Positions 1 to 64,000 of a stretch of 64,000 nt of DNA are shown here, piece after piece. The notes below the pieces were generated by a model that was not told the origin of the DNA, searched no databases, and saw nothing but the letters and a program-made list of their open reading frames with translations. Positions within the stretch are counted from its first letter, which is position 1. The number at the start of each line of letters is the position of its first letter. The translations under genes and the position numbers were made by a program. This DNA is from Actinoplanes lobatus (GTDB taxonomy: Bacteria > Actinomycetota > Actinomycetes > Mycobacteriales > Micromonosporaceae), in NCBI RefSeq assembly GCF_014205215.1, contig NZ_JACHNC010000001.1, positions 1,493,001-1,557,000 on the forward strand, in the 5' to 3' direction.

Positions 1-67
1 CCCATATTCTTGATCATCGTTCGGCAGTCTTGGTCGACGTTTGTCAGCATCTGACGGCCTGGCGGCG

Positions 68-91
68 GCCTGACGGCCTGGAAACGGCCTG
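68..91. repeat. Left copy of end repeat, candidate attachment or Int/Xis site
   Basis: These 24 bases match 14691-14714 at 22 positions, differing only at positions 15-16. The repeat contains the motif GACGGCCTG (72-80) followed 11 bases later by a near copy (ending at 91). A further exact GACGGCCTG lies at 53-61. Two copies with the same 11-base offset occur at the other end. This pattern suits either an attachment core or recombinase/excisionase arm sites. Which of these it is cannot be decided from the sequence. Confidence 0.45.
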
Positions 92-123
92 GGTTCCGCG
101 CGGAACGCGCCTCCACACCGCCA

Positions 124-269
124 CCGCCATCCCGTCACCGTCGTCCCACACCACGTGGAGCGGGCCTGCCCCGGGGTGACCAGGTGGAGCGCCCTACCGG
201 ACGTACGACCTGGTCACCCCGGGGCAGGTCTGCTCGGCTCTGCCTGGGACGACGGTGACGGGATGGCGG
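124..269. repeat. Large nested palindrome (candidate transfer or replication locus)
   Basis: Two perfect inverted-repeat pairs share the same centre (196.5). The outer arms are 25 bp (124-148 with 245-269). The inner arms are 21 bp (165-185 with 208-228). The 16 bases between outer and inner arms on each side are not complementary, and the central loop is 22 bases. The inner arms contain CCCCGGGGTGACC. A symmetric structure this large in the non-coding end of an AICE is a plausible origin, transfer locus (clt-like) or recombination site; that role is inference. Confidence 0.75.
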
Positions 270-447
270 CCCTCGACCACCGCGGACCGCGCCGGCCAAA
301 CGGCCCCGGACCATCCCGGAGCCCGAGGCCCCCGCCGGAGGCGCTCTAGCCGTGACCAGGCAGCGTTCGCACTTCAACGCCCGATGCTGCCGTGCGCCGG
401 GGCGTGACCGGCCGCCAGGCCGCACGCGCGCCCCGGCGCGACACGGC

Positions 448-466
448 GGCGGGCCGAAGGCCCGCC
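448..466 (+). terminator. Terminator-like GC hairpin
   Basis: An 8-bp perfect stem (448-455 with 459-466) closes a GAA loop and is followed by CTTGAACAAG rather than a real T-tract. It may stop read-through entering from the left end of the element. Confidence 0.35.
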
Positions 467-719
467 CTTGAACAAGTAAAGAAAGTCTGAACACGCACGC
501 TCGGGTTACGCGGGTTACGTCGACCGCAACCCGGTTCGCCTAGGCATGCGCGCTCCGCCCCCAGGGCTCCGGCAAAGTCGTGGGATGTCTGGTGCGTCAG
601 CTCCGCCGAGACAGGACACGCGTTCTGCGGCTCGAGCCCAGGGCATTGAGCTGACTCACCATCTCGGGATCAATGCAGCTCCCACGGGCGCGGTCGGCCT
701 GCCGGGGTATTGTCCAAAT

Positions 720-1430
720 ATGATCATGCCGGTCTTCTATGCCCGACCTCATGCAGCGGGTAAGGCGCTCGATGTCGCCCGCGCTCTCGCCGGTCATGCT
801 GAGGCGGGAAGCACCCGCAAGGACCGCTTGGCGGGGCTTGCCGACGATATCCGGCTGCTCGTCGCTGAGGACCTGCGGGTGACGCCTGACCCGCTAGGGC
901 TATTGCTGAACATCGGGCTGCCCAGCAATGTGCCGTTGCTGTCCTCCAACGACCTGGACCGCTTCGTGTACCCGCTGGTACCAAGGCTCACCGCGGCGAC
1001 CCGGCGCCCGTTCGTCTCGGTATGGGCAAGCAAGCGACACGCCAGGACTTCCTCGGTCGGGGTCTTTCAGGCCCTCCCGGCCCGGGACCCCGGCGGGGCT
1101 GAGCAATTTCAGGTCCGGACGAGCGCCTCCATCGTCGCTCCAGCCTTCCGGCAACAGATCCACAACCAGCTTGCCTCTGGTGGTTTGTCGCCGACCGGTG
1201 GCATCGCCCTTCAGCTGTCGTTCGTGGTCGGCCCGAGACGTGCCTGGCCGAACCTGTGGAAGGCCACGATCGACTCACTGGGTCCACTGCTGGGGCATGC
1301 TGTCGACACCCGCGGAGCGGATGGCCGCATCACCGATCTTGGACTGCACTGCGCCGTCGACCCGGACCTCGGACACGACGTTGTCATCGCGATCCGCGCC
1401 ACGTCATCCCGGACAAGCACCGAATCTTGA
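720..1430 (+). CDS. Hypothetical AICE protein
   Basis: This is a 236-aa protein that I do not recognise. The ATG at 720 is preferred over the upstream in-frame ATG at 546, because the earlier 58 residues are rich in Pro/Arg/Ala and look like translated non-coding DNA. From 720 the protein begins with a normal mixed core. No clear Shine-Dalgarno precedes 720, so a leaderless mRNA is possible. No signal peptide or membrane segment is seen. The C-terminus carries a conserved-looking GRITDLGLH ... DP.LG.D pattern that could help a profile search. It is the first gene inside the left end of the element and converges on the DUF397/XRE operon, with a hairpin at 1507-1530 between them. Confidence 0.6.
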   Translation: MIMPVFYARPHAAGKALDVARALAGHAEAGSTRKDRLAGLADDIRLLVAEDLRVTPDPLGLLLNIGLPSNVPLLSSNDLDRFVYPLVPRLTAATRRPFVSVWASKRHARTSSVGVFQALPARDPGGAEQFQVRTSASIVAPAFRQQIHNQLASGGLSPTGGIALQLSFVVGPRRAWPNLWKATIDSLGPLLGHAVDTRGADGRITDLGLHCAVDPDLGHDVVIAIRATSSRTSTES

Positions 1431-1506
1431 CCATCAGGCGGTGAGCAAGGGTGAACTCACGAACCGGCAGCCGGCCCTTGCTCCGCCCCTAGCCCAGACG
1501 CGAAAA

Positions 1507-1530
1507 AGCCCGGCCTGTGTAGACCGGGCT
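1507..1530. terminator. Terminator between convergent genes
   Basis: The stem AGCCCGG (1507-1513) pairs with CCGGGCT (1524-1530). On the minus strand the hairpin is followed by a run of five T (bases 1503-1507 read in reverse), so it is a good rho-independent terminator for the XRE-DUF397 operon. It may also act weakly on the plus-strand gene ending at 1430. Confidence 0.6.
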
Positions 1531-1546
1531 CTTCGGTGTCGGGCGA

Positions 1547-1741
1547 TCAGAGATCGAACTCGCCGTCTTTGACGCCACCCACGAACGCGGCCCACTCTGC
1601 ATGAGTGAAGACGTGCGCGGGCTTGCTCCGGTCTTTGGTGTCCCGAACGGCGACGCCCTCGTCGGTGATCGCCACCTCGACACAGTTGCCGTTTGCCCCA
1701 CTACGGGTGCTTGTACGCCAGCGTGCGTTAGAGAGATCCAC
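1547..1741 (-). CDS. DUF397 domain protein
   Basis: This is a 64-aa protein with the DUF397 signature: an aromatic/Arg start (ARWRTSTRSG), NCVEVA, VAVRDTKD and the tail WAAFVGGVKDGEFDL. DUF397 proteins are small actinobacterial partners of XRE-DUF5753 regulators (related to BldB/WhiJ-type pairs in Streptomyces). Here it lies 15 bases downstream of such a regulator. Translation starts at GTG 1741 behind AAGGAAGGAG. It probably modulates the neighbouring regulator by direct contact, an inference from the family pairing. Confidence 0.9.
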   Translation of the reverse strand: MDLSNARWRTSTRSGANGNCVEVAITDEGVAVRDTKDRSKPAHVFTHAEWAAFVGGVKDGEFDL

Positions 1742-1756
1742 CGCCCGCTCCTTCCT

Positions 1757-2638
1757 TTATGTGGCCTCGCGGGCCACGGTCTGGATCATTGTCGTGGTGT
1801 CGCTCGTGTTCAGAGCCTGAGCAGCAAGCCGCTGGAAGCCAATGCGGTACCAACCAACCTCGGCGTCTGCCTCCGCGAAAAGTCCCCCGCCCTGATTTTC
1901 CATGTAGACCAGCGGCGGATCGGGCTCTACGAACTCCAAGATCGCGAAGGCGCCAGGCATTCCGGCATGCGCTCCAGCGATGAACGGGAGTACCTGAAGA
2001 GTGATGTTCGGCCGCCGTGCCATTGCAACCAGATGCTCAAGCTGGGCGCGGTGCGCTGTCGGGGTACCCACCTGTCGACGGATCACGGCCTCGTCCAGGA
2101 TCACCCAGAGCGCCGGAGGCCGAGGCTTCGTCAGAGCCTCCTGCCGCCGCATCCTGATCTCCAGCCGTGGGCCGATCTCCTCGTCCGTCGCCTCGGGAAG
2201 AAGTGCCCGAATCACAGTCTCGGCATACTCCCGAGTCTGGAGCAGGCCAGGCACGAACAGGCTTTCGTAGTTCGAGATCCGCTCGGCGTCGGACTCAAAG
2301 GACGTGAACGTTCGGTAGGTGTCGGGCAGCGTGCCACCCTCGAATGCCTCCAGCCACTTGAGCTGACGCGACCTCTTGCGCAAGTCGTGCATCTCGGCGC
2401 GGGTGTCGGCGTCAGTGACGCCGTAGAAGTCGAGTAGATGATTCAGCGTTCCGGCCTGCGGCGTGGTCTTCGCGGTCTCCATCCGGTGCAGAGCACCCGT
2501 CGACAGGCCCGTTGCGGCGGAGACGTTTTCGCGCGTTCGGCCCTCCACGGACGTCCTGAGCGCGAGCAACTGGGCGGCAAGACGACGCCTCGCCACCGTC
2601 GGCGCTTGTCTGCGCACAGCCATCGCTTGCAACTCCAT
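1757..2638 (-). CDS. XRE-family regulator with DUF5753 domain
   Basis: This is a 293-aa protein. Residues about 12-70 form a helix-turn-helix of the XRE/HTH_31 type (RENVSAATGLSTGALHRME). Residues about 90-285 are the DUF5753 domain typical of actinobacterial developmental and mobile-element regulators (FVPGLLQTREYAETVIRALL; LDEAVIRRQVG). The ATG at 2638 is chosen because AAGGGAG lies 8 bases upstream; an in-frame TTG at 2656 lacks such a site. It forms an operon with the DUF397 gene. A palindromic element at 2727-2761 lies between it and the plus-strand small-gene chain and is a likely operator, so it may control both directions. The specific ligand or target is unknown. Confidence 0.9.
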   Translation of the reverse strand: MELQAMAVRRQAPTVARRRLAAQLLALRTSVEGRTRENVSAATGLSTGALHRMETAKTTPQAGTLNHLLDFYGVTDADTRAEMHDLRKRSRQLKWLEAFEGGTLPDTYRTFTSFESDAERISNYESLFVPGLLQTREYAETVIRALLPEATDEEIGPRLEIRMRRQEALTKPRPPALWVILDEAVIRRQVGTPTAHRAQLEHLVAMARRPNITLQVLPFIAGAHAGMPGAFAILEFVEPDPPLVYMENQGGGLFAEADAEVGWYRIGFQRLAAQALNTSDTTTMIQTVAREAT

Positions 2639-2726
2639 CCTCGGGGCTCCCTTCAATGAGTCTCCCTCGCTGAGGTGGGGGAGATACGCCGGGGCAGGCT
2701 TAGTTCCTGTAGCAAAAGTATCTCAG

Positions 2727-2761
2727 GTACTTGTAGACTCCCGAGTAAGTACCACAAGTAC
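2727..2761. promoter_or_regulatory. Candidate operator between divergent XRE gene and small-gene chain
   Basis: GTACTTGT (2727-2734) and ACAAGTAC (2754-2761) form an 8-bp perfect inverted repeat with a 19-base spacer. The surrounding AT-rich stretch contains further AAGTA/TACTT half-sites. The position about 90 bases upstream of the XRE start and before the plus-strand genes suits autoregulation and divergent control. Confidence 0.5.
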
Positions 2762-2841
2762 TACTACTAAGTGATCTCTAAGCCGACGCCAGGCATCCGC
2801 CAGGCTCCACCCGTCTCGAAGCCGACCCGCCGGGGGCAGAC

Positions 2842-3051
2842 GTGAAGCACCGAAGAAGGAGAGTCCTGAGGGTCTTCCCGACTCGCCAGTGTGTATGCGG
2901 ACTAAGGCACCCATGCCCGGATGCCGGACAGCCATTTGGCCTGACGCCGGTGCGTCCCGGACCTCGCACGCGCCATGCGGATGAGGAGATTTGGCCGACG
3001 CCATGGGGACCGATGTACGTCCGTCTGCCTGGAGAGCGGTGGACGAAATGA
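2842..3051 (+). CDS. Possible small Cys/His-rich protein
   Basis: This is a possible 69-aa protein starting at GTG 2842. It has a CVCGLRHPCPD segment, a CxCxxxHxC pattern that could bind zinc, after an Arg-rich N-terminus. Its TGA stop overlaps the ATG of the next gene (ATGA, 3048-3051), the same coupling used by the genes that follow, which supports it being real. AAGGAG at 2856-2861 lies inside the frame, so a later unconventional start is also possible. No function can be assigned. Confidence is limited by the unusual N-terminus and short length. Confidence 0.4.
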   Translation: MKHRRRRVLRVFPTRQCVCGLRHPCPDAGQPFGLTPVRPGPRTRHADEEIWPTPWGPMYVRLPGERWTK

Positions 3052-3329
3052 CGACCGAACTGGTCCTCGTCACGCCCGCGCGGCCGGAGCCGAGCAGCGA
3101 GCACATTGCCGACCGTTCGTCCTGGGATTGCCGAGTGTGCGGGCAGCCGTGGCCCTGCGCGCCGGGCAAGGTGGCACTCATCGAGGAGTTCCGGGAGTAC
3201 CCGTCGGTTCTGCTGCTGTACCTGGTCGCGACGTTCTACGAGGCTCGGGATTCATATATGAACGTGGCGGAGCCGCCGGACCTCTACGGGCGCTTCGTGA
3301 TGTGGGCCGTGAGGCGGGCGAACCCATGA
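3048..3329 (+). CDS. Conserved small protein with Cys-rich motif
   Basis: This 93-aa protein starts at ATG 3048 behind GGAGAG. It carries WDCRVCGQPWPC (CxxC...C spacing), which may bind a metal, followed by a hydrophobic helical region (YPSVLLLYLVATFYEARDSYM). Proteins of this shape are common beside XRE-DUF5753/DUF397 pairs and in actinobacterial mobile elements, but I know of no function. The start overlaps the preceding stop and its own stop overlaps the next start (ATGA at 3326-3329), so it is part of a translationally coupled chain. Confidence 0.7.
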   Translation: MTTELVLVTPARPEPSSEHIADRSSWDCRVCGQPWPCAPGKVALIEEFREYPSVLLLYLVATFYEARDSYMNVAEPPDLYGRFVMWAVRRANP

Positions 3330-3673
3330 CCCGCCGTCACTACCCGCCGATGATGACGTTTCACTCGCCCGAGTGTCCGGCGCTTGCCGGCCTGCTCGAT
3401 CAATTCGAGTCAATGCCGGTCGATAGGGCTCGCGAGAAATACCCGAACCATCATTTCGATCTCTGTGCCGCTGTCGACATCACGCCGTACGTGGCTGTCG
3501 AGCTGGCGGTGCCGGAGCACCTGTACGACCCGAGCGGCACTCGCCCTGACGACGCCGTGCGGTCGCTGTGCCGGAAGTGTTTCGGCACGCACGGCGAGGA
3601 CGAGGGCCGGGAAGTGATCAACGTGCGGCCGCAGCAGGAGCCGCCGTCAGGCTTGGTGATTCCCGGTGCCTGA
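3326..3673 (+). CDS. Hypothetical protein of the coupled small-gene chain
   Basis: This 115-aa protein starts with an ATG that overlaps the preceding stop by 4 bases. A C-terminal LCRKCFG (CxxC) and an earlier FHSPECPAL segment may form a small metal site. No signal peptide or membrane span is seen. I do not recognise the family. Its downstream end overlaps the next gene by 8 bases. Confidence 0.65.
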   Translation: MTRRHYPPMMTFHSPECPALAGLLDQFESMPVDRAREKYPNHHFDLCAAVDITPYVAVELAVPEHLYDPSGTRPDDAVRSLCRKCFGTHGEDEGREVINVRPQQEPPSGLVIPGA

Positions 3674-4058
3674 GCCGCAGCGTGCCATCGAGGAGTCGCT
3701 CAGTTGGCGGAACCGACGGATCCGGGCCGCGAACCTGCCGTACCCGCCGGGTGTCCTGGAGGCATGCGAGCAGTTCGATCGTGACCATTCCGCCTGGTCC
3801 GCCTCGTGGATGCCGGAGAACACCGGTAAGGGCTGGGAGCGCCCGGCCGGGTTCGGTGCCCGCCGAACCGACGGTGAGCGGCTGCGCGGTTGTGACGACT
3901 TCCGCCCTGGCCTGGACGACAACGTGCCACGGACGCCGTGGGCGTTCGGAGCGACCATCGCTGACCTGGAACGGCGGGTCGCGGAGTTCGAGGCGCTGAT
4001 CGCCATGGAGGCAGATCTGACCCGGCGACTGACGCCACGCATAGGGGGCATTCGATGA
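3666..4058 (+). CDS. Hypothetical protein of the coupled small-gene chain
   Basis: This 130-aa protein starts at GTG 3666, inside the end of the preceding gene. The sequence is charged and Trp-rich in the middle (SAWSASWMPENTGKGWERP), then has a C-terminal helix likely to form a coiled coil (TIADLERRVAEFEALIAMEADLTRR). This architecture suggests protein-protein contact, but no family is recognised. The next gene starts by ATGA overlap at 4055. Confidence 0.65.
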   Translation: MPEPQRAIEESLSWRNRRIRAANLPYPPGVLEACEQFDRDHSAWSASWMPENTGKGWERPAGFGARRTDGERLRGCDDFRPGLDDNVPRTPWAFGATIADLERRVAEFEALIAMEADLTRRLTPRIGGIR

Positions 4059-4501
4059 CAAACTATATCTACGACGAATCACACGCTCTCGCCGCTGCGG
4101 ACGCTGCTGGCCGCGCGCTGGAGCCCGATGACGAGGCGCGGCCGACCCTACGCGAGGTGCTTGGCTCCTCGGGCTACCCGATGCCCGCCTCCAGCGCTCC
4201 TGACCGGTTCGTGCGATTGCTCGCCGACCTGGTGCCGGGATGGCTTGCCGAGCCGCCGGAGAGCGCGGTGGATTTTTACCTGGCCGTGGCGGCACCGGAC
4301 CGGTCGATGGGTGTGAGCATCACCGTGGGCCTGCCGGGTGAGCAGGGGTATCTCACGGTCGACGAGTGGTGCGTCACCGGCACCAGTACCGCGCATGTCG
4401 CCCTGGAGCTGACCTTGAACCACGATGCGGGCACGCCAGCATTCGAGCACGCGATCCGGGTGCTGCGGGCGCATGGCGCGCTACCGGCGGTAGGGCAGTG
4501 A
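4055..4501 (+). CDS. Hypothetical protein of the coupled small-gene chain
   Basis: This 148-aa acidic protein starts at ATG 4055, overlapping the previous stop by 4 bases. It has an alpha/beta-looking core (FYLAVAAPDRSMGVSITVGLP; YLTVDEW) without recognisable catalytic motifs, signal peptide or membrane span. It ends one base into the start of the next gene (TGATG at 4499-4503). Function is unknown. Confidence 0.65.
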   Translation: MTNYIYDESHALAAADAAGRALEPDDEARPTLREVLGSSGYPMPASSAPDRFVRLLADLVPGWLAEPPESAVDFYLAVAAPDRSMGVSITVGLPGEQGYLTVDEWCVTGTSTAHVALELTLNHDAGTPAFEHAIRVLRAHGALPAVGQ

Positions 4502-5028
4502 TGGCCAGTGAGATCGATCTGCGTCGGTTGGGTCGGCCGTTGTGGGCCAACCTCATGGATTGGCCTCGCCGGGCAGCGAGGACCTGCCTTGCCATCGACG
4601 TCGACTACCCCGCGTGGGTGGCCTGGTATCACCCGCCGCGCGGCACGGATCCGGCCTGCTGGTCGGCCCTGCTGGTCAGCGGTGACCCGTGGCCGGTCCA
4701 CGTCAACGCTGCGACCCCCGGTGAGCTTCGTTCCGCGATCGCGGCCCGCGAGGCAGAGCACCGGCCCCATTCTCCGGCGGAAACGGCCGCCGGTGACACC
4801 AAGGAAAGGAATACCAGCATGGACCTGCTCAACGACGGCAAGCCGTTCAAGTCCTCGAAGTCCGGCGCGGCCGGGCACTGCGTCACGGTGCAGCACCTGC
4901 CGTCCGGCGGCGTCGCCGTGGCCCACAGCCAGGACCCGGACGGCGTGAAGATCCGCTACACCCCCGAGGAGTGGACCGCCTTCCTCGAAGGTGCCAAGAG
5001 CGGCGAGTTCGACCTGCCGACGGTCTAG
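4501..5028 (+). CDS. Hypothetical protein fused to C-terminal DUF397 domain
   Basis: This 176-aa protein starts at ATG 4501. The first 100 residues are a Trp-rich unknown region (RRLGRPLWANLMDWPRRAAR; VAWYHPPRG). Residues 107-175 are a complete DUF397 domain (HCVTVQHLPSGGVAVAHS; YTPEEWTAFLEGAKSGEFDL). The join contains its own ribosome-binding site and ATG in the same frame (see 4819), so both a fusion and a free DUF397 protein may be made. It is the last member of the coupled chain. It is the second DUF397 unit in the element while only one XRE-DUF5753 gene is present. Confidence 0.7.
   Translation: MASEIDLRRLGRPLWANLMDWPRRAARTCLAIDVDYPAWVAWYHPPRGTDPACWSALLVSGDPWPVHVNAATPGELRSAIAAREAEHRPHSPAETAAGDTKERNTSMDLLNDGKPFKSSKSGAAGHCVTVQHLPSGGVAVAHSQDPDGVKIRYTPEEWTAFLEGAKSGEFDLPTV
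4819..5028 (+). CDS. DUF397 protein from internal in-frame start
   Basis: ATG 4819 is preceded by AAGGAAAGGAA with normal spacing, inside the longer frame that begins at 4501. Translation from here gives 69 residues, the usual length of free-standing DUF397 proteins, beginning MDLLNDGKPF. Either the upstream gene has lost its stop and fused, or a nested gene is used to make two products from one frame. Confidence 0.6.
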   Translation: MDLLNDGKPFKSSKSGAAGHCVTVQHLPSGGVAVAHSQDPDGVKIRYTPEEWTAFLEGAKSGEFDLPTV

Positions 5029-5280
5029 GTCGCAGCCTTCAACACCACTCCCAAGTTTGACCCTCCAACGATCTAGTGGCCGGGCAGGGCGCTAGATCCG
5101 GGTGAGGGCGTTAAACCGATCCAGCCGGAACAGCGACACGCATGCCCCCCTGCTACGCGTGCACGCCCCTACCGGTCTGTGTCGGCTAGGACGTCCACGA
5201 CGGCCCCGTTCCCGCTTTCTTCCGGCCGAGACGTACCTGCGCCCTCACTCCTCAAACTTTCGACAGAAGAGAGTCGCACC

Positions 5281-5454
5281 GTGTATGAGCTGCCGGTACT
5301 GGATCAGCGGATTCCCGGTTCCCACCTCCACCCGCTGCTCCGGCGAACTCGCTTCGTTGGTGTGGCGAAGGTTCCCAGCGGCTTCGTCGATGACCTGCCA
5401 GTGCTTGAAAAGGTGCTGACGGCACTCCGGCAACACCGGAATGCCGAAGACTGA
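5281..5454 (+). CDS. Hypothetical small protein
   Basis: This possible 57-aa protein starts at GTG 5281 behind GAAGAGAG. It is leucine/valine rich (YELPVLDQRIPGSHLHPLL; VDDLPVLEKVLTALRQH) with normal codon use and no membrane segment. The reading frame stays open upstream to 5179, but those codons lack a good start signal. It is convergent with the membrane protein gene ending at 5467. No family is recognised. Confidence 0.5.
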   Translation: MYELPVLDQRIPGSHLHPLLRRTRFVGVAKVPSGFVDDLPVLEKVLTALRQHRNAED

Positions 5455-5466
5455 CCGTCGACGCGT

Positions 5467-6240
5467 TCACTCCGTCGGCATCGAGGACGTTGGCGGGCAG
5501 GAGTGCCACGCGCGGAACGGGTCACGCGGGCCGCACTTCAACATCTCGCGGGGATGCTTCAACGGATCCGCCGACGACGGGACGACCGCCGGCACGGGCG
5601 CAGCCGACGGTTCCCCATCTCCAGCGCCTTCATATCGGGGCACGTACCCACCCGTCCCGCACCATGGCGGAGCGTCGATACCGGCGACTCGCCAACCATC
5701 ATCGTTTCGGGTCTTGATGACCCATGTCCGCGGCGAGCTGCTGTAGCCGCCAAGCCGCCCGTTGTCGTCCGCGCCCCACCACACTGCCTGGACCTCCGCG
5801 CGCACTTCGGCACGCCCGTCGACGACAGGGCCGCTACGCAAGGACTTGATGTCTAAACGGGTGGGGGGCGGATCGGTTGAGCGCATCGCGTCCTGGTACG
5901 TCCGCCACTGGCTCAGTAGCCGCTCCTGCCCGCCATCATCCAAGAGCGGCAGCAGGCCATCGGGATCGTTGTACGACAACCGGATGAGGTACTCATCTGC
6001 GGCGGCTTCGGGAGACGGGGCACCCTTGCCGGCCTCAACCGTCACCCTGGCAAACCAGAGGACAGGGACACTGAGAATCCCGCCGCAACAGATCAGCAGC
6101 GTTGGCGTGAACACGAACACGGCGAGGCGGCGGCGCACTGACCAACCCGAGAAGCGATGTCGGACATGCCGCTCCTCCCAGCGTTCATAGGCAGCCTTGA
6201 CTACCCTCCACCGCACCCATCGATCGACCCTCGTGATCAT
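5467..6240 (-). CDS. Membrane-anchored hypothetical protein, possible NTF2-like domain
   Basis: This 257-aa protein has a basic N-terminus (WEERHVRHRFSGWSVRRR), one membrane segment at about 39-63 and an extracytoplasmic domain. The domain begins AADEYLIRLSYNDPDGLLPLLD and has mixed strands (AEVRAEVQAVWW; TWVIKTRNDDGWRVAGID), resembling NTF2-like or TcpC-type conjugation proteins in outline. The C-terminal 60 residues are Pro/Ser-rich with three Cys. A role in the mating channel is inference from position and topology. No good Shine-Dalgarno is seen, so the start is uncertain. Confidence 0.65.
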   Translation of the reverse strand: MITRVDRWVRWRVVKAAYERWEERHVRHRFSGWSVRRRLAVFVFTPTLLICCGGILSVPVLWFARVTVEAGKGAPSPEAAADEYLIRLSYNDPDGLLPLLDDGGQERLLSQWRTYQDAMRSTDPPPTRLDIKSLRSGPVVDGRAEVRAEVQAVWWGADDNGRLGGYSSSPRTWVIKTRNDDGWRVAGIDAPPWCGTGGYVPRYEGAGDGEPSAAPVPAVVPSSADPLKHPREMLKCGPRDPFRAWHSCPPTSSMPTE

Positions 6241-6338
6241 CCGGGAACGATACGCATCTTGGTCAACTTCCGTCGAACGCGTTACCTCTTCCTGAGCATG
6301 CGGTGCGGCGGTGCCAGCAAGGCCTAGAACAACTGCGC

Positions 6339-7244
6339 CTATCGTTGGACCAAACCAAGCTGCCGCCTCAACTCCTGCATTGATGCCTTCAGAAGTTCCT
6401 GCTCGAAAGCCTGCGGGCTGTCAATATTGGGCTTATATTCGGCCATCAGAGAGTGCGCGCGATCGTACCACTTGCGTAGCGCAATCGACGTGGCTTCGTC
6501 AAGTCGGCCATCGATGAGGCCGTGACGAATTATGACGTCTAACTCTTGGCTCATTAGATCGTCCTTGGGCCTTTGCGGATTTGTCCAGTCGTCCGCGACA
6601 ATCGGGCGTAGGCGCAGCGCCTTCCGGTTCCAATGCATGAGAATGTCGAGGTCGACGGTAAAGTGATCTGGCATCTCCTCAGGCCAGAGGTGGCGCCACG
6701 CCGCGCGCTGCCCAGACCATGGCGTGGAGCCTACCTTCGGAAGCATTTCCGGATAGAGATAGCCGCAGACTGGCGCAAAAAAACCGTGGAGCCACATCTG
6801 CGGATACAGGGGACGCCAATACAGATCGGTGACACACGCGTCGGCAATGCCGCTTAGGATTGGCTCAAGCAAGATCGTTGATAGCGGTCGGTCGCCGAAG
6901 TACTGCATGTCGCCATCGATTAGACAGACAATGTCGCCTGACGTACTTGCCAGTCCAGCCTTTATGGCTGCGCCTTTACCAATCGGTGCTTCAATGACCC
7001 GAGCGTCGGTCTTCTGCGCTTCGGCCACCGTCCCATCGGTGCATCCGCTTGCGCTAACGAGCACCTCGCCGCCGATCCCAAGAAGCGACAAGCCCTGGCG
7101 CGCCTCAGCAACAACACTGGCAATCGTGGCTTCTTCATTGTGCGCTGGGATTACGATGCTGACGGTTGCCTTGGAGCTGCTGATCGTCCGATTAGGAACC
7201 AAATCGAGCCCGAGGGCAGGATCAATCTCCGGCCGCTTAACCAT
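6339..7244 (-). CDS. Family 2 glycosyltransferase (GpgS-like)
   Basis: This 301-aa GT-A fold enzyme has the N-terminal nucleotide-sugar motif VSIVIPAHNEEATIASVV, a GKGAAIKAGL segment and the metal-binding DGD in CLIDGDMQYFG. This order is like glucosyl-/mannosyl-3-phosphoglycerate synthases and related GT2 enzymes that transfer a sugar from a nucleotide donor; the acceptor is unknown. ATG 7244 lies four bases after the GntR gene stop, with GAAGGGAAG and GAGG upstream, so the two genes form an operon. Base composition is visibly less GC-rich than the neighbours, pointing to recent acquisition. It is not a standard AICE function and is best read as cargo. Confidence 0.85.
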   Translation of the reverse strand: MVKRPEIDPALGLDLVPNRTISSSKATVSIVIPAHNEEATIASVVAEARQGLSLLGIGGEVLVSASGCTDGTVAEAQKTDARVIEAPIGKGAAIKAGLASTSGDIVCLIDGDMQYFGDRPLSTILLEPILSGIADACVTDLYWRPLYPQMWLHGFFAPVCGYLYPEMLPKVGSTPWSGQRAAWRHLWPEEMPDHFTVDLDILMHWNRKALRLRPIVADDWTNPQRPKDDLMSQELDVIIRHGLIDGRLDEATSIALRKWYDRAHSLMAEYKPNIDSPQAFEQELLKASMQELRRQLGLVQR

Positions 7245-7248
7245 TTCC

Positions 7249-8109
7249 TCAACTTCCCTTCGCGTATGACTGATGACCCGCCGGCCACCGATCCAAGGAC
7301 TCCGTAAACACCAGATCCACCCTGTCAGCAGGGTATGTGGCATCGGAAAGCTCAACGACTCTTCCATCGGTGTCTACGGAGCGACTTCGCACCCACATCA
7401 ACGGCACGCCTGGATCAATTCCCCAACGCGCACGATCGGCTGGCGTCGGCTCCGTCGCTGTAACCGATCTGACAAATCGCTCTATCTCAATCCCGACGGT
7501 ATAGAGCTGATGCTGATGCCCTCCAGGCCACGGCTCTAGATCCTCTCTCAGGAGATCAGGATTTCCTGAGATGAGGCTCACGGGGATGTAGGAGGTGCTC
7601 CATGCAATTCGGAGACCGGTGTCAATCTCAAGAGTTTCGTAGACTCGCCGAAGTACCTCAACGTCATCGGGAACGGAAAACTCTTCGGCAAGCTCCGGCG
7701 TGATGGGAACAACAGAGTACCGGGCCGTGAAGTGTGTTCGGTCGATCGGGACACCGGCCGTAAGCTCAGCCGTTCCCACCGCTGCACGTTCTTCCTCGGG
7801 CCGAAGTACAAGGTTCTTTTGCTGCTGAGTGAAGTCAACGGTCAGGCGAATCCTGCGTACCGGTGGCCGGACTCGCTTGCGCCGGCCACGACCGCCGACG
7901 ATGCGTCCTTCATTGGTCAGTACATCTAGAGCTGCACGCGCCGAACCGACCGAACAGTTCCACTTGGCCGCCAGCTCGCCTGCCGACGGCACGGCGTCGT
8001 TTGGCCCCAGGCGTCCGCTCACGATCTCGGCTCGGATGGAGTCCGCGATGCGGTGATGGACAGGCACCACGCCCGGCGTGGACTCGGGTTCTTGCTGCAT
8101 AGAAGCCAT
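7249..8109 (-). CDS. GntR-family regulator with UTRA domain (KorSA-like)
   Basis: This 286-aa protein has a winged helix at about 15-80 (HRIADSIRAEIVSGRLG; PSAGELAAKWNCSVGSARAAL) and a C-terminal UTRA effector domain (about 95-275). GntR proteins of this type (KorSA in pSAM2) repress transfer and replication genes of AICEs. Two perfect palindromes lie directly upstream at 8128-8203 and are the expected operators, giving autoregulation and control of the divergent gene at 8279. The start is ATG 8109 (GGTGG just upstream) or ATG 8100. Lower GC than the neighbours is shared with the downstream glycosyltransferase, which it could also control as an operon partner. Confidence 0.9.
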   Translation of the reverse strand: MASMQQEPESTPGVVPVHHRIADSIRAEIVSGRLGPNDAVPSAGELAAKWNCSVGSARAALDVLTNEGRIVGGRGRRKRVRPPVRRIRLTVDFTQQQKNLVLRPEEERAAVGTAELTAGVPIDRTHFTARYSVVPITPELAEEFSVPDDVEVLRRVYETLEIDTGLRIAWSTSYIPVSLISGNPDLLREDLEPWPGGHQHQLYTVGIEIERFVRSVTATEPTPADRARWGIDPGVPLMWVRSRSVDTDGRVVELSDATYPADRVDLVFTESLDRWPAGHQSYAKGS

Positions 8110-8127
8110 TCAACCACCAACTTTGCC

Positions 8128-8203
8128 AGTTCGCTAGCGAACTTCCTTGCAACCCATTGATCTACTTGCTAACGTCGCTACATCGCCAGTTCGCTAGCGA
8201 ACC
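8128..8203. promoter_or_regulatory. Double palindromic operator of the GntR regulator
   Basis: The 16-base perfect palindrome AGTTCGCTAGCGAACT occupies 8128-8143. Its 14-base core GTTCGCTAGCGAAC recurs at 8189-8202, 60 bases away. A degenerate half-site TTGCTAACGTCGCTA lies between them. The pair sits in the gap between the divergent GntR gene and the SCO3933-family gene, so one repressor could occupy both and loop the promoter region. Confidence 0.85.
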
Positions 8204-8278
8204 AGCGATGTGCGAGTGCAGGGACTGCGTGCAGCGCGAGCATCCGGCTCGCGATCGAGTTGTAGGGAGATCGACAAG

Positions 8279-8605
8279 ATGCGGAACATCCCCGTGAACC
8301 TGGGTGGCTACAAGCTTCGCGTGGTGGAGGAGCCCGCGATCAAGACGGATCAGGAGGGCCGCGTGCTCACGGCGTACGGCAGTGACGATCCGCTGTACAC
8401 GATCGCGGTGTTCGCGAAGCCGGTCGCGACGGAGGACGGCTACCGCGGCAAGGGCGAGGAACTGAAGATCACGCTCTCGACGGACCCGGGTCAGATCGAG
8501 GAAGGCGAGCTGGTGGAGATGATCGCGCCGACGGTCTCGCACTGGGAGCGGGACGGCCGGTCGGGTCTGACTTGGAAGGCTCAGGGGGTCAAGACGACCC
8601 GGTGA
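8279..8605 (+). CDS. SCO3933-family regulatory protein
   Basis: This 108-aa protein fits the SCO3933-type family found in AICEs: N-terminal RNIPVNLGGYKLRVVEEP, a central PLYTIAVFAK strand, and C-terminal WERDGRSGLTWKAQGVK. The predicted all-beta domain is OB-like in pattern. The family is annotated as regulatory on the basis of its location in conjugative elements; a biochemical role is not established. Start ATG 8279 follows AGGGAG. Its promoter lies under the double GntR operator, so it should be derepressed together with transfer. Confidence 0.8.
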   Translation: MRNIPVNLGGYKLRVVEEPAIKTDQEGRVLTAYGSDDPLYTIAVFAKPVATEDGYRGKGEELKITLSTDPGQIEEGELVEMIAPTVSHWERDGRSGLTWKAQGVKTTR

Positions 8606-8839
8606 GCTTGGCGGACCGGGCGGTCATGACGACGCGAGTCCGGCCCTTCCCGCGACGGAGAAGTTTCTAGCCTCGCCCCTTTCGGTGGGCAATCCGTTCG
8701 AGTCGGATCGGGGCACTAATGCCGATACGCTGCGGCTTCAATCTGGTCACGGGTTCGGCGGTTTTTTGAGAATTCAACAGTGGATAGATCCATGCCAAAA
8801 TCCCGCATTCGATCGCAATTTCACGAAAGGAGGATTGCC

Positions 8840-8962
8840 ATGTCTAACACTAATCTTATTCTTTCTGGCCTACTGCTACTGTCGGCCTCAATCAACGTCG
8901 GCCTCATCCGGCGCGAGACCCGCCGCTGGCGTCGCATGTGGCGCCTGACGGGCCGGGAGTAG
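8840..8962 (+). CDS. Small single-span membrane protein
   Basis: This 40-aa peptide starts at ATG 8840 directly behind a near-ideal AAAGGAGG. Residues 5-21 (NLILSGLLLLSASINVG) form one membrane helix, and the tail is strongly basic (RRETRRWRRMWRL). The excellent ribosome-binding site and clean topology support it. Such micro-proteins are common next to AICE transfer genes. A function in anchoring or regulating the transfer apparatus is only inference. Confidence 0.7.
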   Translation: MSNTNLILSGLLLLSASINVGLIRRETRRWRRMWRLTGRE

Positions 8963-9058
8963 TCGCGTTTCGATGGGTTCTGTCCGTCCTTCGGAGAATT
9001 TTTCCGGGGGCGGGTGGTGCCCACCGAGAGGTGGACTACTTCAAGGAGAGGACGCCGT

Positions 9059-9334
9059 ATGGATTTGGTCCCGGAGATCTTCAAGTCGATGACGGGGCGC
9101 AGGCGGTATGAGGCGCTGGTCGGCACGATTCAGGGCTTGGCGTTGATGCTCGACGGGGCAAAGAGCCTGATCGCGTCATGTGAGCCGCCGCCGGGGACGC
9201 TGTATCAGTACGCGGCTCGCGTCGAGGACCTGGAGGACGCGCACAAGCAGGCGGCGGAAGCACTACAGAGCTTTCGGATCAGAGTCAAGACGTTCGAGGC
9301 CGAGTTGGTGGCGAAACCGTGGAAGGTGGGTTGA
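9059..9334 (+). CDS. Hypothetical coiled-coil protein
   Basis: This 91-aa protein starts at ATG 9059 behind AAGGAGAGG. The second half is helical with heptad-like spacing (ARVEDLEDAHKQAAEALQSF), suggesting a coiled coil. No membrane segment or enzyme motif is seen. Its stop overlaps the start of the next gene (TGATG at 9332-9336), so the two are translationally coupled. They form a short unit between the small membrane protein and a terminator. Confidence 0.7.
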   Translation: MDLVPEIFKSMTGRRRYEALVGTIQGLALMLDGAKSLIASCEPPPGTLYQYAARVEDLEDAHKQAAEALQSFRIRVKTFEAELVAKPWKVG

Positions 9335-9570
9335 TGTCGTACCAGGTATTCGACACCTACGACGGAATCGACAAGGCAATGCGCATGATGCGTGACGCAA
9401 TGAAAGGAATGCCGGAGCGGCACCGATACATGCGTCACTACGACGACCTTCGTCGGTCGGTCGCGGTGTTGCTGATCCTTCTCGAAGAGGCCACGCCGTG
9501 GCTGGACGAGACGAGTCGAGCGGAGCAGAGCACGAGCCGGGCAAAGACCCTGCTCGACTCCATTCGCTAG
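9334..9570 (+). CDS. Hypothetical helical protein
   Basis: This 78-aa protein starts at ATG 9334, overlapping the previous stop, behind GGAAGGTGGG. It is rich in Met and charged residues (AMRMMRDAMKGMPERHRYMR), has a short hydrophobic stretch (VAVLLILLEEA) too polar for a sure membrane helix, and ends in a helical tail. A terminator follows at 9582, closing the unit before the transfer gene. The family is not recognised. Confidence 0.7.
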   Translation: MSYQVFDTYDGIDKAMRMMRDAMKGMPERHRYMRHYDDLRRSVAVLLILLEEATPWLDETSRAEQSTSRAKTLLDSIR

Positions 9571-9581
9571 TTCACTGAGGC

Positions 9582-9614
9582 GGCCCGGATCGGAACTTCG
9601 GTCCGGGCCTTTTT
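9582..9614 (+). terminator. Rho-independent terminator before the transfer gene
   Basis: GGCCCGGA (9582-9589) pairs with TCCGGGCC (9602-9609) and is followed by five T. It separates the small genes from the translocase gene that begins a few tens of bases later, so read-through here would set the level of transfer and replication genes unless a promoter lies within the stem region. Confidence 0.85.
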
Positions 9615-9651
9615 CATGCCAGAAACCATGACAAGAAAGTGGTGCAACACG

Positions 9652-11004
9652 ATGGGCAAGCGTATTCAGGGCTGGGAATGGCGGGTCGCTGGGTGGGCCG
9701 CTCGGCACCCCGGGTTCGTGGCCGCTCCGGCTGCGTTGACCGCTGGTGTGGCCCACTTCGGGCCGGTGACCACGGGCGGCGTCATGGCGGGTGCGGTGGC
9801 GGCCGGCGTCGGCTGGTACCGGGGTCACCCCGACTCGTGGTCGCGGATCGCGGCTCCCCGGCTGCGGGCGGTGCGGCGGCGCTGGCTGTCGCGGACGTAC
9901 CTCGGACCGTGGTGGGGTCGCGTGACCGAAGCGTGCAACCTGGTCACAGTCCATCGGACGACCGGTGCCGTAAACGTCCCCCGGATCGTGCGGGTACGGT
10001 CGCACTCCCCGTCCACCGAGACGGTGTACGTGCGGCTGCTGCTCGGGCAGACCCCGAAGCAGTGGGAGGAAGCCGCCGAAGCGCTGGCGGTGGCGCTGCG
10101 GGCCGAACGGATCGGTATCGAGCGGGTACGGCCTCAGGTGATCGCGCTCATCGTGCAGCGCTCGGAACCGTTCACCCAGGTCATCATCCCGCCGGACATC
10201 CCGGCTGAGGCCGACTCCGCGAGCCTGGCGAACGTGTACCTCGGCGAGACGGAGCACGGCGGCGACTGGTACGCGCCGTTGATCGGACAGCACTGGTTGA
10301 TCGCGGGCGCCACCGGCTCGGGCAAGAACTCGGTCACCTGGATGGCGTTGCGGGCCTGCGCTCCGCTGATCCGTGACGGCCTGGTCCGGCTGCACGTCAT
10401 CAACCCGAAGGGCACCGAGTTGAACGCGCTCCGGCCGGTGTCGTACCGGTACGCGGAGACCGATAAGGACATCGTCGAGGTGATGACCTCCTTCTGGGAG
10501 ACCATGCAGGAGCGCAAGCGGACCTTGGCCGAGCAGGGGCGTCGCACCTTCGAGATGTCGCGGGAAACCCCGCTCGAACTGCTGGTCATCGACGAGTTGG
10601 GCGCGGTGACCGGGTACGGCGATCGGTCGTTGACCCGGGGTGCTCAGGCGGTGCTCCCGCTGATCCTGTCTCAGGCTCGTGCTCTGGGCGGCAGCGTGAT
10701 CGGCGCGTTGCAGGAGCCCACGAAGGACGTGATCCCGCAACGGGACCTATTCTCTCTGCGGGTCTGCCTGCGGGCTACTACCGCCGGCCACCCGGATATG
10801 GTGCTCGGCGACGACATGCGCCGTCGGGGTGCCCTAGCCGACGAGATCCCGAACGCTCCCGAGTCGGCCGGTATCGGCTTCGTGGTCAAGCAGCGTTCCC
10901 GTACTCCGCTGCGGGTGCGGGCCGCGTACTGCGACGACGCTGACATTGCCGACCTGGTCCGGGTCGCCGGATGGCCGCATACCGAGCTTGTCTCGGCGGG
11001 GTGA
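9652..11004 (+). CDS. FtsK/SpoIIIE-type DNA translocase (TraB/TraSA-like transfer protein)
   Basis: This 450-aa protein is the single transfer motor expected in an AICE, moving double-stranded DNA between mycelia. It has an N-terminal hydrophobic region (about 20-52), Walker A GATGSGKNS at 219-227 and Walker B LLVIDE with D314/E315. An Arg-rich, DNA-binding-like stretch (LRAVRRRWLSRTY) lies between. An in-frame ATG at 9616 is possible, but only one base separates it from the terminator T-tract, leaving no room for a ribosome-binding site, so ATG 9652 is preferred. Its stop overlaps the GTG start of the next membrane protein. Length and domain order match AICE TraSA proteins. Confidence in family is high; the start is less sure. 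Confidence 0.92.
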   Translation: MGKRIQGWEWRVAGWAARHPGFVAAPAALTAGVAHFGPVTTGGVMAGAVAAGVGWYRGHPDSWSRIAAPRLRAVRRRWLSRTYLGPWWGRVTEACNLVTVHRTTGAVNVPRIVRVRSHSPSTETVYVRLLLGQTPKQWEEAAEALAVALRAERIGIERVRPQVIALIVQRSEPFTQVIIPPDIPAEADSASLANVYLGETEHGGDWYAPLIGQHWLIAGATGSGKNSVTWMALRACAPLIRDGLVRLHVINPKGTELNALRPVSYRYAETDKDIVEVMTSFWETMQERKRTLAEQGRRTFEMSRETPLELLVIDELGAVTGYGDRSLTRGAQAVLPLILSQARALGGSVIGALQEPTKDVIPQRDLFSLRVCLRATTAGHPDMVLGDDMRRRGALADEIPNAPESAGIGFVVKQRSRTPLRVRAAYCDDADIADLVRVAGWPHTELVSAG

Positions 11005-11852
11005 TCGAGGCCGTGACCCGCGACCGAACCACCCGCCCCCGGCAGCCTCGTCAGGTCCGCAAACTGAGCAAGCGCCTGGAAGTGGCCCGGCAGGTTCACG
11101 ACCTGGAACAGGATGCCGCGCTCGACATCGTCGACATCGAGCGCCTGCGGGTGAGCGTCACCCGCTGCCTATGGTTCTTCCTGGCGCTCGGTTCGGTGTT
11201 TACCACGACCGGCGTACAGAACTTCCTCGCCGGGAACCTCAGTCCCGCTGATCCGGTGTGGTGGGGCTGTTGGGGTGTGGAGCCCTGCCTGGTCGGCATC
11301 CTCATCACGGTCCTGCGCTGGGAAGCCGCGATGATCGCCCGGGAGATCGACATCGACTCCCGGGCGGTCGACTGGCTCAAGCGGTTCCTGCTCTGCTCGA
11401 CCCTGGTCATGAACGTGGTTCCCGCGTTGTGGCCTCGGGACGGTGGGGTCAGCGCGGGCATGCTCGCCGCACACCTCATGGTCCCGATCCTGGTGTTCTT
11501 CCTGGCCGAAGTCATGCCGATCGTGCAAGCACGCTGCACCCAAGCACGCCGCGCCATCACCCTTCCCGGCCCTGCCCCCACCGCGGCACCGATGCCGCCG
11601 GTACCCACCAGGCAGCCGACCATCCCGGCCGGCGTCGTGACCAAGCACGTTCCAACTCCGGCTCCGGCACCCTCGGCATCCGCTACGGACGGGTTGGACG
11701 GGTTGGGCCTGCCCCTGGCGATGCAGGCCCGGGTTCACCAGCTCGCCGCGAGCCTCGACCGCCCGGTGACCGCCGTCGACGTTCAGCAGGCGACTCGCCT
11801 GCCGCTGCCGCTCGCGTCGAAGGTCGCCGACCGGCTCACCCCCGCTCTCTGA
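11001..11852 (+). CDS. Spd-like (DUF2637-type) membrane protein
   Basis: This 283-aa protein starts at GTG 11001, overlapping the translocase stop by four bases. A charged N-terminus (KLSKRLEVARQVHDLEQDAA) precedes four predicted membrane helices (starting near CLWFFLALG, CWGVEPCLVGILITV, LLCSTLVMNVV, HLMVPILVFFLAEV). A Pro-rich linker and a C-terminal helical domain follow. The topology and the glycine/EP and H..P motifs resemble DUF2637/SpdB proteins that support intramycelial plasmid spread in Streptomyces. Its place between translocase and replication initiator is the usual one for spread genes. The C-terminal domain may contact DNA or the translocase (inference). Confidence 0.75.
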   Translation: MIEAVTRDRTTRPRQPRQVRKLSKRLEVARQVHDLEQDAALDIVDIERLRVSVTRCLWFFLALGSVFTTTGVQNFLAGNLSPADPVWWGCWGVEPCLVGILITVLRWEAAMIAREIDIDSRAVDWLKRFLLCSTLVMNVVPALWPRDGGVSAGMLAAHLMVPILVFFLAEVMPIVQARCTQARRAITLPGPAPTAAPMPPVPTRQPTIPAGVVTKHVPTPAPAPSASATDGLDGLGLPLAMQARVHQLAASLDRPVTAVDVQQATRLPLPLASKVADRLTPAL

Positions 11853-11875
11853 TCTCGTCTCCTACTCGTTCCGGT

Positions 11876-11906
11876 CTGCCGTGCTCTGACGACGAGGGCA
11901 CGGCAG
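11876..11906 (+). terminator. Hairpin between spread gene and replication initiator
   Basis: CTGCCGTGC (11876-11884) pairs perfectly with GCACGGCAG (11898-11906). There is no strong T-tract, so it may attenuate or protect the message rather than end it. The initiator ribosome-binding site follows within 15 bases. Confidence 0.45.
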
Positions 11907-11927
11907 GCCGTCTCTGGAGGGATTTGC

Positions 11928-13292
11928 TTGTCAACATCGACCCGCCCCGCCTACGACGGAGAGGCGGCCCTGGCTCAGTGGATGCGTACCCCCGCCTACA
12001 AGCAATGGCGTGCCGGAGTTGAAAGCGTCCAGGGCTGCCTCCAGCCGGTTCGCCTGATCGGCACATGGGAAGCCCGGCACGCCAGCACTGGACAGGTCAT
12101 CGCCTCCCGCCGGGGGAAGGTGTGGGCATCCTGCGGCACCCGCCGTGCGGCCGTCTGCCCGACCTGCGCCGACCGGTACGCCGCTGATGCCTGGCACCTG
12201 ATCCACGCTGGCATGTCCGGCGGCAAAGGAATCCCCGTCACCGTCGCCACATCGACGCGCCTGTTCGTCACGCTGACTGCCCCGTCGTTCGGTGCGGTCC
12301 ACAACCGACCTGGCAAACGGCCGTGCTCCTGTGGCAAATGGCACCCCGACGGGCATCCGCTGCTGGGTAGCCCGCTCGCCCCGGAGACCTACGACTACAC
12401 CGGTGCCGTGTTGTGGCAGGCACACAGCGGTGACCTGTGGCACCGGTTCGCCATCGCGTTGCGCCGGGCCGTCGCCACCGCTGGTGGTCTCACGGTCCGC
12501 GAGTCCGGTAACCACCTGCGCGTCTCTTACGCGAAGGTCGCTGAGTATCAGCGGCGGGGCCTGGTCCACTTCCACGCCGTCATCCGCGCCGACGGACCGA
12601 CCGGCCCGGACTCGGCACCCCCGGCGTGGCTCACCTCTGACGTACTCGCCGATGCGGTGCGGTCCGCGTCCGCCTCGGTCCGCGTCGACACCGAACGCCC
12701 GGACGGCACGGTGTTGCCCCTGGCCTGGGGTTCACAGGTCGACGTGAAGGACATCACCGCGACCGACATCGATTTCAGCGGCGTCGACAACGGTGAGGAC
12801 CAGGTCGTCAACGACTCCCGGCTGGCGGGCTACATCGCCAAGTACGCCACCAAGGGAACCGGCGCCAGCGAGACCGGCGATCGTCGTATCCGCTCGCAAG
12901 CGCACATCGACGAACTGCCCGTGTCGGGTCACCACCGGGCGATGATCCAAACCGCATGGGACCTTGGCGGCCTCGACCAGTACGCCGATCTCAAGCTGCG
13001 GCATTGGGCGCACATGCTCGGCTTCCGGGGCCACTTCCTCACCAAGTCGCGCATCTACAGCACGACGTTCAAGAACCTTCGCGCGGAACGACGTCAGCAT
13101 CAGGTCGATGCCGCGCTCACTGAGGCCGGTCTGCCTGCCGACACCGAGGTCCTGGTCGTCAACGACTGGCAGATCCTCGGCATCGGCTACGACTCCCGCG
13201 AACAGCTCGAACTCGCTACCGCGATCGGTGACCGGATCCGATCGGCGCGTCAGGCACAACGCACATCACAACGGGGGGACAGCAATGGCTGA
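11928..13292 (+). CDS. repSA: RepSA-type rolling-circle replication initiator
   Basis: This 454-aa protein fits the RepSA family that lets AICEs replicate after excision. A Cys-rich region (CGTRRAAVCPTC) lies near residues 70-85. The HUH metal motif is at about 211-219 (GLVHFHAVI, H214 and H216). The candidate nicking tyrosines are Y302 and Y306 in GYIAKYATKG. TTG 11928 is the start because GGAGGG lies 6-7 bases upstream and no better start exists. The gene overlaps the excisionase by eight bases. The double-strand origin is expected close by, often within or upstream of the gene, and was not located. Confidence 0.92.
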   Translation: MSTSTRPAYDGEAALAQWMRTPAYKQWRAGVESVQGCLQPVRLIGTWEARHASTGQVIASRRGKVWASCGTRRAAVCPTCADRYAADAWHLIHAGMSGGKGIPVTVATSTRLFVTLTAPSFGAVHNRPGKRPCSCGKWHPDGHPLLGSPLAPETYDYTGAVLWQAHSGDLWHRFAIALRRAVATAGGLTVRESGNHLRVSYAKVAEYQRRGLVHFHAVIRADGPTGPDSAPPAWLTSDVLADAVRSASASVRVDTERPDGTVLPLAWGSQVDVKDITATDIDFSGVDNGEDQVVNDSRLAGYIAKYATKGTGASETGDRRIRSQAHIDELPVSGHHRAMIQTAWDLGGLDQYADLKLRHWAHMLGFRGHFLTKSRIYSTTFKNLRAERRQHQVDAALTEAGLPADTEVLVVNDWQILGIGYDSREQLELATAIGDRIRSARQAQRTSQRGDSNG

Positions 13293-13458
13293 ACTGTGGT
13301 CGGTCGACGACGTGGCGGCGTATTTGCGGGTGCCCGTCGAGACCTTGTACCGGTGGCGCAAGACGAAGTGCGGTCCGCCTGCTGCCCGGATCGGCCGGCA
13401 CCTGCGCTACGACCCCGCCGACGTCCAGGCGTGGTTTCGCGGACAGGTGGCGGCGTAA
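13285..13458 (+). CDS. xis: Excisionase (MerR-like helix-turn-helix)
   Basis: This 57-aa protein is a single winged helix of the excisionase/HTH_17 type (LWSVDDVAAYLRVPVETLYRWR ... GRHLRYDPADVQAWF in two parts). It binds near the attachment site and steers the integrase toward excision. The ATG lies within the end of repSA, behind GGGGGGA, and its stop codon overlaps the integrase start (TAATG), so xis and int are translationally coupled. The GACGGCCTG repeats at both ends are possible binding sites. Confidence 0.92.
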   Translation: MAELWSVDDVAAYLRVPVETLYRWRKTKCGPPAARIGRHLRYDPADVQAWFRGQVAA

Positions 13459-14696
13459 TGGGACACGTCGAGGACCGCTGGCACAAGACCGTGACCACCG
13501 ATGAAGTCGACAAGAAGGGAAAGAAGCGCACTCAACAGGTGCGAACTGAGCTGTATGGCAAGGGCATGCGGTACCGGGTCCGGTACATCACCCCTGATGG
13601 ACGGGAACGCAGCAAGTCTTTCCCTGACCGGGCCAAGAAGGCTGCCGAGGACTTCCTCATCTCCGTCGAGGGCGACAAGCTCCGCGGTGCCTACATCGAT
13701 CCTTCCGCCGGGCAGACCCTCTTCCGCGACTACGCCGAAGAGTGGCTTCGCACCAGGGCGCTCGATGAGTCGACCCGAGAGAGCACGGAGCGCAGAGTAC
13801 GCGGGCATCTGCTGCCCACCTTCGGTGATTCTCAGCTCGCGGCGATCAAGCCGAGAGAGATTCGCGAGTGGGACCGCAAGATGGTCGGCACGCTCGGCGA
13901 CGGCACGCGGGCGGTGGTCTTCGCTCACCTCAAGTCCATCCTCAATGCCGCCGTTGACGACGAGAAGATCGGTAAGAATCCGTGCCTGGCTCGCTCGGTC
14001 ACTGCGCCACGGCCCGTACAGCGCAAGGTGATTCCTTGGAAGGCGGAGACCGTCGCGGCGATCCAGGCAGGCATCCAGGAGCGTTACCGTCCGATGGTTG
14101 CTCTCGGTGCCGGGTGCGGGATGCGTCAGGGCGAAATCCTCGGGGTCTCGCCCGATGACGTTGATTTTGACGGCGGATGGCTGCATATCGTGCGGCAAGT
14201 CAAGATCGTCCGGGATCGTCTGGTGTTCGGGCTTCCCAAGAGCGATCGGGATCGCCGAGTGCCGTTGCCGGACAGCGTGGCCGCTCTCCTCCACGCGCAC
14301 TTCGAGGAGTTTCCGCCGGTCAAGATCACTCTGCCGTGGGAGAACCCGGCCAGCAATGAGCGGGTCACGGTCCGTCTGGCGTTCACAACGACGCGGACGA
14401 GCGCGATCAACAAGAACACGTTCAACGCCAAGAGCTGGCACGTCGCGTTGCGGAGCGCCGGTGTGACTCCGTCTCGCTCGACCGGAATGCATGCGCTGCG
14501 GCACTTCTACGCCTCGTCGCTGCTGGACGCGGGCGAGAGCATCAAGGCTCTGTCTGAGTATCTCGGGCACGCCAATCCCGGTTTCACCTTGCGGTACTAC
14601 ACCCACCTCATGCCCTCCAGCGAGGGACGTACCCGGAAGGCAATCGATGACCTATTCCGACCGAAGGATGGCTCCGGCGGCCCGGACGGAGCCTGA
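13458..14696 (+). CDS. int: Tyrosine-family site-specific integrase
   Basis: This 412-aa protein has an N-terminal arm-binding region (residues about 1-70), a SAM-like core-binding domain (about 85-170) and the catalytic domain. Catalytic residues visible are R223 (GCGMRQGEIL), the H345-A-L-R348-H box, H371 (LGHANPG) and Y381 (LRYYTH). The length is typical of AICE integrases. It is the last gene of the element and reads toward the right end, the usual layout with attP just downstream. The stop codon lies inside the right-hand end repeat. Confidence 0.95.
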   Translation: MGHVEDRWHKTVTTDEVDKKGKKRTQQVRTELYGKGMRYRVRYITPDGRERSKSFPDRAKKAAEDFLISVEGDKLRGAYIDPSAGQTLFRDYAEEWLRTRALDESTRESTERRVRGHLLPTFGDSQLAAIKPREIREWDRKMVGTLGDGTRAVVFAHLKSILNAAVDDEKIGKNPCLARSVTAPRPVQRKVIPWKAETVAAIQAGIQERYRPMVALGAGCGMRQGEILGVSPDDVDFDGGWLHIVRQVKIVRDRLVFGLPKSDRDRRVPLPDSVAALLHAHFEEFPPVKITLPWENPASNERVTVRLAFTTTRTSAINKNTFNAKSWHVALRSAGVTPSRSTGMHALRHFYASSLLDAGESIKALSEYLGHANPGFTLRYYTHLMPSSEGRTRKAIDDLFRPKDGSGGPDGA

Positions 14697-14714
14697 CGGC
14701 CTGGTGACGGCCTG
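14691..14714. repeat. Right copy of end repeat, candidate attachment or Int/Xis site
   Basis: It matches 68-91 at 22 of 24 positions and has GACGGCCTG at 14695-14703 and again at 14706-14714, the same 11-base offset as at the left end. It overlaps the last codons of int. Confidence 0.45.
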
Positions 14715-15001
14715 AGCGGGCCAAGGTCCGGTGTCTTCGCAGGTCAGATGGGTACGGGCCGTCGATACGGGACCTACCGACGGCCCGCGGCCGCGCGCCG
14801 TCGTGCGGCGGGGCCGATCCCACCGTACGCCGGGGATCGGCCACCCGCGAAAAGCGGGCGCGCAAGGGTGGCTTCTCGCCGTAGCGTGTCCGGCATCACG
14901 ACGGACCGTGCCCGGCGGGAGCGCATTCTGAACACAGCGCACTCTCAGGCGGGTTCACGCACAATGCCGGGAGTCCTGAAAGCCGCGAGGTGGCCCGACC
15001 T
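14697..15001. other. Element-chromosome junction region without gene
   Basis: These 305 bases carry no convincing coding frame and no tRNA cloverleaf. A 10-bp perfect stem (14812-14821 with 14833-14842) follows int and may end its transcript; a smaller CCCGC/GCGGG hairpin lies just after. The promoter for the DedA gene should be in the last 100 bases. Confidence 0.5.
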
Positions 15002-15703
15002 ATGACCGAAATGCTGACCATGTTGGCGATACCGGCGTGGGCCTACCTGGCCTTGTTCGCGTTTCTCGCGGTCGACGCGCTGGTGCCGGTGGTACCCACC
15101 CAGGCCATCATGATCACATCCGGAGCGCTCACCGTCTACGGAGATCTCGATCTTGCCGCGGTGGTCGCGGTCGGCGCGGTCGGCATGTTCACCGGTGACC
15201 TCATCGCCTTCGTGCTGGGCCGGTCGACCGGCGCCCGCCTGAGCGCGCTGCGGGACAGGTTCGCGCCGCGCAACGAGGAGAGCGAGTCGAAGACCCGGCG
15301 CGCCGCCGCCCGGTTCACCCGTGGCCTGCGGCGGCCCGGCCCGCTCGTGGTGCTGCTCTGCCGGTTCGTCCCGGGCGGCCGGATGGCGTCCGGCTATCAC
15401 GCCGGCCGGTCCGGTTACCCGATCAAGTCCTTCATCGGGTACGACGTGGCCGCCGCGCTGAGCTGGGCCTGCTACGGCGGGCTGGTGGGGCATCTCGGGG
15501 GCACCGCGATCACCCAGTCCGCGTGGCGCCTGTTCGCCGTCGCCGCGACCGCCGCGCTCATCTTCGGCACGGCCGGCTGGATCCTGGCCCTGTTCGGCGG
15601 CCGCGATCAGGCGGCCGCCGAAGGACCGGCTACTGGATCTCGTGCTGCATCAACTGACGCGCCGCCTCGGCGATCGAACCGGAGAGCGACGGATAGATCG
15701 TGA
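15002..15703 (+). CDS. DedA-family membrane protein (VTT domain)
   Basis: This 233-aa integral membrane protein has the DedA/VTT pattern: N-terminal helix, a re-entrant segment rich in Gly/Pro (VVPTQAIMITSGAL), FTGDLIAFVLGRSTG, the conserved cytoplasmic CRFVPGGRMASGYHAG with essential Arg residues, and further helices. DedA proteins are half-transporter-like lipid carriers (undecaprenyl-phosphate or phospholipid flipping in some members). ATG 15002 is preferred over GTG 14990 because GAGGTGG is well spaced for it. The hydrophilic tail overlaps the convergent lpdA gene by 74 bases. It is the first chromosomal gene to the right of the AICE. Confidence 0.85.
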   Translation: MTEMLTMLAIPAWAYLALFAFLAVDALVPVVPTQAIMITSGALTVYGDLDLAAVVAVGAVGMFTGDLIAFVLGRSTGARLSALRDRFAPRNEESESKTRRAAARFTRGLRRPGPLVVLLCRFVPGGRMASGYHAGRSGYPIKSFIGYDVAAALSWACYGGLVGHLGGTAITQSAWRLFAVAATAALIFGTAGWILALFGGRDQAAAEGPATGSRAASTDAPPRRSNRRATDRS

Positions 15704-17030
15704 TGGTGTGGGCCAGCTGATCCACGGTCAGGTTGTTCTCGATCGCCATGGTGATCGGCAGGATCAGCTCGCTGGCCTTGGGTGACACCACGACGCCGCC
15801 GACGATCTGGCCGGTGGCCGGGCGGCAGAACAGTTTGACGAACCCGTCCTGGAGGCCGGCCATCTTGGCGCGGGCGTTGCCGGTGAGCGGCAGCATCACC
15901 TGGCGGGCCGGGAAGCGGCCGGAGTCCACCTCGTTCTGGGAGACGCCGACGGTGGCCAACTCGGGGTCGGTGAAGACGTTCGCCGAGACGGTCCGCAGAC
16001 GCAGCGGGGCGACCGCCTCGCCCATGGCGTGCCAGATCGCGATCCGGCCCTGCATGGCGGCGACGCTGGCCAGCGGCAGCACGCCGGTGCAGTCACCGGC
16101 CGCGTAGATGCCCGGCACGTTGGTCCGGGAGACCCGGTCCACGGTCACGTAGCCGCCGTCGGAGACGTCCACGCCGTACTCCCGCAGGCCCAGCTCGGAC
16201 GTGTTGGGGACGGCGCCGACCGCCATCAGGGCGTGCGACGCCTCGACGGTGCGCCCGTCGGAGAGGGTGACCAGGACCCCGTCGCCGGTGTTGACCACCG
16301 AGTCGCCACGGGACTGGCTGAGGATCGTCATGCCCCGCTCCCGGAACACCCGCTCGATCGCCATGGCGGCGTCCGCGTCCTCGTGCGGCATGACCCGTTC
16401 GCGGCTGGAGATGAGCGTCACCTTCACACCCATCGCCAGGTACGCGCTGGCGAACTCGGCGCCGGTCACACCGGAGCCGATCACGACCAGGTGGCTGGGC
16501 AGCTCCTCGAGGTCCCACACCTGCCGCCAGTCGAGGATGCGCTGCCCGTCCGGGCGGGCCGAGGACAGCACCCGCGGGGTGGCGCCGGTGGCCAGCAGCA
16601 CGGTGGTGGCCTCCACCGCGTACGTCTCCCCGCCCTCCGGGGTGATCAGCACCTGGTGGGTGTGCCCGAGCCGGTCCTCACCGAGGCGGGCGCGACCCCG
16701 GACGACGTCCACCCCGGCCTTGATCAGCTTGGTCTGGATGTCACCGGATTGGGCGAGGGCGAGCTTCTTGACCCGCTCGTTGACCGCCTTCGCGTCGACG
16801 GTGACCCCGGACAGGCCGGACGACCGGATCCCGAAGCGCTCCTCGTAGCGGAGCCCGGTCACCACCTCCGAGCTGGCGATGAACGTCTTGGACGGCACAC
16901 AGTCGGTCAGCACACAGGCTCCACCGGGCCCTTCGGCTTCGACGAGAGTGACGTCAGCCCCGAGCTGCGCCGCGACCAGAGCCGCCTCGTACCCTCCCGG
17001 TCCCCCACCGATGATCACGATCCGACTCAC
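15630..17030 (-). CDS. lpdA: NAD(P)H:quinone dehydrogenase, LpdA-like flavoprotein
   Basis: This 466-aa pyridine nucleotide-disulfide oxidoreductase-fold protein has an N-terminal FAD GxGxxG (VIIGGGPGGYEAAL), a NAD(P) Rossmann motif (VVIGSGVTGAEFAS), the AGDCTG FAD loop and a C-terminal dimerisation domain. CVLTDC keeps the CX4C spacing, but the C-terminal catalytic His-Glu dyad of disulfide reductases is replaced (TITIYPSLSGSIAEA). It therefore fits the LpdA (Rv3303c-like) quinone reductases rather than dihydrolipoamide dehydrogenase. Start GTG 17030 follows TTTGGAGG at 9 bases. It is cytosolic and likely acts in redox or oxidative-stress defence. Confidence 0.85.
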   Translation of the reverse strand: MSRIVIIGGGPGGYEAALVAAQLGADVTLVEAEGPGGACVLTDCVPSKTFIASSEVVTGLRYEERFGIRSSGLSGVTVDAKAVNERVKKLALAQSGDIQTKLIKAGVDVVRGRARLGEDRLGHTHQVLITPEGGETYAVEATTVLLATGATPRVLSSARPDGQRILDWRQVWDLEELPSHLVVIGSGVTGAEFASAYLAMGVKVTLISSRERVMPHEDADAAMAIERVFRERGMTILSQSRGDSVVNTGDGVLVTLSDGRTVEASHALMAVGAVPNTSELGLREYGVDVSDGGYVTVDRVSRTNVPGIYAAGDCTGVLPLASVAAMQGRIAIWHAMGEAVAPLRLRTVSANVFTDPELATVGVSQNEVDSGRFPARQVMLPLTGNARAKMAGLQDGFVKLFCRPATGQIVGGVVVSPKASELILPITMAIENNLTVDQLAHTITIYPSLSGSIAEAARQLMQHEIQ

Positions 17031-17129
17031 GACTAAAGACCTCCAAAAGCGGCATCCAACACCGAACAGTTGTGCCGACACGCACTCCTCATATTCTCAC
17101 CACCGCCCGCGAGGACTATCGTCGTCGCC

Positions 17130-17591
17130 GTGCGTCACTACGCCGCGTATGGCTCGAACCTGGATCCCGCCCGCATGCGGGCCTACTGTCCGCACTCGCC
17201 GATGGTCGGCGTGGGGTGGATCGAAGGCTGGCGCCTCACCTTCGCTGGTGAGGGAGAAATCGGCTGGGAGGGGGCGGTGGCGACGATAGTCGAGTCGCCC
17301 GGCGACCGGGTCTTCGTCTCCCTGTACGACGTCCACGCGTGGGACGCGTCACAGCTCGACGAGATCGAGGGCGTCACCGCCGGGGCGTACCAGAAGGTCA
17401 CCCTGCGTGTATCGACACTTGACGGTGAGGACTCTGCCTGGGTGTACGTCTTCGCCGGGTACGAGGGTGGTCTGCCGACCGCCTGGTACCTGTCGGAGAT
17501 CGCCAACGCGGCGGAGAAGGCCGGGGCGCCCAACGACTATGTCGCCGATCTGCGCGGCCGACCCACCGGAACGGCTTCTCCGGAGATCTAG
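17130..17591 (+). CDS. Gamma-glutamylcyclotransferase-like protein
   Basis: This 153-aa protein of the AIG2/GGCT fold has the substrate loop YAAYGSNLDPARM near the N-terminus, a central acidic segment (LDEIEGV) that normally supplies the catalytic Glu, and VYVFAGYEGGLPTAWYLSEI near the end. Members cleave gamma-glutamyl amines to 5-oxoproline. Start GTG 17130 has no Shine-Dalgarno and is taken because the homology begins there; a leaderless mRNA is likely. It is divergent from lpdA. Confidence 0.8.
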   Translation: MRHYAAYGSNLDPARMRAYCPHSPMVGVGWIEGWRLTFAGEGEIGWEGAVATIVESPGDRVFVSLYDVHAWDASQLDEIEGVTAGAYQKVTLRVSTLDGEDSAWVYVFAGYEGGLPTAWYLSEIANAAEKAGAPNDYVADLRGRPTGTASPEI

Positions 17592-17698
17592 GCGGCTGGT
17601 GGGCGAGACCGTTCTCGCCTACCGCCCAATCGACGGTTGTACTACTGTTCGCACTTCCGTCACTCTTCCGCCGTCTCGCAGAAGCTGATCTCACACAT

Positions 17699-18900
17699 AT
17701 GCTCATGAAAGGCCTCAGGGCCGACCCCACGGCCCCGCTGCCGAAGCGCTTGGACTCCCTGACCAGCCTGCGGTTCTTCGCGGCTTTCGCGGTGTTCACC
17801 CACCACTTCACCGGACTGGGTGGCAAGACCGGTTTCGGTCGGTCCGAGGCGATCTTCCCGTTTTCGGGTATCGGCGCGCACGGCGTCACGTTCTTCTTCG
17901 TGCTCTCCGGCTTCCTCATGATGTGGGTCTTCAAGCCGCGGGAGAGCCCCGGGTGTTCTACTGGCGGCGGGTCGGCCGGATCTGGCCGGTGCACCTGGTG
18001 GCGCTGCCCCTGGGCATCTACGCGTTCTACGTCGCGGCGAAGGTGGACATCGACTGGCCCGGCCTGATCTCGTCGGTGTTCCTGGTGCAGACCTGGTTCC
18101 CGGACGTCACGCCCACCCTGCCGGGCAACCCGGTCACCTGGACGCTCAGCGTCGAGCTGCTCTTCTACGCGCTCTTCCCGCTGGTCGCGCCGTTCGCGGA
18201 CCGGATGCGGACCCGCTGGCTGATGGTCGCCACGGCGGTCGGCCTGTTCGGCATGTACCTGGTCAACTGGGTCGCCGACGCGACCCTCGACCCCACCATG
18301 GCCCGCTGGGTGATGCGCCACCCGCTGGTGTACCTGCCGGAGTTCCTGCTCGGCATGACCATGGCGCTGGCGCTGCGGCGCGGCTGGCGGCTGCCGCTGC
18401 ACCCGGTCGTCCCGCTGGCCGGCCTGTTCGGCTGGACCTACCTCTACTACCAGGAGCGGTGGCCGTTCTCCGACGTCGTCGAACACCAGATGGAGTTCGC
18501 CATGCGCCCGATGGTGGGCGTCCTGTCGGCCCTGATCATCCTGGCGTTCCTCCAGCGTGAGGCGCGCGGGCACCGGGGCATCCTGAACAACCGGCTGCTC
18601 GTCTCGCTGGGGCTCTGGTCCTACAGCTTCTACCTGGTCCACCACGCGATCAGCCGGCTGGCGACCTACGAGTTCGGCCGGATGCCGGACAACAACGCGG
18701 TGCTGTTCACCCTGATCGGGATGGCCGTGGTCATCAACGTGATCTGCTGGGCGCTCTTCACCTACGTCGAGGAGCCGGCCGAGAAGTGGTGGCGTAAGCA
18801 CACCCCGAAGCGGTGGCTGGACCGCGGTGGGGAGACCGGCGGCAGCGCGCTGCCGCCGGCGCCCCGGCGAGAGGCCGAAACGGCCCCCGCCCCGGTCTAG
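17699..18900 (+). pseudogene. Acyltransferase (family 3) with a single frameshift
   Basis: Two frames together encode one membrane acyltransferase. Residues 1 to about 83 come from frame 17699 (SLTSLRFFAAFAVFTHHFTG, with the catalytic His pair, and TFFFVLSGFLMMWVF). The rest is in the frame open from 17923 to 18900 (FYWRRVGRIWPVHLV, VTWTLSVELLFYALFPL and seven or more helices, ending TYVEEPAEKWWRK). The frame changes at the CCCCGGG tract 17947-17953; restoring one G would rejoin them. Such enzymes O-acylate cell-surface glycans or secondary metabolites. It is either a sequencing/assembly error in a GC homopolymer or a recent inactivation, because the downstream part is otherwise intact. It overlaps the convergent GNAT gene by a few bases. 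Confidence 0.8.
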
Positions 18901-19862
18901 CCGGCCGCCTTGATCTCGGTCCGGTACACATCGGCCCGGTAGAGCGGGGTCATGCCCACCTTGAAGTAGAGGCTCGCGGCGTCGGTCGGGTTCGCCAGAT
19001 CGACGCCGAGCCCGGCCTTCGGGCAGCCCTTGGCGGCATAGACGGCGAAGGCCCGCCGCAGCAGCGCCTCGCCCACCCCGCGCTTGCGGAAGCCCCGGAG
19101 GGTGGCCAGGTACTTCACGTAGCCCTCCTCGGTGTCACCGCTGCCGTCGGCCGACTGGAGCACCCCGGCGATCTCCCCGCCCACCTCGGCGACCAGCCAC
19201 TCGTCGAAGGAGACCGAGGACTCGGACTCGAACTGGGCGCGCCAGCCGTCGTACCCCATCGCGGGGTGATCGGAGTCCCGGAAGGCCTCCTCGATGACCG
19301 CGTGGAAGCGGCGCATCTCGGCGTCGTCGCCGGAGTCCACCGCGCGGATCGTGACGCCGGCCGGTGGCTCGGGCGCGACCGGGGAGTAGCCCTCCAGCGA
19401 CATCTGCATCCGGGCGAACTGTTTGAGGAACGTGAAACCGGCGTCGGTCAGCGCCGCGATCAGATGGTCCTCCCCCGGGATGGCCCCGGACCGGACCTCA
19501 TAGATCTCGTGGCCGAACTCCCGGCCCCGCTCGGCGATCCGCTCCATCAGCATGGCGAGCAGCGGCCGCAGCGCGGGCAGGCCGATCTCCGGCCAGAAGT
19601 AGACGTTGGCCATGTCCCGGGCCCGGCCGGTCCCGTTGTACGGATACGCCCAGGCGACGATCTTGCCGGACGGGTCGAGGGCCAGCCAGGAGTCCCGGTC
19701 CAGATCCGTGTTCGGCGCGATGAGCTCCTCACGGACCTCGTCGCTGGTGAAATCGGGCTCGCCCACCGCGGCGATGTCGCTGGCGTGCACCACCTCGAGA
19801 ATCGCCGGGATGTCGTCGAGGGTGGGCCGGCGGGTGGTCCAGCCGCTGGGCAATTCCGTCAT
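18897..19862 (-). CDS. Tandem GNAT N-acetyltransferase
   Basis: This 321-aa protein has two GNAT domains. The N-terminal one (about 1-150) is degenerate. The C-terminal one (about 165-320) has the acetyl-CoA loop RGFRKRGVGEALLRRAF and a final NPTDAASLYFKVGM motif. The double-GNAT layout resembles MshD-like and related actinobacterial enzymes, but the acceptor is not evident. ATG 19862 is chosen over the earlier in-frame start because homology begins at TELPSGWTTRRPTLDD. It converges on the frameshifted acyltransferase. Confidence 0.85.
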   Translation of the reverse strand: MTELPSGWTTRRPTLDDIPAILEVVHASDIAAVGEPDFTSDEVREELIAPNTDLDRDSWLALDPSGKIVAWAYPYNGTGRARDMANVYFWPEIGLPALRPLLAMLMERIAERGREFGHEIYEVRSGAIPGEDHLIAALTDAGFTFLKQFARMQMSLEGYSPVAPEPPAGVTIRAVDSGDDAEMRRFHAVIEEAFRDSDHPAMGYDGWRAQFESESSVSFDEWLVAEVGGEIAGVLQSADGSGDTEEGYVKYLATLRGFRKRGVGEALLRRAFAVYAAKGCPKAGLGVDLANPTDAASLYFKVGMTPLYRADVYRTEIKAAG

Positions 19863-19938
19863 GCGGGCATCCGACCACGCTCCCGGGGCCGCCGCCAAAC
19901 GAGTTTCCGCGCGGTCGGGCCCCGCCTACCATGGCCGC

Positions 19939-19998
19939 ATGCAGCCACGCCGTGAGTCGATGATGCGCCCCGCCCAGGGGCTCCTCGCCGTGCGCTGA
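19939..19998 (+). CDS. Possible 19-residue leader peptide with Met-Met
   Basis: ATG 19939 opens a 20-codon frame reading MQPRRESMMRPAQGLLAVR and a stop. TACCAT (19927-19932) sits where a -10 box would start a leaderless mRNA exactly at the ATG. Twelve bases after the stop a strong hairpin begins (20010), followed by the methionyl-tRNA synthetase gene at 20080. Consecutive Met codons in a leader before a MetRS suggest ribosome-mediated attenuation by charged tRNA-Met. The coding call rests on this context only. Confidence 0.45.
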   Translation: MQPRRESMMRPAQGLLAVR

Positions 19999-20009
19999 CC
20001 ACCTCACGA

Positions 20010-20057
20010 CCAGGCCCCGCGTCCGCCGGGCCTGGCTTCGCCGTCTCCCGCCCGGAC
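20010..20057 (+). promoter_or_regulatory. Candidate attenuator upstream of the MetRS gene
   Basis: CCAGGCCC (20010-20017) and GGGCCTGG (20028-20035) form an 8-bp perfect stem with a 10-base loop, without a clear T-tract. The segment GTCC..GGGC (20021-20031) can instead pair with GCCCGGAC (20050-20057) with a 3-base bulge, which would disrupt the first stem. Mutually exclusive stems after a short Met-rich leader are the expected design of an attenuator. The MetRS ribosome-binding site AGGAG follows. Confidence 0.45.
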
Positions 20058-20079
20058 CGGGCCACCACAGGAGACGATC

Positions 20080-21513
20080 ATGAACCTGCTGTACGTGACG
20101 ACCGCGATTCCGTACGTCAACGCCGCACCGCACCTGGGCCACGCGCTGGAGCTGGTGCAGGCCGACGTGCTGGCCCGGCACGCCCGCCGCCGGGGCCGGC
20201 CGGTGCGGTTCCTGACCGGCACCGACGACAACGCGCTCAAGAACGTCACCGCGGCCAAGGTCGCCGGGGTGGACGTGCGCGAGTTCGTCGACCGCAATGC
20301 GGCCCGTTTCGGGGCCCTTCGCGAGCCGCTGTCCCTGTCCTTCGACGATTTCATCCGTACCAGCGCCGACACCCGGCACCGGATCGGCGTCGAACGGCTG
20401 TGGCGGGAGTGCGCGGCGGCCGGGGACCTCTACCGGCGCCGCTACGAGGGCCTCTACTGTCCCGGCTGCGAACAGTTCTACGCCGAGCCGGAACTGCCCG
20501 ACGGGCTCTGCCCGGAACACCGGGTGCGGCCCGAGACGGTGGCCGAGGAGAACTGGTTCTTTCGCCTGTCCCGGTACACCGATCAACTGCTGGAGATCCT
20601 GGAGTCCGGACGGATCCGGATCGAGCCGGCCGCCCGGCGCAACGAGGTGCTGGCGTTCGTCCGGGCCGGGCTCACCGACTTCAGCGTCTCCCGCCCGGCC
20701 GCTCGTGCCGCGGGCTGGGGCATCCCGGTGCCCGGTGACCCCGGCCAGGTGGTCTACGTCTGGTGGGACGCGCTGGCCAACTACGTGACGGCGCTCGGCT
20801 ACGGCGACGACGACCCGGGCTACCGGCGGTGGTGGGACGGGCCGGGCGAGCGTACGCACGTGATCGGCAAGGGCATCGTGCGCTTCCACGCCGTCCACTG
20901 GCCGGCCCTGTTGCTCTCGGCCGGGCTGCCGCTGCCCACGACGGTGCTGGTGCACGACTATCTGACCGTGGACGGGGCGAAGATCGCCAAGAGCGCCGGC
21001 AACGCGGTCGACCCGGCCGGGCTCACCGACCGGTACGGCACGGACGCGGTCCGCTGGTGGCTGCTCCGCGACGTGGCCCGGCTCGGTGGGTCCGACTTCA
21101 CCACCGGGCGCCTGATCCACCACTCCGACACCGATCTGGCCAACGGCCTCGGCAACCTGGTCAGCCGCACGCTGACGCTGACCCGGGGCGAGATCGCCGC
21201 GAGCACGCCACCCGCCTGGTGCACGGACCTGCCGGAGCGGATCGACCGGGCCCTGTACGACTTCGACTTCCGGGCCGCCACCGGTGCGATCTGCTCGGTG
21301 GTCGACGAGGCGAACCGGCTGATCGAGACGGAACAACCGTGGAAGGGCGATGGGCAGGCGGTGCTGGCCACCCTGACCGGCGTCTGTCGGCTGGTGGCCA
21401 CGGAGTTGGAGCCGTTCCTGCCGGACGGCGCCCGGCGTCTCCGGGAGCAGTTGAGCCGGCCGGGCCGCCCGAAGCCGGTCTTCCCCCGGTTGGCTCAGCG
21501 GTCGCGGCGGTGA
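20080..21513 (+). CDS. metG: Methionyl-tRNA synthetase, short form
   Basis: This 477-aa class I synthetase has the HIGH-type motif HLGH (residues about 18-21, in AAPHLGHALEL), a zinc-knob-like region with CPGC and CPEH, the methionine pocket WWDALANYV, and a KMSKS-type loop that reads KIAKS (GAKIAKSAGN). The anticodon-binding domain begins with the DLANGLGNLVSRTL helix. It lacks the C-terminal tRNA-binding extension seen in many MetRSs. The altered KMSKS and divergent knob suggest a second MetRS, possibly drug-insensitive or specialised; a housekeeping copy is expected elsewhere. Start ATG 20080 has AGGAG at seven bases. A leader peptide and hairpin upstream suggest regulation by charged Met-tRNA. 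Confidence 0.88.
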   Translation: MNLLYVTTAIPYVNAAPHLGHALELVQADVLARHARRRGRPVRFLTGTDDNALKNVTAAKVAGVDVREFVDRNAARFGALREPLSLSFDDFIRTSADTRHRIGVERLWRECAAAGDLYRRRYEGLYCPGCEQFYAEPELPDGLCPEHRVRPETVAEENWFFRLSRYTDQLLEILESGRIRIEPAARRNEVLAFVRAGLTDFSVSRPAARAAGWGIPVPGDPGQVVYVWWDALANYVTALGYGDDDPGYRRWWDGPGERTHVIGKGIVRFHAVHWPALLLSAGLPLPTTVLVHDYLTVDGAKIAKSAGNAVDPAGLTDRYGTDAVRWWLLRDVARLGGSDFTTGRLIHHSDTDLANGLGNLVSRTLTLTRGEIAASTPPAWCTDLPERIDRALYDFDFRAATGAICSVVDEANRLIETEQPWKGDGQAVLATLTGVCRLVATELEPFLPDGARRLREQLSRPGRPKPVFPRLAQRSRR

Positions 21514-21520
21514 CCCCGGG

Positions 21521-22258
21521 TCAGCGGACGAGGCGGTGGCTCAGGGACTCCAGGAGGCCGGCGAACTCCAGCCGCTCGGCGCGGTCCAGGGCCGCGTACG
21601 CCTGCCCGGCCAGTGCGTCCGCCACCGCGTCGGCCCACAGGAGGCGGCGCAGCAGCGGACCGGCCGGCGGGTAGGGCGGCTGCCAGCCGAAGGCCACCGC
21701 ACCGGTCTCGCCCTCCGGCCCGGCGATGATCGCCTCCAGCGGGGTGAGGCCGGCCGCCCGGACCGCGATCACGTGGACGCCCTGCCGGTGTTCGTGCAGC
21801 AGGTGCAGCAGGACCGCGGCCTGCGCGCCGGGCTCGGAGTTCGGCACCGGCATGGCCTGCCACGCCGCGAAGAGCGGGAGCCCGGCCGGGTCGATCCGGT
21901 CCGCCACCCGGCGGGACAGGTCGAGCAGCCGGGTCAGGCGGGGGAAGCCGCCCAGGTGTTCGGCGCCCCAGTCGCAGAGCTCCACCAGGTGCCAGGTGGC
22001 GACCTCGGACGGGGCGTGCGTCTTCACCGTGGCCTCCCAGCCGTCGGTGACGGCCTCCGGCGCGATGAAGGCCAGTGCCGCGGCGACCGTCTCCGGTCGT
22101 ACGTCGCCGAGGGCGCCGGCCCGGGCCGAGACGTGGTACGCCCAGCCGGAGAGGCCGAGCAGCCGGGCGCGGCGCAGCGTACGCGGTGATTCGGCGAAGG
22201 CGCCGACGATGACGGCGAGTCCCGCGCGGGCGTTGGCGGCAGCCTGTTCCGGGGTCAC
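21521..22258 (-). CDS. SCO6745-family protein
   Basis: This 245-aa helical protein is of the actinobacterial SCO6745 type. The recognisable core is GLPLFAAWQAMPVP followed by LLHLLHEHRQGVHVIAV, a pattern of adjacent Glu-His-Arg and His residues, and an early LSGWAYHVSARAGALG. No enzyme activity is established for the family; some members carry helix-turn-helix annotations. It converges on the MetRS gene with only seven bases between stops. It is cytosolic, without membrane segments. Confidence 0.75.
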   Translation of the reverse strand: MTPEQAAANARAGLAVIVGAFAESPRTLRRARLLGLSGWAYHVSARAGALGDVRPETVAAALAFIAPEAVTDGWEATVKTHAPSEVATWHLVELCDWGAEHLGGFPRLTRLLDLSRRVADRIDPAGLPLFAAWQAMPVPNSEPGAQAAVLLHLLHEHRQGVHVIAVRAAGLTPLEAIIAGPEGETGAVAFGWQPPYPPAGPLLRRLLWADAVADALAGQAYAALDRAERLEFAGLLESLSHRLVR

Positions 22259-22304
22259 CTGCCCGATTCTGCTCCCCTCGACCGTCTAAAGAAAACGCTC
22301 CCCG

Positions 22305-23186
22305 CTATCGATGCAGGTCGTCCAGGGCCGCCTGTACGTCGCCGACCCGGCGGCGGGCCTCCGCGGCCTCCCGTTCCGCGGTCCGGCGGGCCGTCTTGCG
22401 CCGGGCCACGTCGGCCACCGCCTCGGTCCGCCGTCGCTCCAGTTCGGCCAGTTCGGCGTCGAGGTCCTCGACCAGGTGGCCGGCCTCCCGCTCGGCGTCC
22501 TCGGCACGTTCCAGCTGCCGGTCGGCGCGCCGTTCGGCGGCGGTGGCCGCGTTCAGCTCCCGCTCCAGGTCCCGGCGGCGGCGCTCGATCCCCTGCTCCC
22601 GCTCCCGGCGCCGGTGCTCGGCCTCCGAAAAGTCCGGCCCGACGGAAGGGACCGCCTCCGAAGAGTCCGGCGCGGGTGAATCGGTGACCAGCCGCAGCCG
22701 CGGCCGGGGCACCTCACCGAACCCGGAGTGGCTGACCGCCCGGATCAGCCGCCCGGTCCGCACCTGCTCGGCGATCTCCGGCTCGGCGAGCGCCGCCGTG
22801 AACGTCGCCTCCACGTCTCCGAGCGGCAGTTTCGCCGCCCCCGCGCCGGACCCGACGGCCAGCTTGCGGGCGGCCACGACCAGCGACGACACGAACTGCC
22901 GCCGCTGCGTCGACAGTTCCCGCAACTCCTCGCCCCGCAACTCCCGCTGTGCCGCCCGCAGCGCCGTGGAGAGCTCGACCAGTTCCTCGATGAGCTCCGG
23001 GCGCCGTAGCGCCACGAGGTTGACCACCCAGGCCGCCACGGTCGGTTTCTTGAGCGCGGCCAGCCGTTTCGCGGCCTCCCGGTCGCCCGCCTGCCGGGCC
23101 GCCGCGATCGCTTCGGCCCGGGCGGCGACGAACCCGTCCGGCGGCGCCTCGTACAGCCGCTGGATGACGTCGTCGGCGTGCAGCAC
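22305..23186 (-). CDS. Conserved coiled-coil protein
   Basis: This 293-aa protein has a globular helical N-terminal half (VIQRLYEAPPDGFVAARAEA; AALKKPTVAAWVVNLVAL, about 1-150), a short Pro/Ser linker, and a highly charged C-terminal coiled coil (about 185-290, rich in RRREREQ and AERRADRQLERAEDAERE runs). Similar proteins of unknown function are widespread in actinobacteria. GTG 23186 follows the stop of the metallo-beta-lactamase gene by one base, so the two form an operon. Confidence 0.75.
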   Translation of the reverse strand: MLHADDVIQRLYEAPPDGFVAARAEAIAAARQAGDREAAKRLAALKKPTVAAWVVNLVALRRPELIEELVELSTALRAAQRELRGEELRELSTQRRQFVSSLVVAARKLAVGSGAGAAKLPLGDVEATFTAALAEPEIAEQVRTGRLIRAVSHSGFGEVPRPRLRLVTDSPAPDSSEAVPSVGPDFSEAEHRRREREQGIERRRRDLERELNAATAAERRADRQLERAEDAEREAGHLVEDLDAELAELERRRTEAVADVARRKTARRTAEREAAEARRRVGDVQAALDDLHR

Positions 23187-23187
23187 G

Positions 23188-23820
23188 TCAGTCCAGCACG
23201 CTGCCCGGCTCGACCCGGGCGAACCGGGTCTCCGAGAAGCTTTCCAGGTGTTTGCCGTAGACCGCCGCGCCGCGCTCGTTGACCAGACCGTCGTGCAGCG
23301 CGAACGCCCGCTCCGGCCGGATCCCGCGGACGAACTCGAGCGATTCGGCGATGGTCGCCCACGGCGCGTTCAGCGGCACGAACAGCGTCTCGACGGCGAC
23401 GTCCGGCGCCACGAAGGAGTCACCCGGGTGGTAGAGGTTGGTGGCGCCGTCGTCGATCAGGAAGCCCAGGTTGGCGAAGACCGGAACGTACGGGTGGATG
23501 ATCGCGTGCTGCCCGCCGAAGGCCCGGATCCGGTACCCGGCCGCCTCGAACTCCTCCCGCGGCGACACCGCGGTGGTGGCCTCGTCGACGTCGGTGAGCA
23601 GTTTCAGCACCGCCGGATGCGCGAAGATCCGCAGGTCCGGCCGCCGGGCGACGGCACCGGTCACCGCCTTCACATCGAGGTGATCGAAATGCTCATGGGT
23701 GATGAGCACCGCGTCCGCGCCGTCCAATACCGACGCTTCGGAGAATTCGCCCGGATCGACGACGAGAACTCCGGCGCCCTCGACGCGTAGACAGGAGTGC
23801 GTGAACTTCGTGACGCGCAC
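23188..23820 (-). CDS. Metallo-beta-lactamase-fold hydrolase
   Basis: This 210-aa protein has the metal motif THEHFDHLD at 41-49, further ligands H69 (FAHPAV) and a late Asp/His set (LYHPGDSF; FALHDGL). It belongs to the small MBL group related to UPF0173/UlaG-type hydrolases that act on phosphodiesters or lactones. Substrate is unknown. It is the first gene of an operon with the coiled-coil protein and is divergent from the DUF4349 lipoprotein gene. Confidence 0.85.
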   Translation of the reverse strand: MRVTKFTHSCLRVEGAGVLVVDPGEFSEASVLDGADAVLITHEHFDHLDVKAVTGAVARRPDLRIFAHPAVLKLLTDVDEATTAVSPREEFEAAGYRIRAFGGQHAIIHPYVPVFANLGFLIDDGATNLYHPGDSFVAPDVAVETLFVPLNAPWATIAESLEFVRGIRPERAFALHDGLVNERGAAVYGKHLESFSETRFARVEPGSVLD

Positions 23821-23929
23821 GGGATCCCTCCGCTGCTGAATCGTGACCGCTCATCTCGCAGTCTGCCGGAACCGGGACGTGTGCGCTTCACGTCCCACCG
23901 GTCAGTGAAGACATGAGATCGGAGCGGCC

Positions 23930-24868
23930 ATGAATAAACGGGGACTCACGGCGACACTCCTTCTGGCGGGCCTGCTGCTCGCCGGCTGCGGCGCCGACAA
24001 CGAATCACAATCGGACAGCGGATCGGCGGGCGCCCCGGCGGTCGGCGAGGCGGACAGGAAGGTCGATCAGGCCGGCGGCGGGGCGGCGCAGGAGCAGGCC
24101 GCGCCGACCCAGGGCAAGGACAGCGCGGCGCAGGCGCCCGACCTGCGGGTCGACCAGCGCTCGATCATCTACACCGGGTCGATCACCCTGCGGGTGGAGG
24201 ACGTCACCTCGGCGGCGGCCCAGGTCACCGGCATCGCCGCGGCCTCCGGCGGGTTCGTCGGCGGCGACGAGCGGCACAGCGGCGACGGCTCGTCGACCGC
24301 GAACATCACGTTGCGGGTCCCGGCCGACAAGTTCACCTCCGCGGTGGACCAGATCGCCAAGCTGGGCACCGAGGAGACGCGGGGCATCAACACCGAGGAC
24401 GTCACCGAGCAGGTGGTCGACCTGGACGCCCGGATCTCCGTACAGAAGGCCCGGGTGGAGAGCGGCAAGCGCCTGCTCGCCGAGGCGAAGAGCCTGGACG
24501 ATCTGGTCATGCTGGAGCGGGAGGTGGCCACCCGCGAGTCGGATCTGGCCGCGCTGGAGGGCAAGAAGCGGCGGCTGTCCGACCTCACCTCGCTCTCCAC
24601 GATCACCGTGGTGCTCCTCGACCCGGCAGCGGCCGCGGTGGAGCCGGAGGAGGAGCCGCCGGGCTTCCTGGCCGGTCTCGCCGGCGGATGGAAGGCGCTG
24701 ATGGCCTCGCTCGGGGTGCTGCTCACCATCCTGGGCGCGCTGCTCCCGTGGATCATCGCGATCGGCCTCCCGGCCTGGGCGGTCATGCACCTGCTGCGGC
24801 GTTACCGCCGCCGCAACACCCCGGCGCTGGTCGCTCCCCCTGCCGAGACCCCCGCTTCGAACCCCTGA
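23930..24868 (+). CDS. DUF4349 lipoprotein
   Basis: This 312-aa protein has a lipoprotein signal (LLLAGLLLAGC, lipid Cys at 20), a low-complexity Gly/Ala/Gln linker, and then the DUF4349 domain starting IIYTGSITLRVEDV. The domain includes a coiled coil (VDLDARISVQKARVESGKRLL) and ends with a C-terminal membrane helix (about 255-285) and basic tail. DUF4349 proteins are envelope-anchored with unknown function. The double anchoring at lipid and C-terminal helix is notable. It converges on the amidohydrolase gene through two strong hairpins. Confidence 0.85.
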   Translation: MNKRGLTATLLLAGLLLAGCGADNESQSDSGSAGAPAVGEADRKVDQAGGGAAQEQAAPTQGKDSAAQAPDLRVDQRSIIYTGSITLRVEDVTSAAAQVTGIAAASGGFVGGDERHSGDGSSTANITLRVPADKFTSAVDQIAKLGTEETRGINTEDVTEQVVDLDARISVQKARVESGKRLLAEAKSLDDLVMLEREVATRESDLAALEGKKRRLSDLTSLSTITVVLLDPAAAAVEPEEEPPGFLAGLAGGWKALMASLGVLLTILGALLPWIIAIGLPAWAVMHLLRRYRRRNTPALVAPPAETPASNP

Positions 24869-24928
24869 TCCGGTACGCCGTGAGCGCGCCGATTCACTGA
24901 TGCGTGGAAGCGGGACAGCCACACCCGC

Positions 24929-24993
24929 AAAACGCCGCCGGTGAGGAGGCAGGCGGGAAATCGCCTGCCTCCTGACCGGTTACAAGGCGTTTT
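24929..24993. terminator. Long stem-loop after the lipoprotein gene
   Basis: A 12-bp perfect inner stem (24944-24955 with 24962-24973) is extended by CCGGT/ACCGG and closed by AAAACGCC (24929-24936) with GGCGTTTT (24986-24993). The A/T flanks give a T-tract in both directions, so it is a bidirectional terminator. Confidence 0.8.
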
Positions 24994-25052
24994 GCCGCGG
25001 AGCGAAGCGGAGCCATCAACAGAGCTCAGCCCGGCGGGCGCGGCAAAGGCTT

Positions 25053-25077
25053 GCGCCCCGCGAAGCTCGCGGGGCGC
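25053..25077. terminator. Second hairpin of the convergent terminator region
   Basis: An 11-bp perfect stem (25053-25063 with 25067-25077) closes a three-base loop. It lies just downstream of the amidohydrolase stop on the minus strand and probably terminates that gene. Confidence 0.65.
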
Positions 25078-25113
25078 TCCGGGGACTCGGCGGTCCCGTA
25101 CGAAATATGGGTT

Positions 25114-26370
25114 TTAAAAAGAGCCGGTGGAGAGGGCGGCCAGGGCGGTGTGGGCCATCACCCGGACGCCGTAGCCGATGCAGCTCTCGTCCACGTCGAA
25201 GTCGCCCTGGTGCAGGTCGTGCCGGATGTCGGAGCCGGGCCGGCCGGTGCCGAGGCGGATCATCGCGCCGGGGACGTGTTCCAGGTAGAAGGCGAAGTCC
25301 TCGCCACCCATGCTGAGCTCGGCCTCGACCACCCGGTCCGGGCCGAGCGCGGCGCCCGCGGCGCCCGCGATGGTCGCCGACGCCATCCGGTCGTTGATGA
25401 CCGGCGGGACGCCGCGGATGTAGTTGACGTCGACCTCGGCGCCGGTGGCCGCGACCACGTCCCGGATCAGCTTGGTGATCAGCTCGGGCGCCTCCCGCCA
25501 GGCTTCCCGGCTGAGGACCCGGACGGTGCCGCGCACCTCGCCCGCGCCGGGGATGGCGTTGAACGCCTGCCCGGCGTGCACCGAGCCCCAGACCAGGGAG
25601 ATGCCGGCGCGCGGGTCGATCCGGCGGCTGAGCAGCGCGGGCACGTCGACGATGATCCGGCCCAGCGCGTGCACCAGGTCGGCGGTCAGGTGCGGGCGGG
25701 CGGTGTGCCCACCGGGGCCGGTCAGCTTGACCTCGACCGCGTCGGCGGCCGCGGTGAACGGGCCGGAGCGGACCCCGACCAGCCCGGCCGGCAGTTGCGG
25801 GTAGCAGTGCAGCGCGAAGATGGCGTCGACGTCCTTGAGGCCGCCCGCGGCGATCACCTCGGGCGCGCCGGACGGCATCGCCTCCTCGGCCGGCTGGAAG
25901 AGCAGCCGCACCCGGCCGGGCAGGAGGTCCTGCTCGTTGAGCTGCGCCAGCGCCATGCCCAGGCCGAGCATGACGGTGGTGTGCACGTCGTGGCCGCAGG
26001 CGTGGGCCTGCCCGTCGACGGTGCTGCGGTAGGACACGTCCTTGAGGTCCTGCAACGGCAGCGAGTCGATGTCGGCCCGGAAGGCGATGGTCCGCGGGCC
26101 CTCACCGATGTCGCAGATGACGCCGTTGCCGCGCGGCAGCAGCTGCGGGGTGAGGCCGGCGACGGAGAGCTCCCGGGCGATGAGCGCGGCGGTCTCGAAC
26201 TCGGAGTGTGACGGCTCGGGGTGGGCGTGGAGATGCCGGCGAATGGCTACCAGCTCGGCCCCCCGCGAGGCGAGCCAGCGGTCCAGCCGGCCGGGGAGGG
26301 GGTCGGACCCGGGGAGTTGCCCGGGCCACGCCGTATCGGCGCCCTCGGGCGCCTCCAGAGCAGTAGTCAC
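25114..26370 (-). CDS. M20-family amidohydrolase
   Basis: This 418-aa metallopeptidase-fold amidohydrolase is of the M20D group (hippurate / IAA-amino-acid hydrolase-like). Visible are the HACGHDVH motif (123-130), LFQPAEEAM with the catalytic Glu pair, GPGGHTARP of the dimerisation domain, and SMGGEDFAFYLEHVPG near the end. These enzymes cleave N-acyl amino acids or small amides in the cytosol. The start is GTG 26370 behind GGAAG. The gene is monocistronic by spacing. Confidence 0.9.
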   Translation of the reverse strand: MTTALEAPEGADTAWPGQLPGSDPLPGRLDRWLASRGAELVAIRRHLHAHPEPSHSEFETAALIARELSVAGLTPQLLPRGNGVICDIGEGPRTIAFRADIDSLPLQDLKDVSYRSTVDGQAHACGHDVHTTVMLGLGMALAQLNEQDLLPGRVRLLFQPAEEAMPSGAPEVIAAGGLKDVDAIFALHCYPQLPAGLVGVRSGPFTAAADAVEVKLTGPGGHTARPHLTADLVHALGRIIVDVPALLSRRIDPRAGISLVWGSVHAGQAFNAIPGAGEVRGTVRVLSREAWREAPELITKLIRDVVAATGAEVDVNYIRGVPPVINDRMASATIAGAAGAALGPDRVVEAELSMGGEDFAFYLEHVPGAMIRLGTGRPGSDIRHDLHQGDFDVDESCIGYGVRVMAHTALAALSTGSF

Positions 26371-26586
26371 GTCAGGCTTCCGTATTCACTCTCGAAGTTT
26401 TGTCGGGTTACATGCCGCGCGACAGCTTAGTCCCGTTTTTGGTGACGCTGTGCAACGGTCGTGTAAACAGGTGCTCACACCGTTCCGGAGGCTGGGCGGG
26501 CCCACGGGAGATCATCCCGGCCCGCCAACCTCAACGGGTAGTGGATCGCCGAGGTGACGCGACACACTACGAGTACGTCGACCCGC

Positions 26587-28152
26587 TCAGAAGCGCTCGA
26601 CGGGGCGGTGGACGCCCCATACCCCGCGGAGGGTGTGACACACCTCCCCCACGGTCGCACGGAGCCGCAACGCCTCTTTCATCAACGGTAGGACGTTCAC
26701 ACTTCCGGCGGCGGCCTTCGCCAGATCTGCCAGCGCGGCCTGTACGGCCGGCTCGTCCCGTTCGGCGCGCAGCTTCGCGAGGCGGGCCACCTGTGCGGCC
26801 TCGATCGCCGGGTCGACCCTGAGGGGCTCGTACTTCTCCTCCTCCGCGACGGTGAACCGGTTGACGCCCACCACCACGCGCTCGCCGGCGTCGATCTCGG
26901 TGGCGATCCGGTACGCCGACGCCTCGATCTCGTTCTTCTGGAAGCCCGCCTCGATGGCGTCGACCGACGAGCCGAACTCGAAGACCCGGTCGATGAGCGC
27001 GGTCGCCTCCTGCTCGACGGCGTCGGTGAGCGCCTCCACCGCGTACGAGCCGGCGAACGGGTCGACCGTGCCGGTCAGGCCGCTCTCGTAGGCGAGCACC
27101 TGCTGGGTGCGCAGGGCGAGCCGGGCCGACTTCTCGGTGGGCAGGGCGATCGCCTCGTCGTACGAGTTGGTGTGCAGCGACTGGGTGCCGCCGGCCACCG
27201 CGCCGAGCGCCTGGATCGCCACCCGGACCAGGTTGACCTCCGGCTGCTGCGCGGTGAGCTGCACGCCCGCGGTCTGGGTGTGGAACCGCAGCATCAGCGA
27301 CTTCGGGTCCTTGGCACCGAACTCGTCGCGCATGATCCGCGCCCACATCCGGCGGGCCGCGCGGAACTTGGCGATCTCCTCCAGCAGCGTGGTCCGGGCC
27401 ACGAAGAAGAACGACAGCCGGGGCGCGAAGTCGTCGACGGCCAGGCCCGCGGCGATCGCGGCCCGGACGTACTCGATGCCGTTGGCCAGGGTGAACGCGA
27501 TCTCCTGCGCGGGCGAGGCGCCGGCCTCGGCCATGTGGTAGCCGGAGATCGAGATGGTGTTCCACTTCGGGATCTCGGCCTTGCAGTAGGCGAACGTGTC
27601 GGCCACCAGGCGCAGCGACGGTTTGGGCGGGAAGATGTACGTCCCGCGGGCGATGTATTCCTTCAGGATGTCGTTCTGGATCGTGCCCTGGAGCGCTGCG
27701 CCGGGGACCCCCTGCTCCTCGGCGACCAGCTGGTAGAGCAGCAGCAGCACCGACCCGGGCGCGTTGATCGTCATGGAGGTGGACACCTGGTCCAGCGGGA
27801 TGCCGGCGAAGAGCTGCCGCATGTCGTCGATCGAGTCGATGGCGACGCCCACCTTGCCGACCTCGCCGTGCGCGATCGGGTCGTCGGAGTCGTAACCCAT
27901 CTGGGTGGGCAGGTCGAAGGCCACCGAGAGGCCCATCGTGCCGGCCGCCAGTAACTGGTGGTAACGGGCGTTCGACTCGGCCGCGGTGCCGAACCCGGCG
28001 TACTGCCGCATGGTCCACGGCCGTTTCGTGTACATCGTCGGGTAGACGCCGCGCGTGTAGGGATAGTGACCGGGCTCGTCGGCCCCGGCGTTCACCGGCA
28101 CGTCAGCAGGGCCGTACACCGGCTTGATGGGGAACCCTGACTCTGCATTCAC
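26587..28152 (-). CDS. Acyl-CoA mutase large subunit (methylmalonyl-/isobutyryl-CoA mutase family)
   Basis: This 521-aa protein has the mutase TIM-barrel domain with the signature [18 protein letters not shown] and [17 protein letters not shown], and [10 protein letters not shown] in the active-site region. It stops before a B12-binding domain, so it must pair with a separate small subunit, as in IcmA/IcmB, HcmA/HcmB and similar systems. It rearranges branched acyl-CoA thioesters using adenosylcobalamin. GTG 28152 is chosen because AGGATCAC precedes it and family sequences begin near there. No small subunit is present nearby. Confidence 0.88.
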
Positions 28153-28346
28153 ACGGGTGATCCTAAGACTCGTTAAGGCCGCCGACCGTGAGGAATTTGC
28201 CACCCTGCGTTCGCCCTGGGGCCACCCTCGGCCACTCGGCCACTACTCACCGTCGAAGTGTGGTTAACAGTGGCTCAGGAACTTTCGTTCTCCCCCAACC
28301 TGCGGGCAAGATAGCGGGGTTGGTCGACAGCCCCTATACCCCCTCG

Positions 28347-30290
28347 GTGGCATCCTCAGTGACTCAAATTCCGACGTGGAGCGGCGGCAACACGGCTCCC
28401 CCCAACGGACGCGCCGCCCCCGGCACGCTCATCGGCGGGCGGTACACGCTGCGCGCCGCGGTGGGTCACGGTGGCATGGGAACGGTGTGGCGGGCGGCGG
28501 ACACGCTGCTGCGCCGCGACGTGGCGATCAAGGAGGTCATCCTTCCTCCCGGTCTGGCCCCGAGCGACCGTGACGCGATGTACGAACGGACCATGCGCGA
28601 GGCCCGTGCCGCGGCCGCGCTCCAGCACCCGGCCGTGGTGCAGGTCTACGACGTCGTGCACGAGAACGGCCGCCCGTGGATCGTCATGGAGTTGCTGGAC
28701 GCCCGCAGCCTCGCCGACATGGTCATCGAGGACGGGCCGGTCCCGTCCCGGGTGGTCGCGAAGATCGGCATCGCCCTGCTCGGCGCCCTCGAGGTGGCCC
28801 ACGCGCACGGGGTGCTGCACCGCGACGTGAAGCCGGCCAACGTTCTGATCTGCGGTGACGGCCGCTGCGTGCTGACCGACTTCGGTGTCGCCCGGATGCC
28901 CACCGACGTGCAGCTGACCACACCGGGCATGGTGCTGGGCTCGCCGCACTTCATCTCGCCGGAGCGGGCCATGGGCCACGACTTCGGCCCGCCCAGCGAC
29001 CTGTTCTCGCTCGGCGTCACGCTCTACACCGCGATCGAGGGCCGGCCGCCGTTCGACAAGGGCGACCCGATCGAGACCATGCACTCGGTCGTCGAGGACC
29101 CGCCCGCCCCGGTGGTGCGGGCCGGCTCGCTCACCCCGGTGCTGATGGGCCTGCTGGAGAAGGACCCGGCCCGGCGGATGGACGTGCAGACCGCCCGTAC
29201 CATCCTGCGGCAGCAGCTGGCCGGCCCGCTGGCCAGCAAGAACCCGCCGCACATGATGACCGACCCCTATTCGGTGGTGCCCTCGCCGCGGCCGGTCAGC
29301 CCGGCCCCGGCCGAGACGCAGCAGATCCCGCCGCAGCCGACCGGCCAGATCGGCGGCCGGGCCATGCTGGCGCCCGAGGAGTCGCTCACCGACCACCTGG
29401 CCAAGCTGGAGCAGCAGAACGCGGGCGGCGGCCGCCGTCGCGCGCCCGAGCCGTCCGGCCCCGCCGTGAGCATGCCCACCGGCGCCATGCCCGCCCACAA
29501 GCTGCCCGACGGCGGCCGGCGGGCCGGCGGCGACACCACGAGCGTCATCCCGCCGCAGAACCCCTGGCAGGTCCCGCCGCCCGGTGGCGCGCCCCGCCCG
29601 GGCACCGTGGTGGTCAGCCCGGCCGCCAAGCGCCGGGCCGCCTTCGGGAGCATCGTCGACACCGCCAAGGAGGGCACCGGCAAGGCGGTCGCCACGTTCC
29701 AGGGCTGGCCGCGCAACAAGCAGCTGATCTCCGGTGGCGCGGCCGCCGTGGTCCTGATCCTGGTGCTCGTCTTCGCCCTGAGCGGTGGCGGCGACCCGAA
29801 GACCACCCCGGCGGCCGGCGCGGCCACGAGCGCCCCGCCCGCGCCCGCGGTGGAGACGCAGGCGTACAAGGGCAACGCCGCGGTCAGCGTGAACGTGCCG
29901 GCCGGCTGGACCCGGACGGCCGGTGGCGTCTACGTGGAGTACTACGAGCCCGCGGACAAGACCACGAAGGTGCGGATCCTGGTGGAGAAGGGCTCGGTCG
30001 ACCCGACCAAGTTCGTCAACCAGACCGCTCCGACCGGCCTGAAGAAGGGCAAGACCTGCCCCGACCCGTTCGTCACGGTCGGCACCCAGCAGGTCGACAT
30101 CGCCGGGAACGCGGGCGCCGAGCTCGAGTACACCTGCGGCGAGGGCGACGCCATGCGCCACGGCGTCTGGCGGATGACCACCGTCAACAACAAGATGTAC
30201 TCGTTCTACCTGACCACGACCGACGCCAAGTTCGCCGACTACCGGAAGTACTACGACGCGATGGTGGAGAGCTTCCAGCTCAACCTGTGA
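28347..30290 (+). CDS. Membrane Ser/Thr protein kinase
   Basis: This 647-aa Hanks-type kinase has a glycine loop GHGGMGTVW (41-49), Lys62 (VAIKEV), HRDVKPAN with catalytic D160, and DFG at 178. A Pro-rich juxtamembrane linker (about 310-450) precedes one membrane helix (about 460-481) and an extracellular domain of about 150 residues starting after PAVETQAYKG. There are no PASTA repeats; the sensor domain has two Cys (KTCPDPF and LEYTCGEG) that may pair. The start is uncertain: GTG 28347 is used because conserved-looking sequence begins there, but the frame is open to 28188. It is divergent from the mutase gene. Its stop is close to the phosphoglucomutase gene, so co-transcription is likely. 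Confidence 0.9.
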   Translation: MASSVTQIPTWSGGNTAPPNGRAAPGTLIGGRYTLRAAVGHGGMGTVWRAADTLLRRDVAIKEVILPPGLAPSDRDAMYERTMREARAAAALQHPAVVQVYDVVHENGRPWIVMELLDARSLADMVIEDGPVPSRVVAKIGIALLGALEVAHAHGVLHRDVKPANVLICGDGRCVLTDFGVARMPTDVQLTTPGMVLGSPHFISPERAMGHDFGPPSDLFSLGVTLYTAIEGRPPFDKGDPIETMHSVVEDPPAPVVRAGSLTPVLMGLLEKDPARRMDVQTARTILRQQLAGPLASKNPPHMMTDPYSVVPSPRPVSPAPAETQQIPPQPTGQIGGRAMLAPEESLTDHLAKLEQQNAGGGRRRAPEPSGPAVSMPTGAMPAHKLPDGGRRAGGDTTSVIPPQNPWQVPPPGGAPRPGTVVVSPAAKRRAAFGSIVDTAKEGTGKAVATFQGWPRNKQLISGGAAAVVLILVLVFALSGGGDPKTTPAAGAATSAPPAPAVETQAYKGNAAVSVNVPAGWTRTAGGVYVEYYEPADKTTKVRILVEKGSVDPTKFVNQTAPTGLKKGKTCPDPFVTVGTQQVDIAGNAGAELEYTCGEGDAMRHGVWRMTTVNNKMYSFYLTTTDAKFADYRKYYDAMVESFQLNL

Positions 30291-30310
30291 CTCTGTGCTA
30301 TCAATCCCTG

Positions 30311-31951
30311 ATGGCACCACAAGTTGATGTTGACCTGATCGCCCGGGCCGAGGCCTGGCTCGCCGACGACCCCGATCCGGCGAGCCGGGCCGAGCTGCGT
30401 GCGGTGATCGACGGTCTGCCGGCCACCGCCGCCGAACTGCTCGACCGCTTCGCCGGCCCGCTCACCTTCGGCACGGCCGGTCTGCGCGGCCGTCTGCGCG
30501 CCGGCCCCAACGGCATGAACCTCGCGGTGGTCACCCGGGCCGCGGCCGGCCTGGTCGGCTGGCTGGCGGCGAGCGGCGGCGAGGGCCCGCTGGTGATCGG
30601 GTACGACGCCCGGCACGGTTCGAAGGAGTTCGCCGAGCGGACCGCCCGGGTCGCGACCGGCGCCGGTCGCGGGGCGCTGCTGCTGCCCGGGCCGCTGCCG
30701 ACGCCGGTGCTGGCGTACGCCGTCCGCGCTCTCGGCGCGGTCGCCGGGGTGATGGTGACCGCCAGCCACAACCCGCCCCAGGACAACGGCTACAAGGTCT
30801 ATCTGGGCGCGGCGCTGGGTGGTCCGGCCGGCGACGGGGCGCAGATCGTCCCGCCGGCCGACGCCGGCATCGAGGCCGCCATCCGGGCGGTCCCGAGCGT
30901 CGCGTCGGTCCCGCTGGGCGGTCCGGGCACGCTTCTGGGTGCGGAGGTGGCCCAGGGGTACGTGCGGAGCGCGACCGCCGTCCTGGACCCGTCCGGCCCG
31001 CGTGACCTGACGATCGCGTACACCCCGATGCACGGGGTCGGTGGGTCGACACTGGCCGAGGCGTTCGTGGCGGCCGGTTTCCCCGCCCCGGCGATCGTCG
31101 CGGCGCAGGCGGAGCCGGACCCCGAGTTCCCGACCGTGGCGTTCCCGAACCCGGAGGAGCCGGGCGCCATGGACCGGCTGCTGGCGCTGGCCGGGAAGCA
31201 CAACGCCGACCTGGCGATCGCGAACGACCCGGACGCCGACCGCTGTGCCGTGGCGATCCCGGGCCCGGACGGCTGGCGGCCGCTGCGCGGTGACGAGCTG
31301 GGTGTGCTGCTGGCCGACCACCTGATCCGCCGGGGCACTCCCGGCCTGTACGCCACCACGATCGTCTCGTCGTCGATGCTGGGCCGCCTGTGCGCCGCCC
31401 GTGGCGTCCCCTACGCCGAGACCCTGACCGGCTTCAAGTGGATCGTCCGGGCGGCCGAGGACCTGGCGTTCGGTTACGAGGAGGCGCTCGGCTACTGCGT
31501 GGCCCCGGCCCTGGTCCGGGACAAGGACGGCATCACGGCGGCGCTGACCGTCGCCGAGCTGGCCGCCGGCCTGAAGGCGGAGGGCCGCACCCTCGCCGGC
31601 CGCCTCGACGAGCTGGCCCTCGAACTGGGCCTGCACGCCACCGACCAGCTGTCGGTCCGGGTCGACGACCTCGCCGAGATCGGGACGGCGATGGGCCGGG
31701 CCCGGCGCAACCCGCCGGCGGCGCTCCTCGGGGCCCCGGTCACCGGGACGACCGACCTGCTGCCGGAGAACGACGTGCTGACTTTCCGCACCGCCACGAC
31801 CCGCGTCGTGATCCGGCCGTCCGGCACGGAGCCGAAGCTCAAGGCGTACCTCGAAGTGGTCGTCGAGGGTGACCCGGCGACGGCCCGCACCCGCGCGGCG
31901 GCGGACCTGAAGGCCCTTCGCGCCGAGATCGCGGCAACGCTCGGCGTCTAG
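30311..31951 (+). CDS. Phosphoglucomutase / phosphomannomutase
   Basis: This 546-aa alpha-D-phosphohexomutase has the phosphoserine loop TASHNPPQDNGYK, the metal loop NDPDADR, the sugar-specificity loop GDELGVLLADH and EEALGYC, and the phosphate-binding RPSGTEPKLKAY at the end. It interconverts hexose-1- and -6-phosphates and supplies precursors for sugar nucleotides, fitting the GalE and glycosyltransferase genes nearby. ATG 30311 is preferred over GTG 30287; a TGCTAT box ending 11 bases upstream suggests an internal promoter and a short or absent leader. Confidence 0.93.
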   Translation: MAPQVDVDLIARAEAWLADDPDPASRAELRAVIDGLPATAAELLDRFAGPLTFGTAGLRGRLRAGPNGMNLAVVTRAAAGLVGWLAASGGEGPLVIGYDARHGSKEFAERTARVATGAGRGALLLPGPLPTPVLAYAVRALGAVAGVMVTASHNPPQDNGYKVYLGAALGGPAGDGAQIVPPADAGIEAAIRAVPSVASVPLGGPGTLLGAEVAQGYVRSATAVLDPSGPRDLTIAYTPMHGVGGSTLAEAFVAAGFPAPAIVAAQAEPDPEFPTVAFPNPEEPGAMDRLLALAGKHNADLAIANDPDADRCAVAIPGPDGWRPLRGDELGVLLADHLIRRGTPGLYATTIVSSSMLGRLCAARGVPYAETLTGFKWIVRAAEDLAFGYEEALGYCVAPALVRDKDGITAALTVAELAAGLKAEGRTLAGRLDELALELGLHATDQLSVRVDDLAEIGTAMGRARRNPPAALLGAPVTGTTDLLPENDVLTFRTATTRVVIRPSGTEPKLKAYLEVVVEGDPATARTRAAADLKALRAEIAATLGV

Positions 31952-31958
31952 GAACCGT

Positions 31959-31986
31959 CCCCGGGGCTTCCCGCGAAGCCCCGGGG
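31959..31986. terminator. Bidirectional hairpin between convergent genes
   Basis: An 11-bp perfect stem (31959-31969 with 31976-31986) closes a six-base loop between the phosphoglucomutase stop and the GOLPH3-family stop. There is no T-tract; it is a GC-type actinobacterial terminator. Confidence 0.65.
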
Positions 31987-31994
31987 GGAAGCGG

Positions 31995-32681
31995 TCAGAT
32001 CGGCTTGGGGGCGCCCAGCGCGGCCTGGATGGCCCGGCCCAGGGTGGCCACCACCAGCGCGACGCTGGGCCGCACGATGGAGTCCTCCAGGGAGACGTCA
32101 CCCACGAAGCCGGCGTTGCTGGCGATCTCCGCGAGCCGCTCGTGGGCCCGCTCGGACTCCCCGGCCGGGAGTTTCAGCGCCGGCTCCATCCGGGCCGCGA
32201 CGAGCAGGGTGGCCAGCGCGGCCGTCCGCTCGTCGGGCAGGGTGTCGCCGGTCAGCGCGGCCGCCAGCCGCTGCCGGATCTCGGCCTCGTACGCCGGATC
32301 GCTGGTCGGGTAACGGTGCACGTGGATGACACCCATCTGGGTCTCGTCCACGTCCTGCACGACACCCCGGGCGCACAGGTCCTCGAGCACCCGGGTACGC
32401 AGCCGGTGACGCAGGCGCTGCAGCCACTGGGCCGGGGTGTGCGGCTCGTCGGACGCGACCTTTCCCAGCACGGCGTCGGCGACCGGGTCGCCGAGCGGTG
32501 TGGCGTCCACGACCTTCAGGTAGCCGTCGGCCGCGTACGCGATCCGGTTGGCCAGCGCCAGGTCGATCAGCACCGCGGCGGCCATGCCCAGGTCGAGCCC
32601 GATGCGGGAACCCGTGGCCTTTCCGGTCTGGTCGTCATACGCGAGGAGGAGGAGTTCCTCGGCGAGCGGGATGGGGGTCAT
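31995..32681 (-). CDS. GOLPH3/VPS74-family (GPP34) protein
   Basis: This 228-aa protein has the GPP34 pattern: N-terminal PLAEELLLLAYDDQTGK, GLDLGMAAAVLIDLALANRI, and the helical middle with LRHRLRTRVLEDLCARG. In eukaryotes GOLPH3/VPS74 bind PI4P and glycosyltransferases at the Golgi. In actinobacteria these proteins are common, often near cell-surface or developmental genes, without a proven function. Its position beside GalE and glycosyltransferases is suggestive but may be chance. ATG 32681 has no Shine-Dalgarno; a TATCGT box suggests a leaderless message. Confidence 0.88.
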   Translation of the reverse strand: MTPIPLAEELLLLAYDDQTGKATGSRIGLDLGMAAAVLIDLALANRIAYAADGYLKVVDATPLGDPVADAVLGKVASDEPHTPAQWLQRLRHRLRTRVLEDLCARGVVQDVDETQMGVIHVHRYPTSDPAYEAEIRQRLAAALTGDTLPDERTAALATLLVAARMEPALKLPAGESERAHERLAEIASNAGFVGDVSLEDSIVRPSVALVVATLGRAIQAALGAPKPI

Positions 32682-32745
32682 GTGACGCAACGATAGTGGC
32701 CCGAGTCATCCGAGCCGATCCCCAGGTCGGTCAGATCATCAGCCG

Positions 32746-33750
32746 CTATCGGGCGGAAAGATCCGGCAGGATCCGCTCCCGCTGGGCGAACCAGTTCAGC
32801 GAATCCCGGATGCCGTCCGCCACGCTGTGCTCGGCCCGCCAGCCCAGCAGGTCGGCGGCGCGGCTGCTGCGGGTGTAGGCGCCGGCCGAGTCGCCGGGGC
32901 GGCGCGGGGCGTGCCCGACCTCGACCGCACGGTCGGCCACCTGGTTGAACGCCTCGACGAACTCCAGCACCGTGGTGCCGGTGCCGGTGCCCAGGTTGAT
33001 GGCGAGCGACCCGTTCTCGAAGGGCAGCGTGTCGAAGACCTCGAGGGCCCGCAGGTGGGCGCCGGCCAGGTCCCACACGTGCACGTAGTCGCGGATGCCG
33101 GAGCCGTCCCGGGTCGGGTAGTCGACGCCGGTCACCGGGAACGGCTTGCCCTCCCGGTAGACCTCGATGAGCTTGCCCAGGGCGTGGCTCGGGGACCGCA
33201 GCTGGAGGCCGGTCCGCATCTTCGGGTCGGAGCCGATCGGGTTGAAGTAGCGCAGCGACAGCACCTTGATCGGGGTCGCGGCGGTGATGTCGCTCAGCAT
33301 CTGCTCGACGATCAGCTTGGTCCGCGCGTACGGGCTGAGCGCCGTGAGGGCCGAGCTCTCGTCGACGGTGAAGTCCTCGCCGGGCTGGTAGATCGACGCC
33401 GACGAGCTGAACAGCAGCCGGGTGACGCCCTTGCCGATCAGGTGGTCGACGAACTCCAGGGTCTTCGCCACGTTCTCCCGGTAGTAATGAACCGGGCGCT
33501 CCACCGACTCCGGCACCACGATGAGCGCCGCGCAGTGCACCACGGCCGTGATGTCCGGGTGTTCGTCGAAGATCCGATCGAGGATCGCGGGGTCGGCGAT
33601 GTCACCCTCGTAGAAGGGCCGGCCCTCGCAGAACTCGCGGCGGCCGGTGACCAGATTGTCCAGGATGACGGGCTGGTGTCCGTTGTCGAGCAGACAGGAC
33701 GCGATCGTGCTGCCGATGAAGCCCGCGCCACCGGCGATGAGTACCTTCAC
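32746..33750 (-). CDS. galE: UDP-glucose 4-epimerase
   Basis: This 334-aa extended short-chain dehydrogenase has the NAD motif GGAGFIGS at 7-14, the catalytic Ser in FSSSASIY and the YARTK catalytic pair, plus RYFNPIGS and GSGIRDYVHVWDLA typical of GalE. It interconverts UDP-glucose and UDP-galactose for surface glycans. The start is GTG 33750 with GAGAGGAC at eight bases. It is divergent from the large GT2/TagF-like gene, which may use its products. Confidence 0.93.
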   Translation of the reverse strand: MKVLIAGGAGFIGSTIASCLLDNGHQPVILDNLVTGRREFCEGRPFYEGDIADPAILDRIFDEHPDITAVVHCAALIVVPESVERPVHYYRENVAKTLEFVDHLIGKGVTRLLFSSSASIYQPGEDFTVDESSALTALSPYARTKLIVEQMLSDITAATPIKVLSLRYFNPIGSDPKMRTGLQLRSPSHALGKLIEVYREGKPFPVTGVDYPTRDGSGIRDYVHVWDLAGAHLRALEVFDTLPFENGSLAINLGTGTGTTVLEFVEAFNQVADRAVEVGHAPRRPGDSAGAYTRSSRAADLLGWRAEHSVADGIRDSLNWFAQRERILPDLSAR

Positions 33751-33996
33751 GAAACGTCCTCTCGTTCTCCGAATCCCGCACCGAGGCTAGCTGACCTCAT
33801 CATCCGGCCGGTGACACCGGGCCGCAGCCATTCACCGCCGCCTTGATCGTGAGCCGGATGAGAGCACGCTGGCTGTAACCTATGATGCTGACCGCCTTGG
33901 GCCCCGTCCCCATCACCGCGTCCCGTGCACACCCCGCCTCCTGGCTGCGACGACGGACGCGAGAGCTTTGAACTTTCAGAAAGGACCACGTCGACC

Positions 33997-36855
33997 GTGA
34001 CCTCGCCCCAGCCCCGGCCCCCAGACGTCACAGTCGTGGTCATCGTGTACAACGACGCGGCCCGGATCGAGACCGCGGTCCGCTCGGTGCTGAACCAGTC
34101 TCTGCGCAGCCACGAGGTGATCGTCTGCGACGACCACAGCACGGACGGCACGCAGGCCGTGGTGGAGCGGCTCGTCGCGGAGCACCCGGACGTGGTGCGC
34201 TACATCCGGCTGGAGGCCAACTCGGGCCACTGCGGCGCGCCCCGCAACCGGGGTGTGGCGGCGGCCCGGGGCCGGTTCATCATGTTCCTGGACAGTGACG
34301 ACACCCTGGACCAGCACGCCTGCCGCAACATGGTGGCGATGGCCGAGCAGTCGCACGCCGACATGGTCATCGGCCGTTGCGTCCGGCACGACGTGGCGAC
34401 CGGCAAGGAGACCTCCTGGATGCCCTGGCTGGTCCAGCGCAAGGTGGTCTACGAGTCGCTGCACGACCAGCCCGAGCTGCTCTACGACGTGCTGTCGACC
34501 AACAAGCTGTACCGGCACGACTTCCTGACCCGGGAGAACCTGGTCTTCCTGGAGGACCGGCTGTACGAGGACAACCTGTTCTCGGCGCACGCGTACCTCG
34601 CGGCCAAGAAGATCGCGATCATCCCGCAGCACATCTACACGTGGAACATCGAGCGCAAGGCGGCGAACCTCTCGATCACCCGCCGGGCCGCCGACATCCG
34701 CAACATCACCGACCGGATCATCGTCACCCGCAAGATCGACGACCTGCTGACCAAGCACGACGCCGGTGACCTGCGGTTGCAGAAGGACATCCGGTTCATC
34801 GAGAACGACCTGCGGGTGCACCTGGCCCGGCTCGGCACCCTCCCGGAGGAGAACCAGCGGGCCCTGGTCGACGCCGCCCGGCCCTACCTGGAGACCCTCC
34901 AGCCGGAGGCGTTCCTCCAGGCCAAGCCGCTGCCCGCGATGGCCGCCTACCTGGCCCGGCAGGGTGACTACCACGGTGTGGCCACGGTGCACGACTACAT
35001 GGTCGGCAAGCCGTTCCAGCCGCACCTGACCGCCGACCTGGTGGTCCACGACGGCCGGGTGTACTGGTCCGACCGGCACCTGGACGACGAGCTGGGCCGC
35101 GCGGTGCTGGACGTCACCGAGCTGGGCCTCCAGGACCGCCCGCTCAGCAAACTGCGCCTGGGCGGCCGGATCGACAGCGTCCACCGCGACGGCGACCTGG
35201 TCACCATCGCCGGCTCGTTCGTCAACCCGCTCGGCCGGATCACCGTCGAGTCGGCGCCGAAGGCGCAGCTGGTCTTCTCCGAGCGGCGCAGCAAGCGCCG
35301 GGTGTTCAAGACGAAGGCCCAGCTCGTCGTGGACGAGCAGCGGGTCGGCTGGACGGTCACCTTCGAGCCGGAGCGGCTGCTGCGCCCGGTGGGTCTCATC
35401 GACCCCAACTACTCGGTCCGGCTGCACCTGGCCGTCGGCACCGACAGCGCCGACCTGGCCCTGTTCGCCGAGGACGAGGTGACCGAGGCGCTGCGGCTGC
35501 CGGCCCGGCCCAAGCTCACCCGGCTCACCGCCGACCTGCTCCAGGGCTACCGGACCGACAGCGGCAACGTGGCGCTGCGGCTGGACGCGGACGGCAGCGC
35601 CGCGAAGCTGGGCACCGCCGCGATCAGCGGGGTGCGCAACACCAGCATCGGCAGCCGCGCCTGGGAGCGGGCCGCCGAGTTGCAGACCTCGCTGCGCCAG
35701 CGCCGCAACAAGCGGGCCACCAAGCTGTCCTGGTACGAGAACGTCTTCCTGAAGATGCCGGTCAAGAAGGGCACGGTCGTCTTCGAGAGCCACATGGGCA
35801 AGCAGTTCTCGGACAGCCCGCGCGCCATCTACGAGGAGATGAAGCGGCAGGGGATCAAGTTCACCCCGATCTGGGTGTACGCGACCCATCCGACCGGTTT
35901 CCCGTCCGATGCCAAGCTGGTCCAGCGCAACTCGTGGGCGTACCTCCAGGCGCTCGGCCAGGCCGAGTTCTGGATCGACAACCAGGGCTTCCCGCACGAC
36001 CTGCGCAAGCGGCCGGAGACCACGTACATCCAGACCTGGCACGGGTCGGCGTTCAAGAAGATGGGCTTCGACGAGGCCACCATCAAGGCGCAGACCGAGC
36101 AGTCGCAGCAGCGGTTGCAGCGGGCGATCGACCGGTTCGACGTGTTCCTGGTCCGCTCGGAGCACGACGAACGCACCCTCACCCAGGGCATGCGGGTCGG
36201 CGCCGAGCTGCTGCGGGTCGGCTACCCGCGTAACGACGCGCTGGTCAACGGCGGTAACGAGGCCGAGGTCGCCAAGCTGCGCAAGTCGCTGGGGCTCACC
36301 GACGGACGGAAGGTGGTGCTGTACGCGCCGACGTTCCGCCCCGAGGAGGTGAACCGCAAGTCCGGCCTGCAACTGCCGTTCGACCTCGACGAGTTCGTGC
36401 ACCGGTTCGGTGACGACGCCGTGCTGCTGGTCCGCCCGCACTACCTGGTGTCGTTCGCGCTGCCGCCGGCGTACGGGCACTCGGTCCGCAACGTGGCGAA
36501 CGTGCACGACGTCACGCCGCTGATGCAGATCTCGGACGCGCTGATCACCGACTACTCGTCGCTGATGTTCGACTACTCACTGCTCGACCGGCCGATGATC
36601 TTCCATGTGCCGGACTACGACGACTACGTCGGCAGCAGCCGCGGCTCCTATTTCGATCTCGGTTCGATCGCGCCCGGCCCGCTCACCCGTACCTCGGAGG
36701 AGCTGATCGCCGCGCTGTCCGACCTGGATGGCAACGCCTCGGCGTACGCCGGCAAGCGCCGCGAGTTCGTGGCCCAGTACGGTGAGTTCGACACCGGTCA
36801 GGCCGCCAAGGCCGTGGTCGACCGCTTCTTCCGTTCCGGAGCACGCCGTGGCTGA
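33997..36855 (+). CDS. GT2 glycosyltransferase fused to TagF-like glycerophosphotransferase
   Basis: This 952-aa protein has an N-terminal GT2 domain (VTVVVIVYNDAARIETAVRS; acidic motif LDSDD at 98-102) with a helical extension. A middle region (about 350-580) follows without clear family. The C-terminus is a CDP-glycerol:poly(glycerophosphate) glycerophosphotransferase domain (about 590-945) with QTWHGSAFKKMG at 679-690, YAPTFRPEE and ITDYSSLMFDY. It probably builds a teichoic-acid-like or other phosphodiester-linked surface polymer at the cytoplasmic membrane. GTG 33997 follows AAAGGA. The next glycosyltransferase gene overlaps its end by eight bases. Confidence 0.9.
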   Translation: MTSPQPRPPDVTVVVIVYNDAARIETAVRSVLNQSLRSHEVIVCDDHSTDGTQAVVERLVAEHPDVVRYIRLEANSGHCGAPRNRGVAAARGRFIMFLDSDDTLDQHACRNMVAMAEQSHADMVIGRCVRHDVATGKETSWMPWLVQRKVVYESLHDQPELLYDVLSTNKLYRHDFLTRENLVFLEDRLYEDNLFSAHAYLAAKKIAIIPQHIYTWNIERKAANLSITRRAADIRNITDRIIVTRKIDDLLTKHDAGDLRLQKDIRFIENDLRVHLARLGTLPEENQRALVDAARPYLETLQPEAFLQAKPLPAMAAYLARQGDYHGVATVHDYMVGKPFQPHLTADLVVHDGRVYWSDRHLDDELGRAVLDVTELGLQDRPLSKLRLGGRIDSVHRDGDLVTIAGSFVNPLGRITVESAPKAQLVFSERRSKRRVFKTKAQLVVDEQRVGWTVTFEPERLLRPVGLIDPNYSVRLHLAVGTDSADLALFAEDEVTEALRLPARPKLTRLTADLLQGYRTDSGNVALRLDADGSAAKLGTAAISGVRNTSIGSRAWERAAELQTSLRQRRNKRATKLSWYENVFLKMPVKKGTVVFESHMGKQFSDSPRAIYEEMKRQGIKFTPIWVYATHPTGFPSDAKLVQRNSWAYLQALGQAEFWIDNQGFPHDLRKRPETTYIQTWHGSAFKKMGFDEATIKAQTEQSQQRLQRAIDRFDVFLVRSEHDERTLTQGMRVGAELLRVGYPRNDALVNGGNEAEVAKLRKSLGLTDGRKVVLYAPTFRPEEVNRKSGLQLPFDLDEFVHRFGDDAVLLVRPHYLVSFALPPAYGHSVRNVANVHDVTPLMQISDALITDYSSLMFDYSLLDRPMIFHVPDYDDYVGSSRGSYFDLGSIAPGPLTRTSEELIAALSDLDGNASAYAGKRREFVAQYGEFDTGQAAKAVVDRFFRSGARRG

Positions 36856-37999
36856 GACCCGCGACATCTTCATCATCTGCAACAGCGTGAACGAGCTGGG
36901 TGGCCTCACCCAGTGGGTGCACGACATCTCACGGCTGTTCACCGCACGCGGCCACCGGGTGCGGCTGATCGGCATGGAGCCGGCCACCGACTACCGGGAC
37001 TTCGGCTCCGACCTGCCGTACCCGACGTTCACCCTGCACGACGAGCAACTGCCCCGGCGCCGCAAGGCCACCGGCGCGGCGGCGCTCAACCCGGCCCGCA
37101 CCCTGATGCTGCGCAAGCGGCAGCAGATCTTCGAGGGTGGCGTCCGGCGGCTCAACGAGCTGCTGCGCACCGCGGAGTCCCCGGGCGCCGTGGTGATCGC
37201 CTCCCAGGTGTGGGCCGGCGAGTGGGTGGCCGCCGCGGACACCACCGGCATGCAGGTCATCGGCATGTCCCACGAGTCGTTCGAGGCGTGCAAGAACAGC
37301 AGCCGCTACAACCGGGTGCTGAAGTTCTACGGGGGCATGGACATCCACCTGTCGCTCACCGACGCCGACGCGGACGCGTGGGCCCGGGCCGGCATGTCGA
37401 ACGTCGGCGCCATGCCGAACCCGCTGATGACCGTGCCGAAGACGCTGCCCACGCTGGACGAGAAGACGGTGGTCACGCTCCGCCGCCTCTCCCACGACAA
37501 GGGCATCGACATGCTGATCGAGGCGTGGGCGCAGGTCGGGCCGCAGCACCCGGACTGGAAGCTGAAGATCTTCGGCGCCGGCCCGGACGAGCAGGCGCTG
37601 CGCACCCAGGCCCGCTCGCTGGGCCTCGACGACACGGCGCTGTTCCAGGGCAAGACCAGCGACATCGACGGCGCGCTCAGCTCCGCCTCGGTGTACGCGC
37701 TGCCGTCCCGCGAGGAGGGCTTCCCGATCGCGGTGATGGAGGCGATGGCGTACGGGCTGCCCACCGTGGCGTTCGACTGCGCGCCCGGCATCCGGGAGCT
37801 GATCGACGACGAGGTCAGCGGTGGCCTGGTCGTCACGCCCGGCAACGTGAGCGGGTTCGCGATCGGCCTGGACCGCCTGATCAAGGACCGCGACCTGCGG
37901 GCCCGTCTCGGTGCCGCGGGCCGCGAGTCGGTTCAGCGGTTCAGCCCGGACAGCATCGTGGACCGCTGGGAGAGCCTCTTCGCGCTCCTGGACCGCTGA
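36848..37999 (+). CDS. GT4-family glycosyltransferase
   Basis: This 383-aa GT-B enzyme has N-terminal SVNELGGLTQWVHDISR and, in the C-terminal domain, RRLSHDKGIDMLIEAW, KLKIFGAGPDEQAL, and the nucleotide-sugar EX7E motif region SREEGFPIAVMEAMAYGLP. It transfers a sugar to the polymer or lipid made by the overlapping upstream bifunctional enzyme; the acceptor is inferred from the operon only. GTG 36848 lies inside the end of the upstream gene, behind GGAG, so translation is coupled. Confidence 0.9.
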   Translation: MAETRDIFIICNSVNELGGLTQWVHDISRLFTARGHRVRLIGMEPATDYRDFGSDLPYPTFTLHDEQLPRRRKATGAAALNPARTLMLRKRQQIFEGGVRRLNELLRTAESPGAVVIASQVWAGEWVAAADTTGMQVIGMSHESFEACKNSSRYNRVLKFYGGMDIHLSLTDADADAWARAGMSNVGAMPNPLMTVPKTLPTLDEKTVVTLRRLSHDKGIDMLIEAWAQVGPQHPDWKLKIFGAGPDEQALRTQARSLGLDDTALFQGKTSDIDGALSSASVYALPSREEGFPIAVMEAMAYGLPTVAFDCAPGIRELIDDEVSGGLVVTPGNVSGFAIGLDRLIKDRDLRARLGAAGRESVQRFSPDSIVDRWESLFALLDR

Positions 38000-38050
38000 C
38001 CACCTCACCGGCGCGGGCGGGGCTCCGGCCCGCGCCGGTAAGGTGCATCG

Positions 38051-38542
38051 GTGCAAGCGATCCTGGCCACCCTCGGTTACGTCCTCTCCCCGGGCGGCTC
38101 GCGGGTGCTGATGATCCGGCGGGACGCCCGGCCGGACGACATCCACTACGGCAAGTTCAACGGCCTGGGCGGCAAGCTGGAGCCCGGCGAGGACGTGGTG
38201 GCCGGGATGCGCCGGGAGATCCACGAGGAGGCCGGGCTCGACTGCGCCGGTCTCGACCTGGCCGGCACGATCTCGTGGCCCGGTTTCGGCCGGAACGGGG
38301 AGAACTGGTTCGGTTTCCTCTTCCGGATCACGTCCTGGACCGGCACCCCGCACACCGCCAACGACGAGGGCAGTCTGCACTGGGTCGAGGTCACCGACGT
38401 GCTGGCCGGAAAGATCCCGATGTGGGAGTCCGACCGGCACTTTCTCCCGCTGGTCTTCGCGGAGAAACCCGCCGTCTTCCACGGGGTCATGCCGTTCGCC
38501 GCCGGCCAGGCGCTGTCCTGGAGCTACACCAAAACCATTTGA
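38051..38542 (+). CDS. NUDIX hydrolase (MutT/MTH1-like)
   Basis: This 163-aa protein carries a full Nudix box, beginning GGKLEPGEDVVAG and ending RREIHEEAGL, at about 40-63. The surrounding sequence (KFNGLGGKLEPGE; SWPGFGRNGENWFGF; VFHGVMPF) resembles 8-oxo-dGTP diphosphatases of the MTH1 type. It would hydrolyse damaged nucleotides or other nucleoside diphosphate derivatives in the cytosol. The start is GTG 38051 behind AAGGTG. It converges on upp, with a perfect hairpin in between. Confidence 0.9.
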   Translation: MQAILATLGYVLSPGGSRVLMIRRDARPDDIHYGKFNGLGGKLEPGEDVVAGMRREIHEEAGLDCAGLDLAGTISWPGFGRNGENWFGFLFRITSWTGTPHTANDEGSLHWVEVTDVLAGKIPMWESDRHFLPLVFAEKPAVFHGVMPFAAGQALSWSYTKTI

Positions 38543-38618
38543 TCGTACGCACAAGGCCGCGACCGGCTGCCCGCTCACGCCTTTGCCGCCCGCGCCGGGC
38601 GTAGATCGGTGGTCCGGC

Positions 38619-38648
38619 TTTCGGGTACGGCCACAGCCGTACCCGAAA
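38619..38648. terminator. Bidirectional terminator between NUDIX gene and upp
   Basis: A 13-bp perfect stem (38619-38631 with 38636-38648) closes a CACA loop. TTTC at one end and GAAA at the other give short T runs in each direction. Confidence 0.8.
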
Positions 38649-38655
38649 CGGGTTT

Positions 38656-39288
38656 TCAGAAGCGGCGCATGCCGCCGAACTGGCGGTCGCCGGCGTCGCC
38701 CAGGCCCGGCACGATGTAGGCCTTCTCGTTGAGGCCCTGGTCGATCGACGCGGTGACCAGGCGCAGCGGCAGGCCGGAGTCCCTCAGCCGGTCGACGCCC
38801 TCGGGGGCGGCCAGCACGCAGCAGATGATGATGTCGGTGCAGCCGCGGTCGGCGAGCAGCCGGCAGCAGTGCAGCAGCGAGCCGCCGGTGGCCAGCATCG
38901 GGTCGAGGACCAGGACCGGCTGGCCGGTCAGGTCGCCGGGCAGCGACTCCATGTAGGCGCGCGGCTCGTGCGTCTCCTCGTCCCGGGCCAGGCCGACGAA
39001 GCCCATCGACGACTCGGGCAGCAGCGCGAGCGCGGCGTCGGCCATGCCCAGACCGGCCCGGAGCACCGGGACGATCAGCGGCGGGTTGGCCAGCCGGGTG
39101 CCCTCGGTCGCCGCGACCGGCGTCTCGATGGGGTACTTCTCGACGGCGAAGAGGCGGGCCGCCTCGTAGACCACCATCGTGGTGAGTTCGTGCAGCGAGG
39201 CACGGAAGACCCCGGAGTCGGTCCCGGTACGGCGCATCGCGGTGAGCCGGGTCTGAGCCAGCGGGTGGTCTACGACAAGGACATCCAC
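38656..39288 (-). CDS. upp: Uracil phosphoribosyltransferase
   Basis: This 210-aa enzyme converts uracil and PRPP to UMP. It has PILRAG-type [14 protein letters not shown], the PRPP loop [10 protein letters not shown] and the C-terminal uracil-binding region [13 protein letters not shown]. Length is typical. Start GTG 39288 has no Shine-Dalgarno, and a leaderless message is likely. It faces away from deoC across a short intergenic region and complements the nucleoside salvage genes further right. Confidence 0.95.
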
Positions 39289-39335
39289 GGCAACAACCTA
39301 ATCGTTCCAACATGATCAACTGCTACGGGGTTGCG

Positions 39336-39349
39336 TAGAATCGTTCTCA
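39336..39349 (+). promoter_or_regulatory. Candidate -10 box for leaderless deoC
   Basis: TAGAAT at 39336-39341 is followed after seven bases by ATG 39349, the spacing expected when transcription starts at the first base of the start codon. No Shine-Dalgarno precedes the ATG, which agrees with a leaderless message. Confidence 0.55.
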
Positions 39350-40278
39350 TGACTGTGACAGCGGCCGCTGAACTGTCCGATCTCCGCTCGTTCCTGCACG
39401 GCCTCCCCGGGGTCGACAAGGTGGGCGTCGAGGCGCGGGCGGCTGCGCTCGCGACCCGGTCGATCAAGACGAGTTCCAAGGCCAAGGCGATCGACCTGGC
39501 CATCCGGATGGTGGACCTCACCACGCTGGAGGGCGCCGACACCCCCGGCAAGGTGCGGGCGCTCTGCGCCAAGGCGCGGCGGCCCGACCCCGCCGACCCC
39601 ACCTGCCCGCCGGCTGCGGCGATCTGCGTCTACCCGGCGATGGTCAAGGTCGCCGCGGAGGCCCTGTCGGGCTCCGGAGTGCACCTGGCCAGCGTCGCGA
39701 CCGCCTTCCCGTCCGGTCAGGCGCCGCTGGAGGTGAAGCTCGCCGACACCCGGGAGGCGGTCGCCGACGGCGCCGACGAGATCGACATGGTGATCAGCCG
39801 GGGCGCGTTCCTGGCCGGGGAGTACACGCGGGTCTTCGACGAGATCGCCGCGGTCAAGGAGGCGTGCGGCGGCGCCCACCTCAAGGTCATCCTGGAGACC
39901 GGTGAGCTGGCGACGTACGACAACATCCGCCGGGCCTCCTGGCTCGCGATGCTGGCCGGCGCCGACTTCATCAAGACCTCCACCGGCAAGGTGACGGTCA
40001 ACGCCACCCTCCCGATCACCCTGGTCATGCTGGAGGCGGTCCGCGACTTCCGGGCCCGGCACGGGCGGATCATCGGGGTCAAACCGGCCGGCGGGATCAA
40101 GACCACCAAGGACGCGATCAAGTACCTCGTGCTGATCAACGAGACGGTGGGCGACGACTGGCTCAACCCCGACCGGTTCCGGTTCGGCGCCTCCTCGCTG
40201 CTCAACGACCTGCTCATGCAGCGCACCAAGCTGACCACCGGCCACTACGCCGGTCCGGACTACTTCACCCTGGACTGA
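39349..40278 (+). CDS. deoC: Deoxyribose-phosphate aldolase
   Basis: This 309-aa class I aldolase cleaves 2-deoxyribose-5-phosphate to acetaldehyde and glyceraldehyde-3-phosphate. It has the Schiff-base Lys in DFIKTSTGK, an upstream LKVILETGEL with a second active-site Lys, and GVKPAGGIKTT near the end. This is the longer actinobacterial DeoC form. The aldehyde dehydrogenase gene starts four bases after its stop, so released aldehyde could be oxidised by the operon partner. ATG 39349 fits the leaderless promoter. Confidence 0.95.
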   Translation: MTVTAAAELSDLRSFLHGLPGVDKVGVEARAAALATRSIKTSSKAKAIDLAIRMVDLTTLEGADTPGKVRALCAKARRPDPADPTCPPAAAICVYPAMVKVAAEALSGSGVHLASVATAFPSGQAPLEVKLADTREAVADGADEIDMVISRGAFLAGEYTRVFDEIAAVKEACGGAHLKVILETGELATYDNIRRASWLAMLAGADFIKTSTGKVTVNATLPITLVMLEAVRDFRARHGRIIGVKPAGGIKTTKDAIKYLVLINETVGDDWLNPDRFRFGASSLLNDLLMQRTKLTTGHYAGPDYFTLD

Positions 40279-40281
40279 GGC

Positions 40282-41698
<1,417 letters not shown>

Positions 41699-41706
<8 letters not shown>

Positions 41707-42544
41707 GTCATCTTCCGTGAAGGCCCCCGCCGAGCCGGGCCGGCTTTCCGTACGCAAGACCTACAAGCTCTACATCGGCGGCGCCTTTCCTCGCAGCGAG
41801 TCAGGACGGACCTACCTGGTGGACGGCGACAACGTGGCGCTCGCATCCCGCAAGGACGCCCGGGACGCGGTGCTCGCCGCCCGGTCCGCCCAGCCCAAGT
41901 GGGCCGGCGCCACGGCGTACAACCGGGGTCAGGTCCTCTACCGGATCGCCGAGATGATGGAGGCCCGGCGCGCCGAGTTCACCGCGCTGGGCGTCCGGTC
42001 GTCCGAGCTGTCGGCGGCCGTCGACCGCTGGGTCTGGTACGCGGGGTGGTCCGACAAGATCGCCCAGGTCGCCGGCGGCGCCAACCCGGTGGCCGGGCCG
42101 TTCTTCAACATCTCCGCCCCGGAGCCCACCGGCGTCGTCGCCGTGGTCGCCCCGCCCTCGCTGCTCGGGCTGGTCAGCGTGATCGCCCCGGCGATCGTGA
42201 CCGGCAACACGGTGGTCGTCCTGGCCGCCGGCCCGCAGGTGGCGATCACCCTGGCCGAGGTGCTGGCCACCTCGGACGTACCGGGCGGCGTGGTGAACCT
42301 CCTCACCGGCCGGTACGCGGAGACCGCGCCGTGGCTCGCCTCGCACGACGACGTGAACGCCATCGATCTCACCGGCGTCGACCACCCCGACGTGGCCATC
42401 GAGCTGGAACGCGCCGCGGCGGGCACGCTGAAACGGGTGATCCGGCCGGTGACCGGCGGTGTCGACTTCACCGCCGACCCCGGGCTCCGCCCGATGACCG
42501 CTCTGCTGGAGACCAAGACGGTGTGGCACCCGAAGGGCTACTGA
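41699..42544 (+). CDS. Half-length aldehyde dehydrogenase-like protein without catalytic half
   Basis: This 281-aa protein aligns by eye with the N-terminal (NAD-binding) half of the preceding enzyme. KLYIGGAFPRSESG matches LFIDGAFDGGKDG. VVAVVAPPSLLGLVSVIAPA matches [23 protein letters not shown], but the Trp-Asn of the active site is lost. The Glu base and the Cys-containing domain are absent, so it cannot work as a normal dehydrogenase. TTG 41699 is the start (GGAGG upstream), inside the end of the upstream gene. Such short ALDH-like partners appear in other actinobacterial deoC operons. It may be a non-catalytic subunit of the full enzyme. Coding quality is good, so it is not an obvious decay product. 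Confidence 0.8.
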
Positions 42545-42657
42545 CGACATCAGTTCGGATGGCGCTGGGGACGGGGCGGATGTCACACAGCGTTGCCGAC
42601 TAGGGTGTGTGCCCAGAGTCACCCGTCCCGCCACCCCCAGATCACCCGGAGGTCACC

Positions 42658-43515
42658 GTGACCAGCCAGTCCGACGAGCCCGAGGCGTCCGCGCCGGTGG
42701 CCGAGAAGCCCTCGTCCGAGGGGACTTCCGGGCGGGAGCTTTGGGAGCATGTCCGCGTCTCGCCGGTGGAGATCGCGCTGCCGGCCGGGGTGGCGCTGAC
42801 CCTCCGGGCGTACCGGAAGGCGTCCGAGCTCACGCCCACCGAGGTCCAGATCGATGAGGACGACCCGTTCGAGGCCCGCAAGCGGCGTGCCGAGGAGAAC
42901 GAGGAAGAGGTCATCGTCGACGAGGAGTACCAGGCACTCCTCACCGAGGGCGAAGCGGAGGAGGGCAAATCCACCGAGGAGCCGGACCCGGCTGACTTCG
43001 AGGACGAGCCCGCGGCCCAGGCGGATGACGAGGAGGTGCCCATGTTCCTCAGTCACAAGGGCCGCCTGCTCGCCTTCAAGACGCCCGAATCGCTCGTCTC
43101 CTTCCTTCGTTCGGGTGCTCCGCACGATCTCGCACAATTGGACACCTGGGGTGACCTGGCCGAGCGGGTACAGTCGAGCGACATCGACCCGCAGCCGGAG
43201 GACCGTTACGAGCTCGATCTCGTGGTGGAGAACCTGCGCGGCGGACATGACACGTGGGACCTGCCGCTGCTCATCAACGCCGGCGAGATCGCCCGCGACC
43301 TGGGGTATGCACTCCGTATCAAGCCGGTGATCCTGGCGCTGTCGCCCGGTTCACCTCTCGACGATCTCGACGAGTCCCTCCGGACCTCGGAGAAGGGCGG
43401 GATGGGCGGATTCTTCGGTCGCCGCCGATTGAAGAAAATCGGGGCACAACAGGCGAGTCTCGGCTGGCGTTCGGTGATCGGCAAGATCTCTGCCGCTGTG
43501 GACTGGCGTGACTGA
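42658..43515 (+). CDS. Conserved acidic actinobacterial protein
   Basis: This 285-aa protein has a very acidic N-terminal half (runs such as RRAEENEEEVIVDEEYQ) and a C-terminal globular part beginning MFLSHKGRLLAFKTPESLVSF and ending in a basic GFFGRRRLKKIGAQQ segment. I do not recognise a defined function. GTG 42658 follows GGAGGTCACC. The stop overlaps the start of the IS110-like gene by eight bases, so the two are probably made together and may act together. Confidence 0.75.
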   Translation: MTSQSDEPEASAPVAEKPSSEGTSGRELWEHVRVSPVEIALPAGVALTLRAYRKASELTPTEVQIDEDDPFEARKRRAEENEEEVIVDEEYQALLTEGEAEEGKSTEEPDPADFEDEPAAQADDEEVPMFLSHKGRLLAFKTPESLVSFLRSGAPHDLAQLDTWGDLAERVQSSDIDPQPEDRYELDLVVENLRGGHDTWDLPLLINAGEIARDLGYALRIKPVILALSPGSPLDDLDESLRTSEKGGMGGFFGRRRLKKIGAQQASLGWRSVIGKISAAVDWRD

Positions 43516-45844
43516 CCGATTACCAGGGAATATCAATCCTTGGCCACAGAGAAGCACTCCCGGGGAGGAGGACGACGCCGTGGCGCTCGTGCGCGTGTAC
43601 TGCGGTCTCGCGTCGGCTGATGATTCGGTGCGTACGGCCTCGGCCGCACCACTGACCGTCGCCGTGGTGGACGACGCAGGCCGGCTGCTCGGCGTCCATG
43701 AGATCAGCGACGACCCGGCCGGCTACGCCCAGCTGGGGACGCTGCTCGTGGAGCGGACGACGGGCTTCAGCGACGCGGCGGTCGCCGCCGACAGCGACGA
43801 CCACGTCGTGACGTCACTCCTCACCGCGGCGGGCCGGCCACTCGTGGTCGTCGACGACGACGGGGCCGACGACTTCGCCGAACGCTTCTCCGACGACGAC
43901 TCTCCCGAGGAGATCGCGGCGCCTGCGGCCGCCCGGCGGGCCGTCGGCCTGGCCCGGGCGCTGCAGGCCGGCGCGATCGCCGCGGTCACCCTGCCCGCTC
44001 CCCGGGAGCTCGTCAGCTACAAGCCGGTCCTCGCCGCCCATGTGGCGATGCTGGGCGGCCGGAACGCGGCGGCCGTCGCCCTGCGCGAGGTCCTCCGCGA
44101 GCTCTACCCGGCGGCCCTCCGGGCGTACCCGGATCCCGCCCACCCCGTCTGCATGGCCGTGCTCGACGCGGTGCCCGAGCCCGGCCGGCTGACCGGCCGG
44201 GCCGGCGACACCGACCAGGTTCTGCGGGAGATCACCGCCGAGCTGGTCCGCGCCGGCGCCGGGTCCTCCGGCGAGGTCGGGTCCGCCGTCACCGCCCTCC
44301 AGGTCGCGATCAGCGAGTCCCCGCGCCGGGGCGGCGTCAACAAGTCCCTCGCCCCCGCCGCGGCCGAGTCGGTCCGCCAGGCGATCTCGGCCATCCGCTC
44401 CTGCGACGCCGCCTGCGCCGCCCTGGTCGGCACGCTCGACGCCCGGGCCACCCCGCCGCTCACCGGACCGAACGTGGGCCGTCGCGGCACCCGCCGCGGC
44501 GCCGAGCCGCCCGTGCTCGAGCCCGTGCCGACCGGCGACAACGGCAGCCGCTTCGGCCGTCGTGGCCGCCCCGAGCCCGCCTCCTCCGGCGCCGGCCCGG
44601 CCACTCCCCGCCCGATGACCGCGCCGCCGGTCGCGCCGGACCCGATCGGGCCGCCCCCGATGGCCCCGGCCGCGGCGAACGGTCTGCCCGGCCGCTCCAC
44701 GAACCCGCTGAACCGGCCGGTCTCGGTGCCACCGCCCCCGCCCGGCATGACCCCGATCACCCCGGGGTCCCGTCCGGCGCCGGCGACCCGCAACCCGGCC
44801 CGACCGTCGTCGGTGCCGCCGGTCCGCCCCACGTCGGTTCCGCCCGCCCGCCCGTCGTCGGTGCCGCCCGCTGCCGCGGGCACACCCGCCGATGCCGGCG
44901 AGCCGTTCCGGCCCACCCTGACCAACGCCGAGCTGAGCCGGGCCCGGGCCGAGCGGCGCACGGTCATCCCGCCGCGCCCGCAGACCACGCCCCGTCAGCA
45001 GCCGGCCGCCAACGGCACGCAGGCCGGCCCCACCGACTTCAGCCTCCCGATGCCGGCCCAGCGGCCCGCCCAGGAGATGCCGGAGCCGGGTTCCCGGGCC
45101 AACTGGCCGCTGCTCAACACGGAGAAGGACGAGGCGCCCATCGCCTCCTCGGTCAGCTCGCCGCCCGGCGGCCGCGTCCGGCCGCCATGGCACGACATGC
45201 CGCAGGAGCCGCCCGCCCTGGAACTCCCCAAGGAGCCGGCGCTGCGTCTCGTCGACCAGGCGAAGAACGGCAAGCGCGCCCGCCTTCCCGGGCTCGACCA
45301 GATGGGCGGCGCCGCCACCCCGCCGATGCGCCGGCCGGACAGCGACGACCGCGGCCACAACGGCGGCAAGCTGACCGCGCTGGACCGCAGCTCCGCACCG
45401 CCGGTCCCGTCCGACAGCAGCGACGGCGACCTGCTGATCTTCGCGGCGGCCCGGTCGGCCTGGTTCACCGGCCACACCGACACCAACGACGACGTCACCT
45501 GGACCAACCCCAACGACAGCGGCTGGCGCGCCGCGGAGAAGGCCGCCACCCCGGCCGTCGCCGCGGAGACCTCGGCCGGTCTGCCCAAGCGGGTGCCGCA
45601 GGCCAACCTGGTCCCCGGCTCCCCACTGCGTGAGGAACGCCCGATCCGCATCGTCCGCGACGCCGCCTCGATCGCGGCACACACCACGGGCTACTTCCGT
45701 GGCTGGCGGCGCGGCCAGGAGATCGGCGGCTTCGCCATGGGCGGTCGCCCCGGGCGCGAGGCGGCCGGCGGCTGGGACTTCACCCGTGACGGCCAGCCCG
45801 CCGACGAGTACCGCAACAACAGCGCGGGGTACGGCGGCCGCTGA
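43508..45844 (+). CDS. Degenerate IS110-like fold fused to a Pro-rich linker and conservon-kinase-like tail
   Basis: This 778-aa protein has three parts. Residues about 24-250 resemble the RuvC-like DEDD domain and following helices of IS110-family transposases: LTVAVVDDAGRLLGVHEI with PAGYAQLGTLL, and LREVLRELYPAALRAYPD. The acidic catalytic positions do not line up, so it looks inactive. Residues about 330-640 are Pro/Arg/Ser-rich and disordered. Residues about 640-778 contain SAWF (650-653), DSGWRAAEKAA and AGLPKRVPQANLVPG (690-704), which match the C-terminal tail of the conservon histidine kinase downstream. It lacks terminal repeats or any transposon context, so it appears domesticated. 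GTG 43508 overlaps the acidic protein gene. A link to conservon signalling is inference from the shared tail. Confidence 0.7.
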   Translation: MTDRLPGNINPWPQRSTPGEEDDAVALVRVYCGLASADDSVRTASAAPLTVAVVDDAGRLLGVHEISDDPAGYAQLGTLLVERTTGFSDAAVAADSDDHVVTSLLTAAGRPLVVVDDDGADDFAERFSDDDSPEEIAAPAAARRAVGLARALQAGAIAAVTLPAPRELVSYKPVLAAHVAMLGGRNAAAVALREVLRELYPAALRAYPDPAHPVCMAVLDAVPEPGRLTGRAGDTDQVLREITAELVRAGAGSSGEVGSAVTALQVAISESPRRGGVNKSLAPAAAESVRQAISAIRSCDAACAALVGTLDARATPPLTGPNVGRRGTRRGAEPPVLEPVPTGDNGSRFGRRGRPEPASSGAGPATPRPMTAPPVAPDPIGPPPMAPAAANGLPGRSTNPLNRPVSVPPPPPGMTPITPGSRPAPATRNPARPSSVPPVRPTSVPPARPSSVPPAAAGTPADAGEPFRPTLTNAELSRARAERRTVIPPRPQTTPRQQPAANGTQAGPTDFSLPMPAQRPAQEMPEPGSRANWPLLNTEKDEAPIASSVSSPPGGRVRPPWHDMPQEPPALELPKEPALRLVDQAKNGKRARLPGLDQMGGAATPPMRRPDSDDRGHNGGKLTALDRSSAPPVPSDSSDGDLLIFAAARSAWFTGHTDTNDDVTWTNPNDSGWRAAEKAATPAVAAETSAGLPKRVPQANLVPGSPLREERPIRIVRDAASIAAHTTGYFRGWRRGQEIGGFAMGGRPGREAAGGWDFTRDGQPADEYRNNSAGYGGR

Positions 45845-45860
45845 CCCCGCCCTGATCCCT

Positions 45861-45896
45861 CGGAGGGGCCGCGACCACCCGGTCGCGGCCCCTCCG
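45861..45896. terminator. Strong GC hairpin after the IS110-like gene
   Basis: A 16-bp perfect stem (45861-45876 with 45881-45896) closes an ACCC loop, 16 bases after the stop codon. There is no T-tract, as is common for actinobacterial terminators. Confidence 0.75.
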
Positions 45897-46079
45897 CCGT
45901 TCCCCGGGTCGTGTCCTTCGTGGCGGGACGGCGTTGATGGGAGATGGGGTGGGCAGCACAGCCCGGCGGTGCCGCACGGGCGGGACCCGGCAGCGGATCG
46001 CGGTGCGCCAGGGTTCAGGGGTTGTGCGGTCGAGGGCTGCTCACCCCGTACCGGTGAAGGGTTTTGTGATGATGGCGCG

Positions 46080-46784
46080 ATGCGCGCGGTGATTTTCGAT
46101 TTCTTCGGGACGTTGACGGATCCGGCGGCGGAGGCGCTGCGGCCGGGGACGTTCGCGGAGACGGCGGCGGCGCTCGGGGTGCCGGCGGAGGCGTTCCGGG
46201 CGGCGATGGTGGCGAGTTTCCCGGAGCGGATCGTGGGGGCGCTGGGCGGGACCCGGGAGACGCTCCGGGCGATGGCCCACCGCTGCGGGGCCGAACCGGA
46301 CCACGAACGGCTCGACCGCGCCGTCGCGACACACCACGCGGGCGCTGAGCGGGTCCGCACGCCGCGCGGGGGCGCCCTCGCGGTACTCGACCACCTCCGG
46401 GCCCGGGATTTCCGTCTGGGGCTTCTCAGCGACTGCGCGAGCGAGCTGTCCGAGGCGTGGCCGGAGACGGTCTACGCGGACCGCATCGATGTCCCGGTGT
46501 TCTCCTGGCGCGAGGGTCGCCGCAAACCTGACCCCCGGCTGTACGCCGTCGCCGCCGAGCGTCTCGGCGTCCCGGCCGAGGAGTGCTGGTTCGTGGGCGA
46601 CGGCGGCGGCCGGGAGCACGACGGCGCCCGCCGGGCCGGCATGCGGCCGGTGCTCGTCACGAACGCCGGCTACCCGGGCGCTTCCGGGACGCGGGTGGAC
46701 CCGGACACCTACCTCCCGGAGCACCGGATCGACGAACTGGACGAGTTGATCCGGTTACTGGGAACGGCTTGTGACAACGGGTGA
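46080..46784 (+). CDS. HAD-family hydrolase
   Basis: This 234-aa haloacid dehalogenase-like phosphatase has motif I FDFFGTLTD (nucleophile Asp), motif II LLSDCASEL, Lys in RRKPDPRLYAV and motif IV FVGDGGGREHDGA. The cap domain is helical (residues about 15-90). Substrate is unknown. ATG 46080 is the first codon of the conserved core; no clear ribosome-binding site is present. It sits alone between the IS110-like gene and the conservon, facing the latter across a terminator. Confidence 0.88.
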   Translation: MRAVIFDFFGTLTDPAAEALRPGTFAETAAALGVPAEAFRAAMVASFPERIVGALGGTRETLRAMAHRCGAEPDHERLDRAVATHHAGAERVRTPRGGALAVLDHLRARDFRLGLLSDCASELSEAWPETVYADRIDVPVFSWREGRRKPDPRLYAVAAERLGVPAEECWFVGDGGGREHDGARRAGMRPVLVTNAGYPGASGTRVDPDTYLPEHRIDELDELIRLLGTACDNG

Positions 46785-46822
46785 CCGCTCATATACGATG
46801 ACGGACGGCCGGAAAGCGCGCG

Positions 46823-46872
46823 AAAGCCCCGCACCGGCCAGTGGAGGGTTTCCACCGGCGGGACGGGGCTTT
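46823..46872. terminator. Branched terminator hairpin between HAD gene and conservon
   Basis: AAAGCCCCG (46823-46831) pairs with CGGGGCTTT (46864-46872). Inside, GTGGA and TCCAC form a second small stem. T runs are available in both directions, suiting the convergent genes. Confidence 0.75.
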
Positions 46873-46930
46873 CGACCGTTGACTGGGCGCTGAGCCTCCC
46901 CAGTGGAGCGGCTCGTCAGACGGTCTCTGC

Positions 46931-47518
46931 TCAGGCGGGCGCGGTCGCGCGGGTGCGACGCATCGTCAGCACATACTCGACGAGCGAGATGAGGACGTTC
47001 TTCGTCGACTCGCGGTTCCGGGCGTCGCAGCTGACCACCGGCACGTCGCTCGAGATCGCCAGAGCGTCCCGCACGTCCTGCGCGTTGTGGTACTGCATGC
47101 CGTCGAAGCAGTTTATCGCCACCAGGTACGGCAGGCGGCGATGCTCGAAGAAGTCGATGGCGGCGAAGCAGTCGGCGAGCCGACGCGTGTCCACCATCAC
47201 GACCGCACCGATGGCACCCCGGACCAGTTCGTCCCACATGAACCAGAACCGTGTCTGGCCGGGGGTACCGAACAGGTAGAGGATCAGGTCGCGGTCGATG
47301 CTGATCCGGCCGAAGTCCATGGCCACGGTCGTGGTCATCTTGCCCGGCACCTGCCGGTTGTCGTCGACACCCACACCGGCCGAGGTCATAATCGCCTCGG
47401 TGGTCAGCGGGGTGATCTCCGAGACCGACCCCACCAGCGTCGTCTTACCGACGCCGAAGCCACCGGCGATGACAATCTTCGCCGATGTCACGCGTCCCGC
47501 AGCGGGACGGTGAGACAT
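46931..47518 (-). CDS. cvnD: Conservon GTPase-like protein CvnD
   Basis: This 195-aa small Ras/MglA-like nucleotide-binding protein has a P-loop GGFGVGKTTL near residues 20-29, a Walker B-type switch LYLFGTPGQTRFWFMWDEL and a base-recognition loop reading VAINCFDG where NKxD would be expected. It is the fourth member of the conservon, a membrane-associated signalling complex with histidine kinase, roadblock and DUF742 proteins that in Streptomyces works like a eukaryotic G-protein system. ATG 47518 lies one base after the cvnC stop. Confidence 0.93.
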   Translation of the reverse strand: MSHRPAAGRVTSAKIVIAGGFGVGKTTLVGSVSEITPLTTEAIMTSAGVGVDDNRQVPGKMTTTVAMDFGRISIDRDLILYLFGTPGQTRFWFMWDELVRGAIGAVVMVDTRRLADCFAAIDFFEHRRLPYLVAINCFDGMQYHNAQDVRDALAISSDVPVVSCDARNRESTKNVLISLVEYVLTMRRTRATAPA

Positions 47519-47519
47519 G

Positions 47520-47906
47520 TCAGAGCCTGCGAAGTCCACTCAGCACCCTTTCCAGCAGTTCCGTGCCTACCGCGTCGGTCTCGTCCTCGAGCGAGGTGGG
47601 CTCGTACACCGCGACAAGGCCGTCAGAGGCCATGTCGGCGACGATCACACGTGCCACACCAAGCGGCAGTTGCATGCGAGCGGCGATCTCGGCCAGCGAC
47701 TGAACTCGGCCGCCGTCGCACATCGCCGCGATGTACTGATGCTCGCTTCCACCCTGCCCGCCGCGGCTTATTCCAGAACGGCCGCGCACGGTTGTCTCGA
47801 CCAGCGCTTCCAGCGCTATCTCAAGCTTCGGCCGGGTCCGACCACGGGTCACGGCGTACGGCCTGACCAGCGCGCCAGTCGGCTCATCGCGTTCAGGCAT
47901 CGTCAC
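47520..47906 (-). CDS. cvnC: Conservon DUF742 protein CvnC
   Basis: This 128-aa DUF742 protein has the family start (GALVRPYAVTRGRTRP) and a winged-helix-like body (VQSLAEIAARMQLPLGVARVIVADM, in two parts, ending DGLVAVYEP). It bridges the kinase and the GTPase modules in conservon complexes. GTG 47906 follows AAGGGG; ATG 47900 is an alternative. It is 126 bases from cvnB and one base from cvnD. Confidence 0.92.
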   Translation of the reverse strand: MTMPERDEPTGALVRPYAVTRGRTRPKLEIALEALVETTVRGRSGISRGGQGGSEHQYIAAMCDGGRVQSLAEIAARMQLPLGVARVIVADMASDGLVAVYEPTSLEDETDAVGTELLERVLSGLRRL

Positions 47907-48032
47907 CCTCAACCCCTTCCTCGGCCCCTCGAAGTGTATTGGTTCTCAAAGTTTTCACCAGTAGCCGGCTGGAGCCTATCCGCGGCCGAAAACCCCGGAT
48001 GAGCCCCTGATCGACTCCGGCTGACTGTCGCC

Positions 48033-48437
48033 TCAGCCCAGCACCCCGGCCGCGGAACGCGGCGCGGGGGTCAACGCCTCGCCGACGCGGTCGACCAGGA
48101 GGGCCATCTCGTAGCCGACCTGACCGACGTCGCAGCTGCGCGCCGCGAGCACCGCGAAGGAGGAGCCGTCAGAAATGGACATGAGGAACAGGAATCCGTT
48201 GTCCATCTCGACGACCGTCTGAAGGACGGCGCCGCCCTCGAAGCATCGCGCGGCGCCCTGGGTAAGGCTTACCAGGCCGGACGCGATGGCCGCCAACTGG
48301 TCGGCACGGTCACGCGGAAGGTCCCGCGAGGCCGCCAGGAGCAGACCATCGGCGGAGACCGCGATCGCGTGCGCGACCCCGGGAACGCGGTCGGCGAAGT
48401 TGGCGAGAAGCCAACCGAGATCCTGCGTAGATGTCAT
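48033..48437 (-). CDS. cvnB: Conservon roadblock/LC7 protein CvnB
   Basis: This 134-aa protein is a single roadblock/LC7 domain ([51 protein letters not shown]), the kind that acts as a regulator of MglA-like GTPases. ATG 48437 overlaps the cvnA stop by four bases (ATGA), giving translational coupling with the kinase. It presumably contacts CvnD as an activator or scaffold. Confidence 0.95.
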
Positions 48438-51400
48438 GCCTCATGCTCCTTGCCAGCCTGCGAGGGCTGCTGCCCTCCCGGAGTGTCCTCCAGGTTGGTC
48501 GATTGTTCCTTGGTGCGACCGCGCTGCACACCACGGTGGTACGCGGAAAGGAGACCGCGAACCCCCTCAGGAGTACGGCGCTGGACGGAGGTACCGCCCC
48601 GGTCGACACCGCCGGGGACGAGTTGCGCCATCGGCGTACGTTTCGGAAGGCCCGCATTGGTGGTCGAATCGACCGGAGCCTCAGCGGCCGCACGAGCCGC
48701 CTGCCAGCCGTCGTCGGCCGCGGTCCGCCACGGGTTCGACGCGGGAGCCGCGTCGTTGCCGTAACCGGTCGCCGCCGCGGCCGGTGCACCAACACTAGCC
48801 GTGTCGAGGTTGCGGACCTCGGGCGATGCCGCCTGCTGCGGAACGGCCGTGTTGCGGGTCGGCTCACCGGTCGGGAACCGCTGGGAGACCACCGACTCCT
48901 CACCGGTGCCGGAGACCTTGGGCCGGCCGTCGTCGGCGCCGGGCACCGTGGTGGTGAACCAGGCGGACTCGAGCTCCCGGAAGATCGGCAGCTCCATCGT
49001 CTCGTCGGCGAACGGAACCGCACCCTCACGGGCGGAGGCCATCTGGGCCGCGGCCGTGGCCTGCACCTCCACCGGCATGGTCACCGGCGGAGCCGACACC
49101 GGGAACGGTGCGGTCTGCGGGTTGGCCGGCGGCGCCACCTGCGGCTGGGGCTCGAAGTTCTCCGGACGGTACCGCGGGATCTCGGCCGTCATGTCGAGCG
49201 CGGCGGCCAGGTTCTCGGGCACGTGCGGGGTGGCCGGTTCGCGTTCGGCGACGACCGGCGGCCAGGCCGGCGGCGCTGCCGCGAACGGGTTGCGCTGGTC
49301 GGCTGGCGAGATCGGCGAGGCCGAGATCGGCTCGATCGGGGCCGCGGAGTACGGGGCCGCCGACACCGGCGGTGCGGAGACCGGGGGTAGCGGGGGCGCC
49401 GAGACCGGCGGCATGAACGAGTTCGGGTTGGCGGGGAGCTGCCGCGGTATGTTCGCGCCGAAGCCGTTGGTGTCGCTCTCCGGGCGCTGGTACTCACCGC
49501 TGCGGCGCTGGGCCAGCTCGTCCAGGCCGGCGAAGCCCTGCGGACCGGACGGCAGCGGCGGGATGACCTCGTTGCTGCGCGGGCCGTGGAAGCCGTTCGC
49601 CAGGCCGTTGCCGTTGAAGCCGCCGCCACCGTTGTGGCCACCGGCGTTGAACCCGCCGAAGCCGGCCGGAGCCGCGCCGGTCAGGTCGGACCACGCCGGG
49701 ACCGAACCGTTGGGGCCGTTGGAACCGGGATAGCCGTTGGATCCGGGGTAACCGTTGGATCCGGGGTAGCCGCTGCTCTCCAGAGCCAGGGGCTCGCCGA
49801 AGCCACCGGGCAGGCCGGCGCCGGGACCACCGTCGAACGAGCCACGCCCATGGACCTGGGCGGTCGCGGCGGTGGCCAGGACCGAGACGGGCAGGCCCAC
49901 CTCGGCGACGGTGCCGCGCTCGCGGTCGGCCGGTCGCAGTTCCACCCGAACGGCATGGCGGTTGGCCAGCCGGGCGACCACGACGAGGCCCATCATCCGG
50001 GAGACGGCCACGTCCACCGTCGGCGGGTTGGCGAGCCGCTCGTTGAGGTCGCGGAGCTGCTCACGGCTGATACCGATGCCGTGGTCCTCGACGGTCAGTA
50101 CGGCGTTCTCGCCGACGCGCCGGGCCTCGACCATAACGTTGGAGTTCGGCGGGGAGAAGGCGGTCGCGTTGTCGAAGAGCTCGGCGACCAGGTGGACCAT
50201 GTCGTTCACGGCGTGCGCCGCGACCTCGATCTCCCGGTCGATCATGCCGAACTCGATGCGGGTGTAGTGCTCGACCTCGGACTGGGCGGCACGGAGCACG
50301 TCGATCAGAGCGGCCGGCTCGCGCTGCACACGGGTCGAGTCGGCGCCCGCGAGAACCAGGAGGTTCTCGTCGTTACGACGCATTCGGGTGGCCAGGTGGT
50401 CGAGCTGGAAGAGCTCGGCCAGCCGGTCCGGGTCCTCCTCGCCGCGCTCCAGCCGGTCCAGGTGACCGATGAGCCGGTCGACCAGGATCTGCGAACGGCG
50501 GGCGAGGTTGACGAACATCGTCGCGACGGAGGCACGGAGTGCGGCCTGCTCGGCCGCGGTCCGCACGGCCTCGAGGTGAACCGCGTTGAACGCCTCGGTC
50601 ACCTGCCCGAACTCGTCCCGGCTGCGCACCGGGAGGGGCTCGGCGATCTGGTCGGCGACCTGGGCCGGGGTGAGCGACGCGGAGAGCGCCGGGTCACGCA
50701 GCCGGCTGACCGCGTGCGGCAGGCCGAACTGGGCGACCGCGAGGGCACCCTGACGCAGCTCCCGCAGCGAGCGGGCCATCGACCGGGCGACCAACCAGGC
50801 GAACAGGATGGCCAGCAGGAGCATGCCGAGCAGGATGCTGGTCTCCAGGAAGACCTGCTGGTTCGTCTCGTCACGCAGGTCGGTGGCGTCGGCCACGATC
50901 TGCTTGTCGAGTTCGGACTCCACCTGGCGGAAGAGGGAGTTGTACCCGGACAGGGCCTCTTCCCACTCGCCCGAGTTGAACTGGATCTTCCGGATGTTGT
51001 CACCCTGGAGGGCCATGAGCGGGATGCTCAGGTTCTCCGCCTGCTGCTTCTGCTTGCCGACGACGGTGTTGTCGAAGAGCTCCTGCTCCTCGGCCGTGCC
51101 GACCGCCTTCATCGTCTCGGTGGCGAGGAGGTAACCGGTCTGGGTCTCCAGGAACTCCTGCCGGAGTTTCGAGTTGAACTCACCGGCTCCCACGACCTGC
51201 TGGCCGATGAAGCGCTGCTGGGCGATGTAGTCCTTGGCCTGCGCGACCGCGGCCACCATCCGGAGGTGGTTGCTCAGCTCCGGGTCGATGGCCAGCTGTG
51301 CCGACGCGTCACGGACCTGGAGCAGGTCGTTGACGAGCGTGTCGTAGGTCTTCGTGATGTTGCCGAGGTCCTCGCCGCCCTTCGCCGCCCGGCTCCGGAA

Positions 51401-51859
51401 GGTGGGCAGGTCGACGAGGTTACGGTCCAGGCGAACGATCAGCTTGCCGACGTTCTCGGGGACGTCCTCGAGGACCTGCTTCTGCTGGAGGTAGGGCTCC
51501 TTGGCGGCGTCCACCTGGGCGTGCTCACCGTTGTAGAGCTCCACGGCGGCCTGGAAACCAGGCGTGTTGCTGGTGGTCTTCGCCGTGAAGATCATGATGG
51601 CGTAAGTGCGCTCGGCCTGAAGGTGGTCGACCAGACCACCGGCCGCCTGCGACAGCACCGAGAGGGTGCGTGCGCGCTCCGCGTTACTGGCTTCGTCGAT
51701 GTGGTCCACAAGGCCGTTGACACCAACGATGATCGTCGCCACCGTCGGAACCAACATGATCAGGCCTAGTTTTGACCAGATCGGTAGGTCTCGGAGTCGA
51801 CTCGCAGGTCGACTGAGACGCGACATGACGCCATTCGCGCTGTTGGGGCGCTTGCTCAC
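48434..51859 (-). CDS. cvnA: Conservon sensor histidine kinase CvnA with nitrate/nitrite-sensing-type domain
   Basis: This 1141-aa protein has membrane helix 1 at about 31-51, an extracellular NIT-type helical sensor (about 55-330), helix 2 (about 335-358) leading into HAMP, a dimerisation segment without an obvious classical H box, and a HATPase with N564 ([11 protein letters not shown]) and [10 protein letters not shown] long disordered Pro/Gly-rich C-terminal region follows, with three tandem GYPGSN units encoded near 49715-49780. The extreme tail has SAWF (965-968) and [15 protein letters not shown] (1069-1083), matching the tail of the IS110-like protein. GTG 51859 follows GGAGG at eight bases. 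It is the first gene of cvnABCD. Confidence 0.93.
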
Positions 51860-52310
51860 GTCACCGTCCTCCTGATTCGGGCCCGGCATTCGGCTCGCCG
51901 GGCACCGCACACGGCCGACTCGCCGACGTCGGGCCCCCGAGATTCCATCACGACAAGTGTCAAAGAGAAAGAGCAGCCGGACACGGACCGGTTGTGTGAC
52001 GCGATGTTGCAACCTCGTAGTTGGACATCGCCGGTCCTGCATCACTGCCTGTGGAACTGTGCATCTCTCAAGGTCACTTACTCGGTCGGCACGGCGTGGG
52101 GGGTGGGTGCAGGCCGACCGGGTCCCGATCGTAGTCGATCGGGATAGCAGTCACGATGACTCGGTTCCCCGCGATCGACAAGGCGAGATGCCGGATTATG
52201 CCGACTTTGCAGGCGGCAGTCTAGCCGAACGGCGAGGTTCGCAAGGCTGACGGTCGATTTCTTTTGACGTACGTTCGTTCAGATCCAGGAATGTCCGACA
52301 AGTCCTAATC
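51860..52310. other. Intergenic region upstream of the conservon
   Basis: These 451 bases have no convincing coding frame. They should contain the cvnA promoter (minus strand). CCCGATCG (52124-52131) and CGATCGGG (52136-52143) form an 8-bp perfect hairpin with a 4-base loop. It could terminate the adenosine deaminase transcript or serve as an operator for the conservon. Confidence 0.5.
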
Positions 52311-53408
52311 TCAGCTGAGCAACTTGGCGTACGCCGGCTTGATCACCTCATTGATCAGCGCCAACCGCTCGTCGTACGGGATGAAGGCGGATTTCATGGC
52401 GTTGATCGTCAGCCACTGGAGTTCCGTCCAGCCCCACCCGAACGATTCCGTCAGCAGAGTCATCTCCCGGGACATCGACGTGCCGCTCATCAACCGGTTG
52501 TCGGTGTTGACCGTGACCCGGAACCGGAGGTCGTGCAGCAGCTTGATCGGGTGCTCGGCGATCGACGGGGCGGCGCCGGTCTGCACGTTCGACGACGGGC
52601 ACAGCTCCAGCGGGATCCGCTTGTCCCGGACGTACGCCGCGAGCCGGCCCAGCACCGGCGGCGCCGCGTGGGTGCCCCCGGCCGCGGTGACCGTGATGTC
52701 GTCGACGATGCGCACCCCGTGACCCAGCCGGTCGGCGCCGCACCACTGGATCGCCTGCCAGATCGACGGCAGCCCGAAGGCCTCGCCCGCGTGGATGGTG
52801 AAGTGGAAGTTCTCCCGTTGGAGGTACTCGAAGGCGTCCAGGTGCCGGGTGGGAGGGAAACCGGCCTCCGCGCCGGCGATGTCGAAGCCGACCACGCCGG
52901 TGTCCCGGTAACGGACCGCCAGCTCGGCGATCTCCTGCGAACGGGCGGCGTGCCGCATCGCGGTGAGCAGGGTGCCGACCCGGATGGGCGTGCCGTTCGC
53001 CGCGGCCTCGGCGCAGCCCTCCCGGAACCCGGCGTGCACGGCCTCGACCACCCGGTCCAGCGTGAGACCGCGCTCCAGGTGCTGCTCCGGCGCGTACCGG
53101 ACCTCGGCGTAGACCACACCGTCGGCGGCCAGGTCGAGCGCGCACTCCTTGGCGACCCGGTGCAGGCCCTCCGCGGTCTGCATCACCGCCACGGTGTGCG
53201 CGAACGTCTCCAGGTACCGTTCCAGCGAGCCGGAGTCGGCCGCCTCGACGAACCACTCGCCGAGCCGCCCGGGATCCGTGGTGGGCAGTTCGTGGCCCAC
53301 GGCGGCGGCGAGTTCCACGATGGTGGCCGGCCGCAGCCCGCCGTCCAGGTGGTCGTGCAGGAGAACCTTCGGGGCCTTGACGATGTCGGAGTGTGCGATG
53401 CCAACCAT
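52311..53408 (-). CDS. add: Adenosine deaminase
   Basis: This 365-aa enzyme deaminates (deoxy)adenosine to (deoxy)inosine. The zinc site is visible as HDHLDGG (18-24), the catalytic HAGE segment ([11 protein letters not shown]), GHGVRIVDD, and [11 protein letters not shown] in place of the usual [11 protein letters not shown] belongs to the conserved CPxSN loop. It is divergent from the methyltransferase gene with 26 bases between starts. Together with cdd and the phosphorylase it completes nucleoside salvage in this region. Confidence 0.95.
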
Positions 53409-53434
53409 CAGCAGAGCCTAGAGGGAAGCGCCCG

Positions 53435-54235
53435 ATGATCGACGGAGCAATTCCGTATCTGTGGTGCCCGGTGTGCCGGGAACCGCTCAGCCGCCGGGAA
53501 CGGGCGCTGCGCTGCCCGCGCCGGCACAGCTTCGACATGGCCAGGCAGGGGTACGTGGACCTCAGCGCCGGCCGGCTGCCGCACATCGGCGACACCGCGG
53601 AGATGGTGGCCGACCGGGCCGCCTTCCTGAGCGCCGGGCACTACCGGTTCATCGCGGAGGCGCTGGCCGCACACCGGGCCGAGGGGCTCGTGGTGGACGC
53701 CGGCACCGGTACGGGCGACTACCTGGCCCACTTCCTGGAAGGTTCGCCGGACGCGACGGGGCTCGGGCTGGACGTCTCCAAGCCGGCCCTGCGGCGGGCC
53801 GCGAAGGCGCACCCGCGGGCCGCGGCGGTGCTGACCGACCTGTGGCGCCCGCTGCCGGTCGCCGACGCCACGGCGGCCGTGATCCTGAACGTCTTCGCCC
53901 CCCGCAACGGCCCGGAGTACCAGCGGGTCCTGCGGCCGGACGGGCTGCTGCTGGTGGTCACCCCGGCCGCCGACCATCTCACCGAGCTGATCACCGCGTA
54001 CGGGCTGATCCAGGTCGACCCGGAGAAGGCGGCCCGGGTCAGCGGCAGCCTCGGTGAGCACTTCACACTCGACGCGACCGCCACCCACCGGCGCGAGCTG
54101 AGACTGACGGCGGGCGAGACACGGACTCTCGTCGGCATGACACCGAGCGCGCGTCACGTACCGATGGAGGGTCTGCCCGGCCACGACGTGACGGTGACCG
54201 CCGCGGTGGAGGTGGCGGTCTACCGGCCGCGTTGA
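53435..54235 (+). CDS. RlmA-like rRNA guanine methyltransferase
   Basis: This 266-aa SAM-dependent methyltransferase has an N-terminal zinc ribbon (CPVCREPL ... CPRRHSFD), the family motif ARQGYVDLSAG, the SAM loop VDAGTGTGDYL and PLPVADATAAVILNVFAP. The arrangement fits RlmA(I)/RlmA(II) enzymes, which methylate 23S rRNA G745 or G748; TlrB, a tylosin resistance determinant, is an actinobacterial member. ATG 53435 follows GAGGGAAG. No antibiotic cluster is visible around it, so a housekeeping modification role is as likely as resistance. Confidence 0.88.
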   Translation: MIDGAIPYLWCPVCREPLSRRERALRCPRRHSFDMARQGYVDLSAGRLPHIGDTAEMVADRAAFLSAGHYRFIAEALAAHRAEGLVVDAGTGTGDYLAHFLEGSPDATGLGLDVSKPALRRAAKAHPRAAAVLTDLWRPLPVADATAAVILNVFAPRNGPEYQRVLRPDGLLLVVTPAADHLTELITAYGLIQVDPEKAARVSGSLGEHFTLDATATHRRELRLTAGETRTLVGMTPSARHVPMEGLPGHDVTVTAAVEVAVYRPR

Positions 54236-54269
54236 AGACCTTTCCCCGGTACGCGGACCTGGGCCACCG

Positions 54270-54950
54270 TCAGACGGAGAGATCGACCTCTTCCCACTCC
54301 GGCGGCTTGTCGTGGTACGGACCGTGGAAGACGACCGCCCACTCGAGCGCCCACCGGCGCTGGCCGATCGCGTTGCTGTCCACCTCGCCGGGCAGTGACC
54401 GGCCGTTCTGCTCCGCCTCCTGATAGGCCCAGTCCAGGCAGTAGTAGAGGTCCAGCAGCACGGCGACCTCGGCCGGGTCCCGGATCGCGACCAGCGAACG
54501 GGACCGCCAGCTGGTGAAGCTCTCACCGGCCGGCAGGTCGGGCATCTGGATCATCAGCCGGTCGTCCGGCGGCACCGTGGGGTCCAGGTGCCGGCTCAGG
54601 CCGAGCAGCCAGGCCAGCGCGAAGACGGCGTCGTGGTGCAGCACGAAGGAGCGGTGGTCGCCCTTCGCGCCGATCACGAACTGCCACTCCGGCGGGGTGA
54701 CCAGGTCGACCAGGTGGGAGCCGAGCAGCCAGCTCATCGCCGCCTCGGTGGGCATGCCGAAGCAGCGGGCCACGACGACGTGCAGCACCGCGGCCCGGGC
54801 TTCCAACTCGCCGACCGGGCGGAGTTCGACGGTGTCGCCCATCTCCCACACCAGCGGGAACGCCAGCGGGGGCAGGGGCAGGCCGAGACGCGCCAGCTCG
54901 TCGAGACTGGCCTCGCGAACCGCGCGGGGATCGGGGGCGGCCTTCTGCAT
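54270..54950 (-). CDS. DUF4272 protein
   Basis: This 226-aa protein has the DUF4272 pattern: RPVGELEARAAVLHVVVARC, HHDAVFALAWLLGLSRHLDP and a C-terminal LLDLYYCLDWAYQEAEQNG followed by QRRWALEWAV. It is cytosolic and helical. Function is unknown. It lies just beyond the stop of thymidine phosphorylase (seven bases apart, same strand), so it may be the last gene of the nucleoside operon. Confidence 0.85.
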   Translation of the reverse strand: MQKAAPDPRAVREASLDELARLGLPLPPLAFPLVWEMGDTVELRPVGELEARAAVLHVVVARCFGMPTEAAMSWLLGSHLVDLVTPPEWQFVIGAKGDHRSFVLHHDAVFALAWLLGLSRHLDPTVPPDDRLMIQMPDLPAGESFTSWRSRSLVAIRDPAEVAVLLDLYYCLDWAYQEAEQNGRSLPGEVDSNAIGQRRWALEWAVVFHGPYHDKPPEWEEVDLSV

Positions 54951-54956
54951 GGCGGC

Positions 54957-56234
54957 TCAGGCTATGCGGTCGAGCAGCAACGGGGAAGGGGCGGGCGCCT
55001 CTGTCCCGACGGTGATCGCGGCGGCCGCGTCGGCCCGGGCCACCGGAATCCGCGACTCGTCGTCGGCGCGCAGCTCCAGCAGCACGTCACCGGCCCGGAC
55101 CCGGTCGCCCGGGCGGACCTTGAGCTGCACCCCGGCGCCGAAGCTGACCGGGTCCTCCTTGCGGGCGCGACCGGCGCCGAGGCGCCACGCGGCGATCCCG
55201 ATCCCGTACGCGTCCAGCGAGGTGACCACACCGTCCTCGGTGGCCCGCAGGACCTCGGTGTGCGCGGCCGTCGGCAGTGGCGCGCCCGGGTCGCCGCCCT
55301 GCGCCCGGATCATCGCCCGCCAGGTGTCCATCGCCGCGCCCGAGGCCAGCACCTTCTCCGGGTCGGCGTCCACCCCGGCGGCGGCCAGCATCTCCCGGGC
55401 CAGGGCCAGCGTGAGTTCCACCACATCGGACGGTCCGCCGCCGGCCAGCACCTCGACCGACTCGGCCACCTCGTTGGCGTTGCCGACGGCCAGGCCGAGC
55501 GGGGTGCTCATGTCGGTGAGCAGGGCCACAGTGGTGACACCGGAGTCCTTGCCGAGCTGGACCATGGTGCGGGCCAGCTCCTGCGCGTTCGCCAGGTCCT
55601 TCATGAACGCGCCGGTGCCGACCTTCACGTCCAGGACCAGCGCCCCGGTACCCTCGGCGATCTTCTTGCTCATGATCGAGCTGGCGATCAGCGGGATGGC
55701 CTCGACCGTGCCGGTGACGTCGCGCAGCGCGTAGAGCTTGCGGTCGGCCGGGGCCAGGCCCTCACCGGCCGCGCAGATGACCGCGCCGATGTCCTGCAAC
55801 TGGCTCTTGAACTGCTCGTTGGAGATGCGCGCCTGCCAGCCGGCGATCGACTCCAGCTTGTCCAGGGTGCCGCCGGTGTGACCAAGACCACGGCCGGAGA
55901 GCTGCGGCACGGCCACGCCGCACGCGGCGACCAGCGGGGTCAGCGGCAGGGTGATCTTGTCACCGACGCCGCCGGTGGAGTGCTTGTCGGCGGTCGGCCG
56001 GGACACCGAGGACAGGTCCAGCCGCTCGCCGCTGGCGATCATCGCGGCGGTCCAGCGGGCGATCTCGCCCGACGTCATGCCGCGCAGCAGGATCGCCATG
56101 GCCAGCGCCGACATCTGCTCGTCGGCGACGGCCCCCCGGGTGTACGCGTCGACGACCCAGTCGATCTGCGCGTCGGTGAGCACGTGGCCGTCCCGCTTGG
56201 CGCGAATGACGTCCACTGCCGCAAATTCGCTCAT
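54957..56234 (-). CDS. deoA: Thymidine phosphorylase
   Basis: This 425-aa class II nucleoside phosphorylase has the phosphate loop KHSTGGVGDK, the SGRGLGHTGGTLDKLESI signature, and C-terminal alpha/beta-lobe segments. It converts thymidine or deoxyuridine plus phosphate to base and deoxyribose-1-phosphate, feeding deoC and upp. Actinobacterial members may accept uridine too. ATG 56234 overlaps the cdd stop by four bases (ATGA). Confidence 0.94.
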   Translation of the reverse strand: MSEFAAVDVIRAKRDGHVLTDAQIDWVVDAYTRGAVADEQMSALAMAILLRGMTSGEIARWTAAMIASGERLDLSSVSRPTADKHSTGGVGDKITLPLTPLVAACGVAVPQLSGRGLGHTGGTLDKLESIAGWQARISNEQFKSQLQDIGAVICAAGEGLAPADRKLYALRDVTGTVEAIPLIASSIMSKKIAEGTGALVLDVKVGTGAFMKDLANAQELARTMVQLGKDSGVTTVALLTDMSTPLGLAVGNANEVAESVEVLAGGGPSDVVELTLALAREMLAAAGVDADPEKVLASGAAMDTWRAMIRAQGGDPGAPLPTAAHTEVLRATEDGVVTSLDAYGIGIAAWRLGAGRARKEDPVSFGAGVQLKVRPGDRVRAGDVLLELRADDESRIPVARADAAAAITVGTEAPAPSPLLLDRIA

Positions 56235-56944
56235 GCCTGATCTTCCCAACGCTGCGGGATGCCCTCCGGGGCCTCTCCCTCGCCCGCCCAGGACAGACCG
56301 CCCTCGGCATCCACCACCACGACCCGCGGACTACGGACGAGACCCCACGCCACGGCGGCCGCCGCGGTCGGCAGGTTCGGGCCCTCCTCCAGGATGCCCT
56401 TCTCCTCGGTCGAGCCGGGCTCGCCCGACGAGCGCTCCCAGTAGCCGGTCCAGATCGTCGCCCCGCCGGACAGGTCGGGGTGGACGAAGACCGTGCCGCG
56501 TCCACGCCACTTGGCCAGCTCGGCGGGCACCTCGGCGCCACCGACCGGGCCGGTGACCCGCTCCATGTCCTCGTAGCCGAACGCGTGCGGCAGCAGCTCG
56601 GTCATCCGCAGCGGCCGGGGCACCGCCTCGACCAGCAGCTCCGGGCCGCCGTGCTCCCACAGCAGCTGGCGACAGCGGCCGCACGGCATCAGCGGGGCGC
56701 CGGTGGCGTCCACGCAGGAGATCGCCACCAGGCGACCGCCGCCGGTCGCGTGCAGCGAGCTGACCAGGCCGCACTCGGCGCACAGGGTCATCCCGATGGA
56801 CGCGTTCTCCACGTTGCAGCCGACGATCACCCGGCCGTCGTCGACCAGGCCGGCCACCCCGACGGGGAAGTCGGATATCGGCGTGTACGCCCGCCGCATC
56901 GTCTCGATGGCGGCGGCGCGCAGGGCCGCCCAGTCGATCTCCAT
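56231..56944 (-). CDS. cdd: Cytidine deaminase with extra C-terminal domain
   Basis: This 237-aa protein has an N-terminal cytidine deaminase (about 1-130) with the zinc motif TLCAECGLV (Cys, catalytic Glu) and PCGRCRQLL, and NVENAS for substrate binding. The remaining 105 residues are unusual for the family, whose members are about 130 long. The tail has KWRGRGTVFVHPDLSGGATI, TGYWERS, a negatively charged stretch, PTAAAAVAWGLVRSPRVVVV and a WAGEGEAPEGIPQRW end. I do not recognise that domain. ATG 56944 sits seven bases after CAGAAT, suggesting a leaderless message and hence its own promoter. Confidence 0.88.
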   Translation of the reverse strand: MEIDWAALRAAAIETMRRAYTPISDFPVGVAGLVDDGRVIVGCNVENASIGMTLCAECGLVSSLHATGGGRLVAISCVDATGAPLMPCGRCRQLLWEHGGPELLVEAVPRPLRMTELLPHAFGYEDMERVTGPVGGAEVPAELAKWRGRGTVFVHPDLSGGATIWTGYWERSSGEPGSTEEKGILEEGPNLPTAAAAVAWGLVRSPRVVVVDAEGGLSWAGEGEAPEGIPQRWEDQA

Positions 56945-56982
56945 GTCACCGATTCTGCCGGGTTTGAAATGACTCGTTGCAC

Positions 56983-58251
56983 TCAGCCCTTGATGTACGG
57001 CTGTCCGTCCGCGGCCGGAGCCCGCACCCGCCCGACCAGGCCGGCCACCGCGATCAGGGTCGCCAGGTAGGGCAGCATGTTCAGGAACTGGCTGGGCACC
57101 GGGCTGCCGATCGCGCTCAGGTAGGTGGCCAGCTTCTGCGCGAAGCCGAAGAACAGCGCCGCCCCGAACGCCCCGAACGGGGTGAACCGGCCGAAGATCA
57201 GCGCGGCCAGGGCGATGAAGCCCGCGCCGGCCGTCATGTTCTTCGTGAAGCTGCCGGTCGCCACGAGCGTGAAGTACGCCCCGCCGATGCCCGCCACCAC
57301 GCCGCCGAGCAGCACGTTCAGGTAGCGCAGGCCGCGCACCCGGATGCCCACCGTGTCGGCCGCGGTCGGGTGCTCGCCGACCGCCCGGGTACGCAGGCCC
57401 CAGCGGGTCCGGCTGAGCCCGAAGTGAACCACCACGACCAGCACGAGCGCGACCCAGACCAGCAGGTTCGCCTCGAAGAACACCGGCCCGACGACCGGGA
57501 TGTCGGCCAGGCCCGGGATCCGCCACTCCGGCATCTGCGGCGGCTGGTTGTACTCCTGCGCGTTGGGCTGCATCAGCCGCTCGTAGAGGAAGCCGGTGAT
57601 GCCGAGCGCGAAGAGGTTCAGCACGATACCGACGACCACCTGGTCCACCAGGTAGCGGATCGCCATGACGGCCAGGATGGCCGCGATGATCACACCGCCG
57701 ACGGCCGCGCTGAGCAGGCCCGCCCAGACGCTGCCGGCCATCGTGCCGACCAGGGCGCCGGCGAAGGCGCCCATCAGGAACTGGCCCTCGATCGCCACGT
57801 TGACCACACCGGTCCGCTCACCCAGCACACCCGCCAGGGCGCCCAGGATGAGCGGCAGCGCCAGCTCCAGCGTGCCGTCGGTGGTGTCCACCAGCGGCAT
57901 GAACTCGCCCGCCACCTGCCAGCAGAGGAAGGACAGGAGGAAGGACAGGATGCCGGCCACCAGGAACACGTTGGACCAGCGCTTGAGCAGGCCGGCGAAG
58001 AGCACCCCGCCGGCCGCCGCGGTGAGCAGCCCGAACAGCACCGCGCCGAACTGGCCGTTGATGGCGAGCGCGGCGCCCGCGGAGTCCTCGCTCAGGGTGA
58101 AGCGGGCGTCCTCGCTCGGCGCCAGCGAACCGAACACCACGGCGGCCAGGCCGCCGATCAGGATCAGCGCCAGGCCCAGGTGGCGCTGCCGGGTCCAGAA
58201 CGGCTCCGGCGCGGCGACCTCGGCCATCTCCTCCACAGTCGTGGTCGACAT
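56983..58251 (-). CDS. Nucleoside ABC transporter permease (second)
   Basis: This 422-aa permease of the BPD_transp_2/YufQ type has about ten hydrophobic helices and the family motif GVLGERTGVVNVAIEGQFLMGAF. Further marks are DQVVVGIVLNLFALGITG and TRAVGEHPTAADTVGI, a cytosolic coupling loop. It pairs with the upstream permease to form the channel of a BMP-dependent nucleoside importer. The start GTG/ATG region at 58251 follows the previous stop by four bases. cdd follows with a 38-base gap. Confidence 0.92.
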   Translation of the reverse strand: MSTTTVEEMAEVAAPEPFWTRQRHLGLALILIGGLAAVVFGSLAPSEDARFTLSEDSAGAALAINGQFGAVLFGLLTAAAGGVLFAGLLKRWSNVFLVAGILSFLLSFLCWQVAGEFMPLVDTTDGTLELALPLILGALAGVLGERTGVVNVAIEGQFLMGAFAGALVGTMAGSVWAGLLSAAVGGVIIAAILAVMAIRYLVDQVVVGIVLNLFALGITGFLYERLMQPNAQEYNQPPQMPEWRIPGLADIPVVGPVFFEANLLVWVALVLVVVVHFGLSRTRWGLRTRAVGEHPTAADTVGIRVRGLRYLNVLLGGVVAGIGGAYFTLVATGSFTKNMTAGAGFIALAALIFGRFTPFGAFGAALFFGFAQKLATYLSAIGSPVPSQFLNMLPYLATLIAVAGLVGRVRAPAADGQPYIKG

Positions 58252-58255
58252 GTCC

Positions 58256-59439
58256 TCAGCCCTTCGCCAGCGAGGCGCCGAGCCCGGTGGCCCGGGAGGC
58301 GCGCAGTCGGAAGATCGCCTTCACCAGGGCGGGGGCGGCGATGAAGATGACGATGAGCGCCTGCAGCACGGTGACCAGCTCGAGCGAGATGCCGGAGAAG
58401 GACTGCATCCGGTTTCCGCCGGCCCGCAGCGCGCCGAACAGCAGCGCCGCGAACAGGGTGCCCCACGGCCGGGTGCGGCCCAGCAGGGCGACCAGCAGGC
58501 CGTCGAAGCCGATGTTGCCGGCCACCGACGGGGTGAGCGCGTGCGCGGTACCCAGTACCTGGGTGGCGCCGCCGAACCCGGCCAGGCCGCCGGCGACCGC
58601 CATCAGCAGCACGTACGTCTTGGCGACGCTGATGCCCGCGGTCTTCGCGGCGTGCGGGTTGGCGCCCACCGCCCGGATCTCGAATCCGAAGGCCGACCTG
58701 TTCAGCAGCCAGGCCACCCCGGCCGTGGTCAGCACGGCCAGGACGATGCCCAGGTGCACCCGCAGGACTCCGCCGGGCGACGGCAGGTGGGCGGACTCGG
58801 CGACCGCCTTGCTGATCGCGTCGCTGCGGCCCGGGGCCTGGATGCCCTGCTGGATGACCAGCCAGGCCAGGAAGAGACCGGCCGTGTAGTTGAGCATGAT
58901 CGTGGTGATCACCTCGTGCGCCCCGGTACGCGCCTTGAGCAGGCCGGGGATGAAGCCCCACAACGCCCCGCCGAGGACGCCGGCGACCACCGCGATGATC
59001 AGGTTGAGCACGAGCGGCAGGCCGAAGGTGAAGCCGGCGATCCCGGCCGCGATGCAGCCGAGCACCGCCTGGCCCTGCGCGCCGATGTTGAACAGACCGC
59101 CCCGGAACGCGAGCGCCACCGAGAGGCCGGTGAAGACCAGCGGCGCGGCGTAGGTGAGCGTCTCCGAGATCGGGGCGAACGCCTGCTGCCAGGTGGCCTG
59201 CCCGGAGAACCAGGCGGAGAACACCGCGGGGTCACCGAGAGCGCCCTTGAGCAGGTCCGCGTAGGCCGTGCTGACCAGCAGCCAACTCGCCGAGACAGCG
59301 TCGCCCGGGCGGGCCGTGAAGTAGCCGAACTTCGCCAGGACGGTGGAGTCCGAGATGATGATCAGGACCCCGCCGATGACCACGGCCATGAGCATCGACA
59401 GGGCCGTGAGCGTGAAGTTGTTCGCCGACCAGAACCTCT

Positions 59440-59443
<4 letters not shown>
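58256..59443 (-). CDS. Nucleoside ABC transporter permease (first)
   Basis: This 395-aa permease (YufP-like) has an N-terminal anchor helix (LTALSMLMAVVIGGVLIII), GGLFNIGAQGQAVLGCIAAG as the family motif, HEVITTIMLNYTAGLFLAWL and EIRAVGANPHAAKTAGI as the coupling loop. It forms a heterodimer with the next gene product. GTG 59443 overlaps the ATPase stop by four bases. Confidence 0.92.
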
Positions 59444-60966
<1,523 letters not shown>

Positions 60967-61025
60967 CGGAATCTCCCGGGGTTCGGTGACTGATCCTGGT
61001 GGACGGGGGAATGCGAGCCGCCGCT

Positions 61026-61050
61026 CGGCCACGGGTTTTGCCCGTGGCCG
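61026..61050 (-). terminator. Hairpin between lipoprotein and ATPase genes (attenuator)
   Basis: CGGCCACGGG (61026-61035) and CCCGTGGCCG (61041-61050) form a perfect 10-bp stem with a five-base loop, about 30 bases after the BMP gene stop. It probably terminates part of the transcripts, or stabilises the lipoprotein mRNA, so the binding protein is made in excess over the transporter. Confidence 0.65.
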
Positions 61051-61079
61051 CGCGGCGGCCGAATGCTACTACCCGAAGG

Positions 61080-62174
61080 TCACTTAGGCGCGTTGGCCGA
61101 CTCGACCTTGACGGTGCCGGCGATGATGTCCGCCTTCAGCTTGTCCAGCTCGGCCTTCAGGGCCGGGTCGACCTTGCTGTCGAACTGGTTGAACGGGGCG
61201 AGCGAGACGCCGTCGTTCTCCAGGGTGCCCAGGTAGCCCGGGCTCGCCGCGAGGGCCTCGCCCTTGGCGCCCTTGACGACGGCCTGCTTCACCGCGTCCT
61301 CGATGTTCTTGACGACGGTGCTCAGGAACACCTCGCAGTACTGCGCGGCGCTGGTGCAGCCGTCCTGGTCGACCCAGATGACCGCGAGCTTGCCGTTGGA
61401 GTCCTTGGCGACCTGCGCGGTGCCCAGGCCGGTGCCGCCGGCGACCGGCATGATCACGTCGGCACCCTGGCCGACCAGGGTGTCGGCGATGCTCTTGCCC
61501 TTGCTCTGGTCGATGAAGCTGTCGGCGAAGCTGCCGTTCTGGGCGGCCTTGTCCCAGCCGAGGACCTTGACGTCCTTGCCCTTGGCCTTGTTGTAATGGG
61601 CCACACCGTCGGCGAAGCCGTCCATGAAGATGGTCACCGGCGGGATCTTCATGCCGCCGTAGGTGGCCACCTTGCCCGACTTCGAGTAGCCCGCGGCCAG
61701 GTAGCCGGCGAGGAACGCCGCCTGGTGGGTCGCGAACTGCATCGGGTAGACGTTGGTGCTGCCGCTGGAGCTGTCGACGATGCCGAACTGCGAGTTCGGG
61801 CTGTCCTTGGCCACCTTCGTGGTCGACTCGCCCATCAGGCCGCCGACCGCGAGGATGAAGTTGCAGCCCTGGCTCACGAAGCCACGCAGGCCCGGCTCGT
61901 AGTCGGCCTCGGAGGAGGACGCCACGTACTTCGGGTCGACGTTGGGGGCCTCGGTCTTGGCGGCCTGGAGGCCGGCCCACGCGGAGGCGTTGAACGACTT
62001 GTCGTCGATACCGCCGAGGTCGGTAACCATGCAGGCCTTGTAGGCGGCGACCGCGGGCGTGCTGGAGCCGGTCGAGCCGGTCTCCTCCGGGGCCTCACCA
62101 CATGCGGCGGCAGCGAGCGTCAGCCCACCTGCCGCGAGAATCGCCACGATCCGCTTCCCACGTACTGGGCGCAA
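61080..62174 (-). CDS. BMP-family nucleoside-binding lipoprotein
   Basis: This 364-aa protein has a lipoprotein signal (GGLTLAAAAC, lipid Cys at 25) and a PnrA/BmpA-type periplasmic-binding fold (GGIDDKSFNASAWAGL; FATHQAAFLAGYLAAGYSKS; ADVIMPVAGGTGLG; VIWVDQDG). It captures nucleosides outside the cell for the ABC importer encoded next. TTG 62174 is chosen because AAGGAGG lies just upstream; the GTG at 62195 would place that site inside the gene. A TATAAC box at 62290-62295 (minus strand) may be its promoter. Confidence 0.93.
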   Translation of the reverse strand: MRPVRGKRIVAILAAGGLTLAAAACGEAPEETGSTGSSTPAVAAYKACMVTDLGGIDDKSFNASAWAGLQAAKTEAPNVDPKYVASSSEADYEPGLRGFVSQGCNFILAVGGLMGESTTKVAKDSPNSQFGIVDSSSGSTNVYPMQFATHQAAFLAGYLAAGYSKSGKVATYGGMKIPPVTIFMDGFADGVAHYNKAKGKDVKVLGWDKAAQNGSFADSFIDQSKGKSIADTLVGQGADVIMPVAGGTGLGTAQVAKDSNGKLAVIWVDQDGCTSAAQYCEVFLSTVVKNIEDAVKQAVVKGAKGEALAASPGYLGTLENDGVSLAPFNQFDSKVDPALKAELDKLKADIIAGTVKVESANAPK

Positions 62175-62375
62175 GACGCCCTCCTTCCGCTGCACACCGA
62201 GGTTCCTGTATCTCGGGTGAATCTTCAGGCGGGAGCGTATCCCCGGGCCCGGACCCCGTCAGGACATCGGTACGGACTGTTGGCGCACCGTTATAGCTCC
62301 GCAACCACCATGCCCGCGGGTCGCTCCTTTCGGCTGGATCAGGAGGGAATTGCGCCTCTACCAGGAAACAGGAAG

Positions 62376-62603
62376 TTAATCTGCGGCCCGCCGCCAGGCC
62401 TTGACCCCGAGCACGCCCACCCCGGTCCCGATCGCCAGCGAGGCGGCGATCAGCACCGCGTGCACCCACAGGAACGAGGTCGGCGAGCCGTCGGCGAACG
62501 ACCGCTCGTCCTTCCAGATGGCCAGCCCGAAACGCGGCCAGATCAGCCAGGTCCACACGCCGACCGCGATCAGGAACGCCGCCCACCGCTTGTTGATCAC
62601 CAC
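62376..62603 (-). CDS. SCO4848-family small membrane protein
   Basis: This 75-aa protein has two membrane helices (residues about 7-25 and 47-67). The conserved pattern AFLIAVGVWTWLIWPRF, AIWKDERSFADG and SFLWVHAVLIAASLA fits the SCO4848 family, common in actinobacteria and of unknown function. Start GTG 62603 lacks a Shine-Dalgarno. It lies close to the hypothetical gene that ends at 62616. Confidence 0.88.
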   Translation of the reverse strand: MVINKRWAAFLIAVGVWTWLIWPRFGLAIWKDERSFADGSPTSFLWVHAVLIAASLAIGTGVGVLGVKAWRRAAD

Positions 62604-62615
62604 GGGGTGAGTATC

Positions 62616-62981
62616 TCAACCGGCCAATCGCGCCGCGATCCGCCGCCAGCCGGCCAGCACCTCGGCCGGCTCCGGCGGGGCGCCCGGCTGCTCGCGGGCC
62701 AGCTGCGGAGGGAAGTCCTCCTCCTCCCCGGTCCGGGCCAGCTCGATCTCCCGACGGATCGCGTCCACCCCGTCCAGCGGCAGCAGCGGCTCCACCACGG
62801 CCATCAGATCGTCGTCGGCCACCACGGCACGGGCCAGGGCCAGGGCGTGGGCGTGCTCGTACGGCCCGCAGACCACCGGTTCCCAGTCCTCCAGGTCACC
62901 GAGCGAACCGAAGGTGATGACCCACGGTCGATCGGCGATCGGCGAGCCGGGCGGCAGATGCAACGTCACCAGTGTCCCCAC
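62616..62981 (-). CDS. Hypothetical protein
   Basis: This 121-aa acidic protein starts at GTG 62981 (VGTLVTLHLPPGSPIADRP), just seven bases after the YihY stop. It has a short beta-rich N-terminus (PWVITFGSLGDLEDWEPVV) and a helical C-terminus. Longer in-frame extensions upstream run antisense-like through the YihY gene and are rejected. No family is recognised. It probably belongs to the same transcript as YihY. Confidence 0.65.
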   Translation of the reverse strand: MGTLVTLHLPPGSPIADRPWVITFGSLGDLEDWEPVVCGPYEHAHALALARAVVADDDLMAVVEPLLPLDGVDAIRREIELARTGEEEDFPPQLAREQPGAPPEPAEVLAGWRRIAARLAG

Positions 62982-62988
62982 CGGCCCA

Positions 62989-63909
62989 TCATCGCGGGCG
63001 GGAGTGCCGAATCCAGGCGTTTTGCCCCACCGGGGCGGTCTTGTCGTCTGCCGACAGATCGACCACCCGGCCGTGTGGGCTGGTCGCCGCCCAGGCCGCC
63101 CCGAAGAGCAGCAGCTGGTTGAAGACATAGAGGTAGACCAGCGCACCGACGGCCGAGCCGACCAGGCCGTACGCCGGATTCCGCTCGACCAGCGCGACGA
63201 ACGACCTGCCCACCGTGTTGAGCAGCATGATGCCGATGCCCACCTGGAGCACCGGCGGCGTCATCCGGCGGGCGGTCATCCGCAGCCGGGGCACCGCGGC
63301 CAGCAGCGCCGCCGCCAGCAGCATGTTGACCGCCAGGGTGAGGGCCCAGCTGGCGATCGACAGCAGGGTGGCGAACCCGCCGCCGGCCAGCCAGTTCAGC
63401 AGGGTCTCCAGCCCGTACACGGCGAGCTGGGAGAGGGCGAGCAGCAGCAGCATGCCGATCAGCACGATCAGGTCGACGACCTGGCGTACGCCTATGTAGC
63501 CGGGCTGCTCGCGCAACTGCCAGATGAGCCGCTGCGAGGACCGGATCGACTCGACCCAGCCGATGCCGGTGAAGGTCAGGCCGACCAGGCCGACGATGCC
63601 GACCGTCCTCTTGCTGTCCAGGATCGCCTGCACGTCGAGGAAGGGCAGGTTCTCGGCCAGGAAGTCGCGCACCAGGTCGAACAGTTCGCTGTTGTTCGTG
63701 AGCAGGAAACCGAAGACCGAGTACCCGATCAGCAGCAGGGCGAAGACCGCGAAGAATCCGTAGTAGGCGATCGCCGCGGCCAGCCGGCCACCCTGGACGC
63801 TCTGGTACCGCAGGATGGCCCGGCACAGATGGTCGAAGTACGGCGATCGGTACCGCACCGCGGTGATCCGGGCCGTGGTCGCGTCGAAGGCCCGGTCGAT
63901 CGGGTTCAC
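62989..63909 (-). CDS. YihY/virulence factor BrkB family membrane protein
   Basis: This 306-aa integral membrane protein of the YihY/BrkB family has about six helices, the N-terminal family motif GGRLAAAIAYYGFFAVFALLL, and the central GWVESIRSSQRLIW loop. The C-terminal part ends WAATSPHG. Members have often been misannotated as ribonuclease BN; no nuclease motif is present. Function is unknown, perhaps transport. The start ATG 63909 lies near the end of the window. Confidence 0.88.
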   Translation of the reverse strand: MNPIDRAFDATTARITAVRYRSPYFDHLCRAILRYQSVQGGRLAAAIAYYGFFAVFALLLIGYSVFGFLLTNNSELFDLVRDFLAENLPFLDVQAILDSKRTVGIVGLVGLTFTGIGWVESIRSSQRLIWQLREQPGYIGVRQVVDLIVLIGMLLLLALSQLAVYGLETLLNWLAGGGFATLLSIASWALTLAVNMLLAAALLAAVPRLRMTARRMTPPVLQVGIGIMLLNTVGRSFVALVERNPAYGLVGSAVGALVYLYVFNQLLLFGAAWAATSPHGRVVDLSADDKTAPVGQNAWIRHSRPR

Positions 63910-63930
63910 CGGCAGACCGTAACCGACCGG

Positions 63931-64000
63931 TCAGCTTCCGAGCGGGAAGTCCCGCCGGGGCCGCCACGGGCCCTCGCCGCCGTGCGAGAAGAGCGTGAAC
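63931..64000 (-). CDS. C-terminal end of a gene cut by the window
   Basis: The minus-strand frame ending with TGA at 63931-63933 reads FTLFSHGGEGPWRPRRDF and a short tail, and stays open to the window edge. Only 22 codons are visible. By position next to YihY in other actinobacteria, and by the tail, a 2'-5' RNA ligase-family protein is possible, but this is a guess. Confidence 0.4.
   Translation of the reverse strand, partial: FTLFSHGGEGPWRPRRDFPLGS

Follow-up and report, generated by a model that had tools for sequence, protein, structure and literature searches.

Gene content and organization of the locus

The stretch of DNA analysed here (the window) comprises 64,000 nucleotides of the Actinoplanes lobatus genome and encodes, according to Pfam, a full set of the conservon genes cvnA, cvnB, cvnC and cvnD, all on the reverse strand. 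The cvnA gene (48434..51859) encodes a sensor kinase with NIT, HAMP and HATPase domains, cvnB (48033..48437) a Roadblock/LC7 protein (PF03259, E 8.8e-23) that we propose as partner of the tail described below, cvnC (47520..47900) a DUF742 protein (PF05331), and cvnD (46931..47539) a small GTPase (PF03029, E 2.6e-33) which weak matches to Ras and GTP_EFTU mark as Ras-like. An adenosine deaminase gene (52311-53408) flanks the other side of the conservon.

Facing the conservon on the forward strand lies tnp (43580..45844), whose product appears, from comparison of orthologues, to be a domesticated and catalytically dead IS110-derived protein with a CvnA-type tail. Its start is most likely the GTG at 43580, after GGAGGAGG, which gives a protein of 754 aa; an earlier ORF start lies at 43508. 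tnp and cvnA are convergent, as originally predicted, and the distance between them is 2.6 kb (45844 to 48434) instead of about 3 kb as first stated, with a HAD hydrolase gene (46080..46784, forward strand), cvnD, cvnC and cvnB in between. Among the matches listed, the HAD hydrolase gene was present in only some of the related loci. Upstream of tnp, and separated from it by 64 nt from stop to start, the forward strand encodes an acidic SatS-like protein (42607..43515). The match to NF050072, the family of the mycobacterial SecA2 export chaperone SatS, is partial (E 8e-9) and its 34.9 bits are far under the family cut-off of 700. A promoter and terminator scan showed nothing telling. As regards a possible bridge RNA, an Rfam scan of the window gave no match.

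Three parts can be told apart within Tnp. The head (43580..44480) is predicted to combine a RuvC-like domain of RNase H fold with an IS110-type, Nop-like helical domain, the first catalytic Asp being replaced. It is followed by a Pro-rich linker (44481..45427), which is fast-evolving by identity comparison and, from weak model evidence, probably disordered. The tail consists of a first box, DLLIFAAARSAWFTG (45428..45472), and of boxes 2 and 3 (45500..45718), which were delimited by profile alignments and read W....D.GW.AA...AGLPKRVPQANLVPG...GYFRGWRRGQ. The counterparts in CvnA, on the reverse strand, are a box 1 of 14 residues (48950..48991) and boxes 2 and 3 beginning with WRTAADDGW (48515..48730).

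Tnp and CvnA share a C-terminal tail

The original prediction had described an ungapped stretch of about 20 identities in 36 positions between the two proteins, together with an upstream SAWF motif in both. We counted 21 identical residues of 36 between Tnp 670-705 and CvnA 1049-1084 (numbering from 43508 and 51859, respectively), and SAWF was found at position 650 in Tnp and 965 in CvnA. None of 200 shuffles preserving composition in 60-residue windows reached 21 identities (maximum 15, mean 12.4). BLASTP of the whole Tnp against the whole CvnA yielded one good match (29/73 identical, E 4e-7), and hhalign of 13 tnp tails against 10 CvnA tails aligned 72 columns with a probability of 98.8 and an E of 4e-17, so that the common module has about twice the length first described. 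No sequence other than this tail was found common to CvnA and Tnp.

The tail is built of three collinear boxes, namely IF....SAWF, W....D.GW.AA...GLPKR.P.A.LVPG and a C-terminal ...Y.RG..RG., and 20 positions are invariant across 16 tails of both families. The first box is present in all 74 tnp orthologue ORFs examined for it and, in a looser form, in 68 of 70 neighbouring CvnA ORFs. It is less general than boxes 2 and 3, with its pattern in 12 of the 20 carriers from the class described below, a set that includes truncated or frameshifted ORFs. Box 3 has a basic and aromatic character (GYFRGWRRG in Tnp). Within Tnp the tail is the best conserved part, with a mean pairwise identity of 69% as compared to 60% for the N-domain and 34% for the linker (92 ORFs; 8 of 100 did not fit the patterns and were left out). 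A chance or low-complexity convergence, in an otherwise ordinary or decaying transposase, would draw on the fact that Ala and Pro are abundant in both tails and that each comes after a long Pro-rich linker. We rejected this explanation as extremely improbable on the basis of BLASTP, the 72-column profile match and the shuffles, and likewise in view of the three collinear boxes, the 20 positions invariant in both families, and the conservation of both place and tail. The two tails are thus homologous, and on the alignments we hold this with much higher confidence than the docking function proposed below.

A nearly invariant extension, GGRPGREAAGGWDF (45740-45781, forward strand), follows the common tail in Tnp orthologues and is absent from CvnA. 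The Tnp tail may therefore have an additional ligand.

Long disordered regions had also been predicted in both proteins. For the Tnp linker this is weakly supported by pLDDT values below 50 across most of residues 315-665, taken from a poor whole-protein AF2 model (mean pLDDT 44) which was left out of the fold analysis.

The head of Tnp derives from an IS110 recombinase

A sequence profile (A2) finds genuine IS110 transposases, and PF01548 was found in 6 of 12 members of the Tnp family. A RuvC-like domain of the PF01548 fold is present, and the homology to IS110 runs on through the helical part that follows. Foldseek by itself gave no match at E <=0.001, the IS110 fold match coming from a second look, and a PDB sequence search with the profile returned nothing credible. 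A Pfam scan of the tnp ORF showed no IS110 domain, HATPase_c, PF02371, P450 or GAF domain. The 'IS110-like' label of the original prediction was thus right by profile matches and fold, though the ORF itself has no Pfam match, and by these comparisons Tnp is of IS110 ancestry.

The catalytic residues of this ancestor are not retained. At the position of the first catalytic Asp, 92 Tnp orthologues have Ala (89), Thr (2) or Ser (1) and never Asp, which is found in 12 of 13 sequences of an IS110 comparison set (the 13th was unmatched by the pattern). The remaining DEDD residues are not kept as DEDD in Tnp, as judged by eye among the alignment rows listed; in IS621 each DEDD residue is essential according to the available text of PMC11208158. 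The PF02371 Tnp domain with its catalytic Ser is absent as well, and past about residue 315 only linker and tail follow. Signs of mobility are also lacking, since the gene is usually single-copy, with the same neighbours and in a fixed place. At E 1e-30 the N-domain was detected in 126 of 150 genomes of the family, with two matches in only 2 of those. The idea that deep genera are devoid of the gene, suggested by the 24 unmatched genomes, proved wrong: 10 of 11 that were re-searched with the tail profile hold a diverged tnp with tail, and the 11th, a fragmented genome, gave only a kinase-sized match. With the same high confidence as for tail homology, we consider Tnp to be domesticated and, judging from its residues, catalytically dead. 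Compared to the IS110 recombinases IS621 and ISCro4, it shares the RuvC-like fold and the homology through the helical part, but lacks the first catalytic Asp and the Ser-bearing Tnp domain, is usually present once in a fixed place, and carries the CvnA tail instead. From Nop5 of box C/D RNPs it differs in being bacterial and in having a signalling tail. Relatives of tnp are often annotated as 'transposase' in Micromonosporaceae.

A second, diverged tnp-like ORF with a full tail (GLPRRAPMSNLVPG) was seen in genome G403 (L164:5519-7021, forward strand). No SatS-like, conservon or Roadblock match was found there within the 17 kb retrieved.

Distribution of the tail

In the genome of A. lobatus, the tail search gave 18 matches at E 10, three of which were strong, the fourth having an E of 0.011. 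The strong carriers are tnp, the neighbouring CvnA and a second CvnA that is likewise followed by a Roadblock gene; six other conservon kinases read in this genome have looser C-terminal versions (GLPRR..., GLKKR...). Of 24 genus genomes, that of A. lobatus among them, 23 had three tail matches and one had four, with only ORF length and place known for most of these matches. A class-wide search at E 0.01 found matches in 132 of 296 genomes. For 20 carriers from the class (18 from this search and 2 from the genus search), a CvnB gene lies downstream in 20/20 and a kinase core upstream in 18, the other 2 being at contig edges.

Ten genomes of the family gave 62 tail matches, of which 10 are tnp by position. 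A further 40 were retrieved, 37 with a kinase core; the remainder of the 62 consists of a kinase retrieved earlier (L149), one match at the neighbouring cvnA and 10 weak ones that were left out. The three without a kinase core comprise L178, which lies at a contig edge and has CvnB, L185, a diverged pair of tnp and Roadblock genes, and L207, a weak match in another ORF. The motif is therefore not spread among unrelated Pro-rich proteins, which would have spoken against the original prediction, in the genome itself, the 24 genus genomes and the ten family genomes, this single weak match apart. Tail-bearing kinases are not always followed by a Roadblock gene, as we had supposed: among the 37 there is a CvnB match in 33 and none in four (L183, L184, L186 and L206), where no CvnB, CvnC or CvnD was found within about 4 kb downstream. 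Three of these orphan kinases, from Actinocatenispora, have a strong tail (78-82 bits), and the tail of L206 is weak; loci L220, L221 and L222 represent the same places as L183, L184 and L186. The Actinocatenispora label is based on a 100% protein match, and we tentatively take genomes g132 and g139 to be Stackebrandtia and Glycomyces. The four kinases indicate that a linked Roadblock gene is not required for the tail to be present. The tail is accordingly a class-wide C-terminus of CvnA kinases, usually but not always with a linked CvnB. Nearly all carriers examined are either CvnA or Tnp, and Tnp is the only strong carrier found besides CvnA.

The ORF with the weak match (L207:2871-3857, forward strand, genome G388) contains a stretch (LPRRFPGRN...REASSIAQNTSSYLRGWHLGNE) that resembles the Tnp tail in its second half. 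This match scores 29 bits with the Tnp-tail profile and about 2 with that of CvnA, and an overlapping reading frame looks PadR-like by eye. By this resemblance it is a possible third kind of tail carrier.

Conserved neighbourhood and a Roadblock gene paired with tnp

The surroundings of tnp are well conserved. The SatS-like gene and tnp share a strand in 80/80 loci, with the SatS-like gene upstream in all 59 tested, and cvnD, cvnC, cvnB and cvnA follow tnp in this order and convergently in 57 of the 59 loci that are long enough; 21 of the 80 were too short, including 4 in which the locus lacks the end of the tail. The other two long loci have cvnD, cvnC and cvnB with no kinase match before the end of the retrieved span. 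The co-occurrence of tnp and cvnA expected from the original prediction thus holds in other genomes.

Several deep-branching genera, Actinocatenispora among them, carry a Roadblock gene immediately after tnp. A profile built from these tnp-paired genes matched 33 of 150 family genomes at 170-267 bits, the next best score being 114.8, which separates them cleanly from the conservon CvnBs. In all 22 loci retrieved of the 33, representing 11 genera, the Roadblock match starts 0-125 nt past the tnp stop on the same strand (within 22 nt in 21), and both paired proteins tested carry Robl_LC7. In a tree, 11 of the 22 genes form one lineage apart from the conservon CvnBs, based on few columns and on a very long branch; the tree row fam_L185 and L208 represent one and the same gene, so the label there seems to change twice. 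Overall, a Roadblock gene after tnp was found in 22 of 93 classified loci, and the 71 without it have only the conservon CvnB on the opposite strand. These 93 come from 107 loci, 80 of which stem from a search favouring near relatives, minus 7 unclassified loci and 7 where neither neighbour was found (L164, with its second tnp-like gene, and 6 in which too little sequence was available). The window belongs with the 71: no Roadblock gene follows tnp, and the best match of this genome to the paired-Roadblock profile is the conservon's own CvnB (109.7 bits).

We had considered that the private Roadblock gene and the convergent conservon might be mutually exclusive. This was wrong, as 11 of the 22 loci have both. 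The other 11 are without the conservon in the span retrieved, with no cvnC or cvnD and the Roadblock gene alone. These loci bear on the possibility that Tnp acts as an output effector, namely as an IS110-derived protein that binds nucleic acid and is recruited by CvnD or CvnC, with a tail that contacts those proteins and not CvnB. The combination of RuvC and Nop-like domains is an RNA/DNA-binding architecture in the available text of PMC11208158 and PMC12045711, and the whole conservon does converge with tnp in nearly all long loci. With neither cvnC nor cvnD in the retrieved span of half of the Roadblock-paired loci, we regard this explanation as improbable.

A Roadblock gene is the sole type of gene found directly after both CvnA and Tnp, and the tail is the sole sequence these two proteins have in common. 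The simplest reading is therefore that the tail serves as docking site for a Roadblock dimer of the CvnB type. As cvnB normally follows cvnA in conservons, the adjacency there is weak evidence, and the specific evidence is the tnp-Roadblock pair: because the private Roadblock gene lies directly after the tail-bearing tnp in 22/22 retrieved loci that have it, CvnB is the best candidate partner, and we favour docking with moderate confidence. The tail could instead be an address label sending both proteins to one place, such as the membrane, the hyphal tip or a scaffold like DivIVA, where CvnB-type proteins work. A basic and aromatic box 3 could bind membrane, and the tail is nearly invariant in Tnp even where no private Roadblock gene follows and persists in the orphan kinases. 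This alternative leaves unexplained why the dedicated Roadblock gene is paired with a tail-bearing Tnp in all 22 retrieved loci, from 11 genera, that have this gene, and we judge it rather unlikely. The orphan Actinocatenispora kinases themselves speak for a tail that uses a Roadblock protein made elsewhere, or another ligand.

A possible non-kinase counterpart of CvnA

Docking of a Roadblock protein by the tail would allow the following model. Tnp is an inactive IS110 recombinase remnant joined through a long linker to a conservon kinase tail. In CvnA, the tail would couple the membrane sensor to CvnB and hence to the conservon's small GTPase, CvnD. The tail of Tnp would create a soluble, non-kinase counterpart of CvnA that would bind a dimer of Roadblock proteins: the private one in deep-branching relatives, and probably the CvnB of the neighbouring conservon where the private gene is missing (Actinoplanes, Micromonospora). 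The physical contact between tail and CvnB and any effect on the GTPase are inferred here from gene adjacency and sequence, as is the partner of Tnp in genomes without the private gene. Of the original suggestion that a common partner brings both proteins into one complex, the common partner is retained as the best explanation, with CvnB as best candidate by gene adjacency, and the single complex is not, two parallel complexes being as likely where Tnp has its own Roadblock protein.

Related arrangements are known. The available text of PMC8510531 cites a CvnA9-CvnB9 interaction by two-hybrid and does not map it to the tail. In Myxococcus xanthus, RomR (with MglC/MglB) likewise has a folded N-domain, a disordered Pro-rich linker and a C-terminal helix as docking site for a Roadblock protein, alongside a small Ras-like GTPase; it binds the Roadblock protein MglC with a KD of 2.6 nM, W394 being crucial, as given in the available text of PMC12719032. 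RomR has a REC domain, and its likeness to Tnp considered here is one of architecture. Conservons (CvnA-D) may further include the accessory proteins CvnE, a P450, and CvnF, a GAF protein, which are found with kinases lacking a sensor domain and are predicted to bind near HATPase domains (PMC13343842, available text). Tnp has neither a P450 nor a GAF domain, carries the kinase tail itself and is encoded outside the cvn operon. It shares with the complete conservon of the window the CvnA tail and, in relatives, a following CvnB-type gene. With CvnA it shares the tail, a class-wide feature found here rather than a published criterion, but it has no HATPase_c. Among the matches listed in a literature search that covered few subscription journals, no paper connected an IS110 protein with conservons or with Roadblock proteins. 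What appears to be new is therefore an IS110-derived, tail-bearing and Roadblock-paired protein, a putative non-kinase counterpart of CvnA that arose from a dead recombinase.

What the dead RuvC/Nop head senses or binds may be nucleic acid or, by analogy with Nop5, a protein. A more specific and rather doubtful version is that the head still binds RNA or DNA through its Nop-like domain and hands this state on to a small GTPase by way of the Roadblock dimer docked on the tail; if true, a former RNA-guided recombinase would have become a G-protein switch that responds to nucleic acid. The signal path of conservons from kinase to GTPase is poorly understood (PMC13343842, available text), and the conserved CvnA tail of about 75-110 residues, together with its proposed partner, offers a testable part of it. 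Our results would also correct many 'transposase' annotations in Micromonosporaceae. The pairing of tnp with a Roadblock gene and the presence of the CvnA tail suggest that bacterial G-protein signalling has taken in a protein from a mobile element; if so, a transposase would have been recruited as a signalling component and not for cutting DNA.
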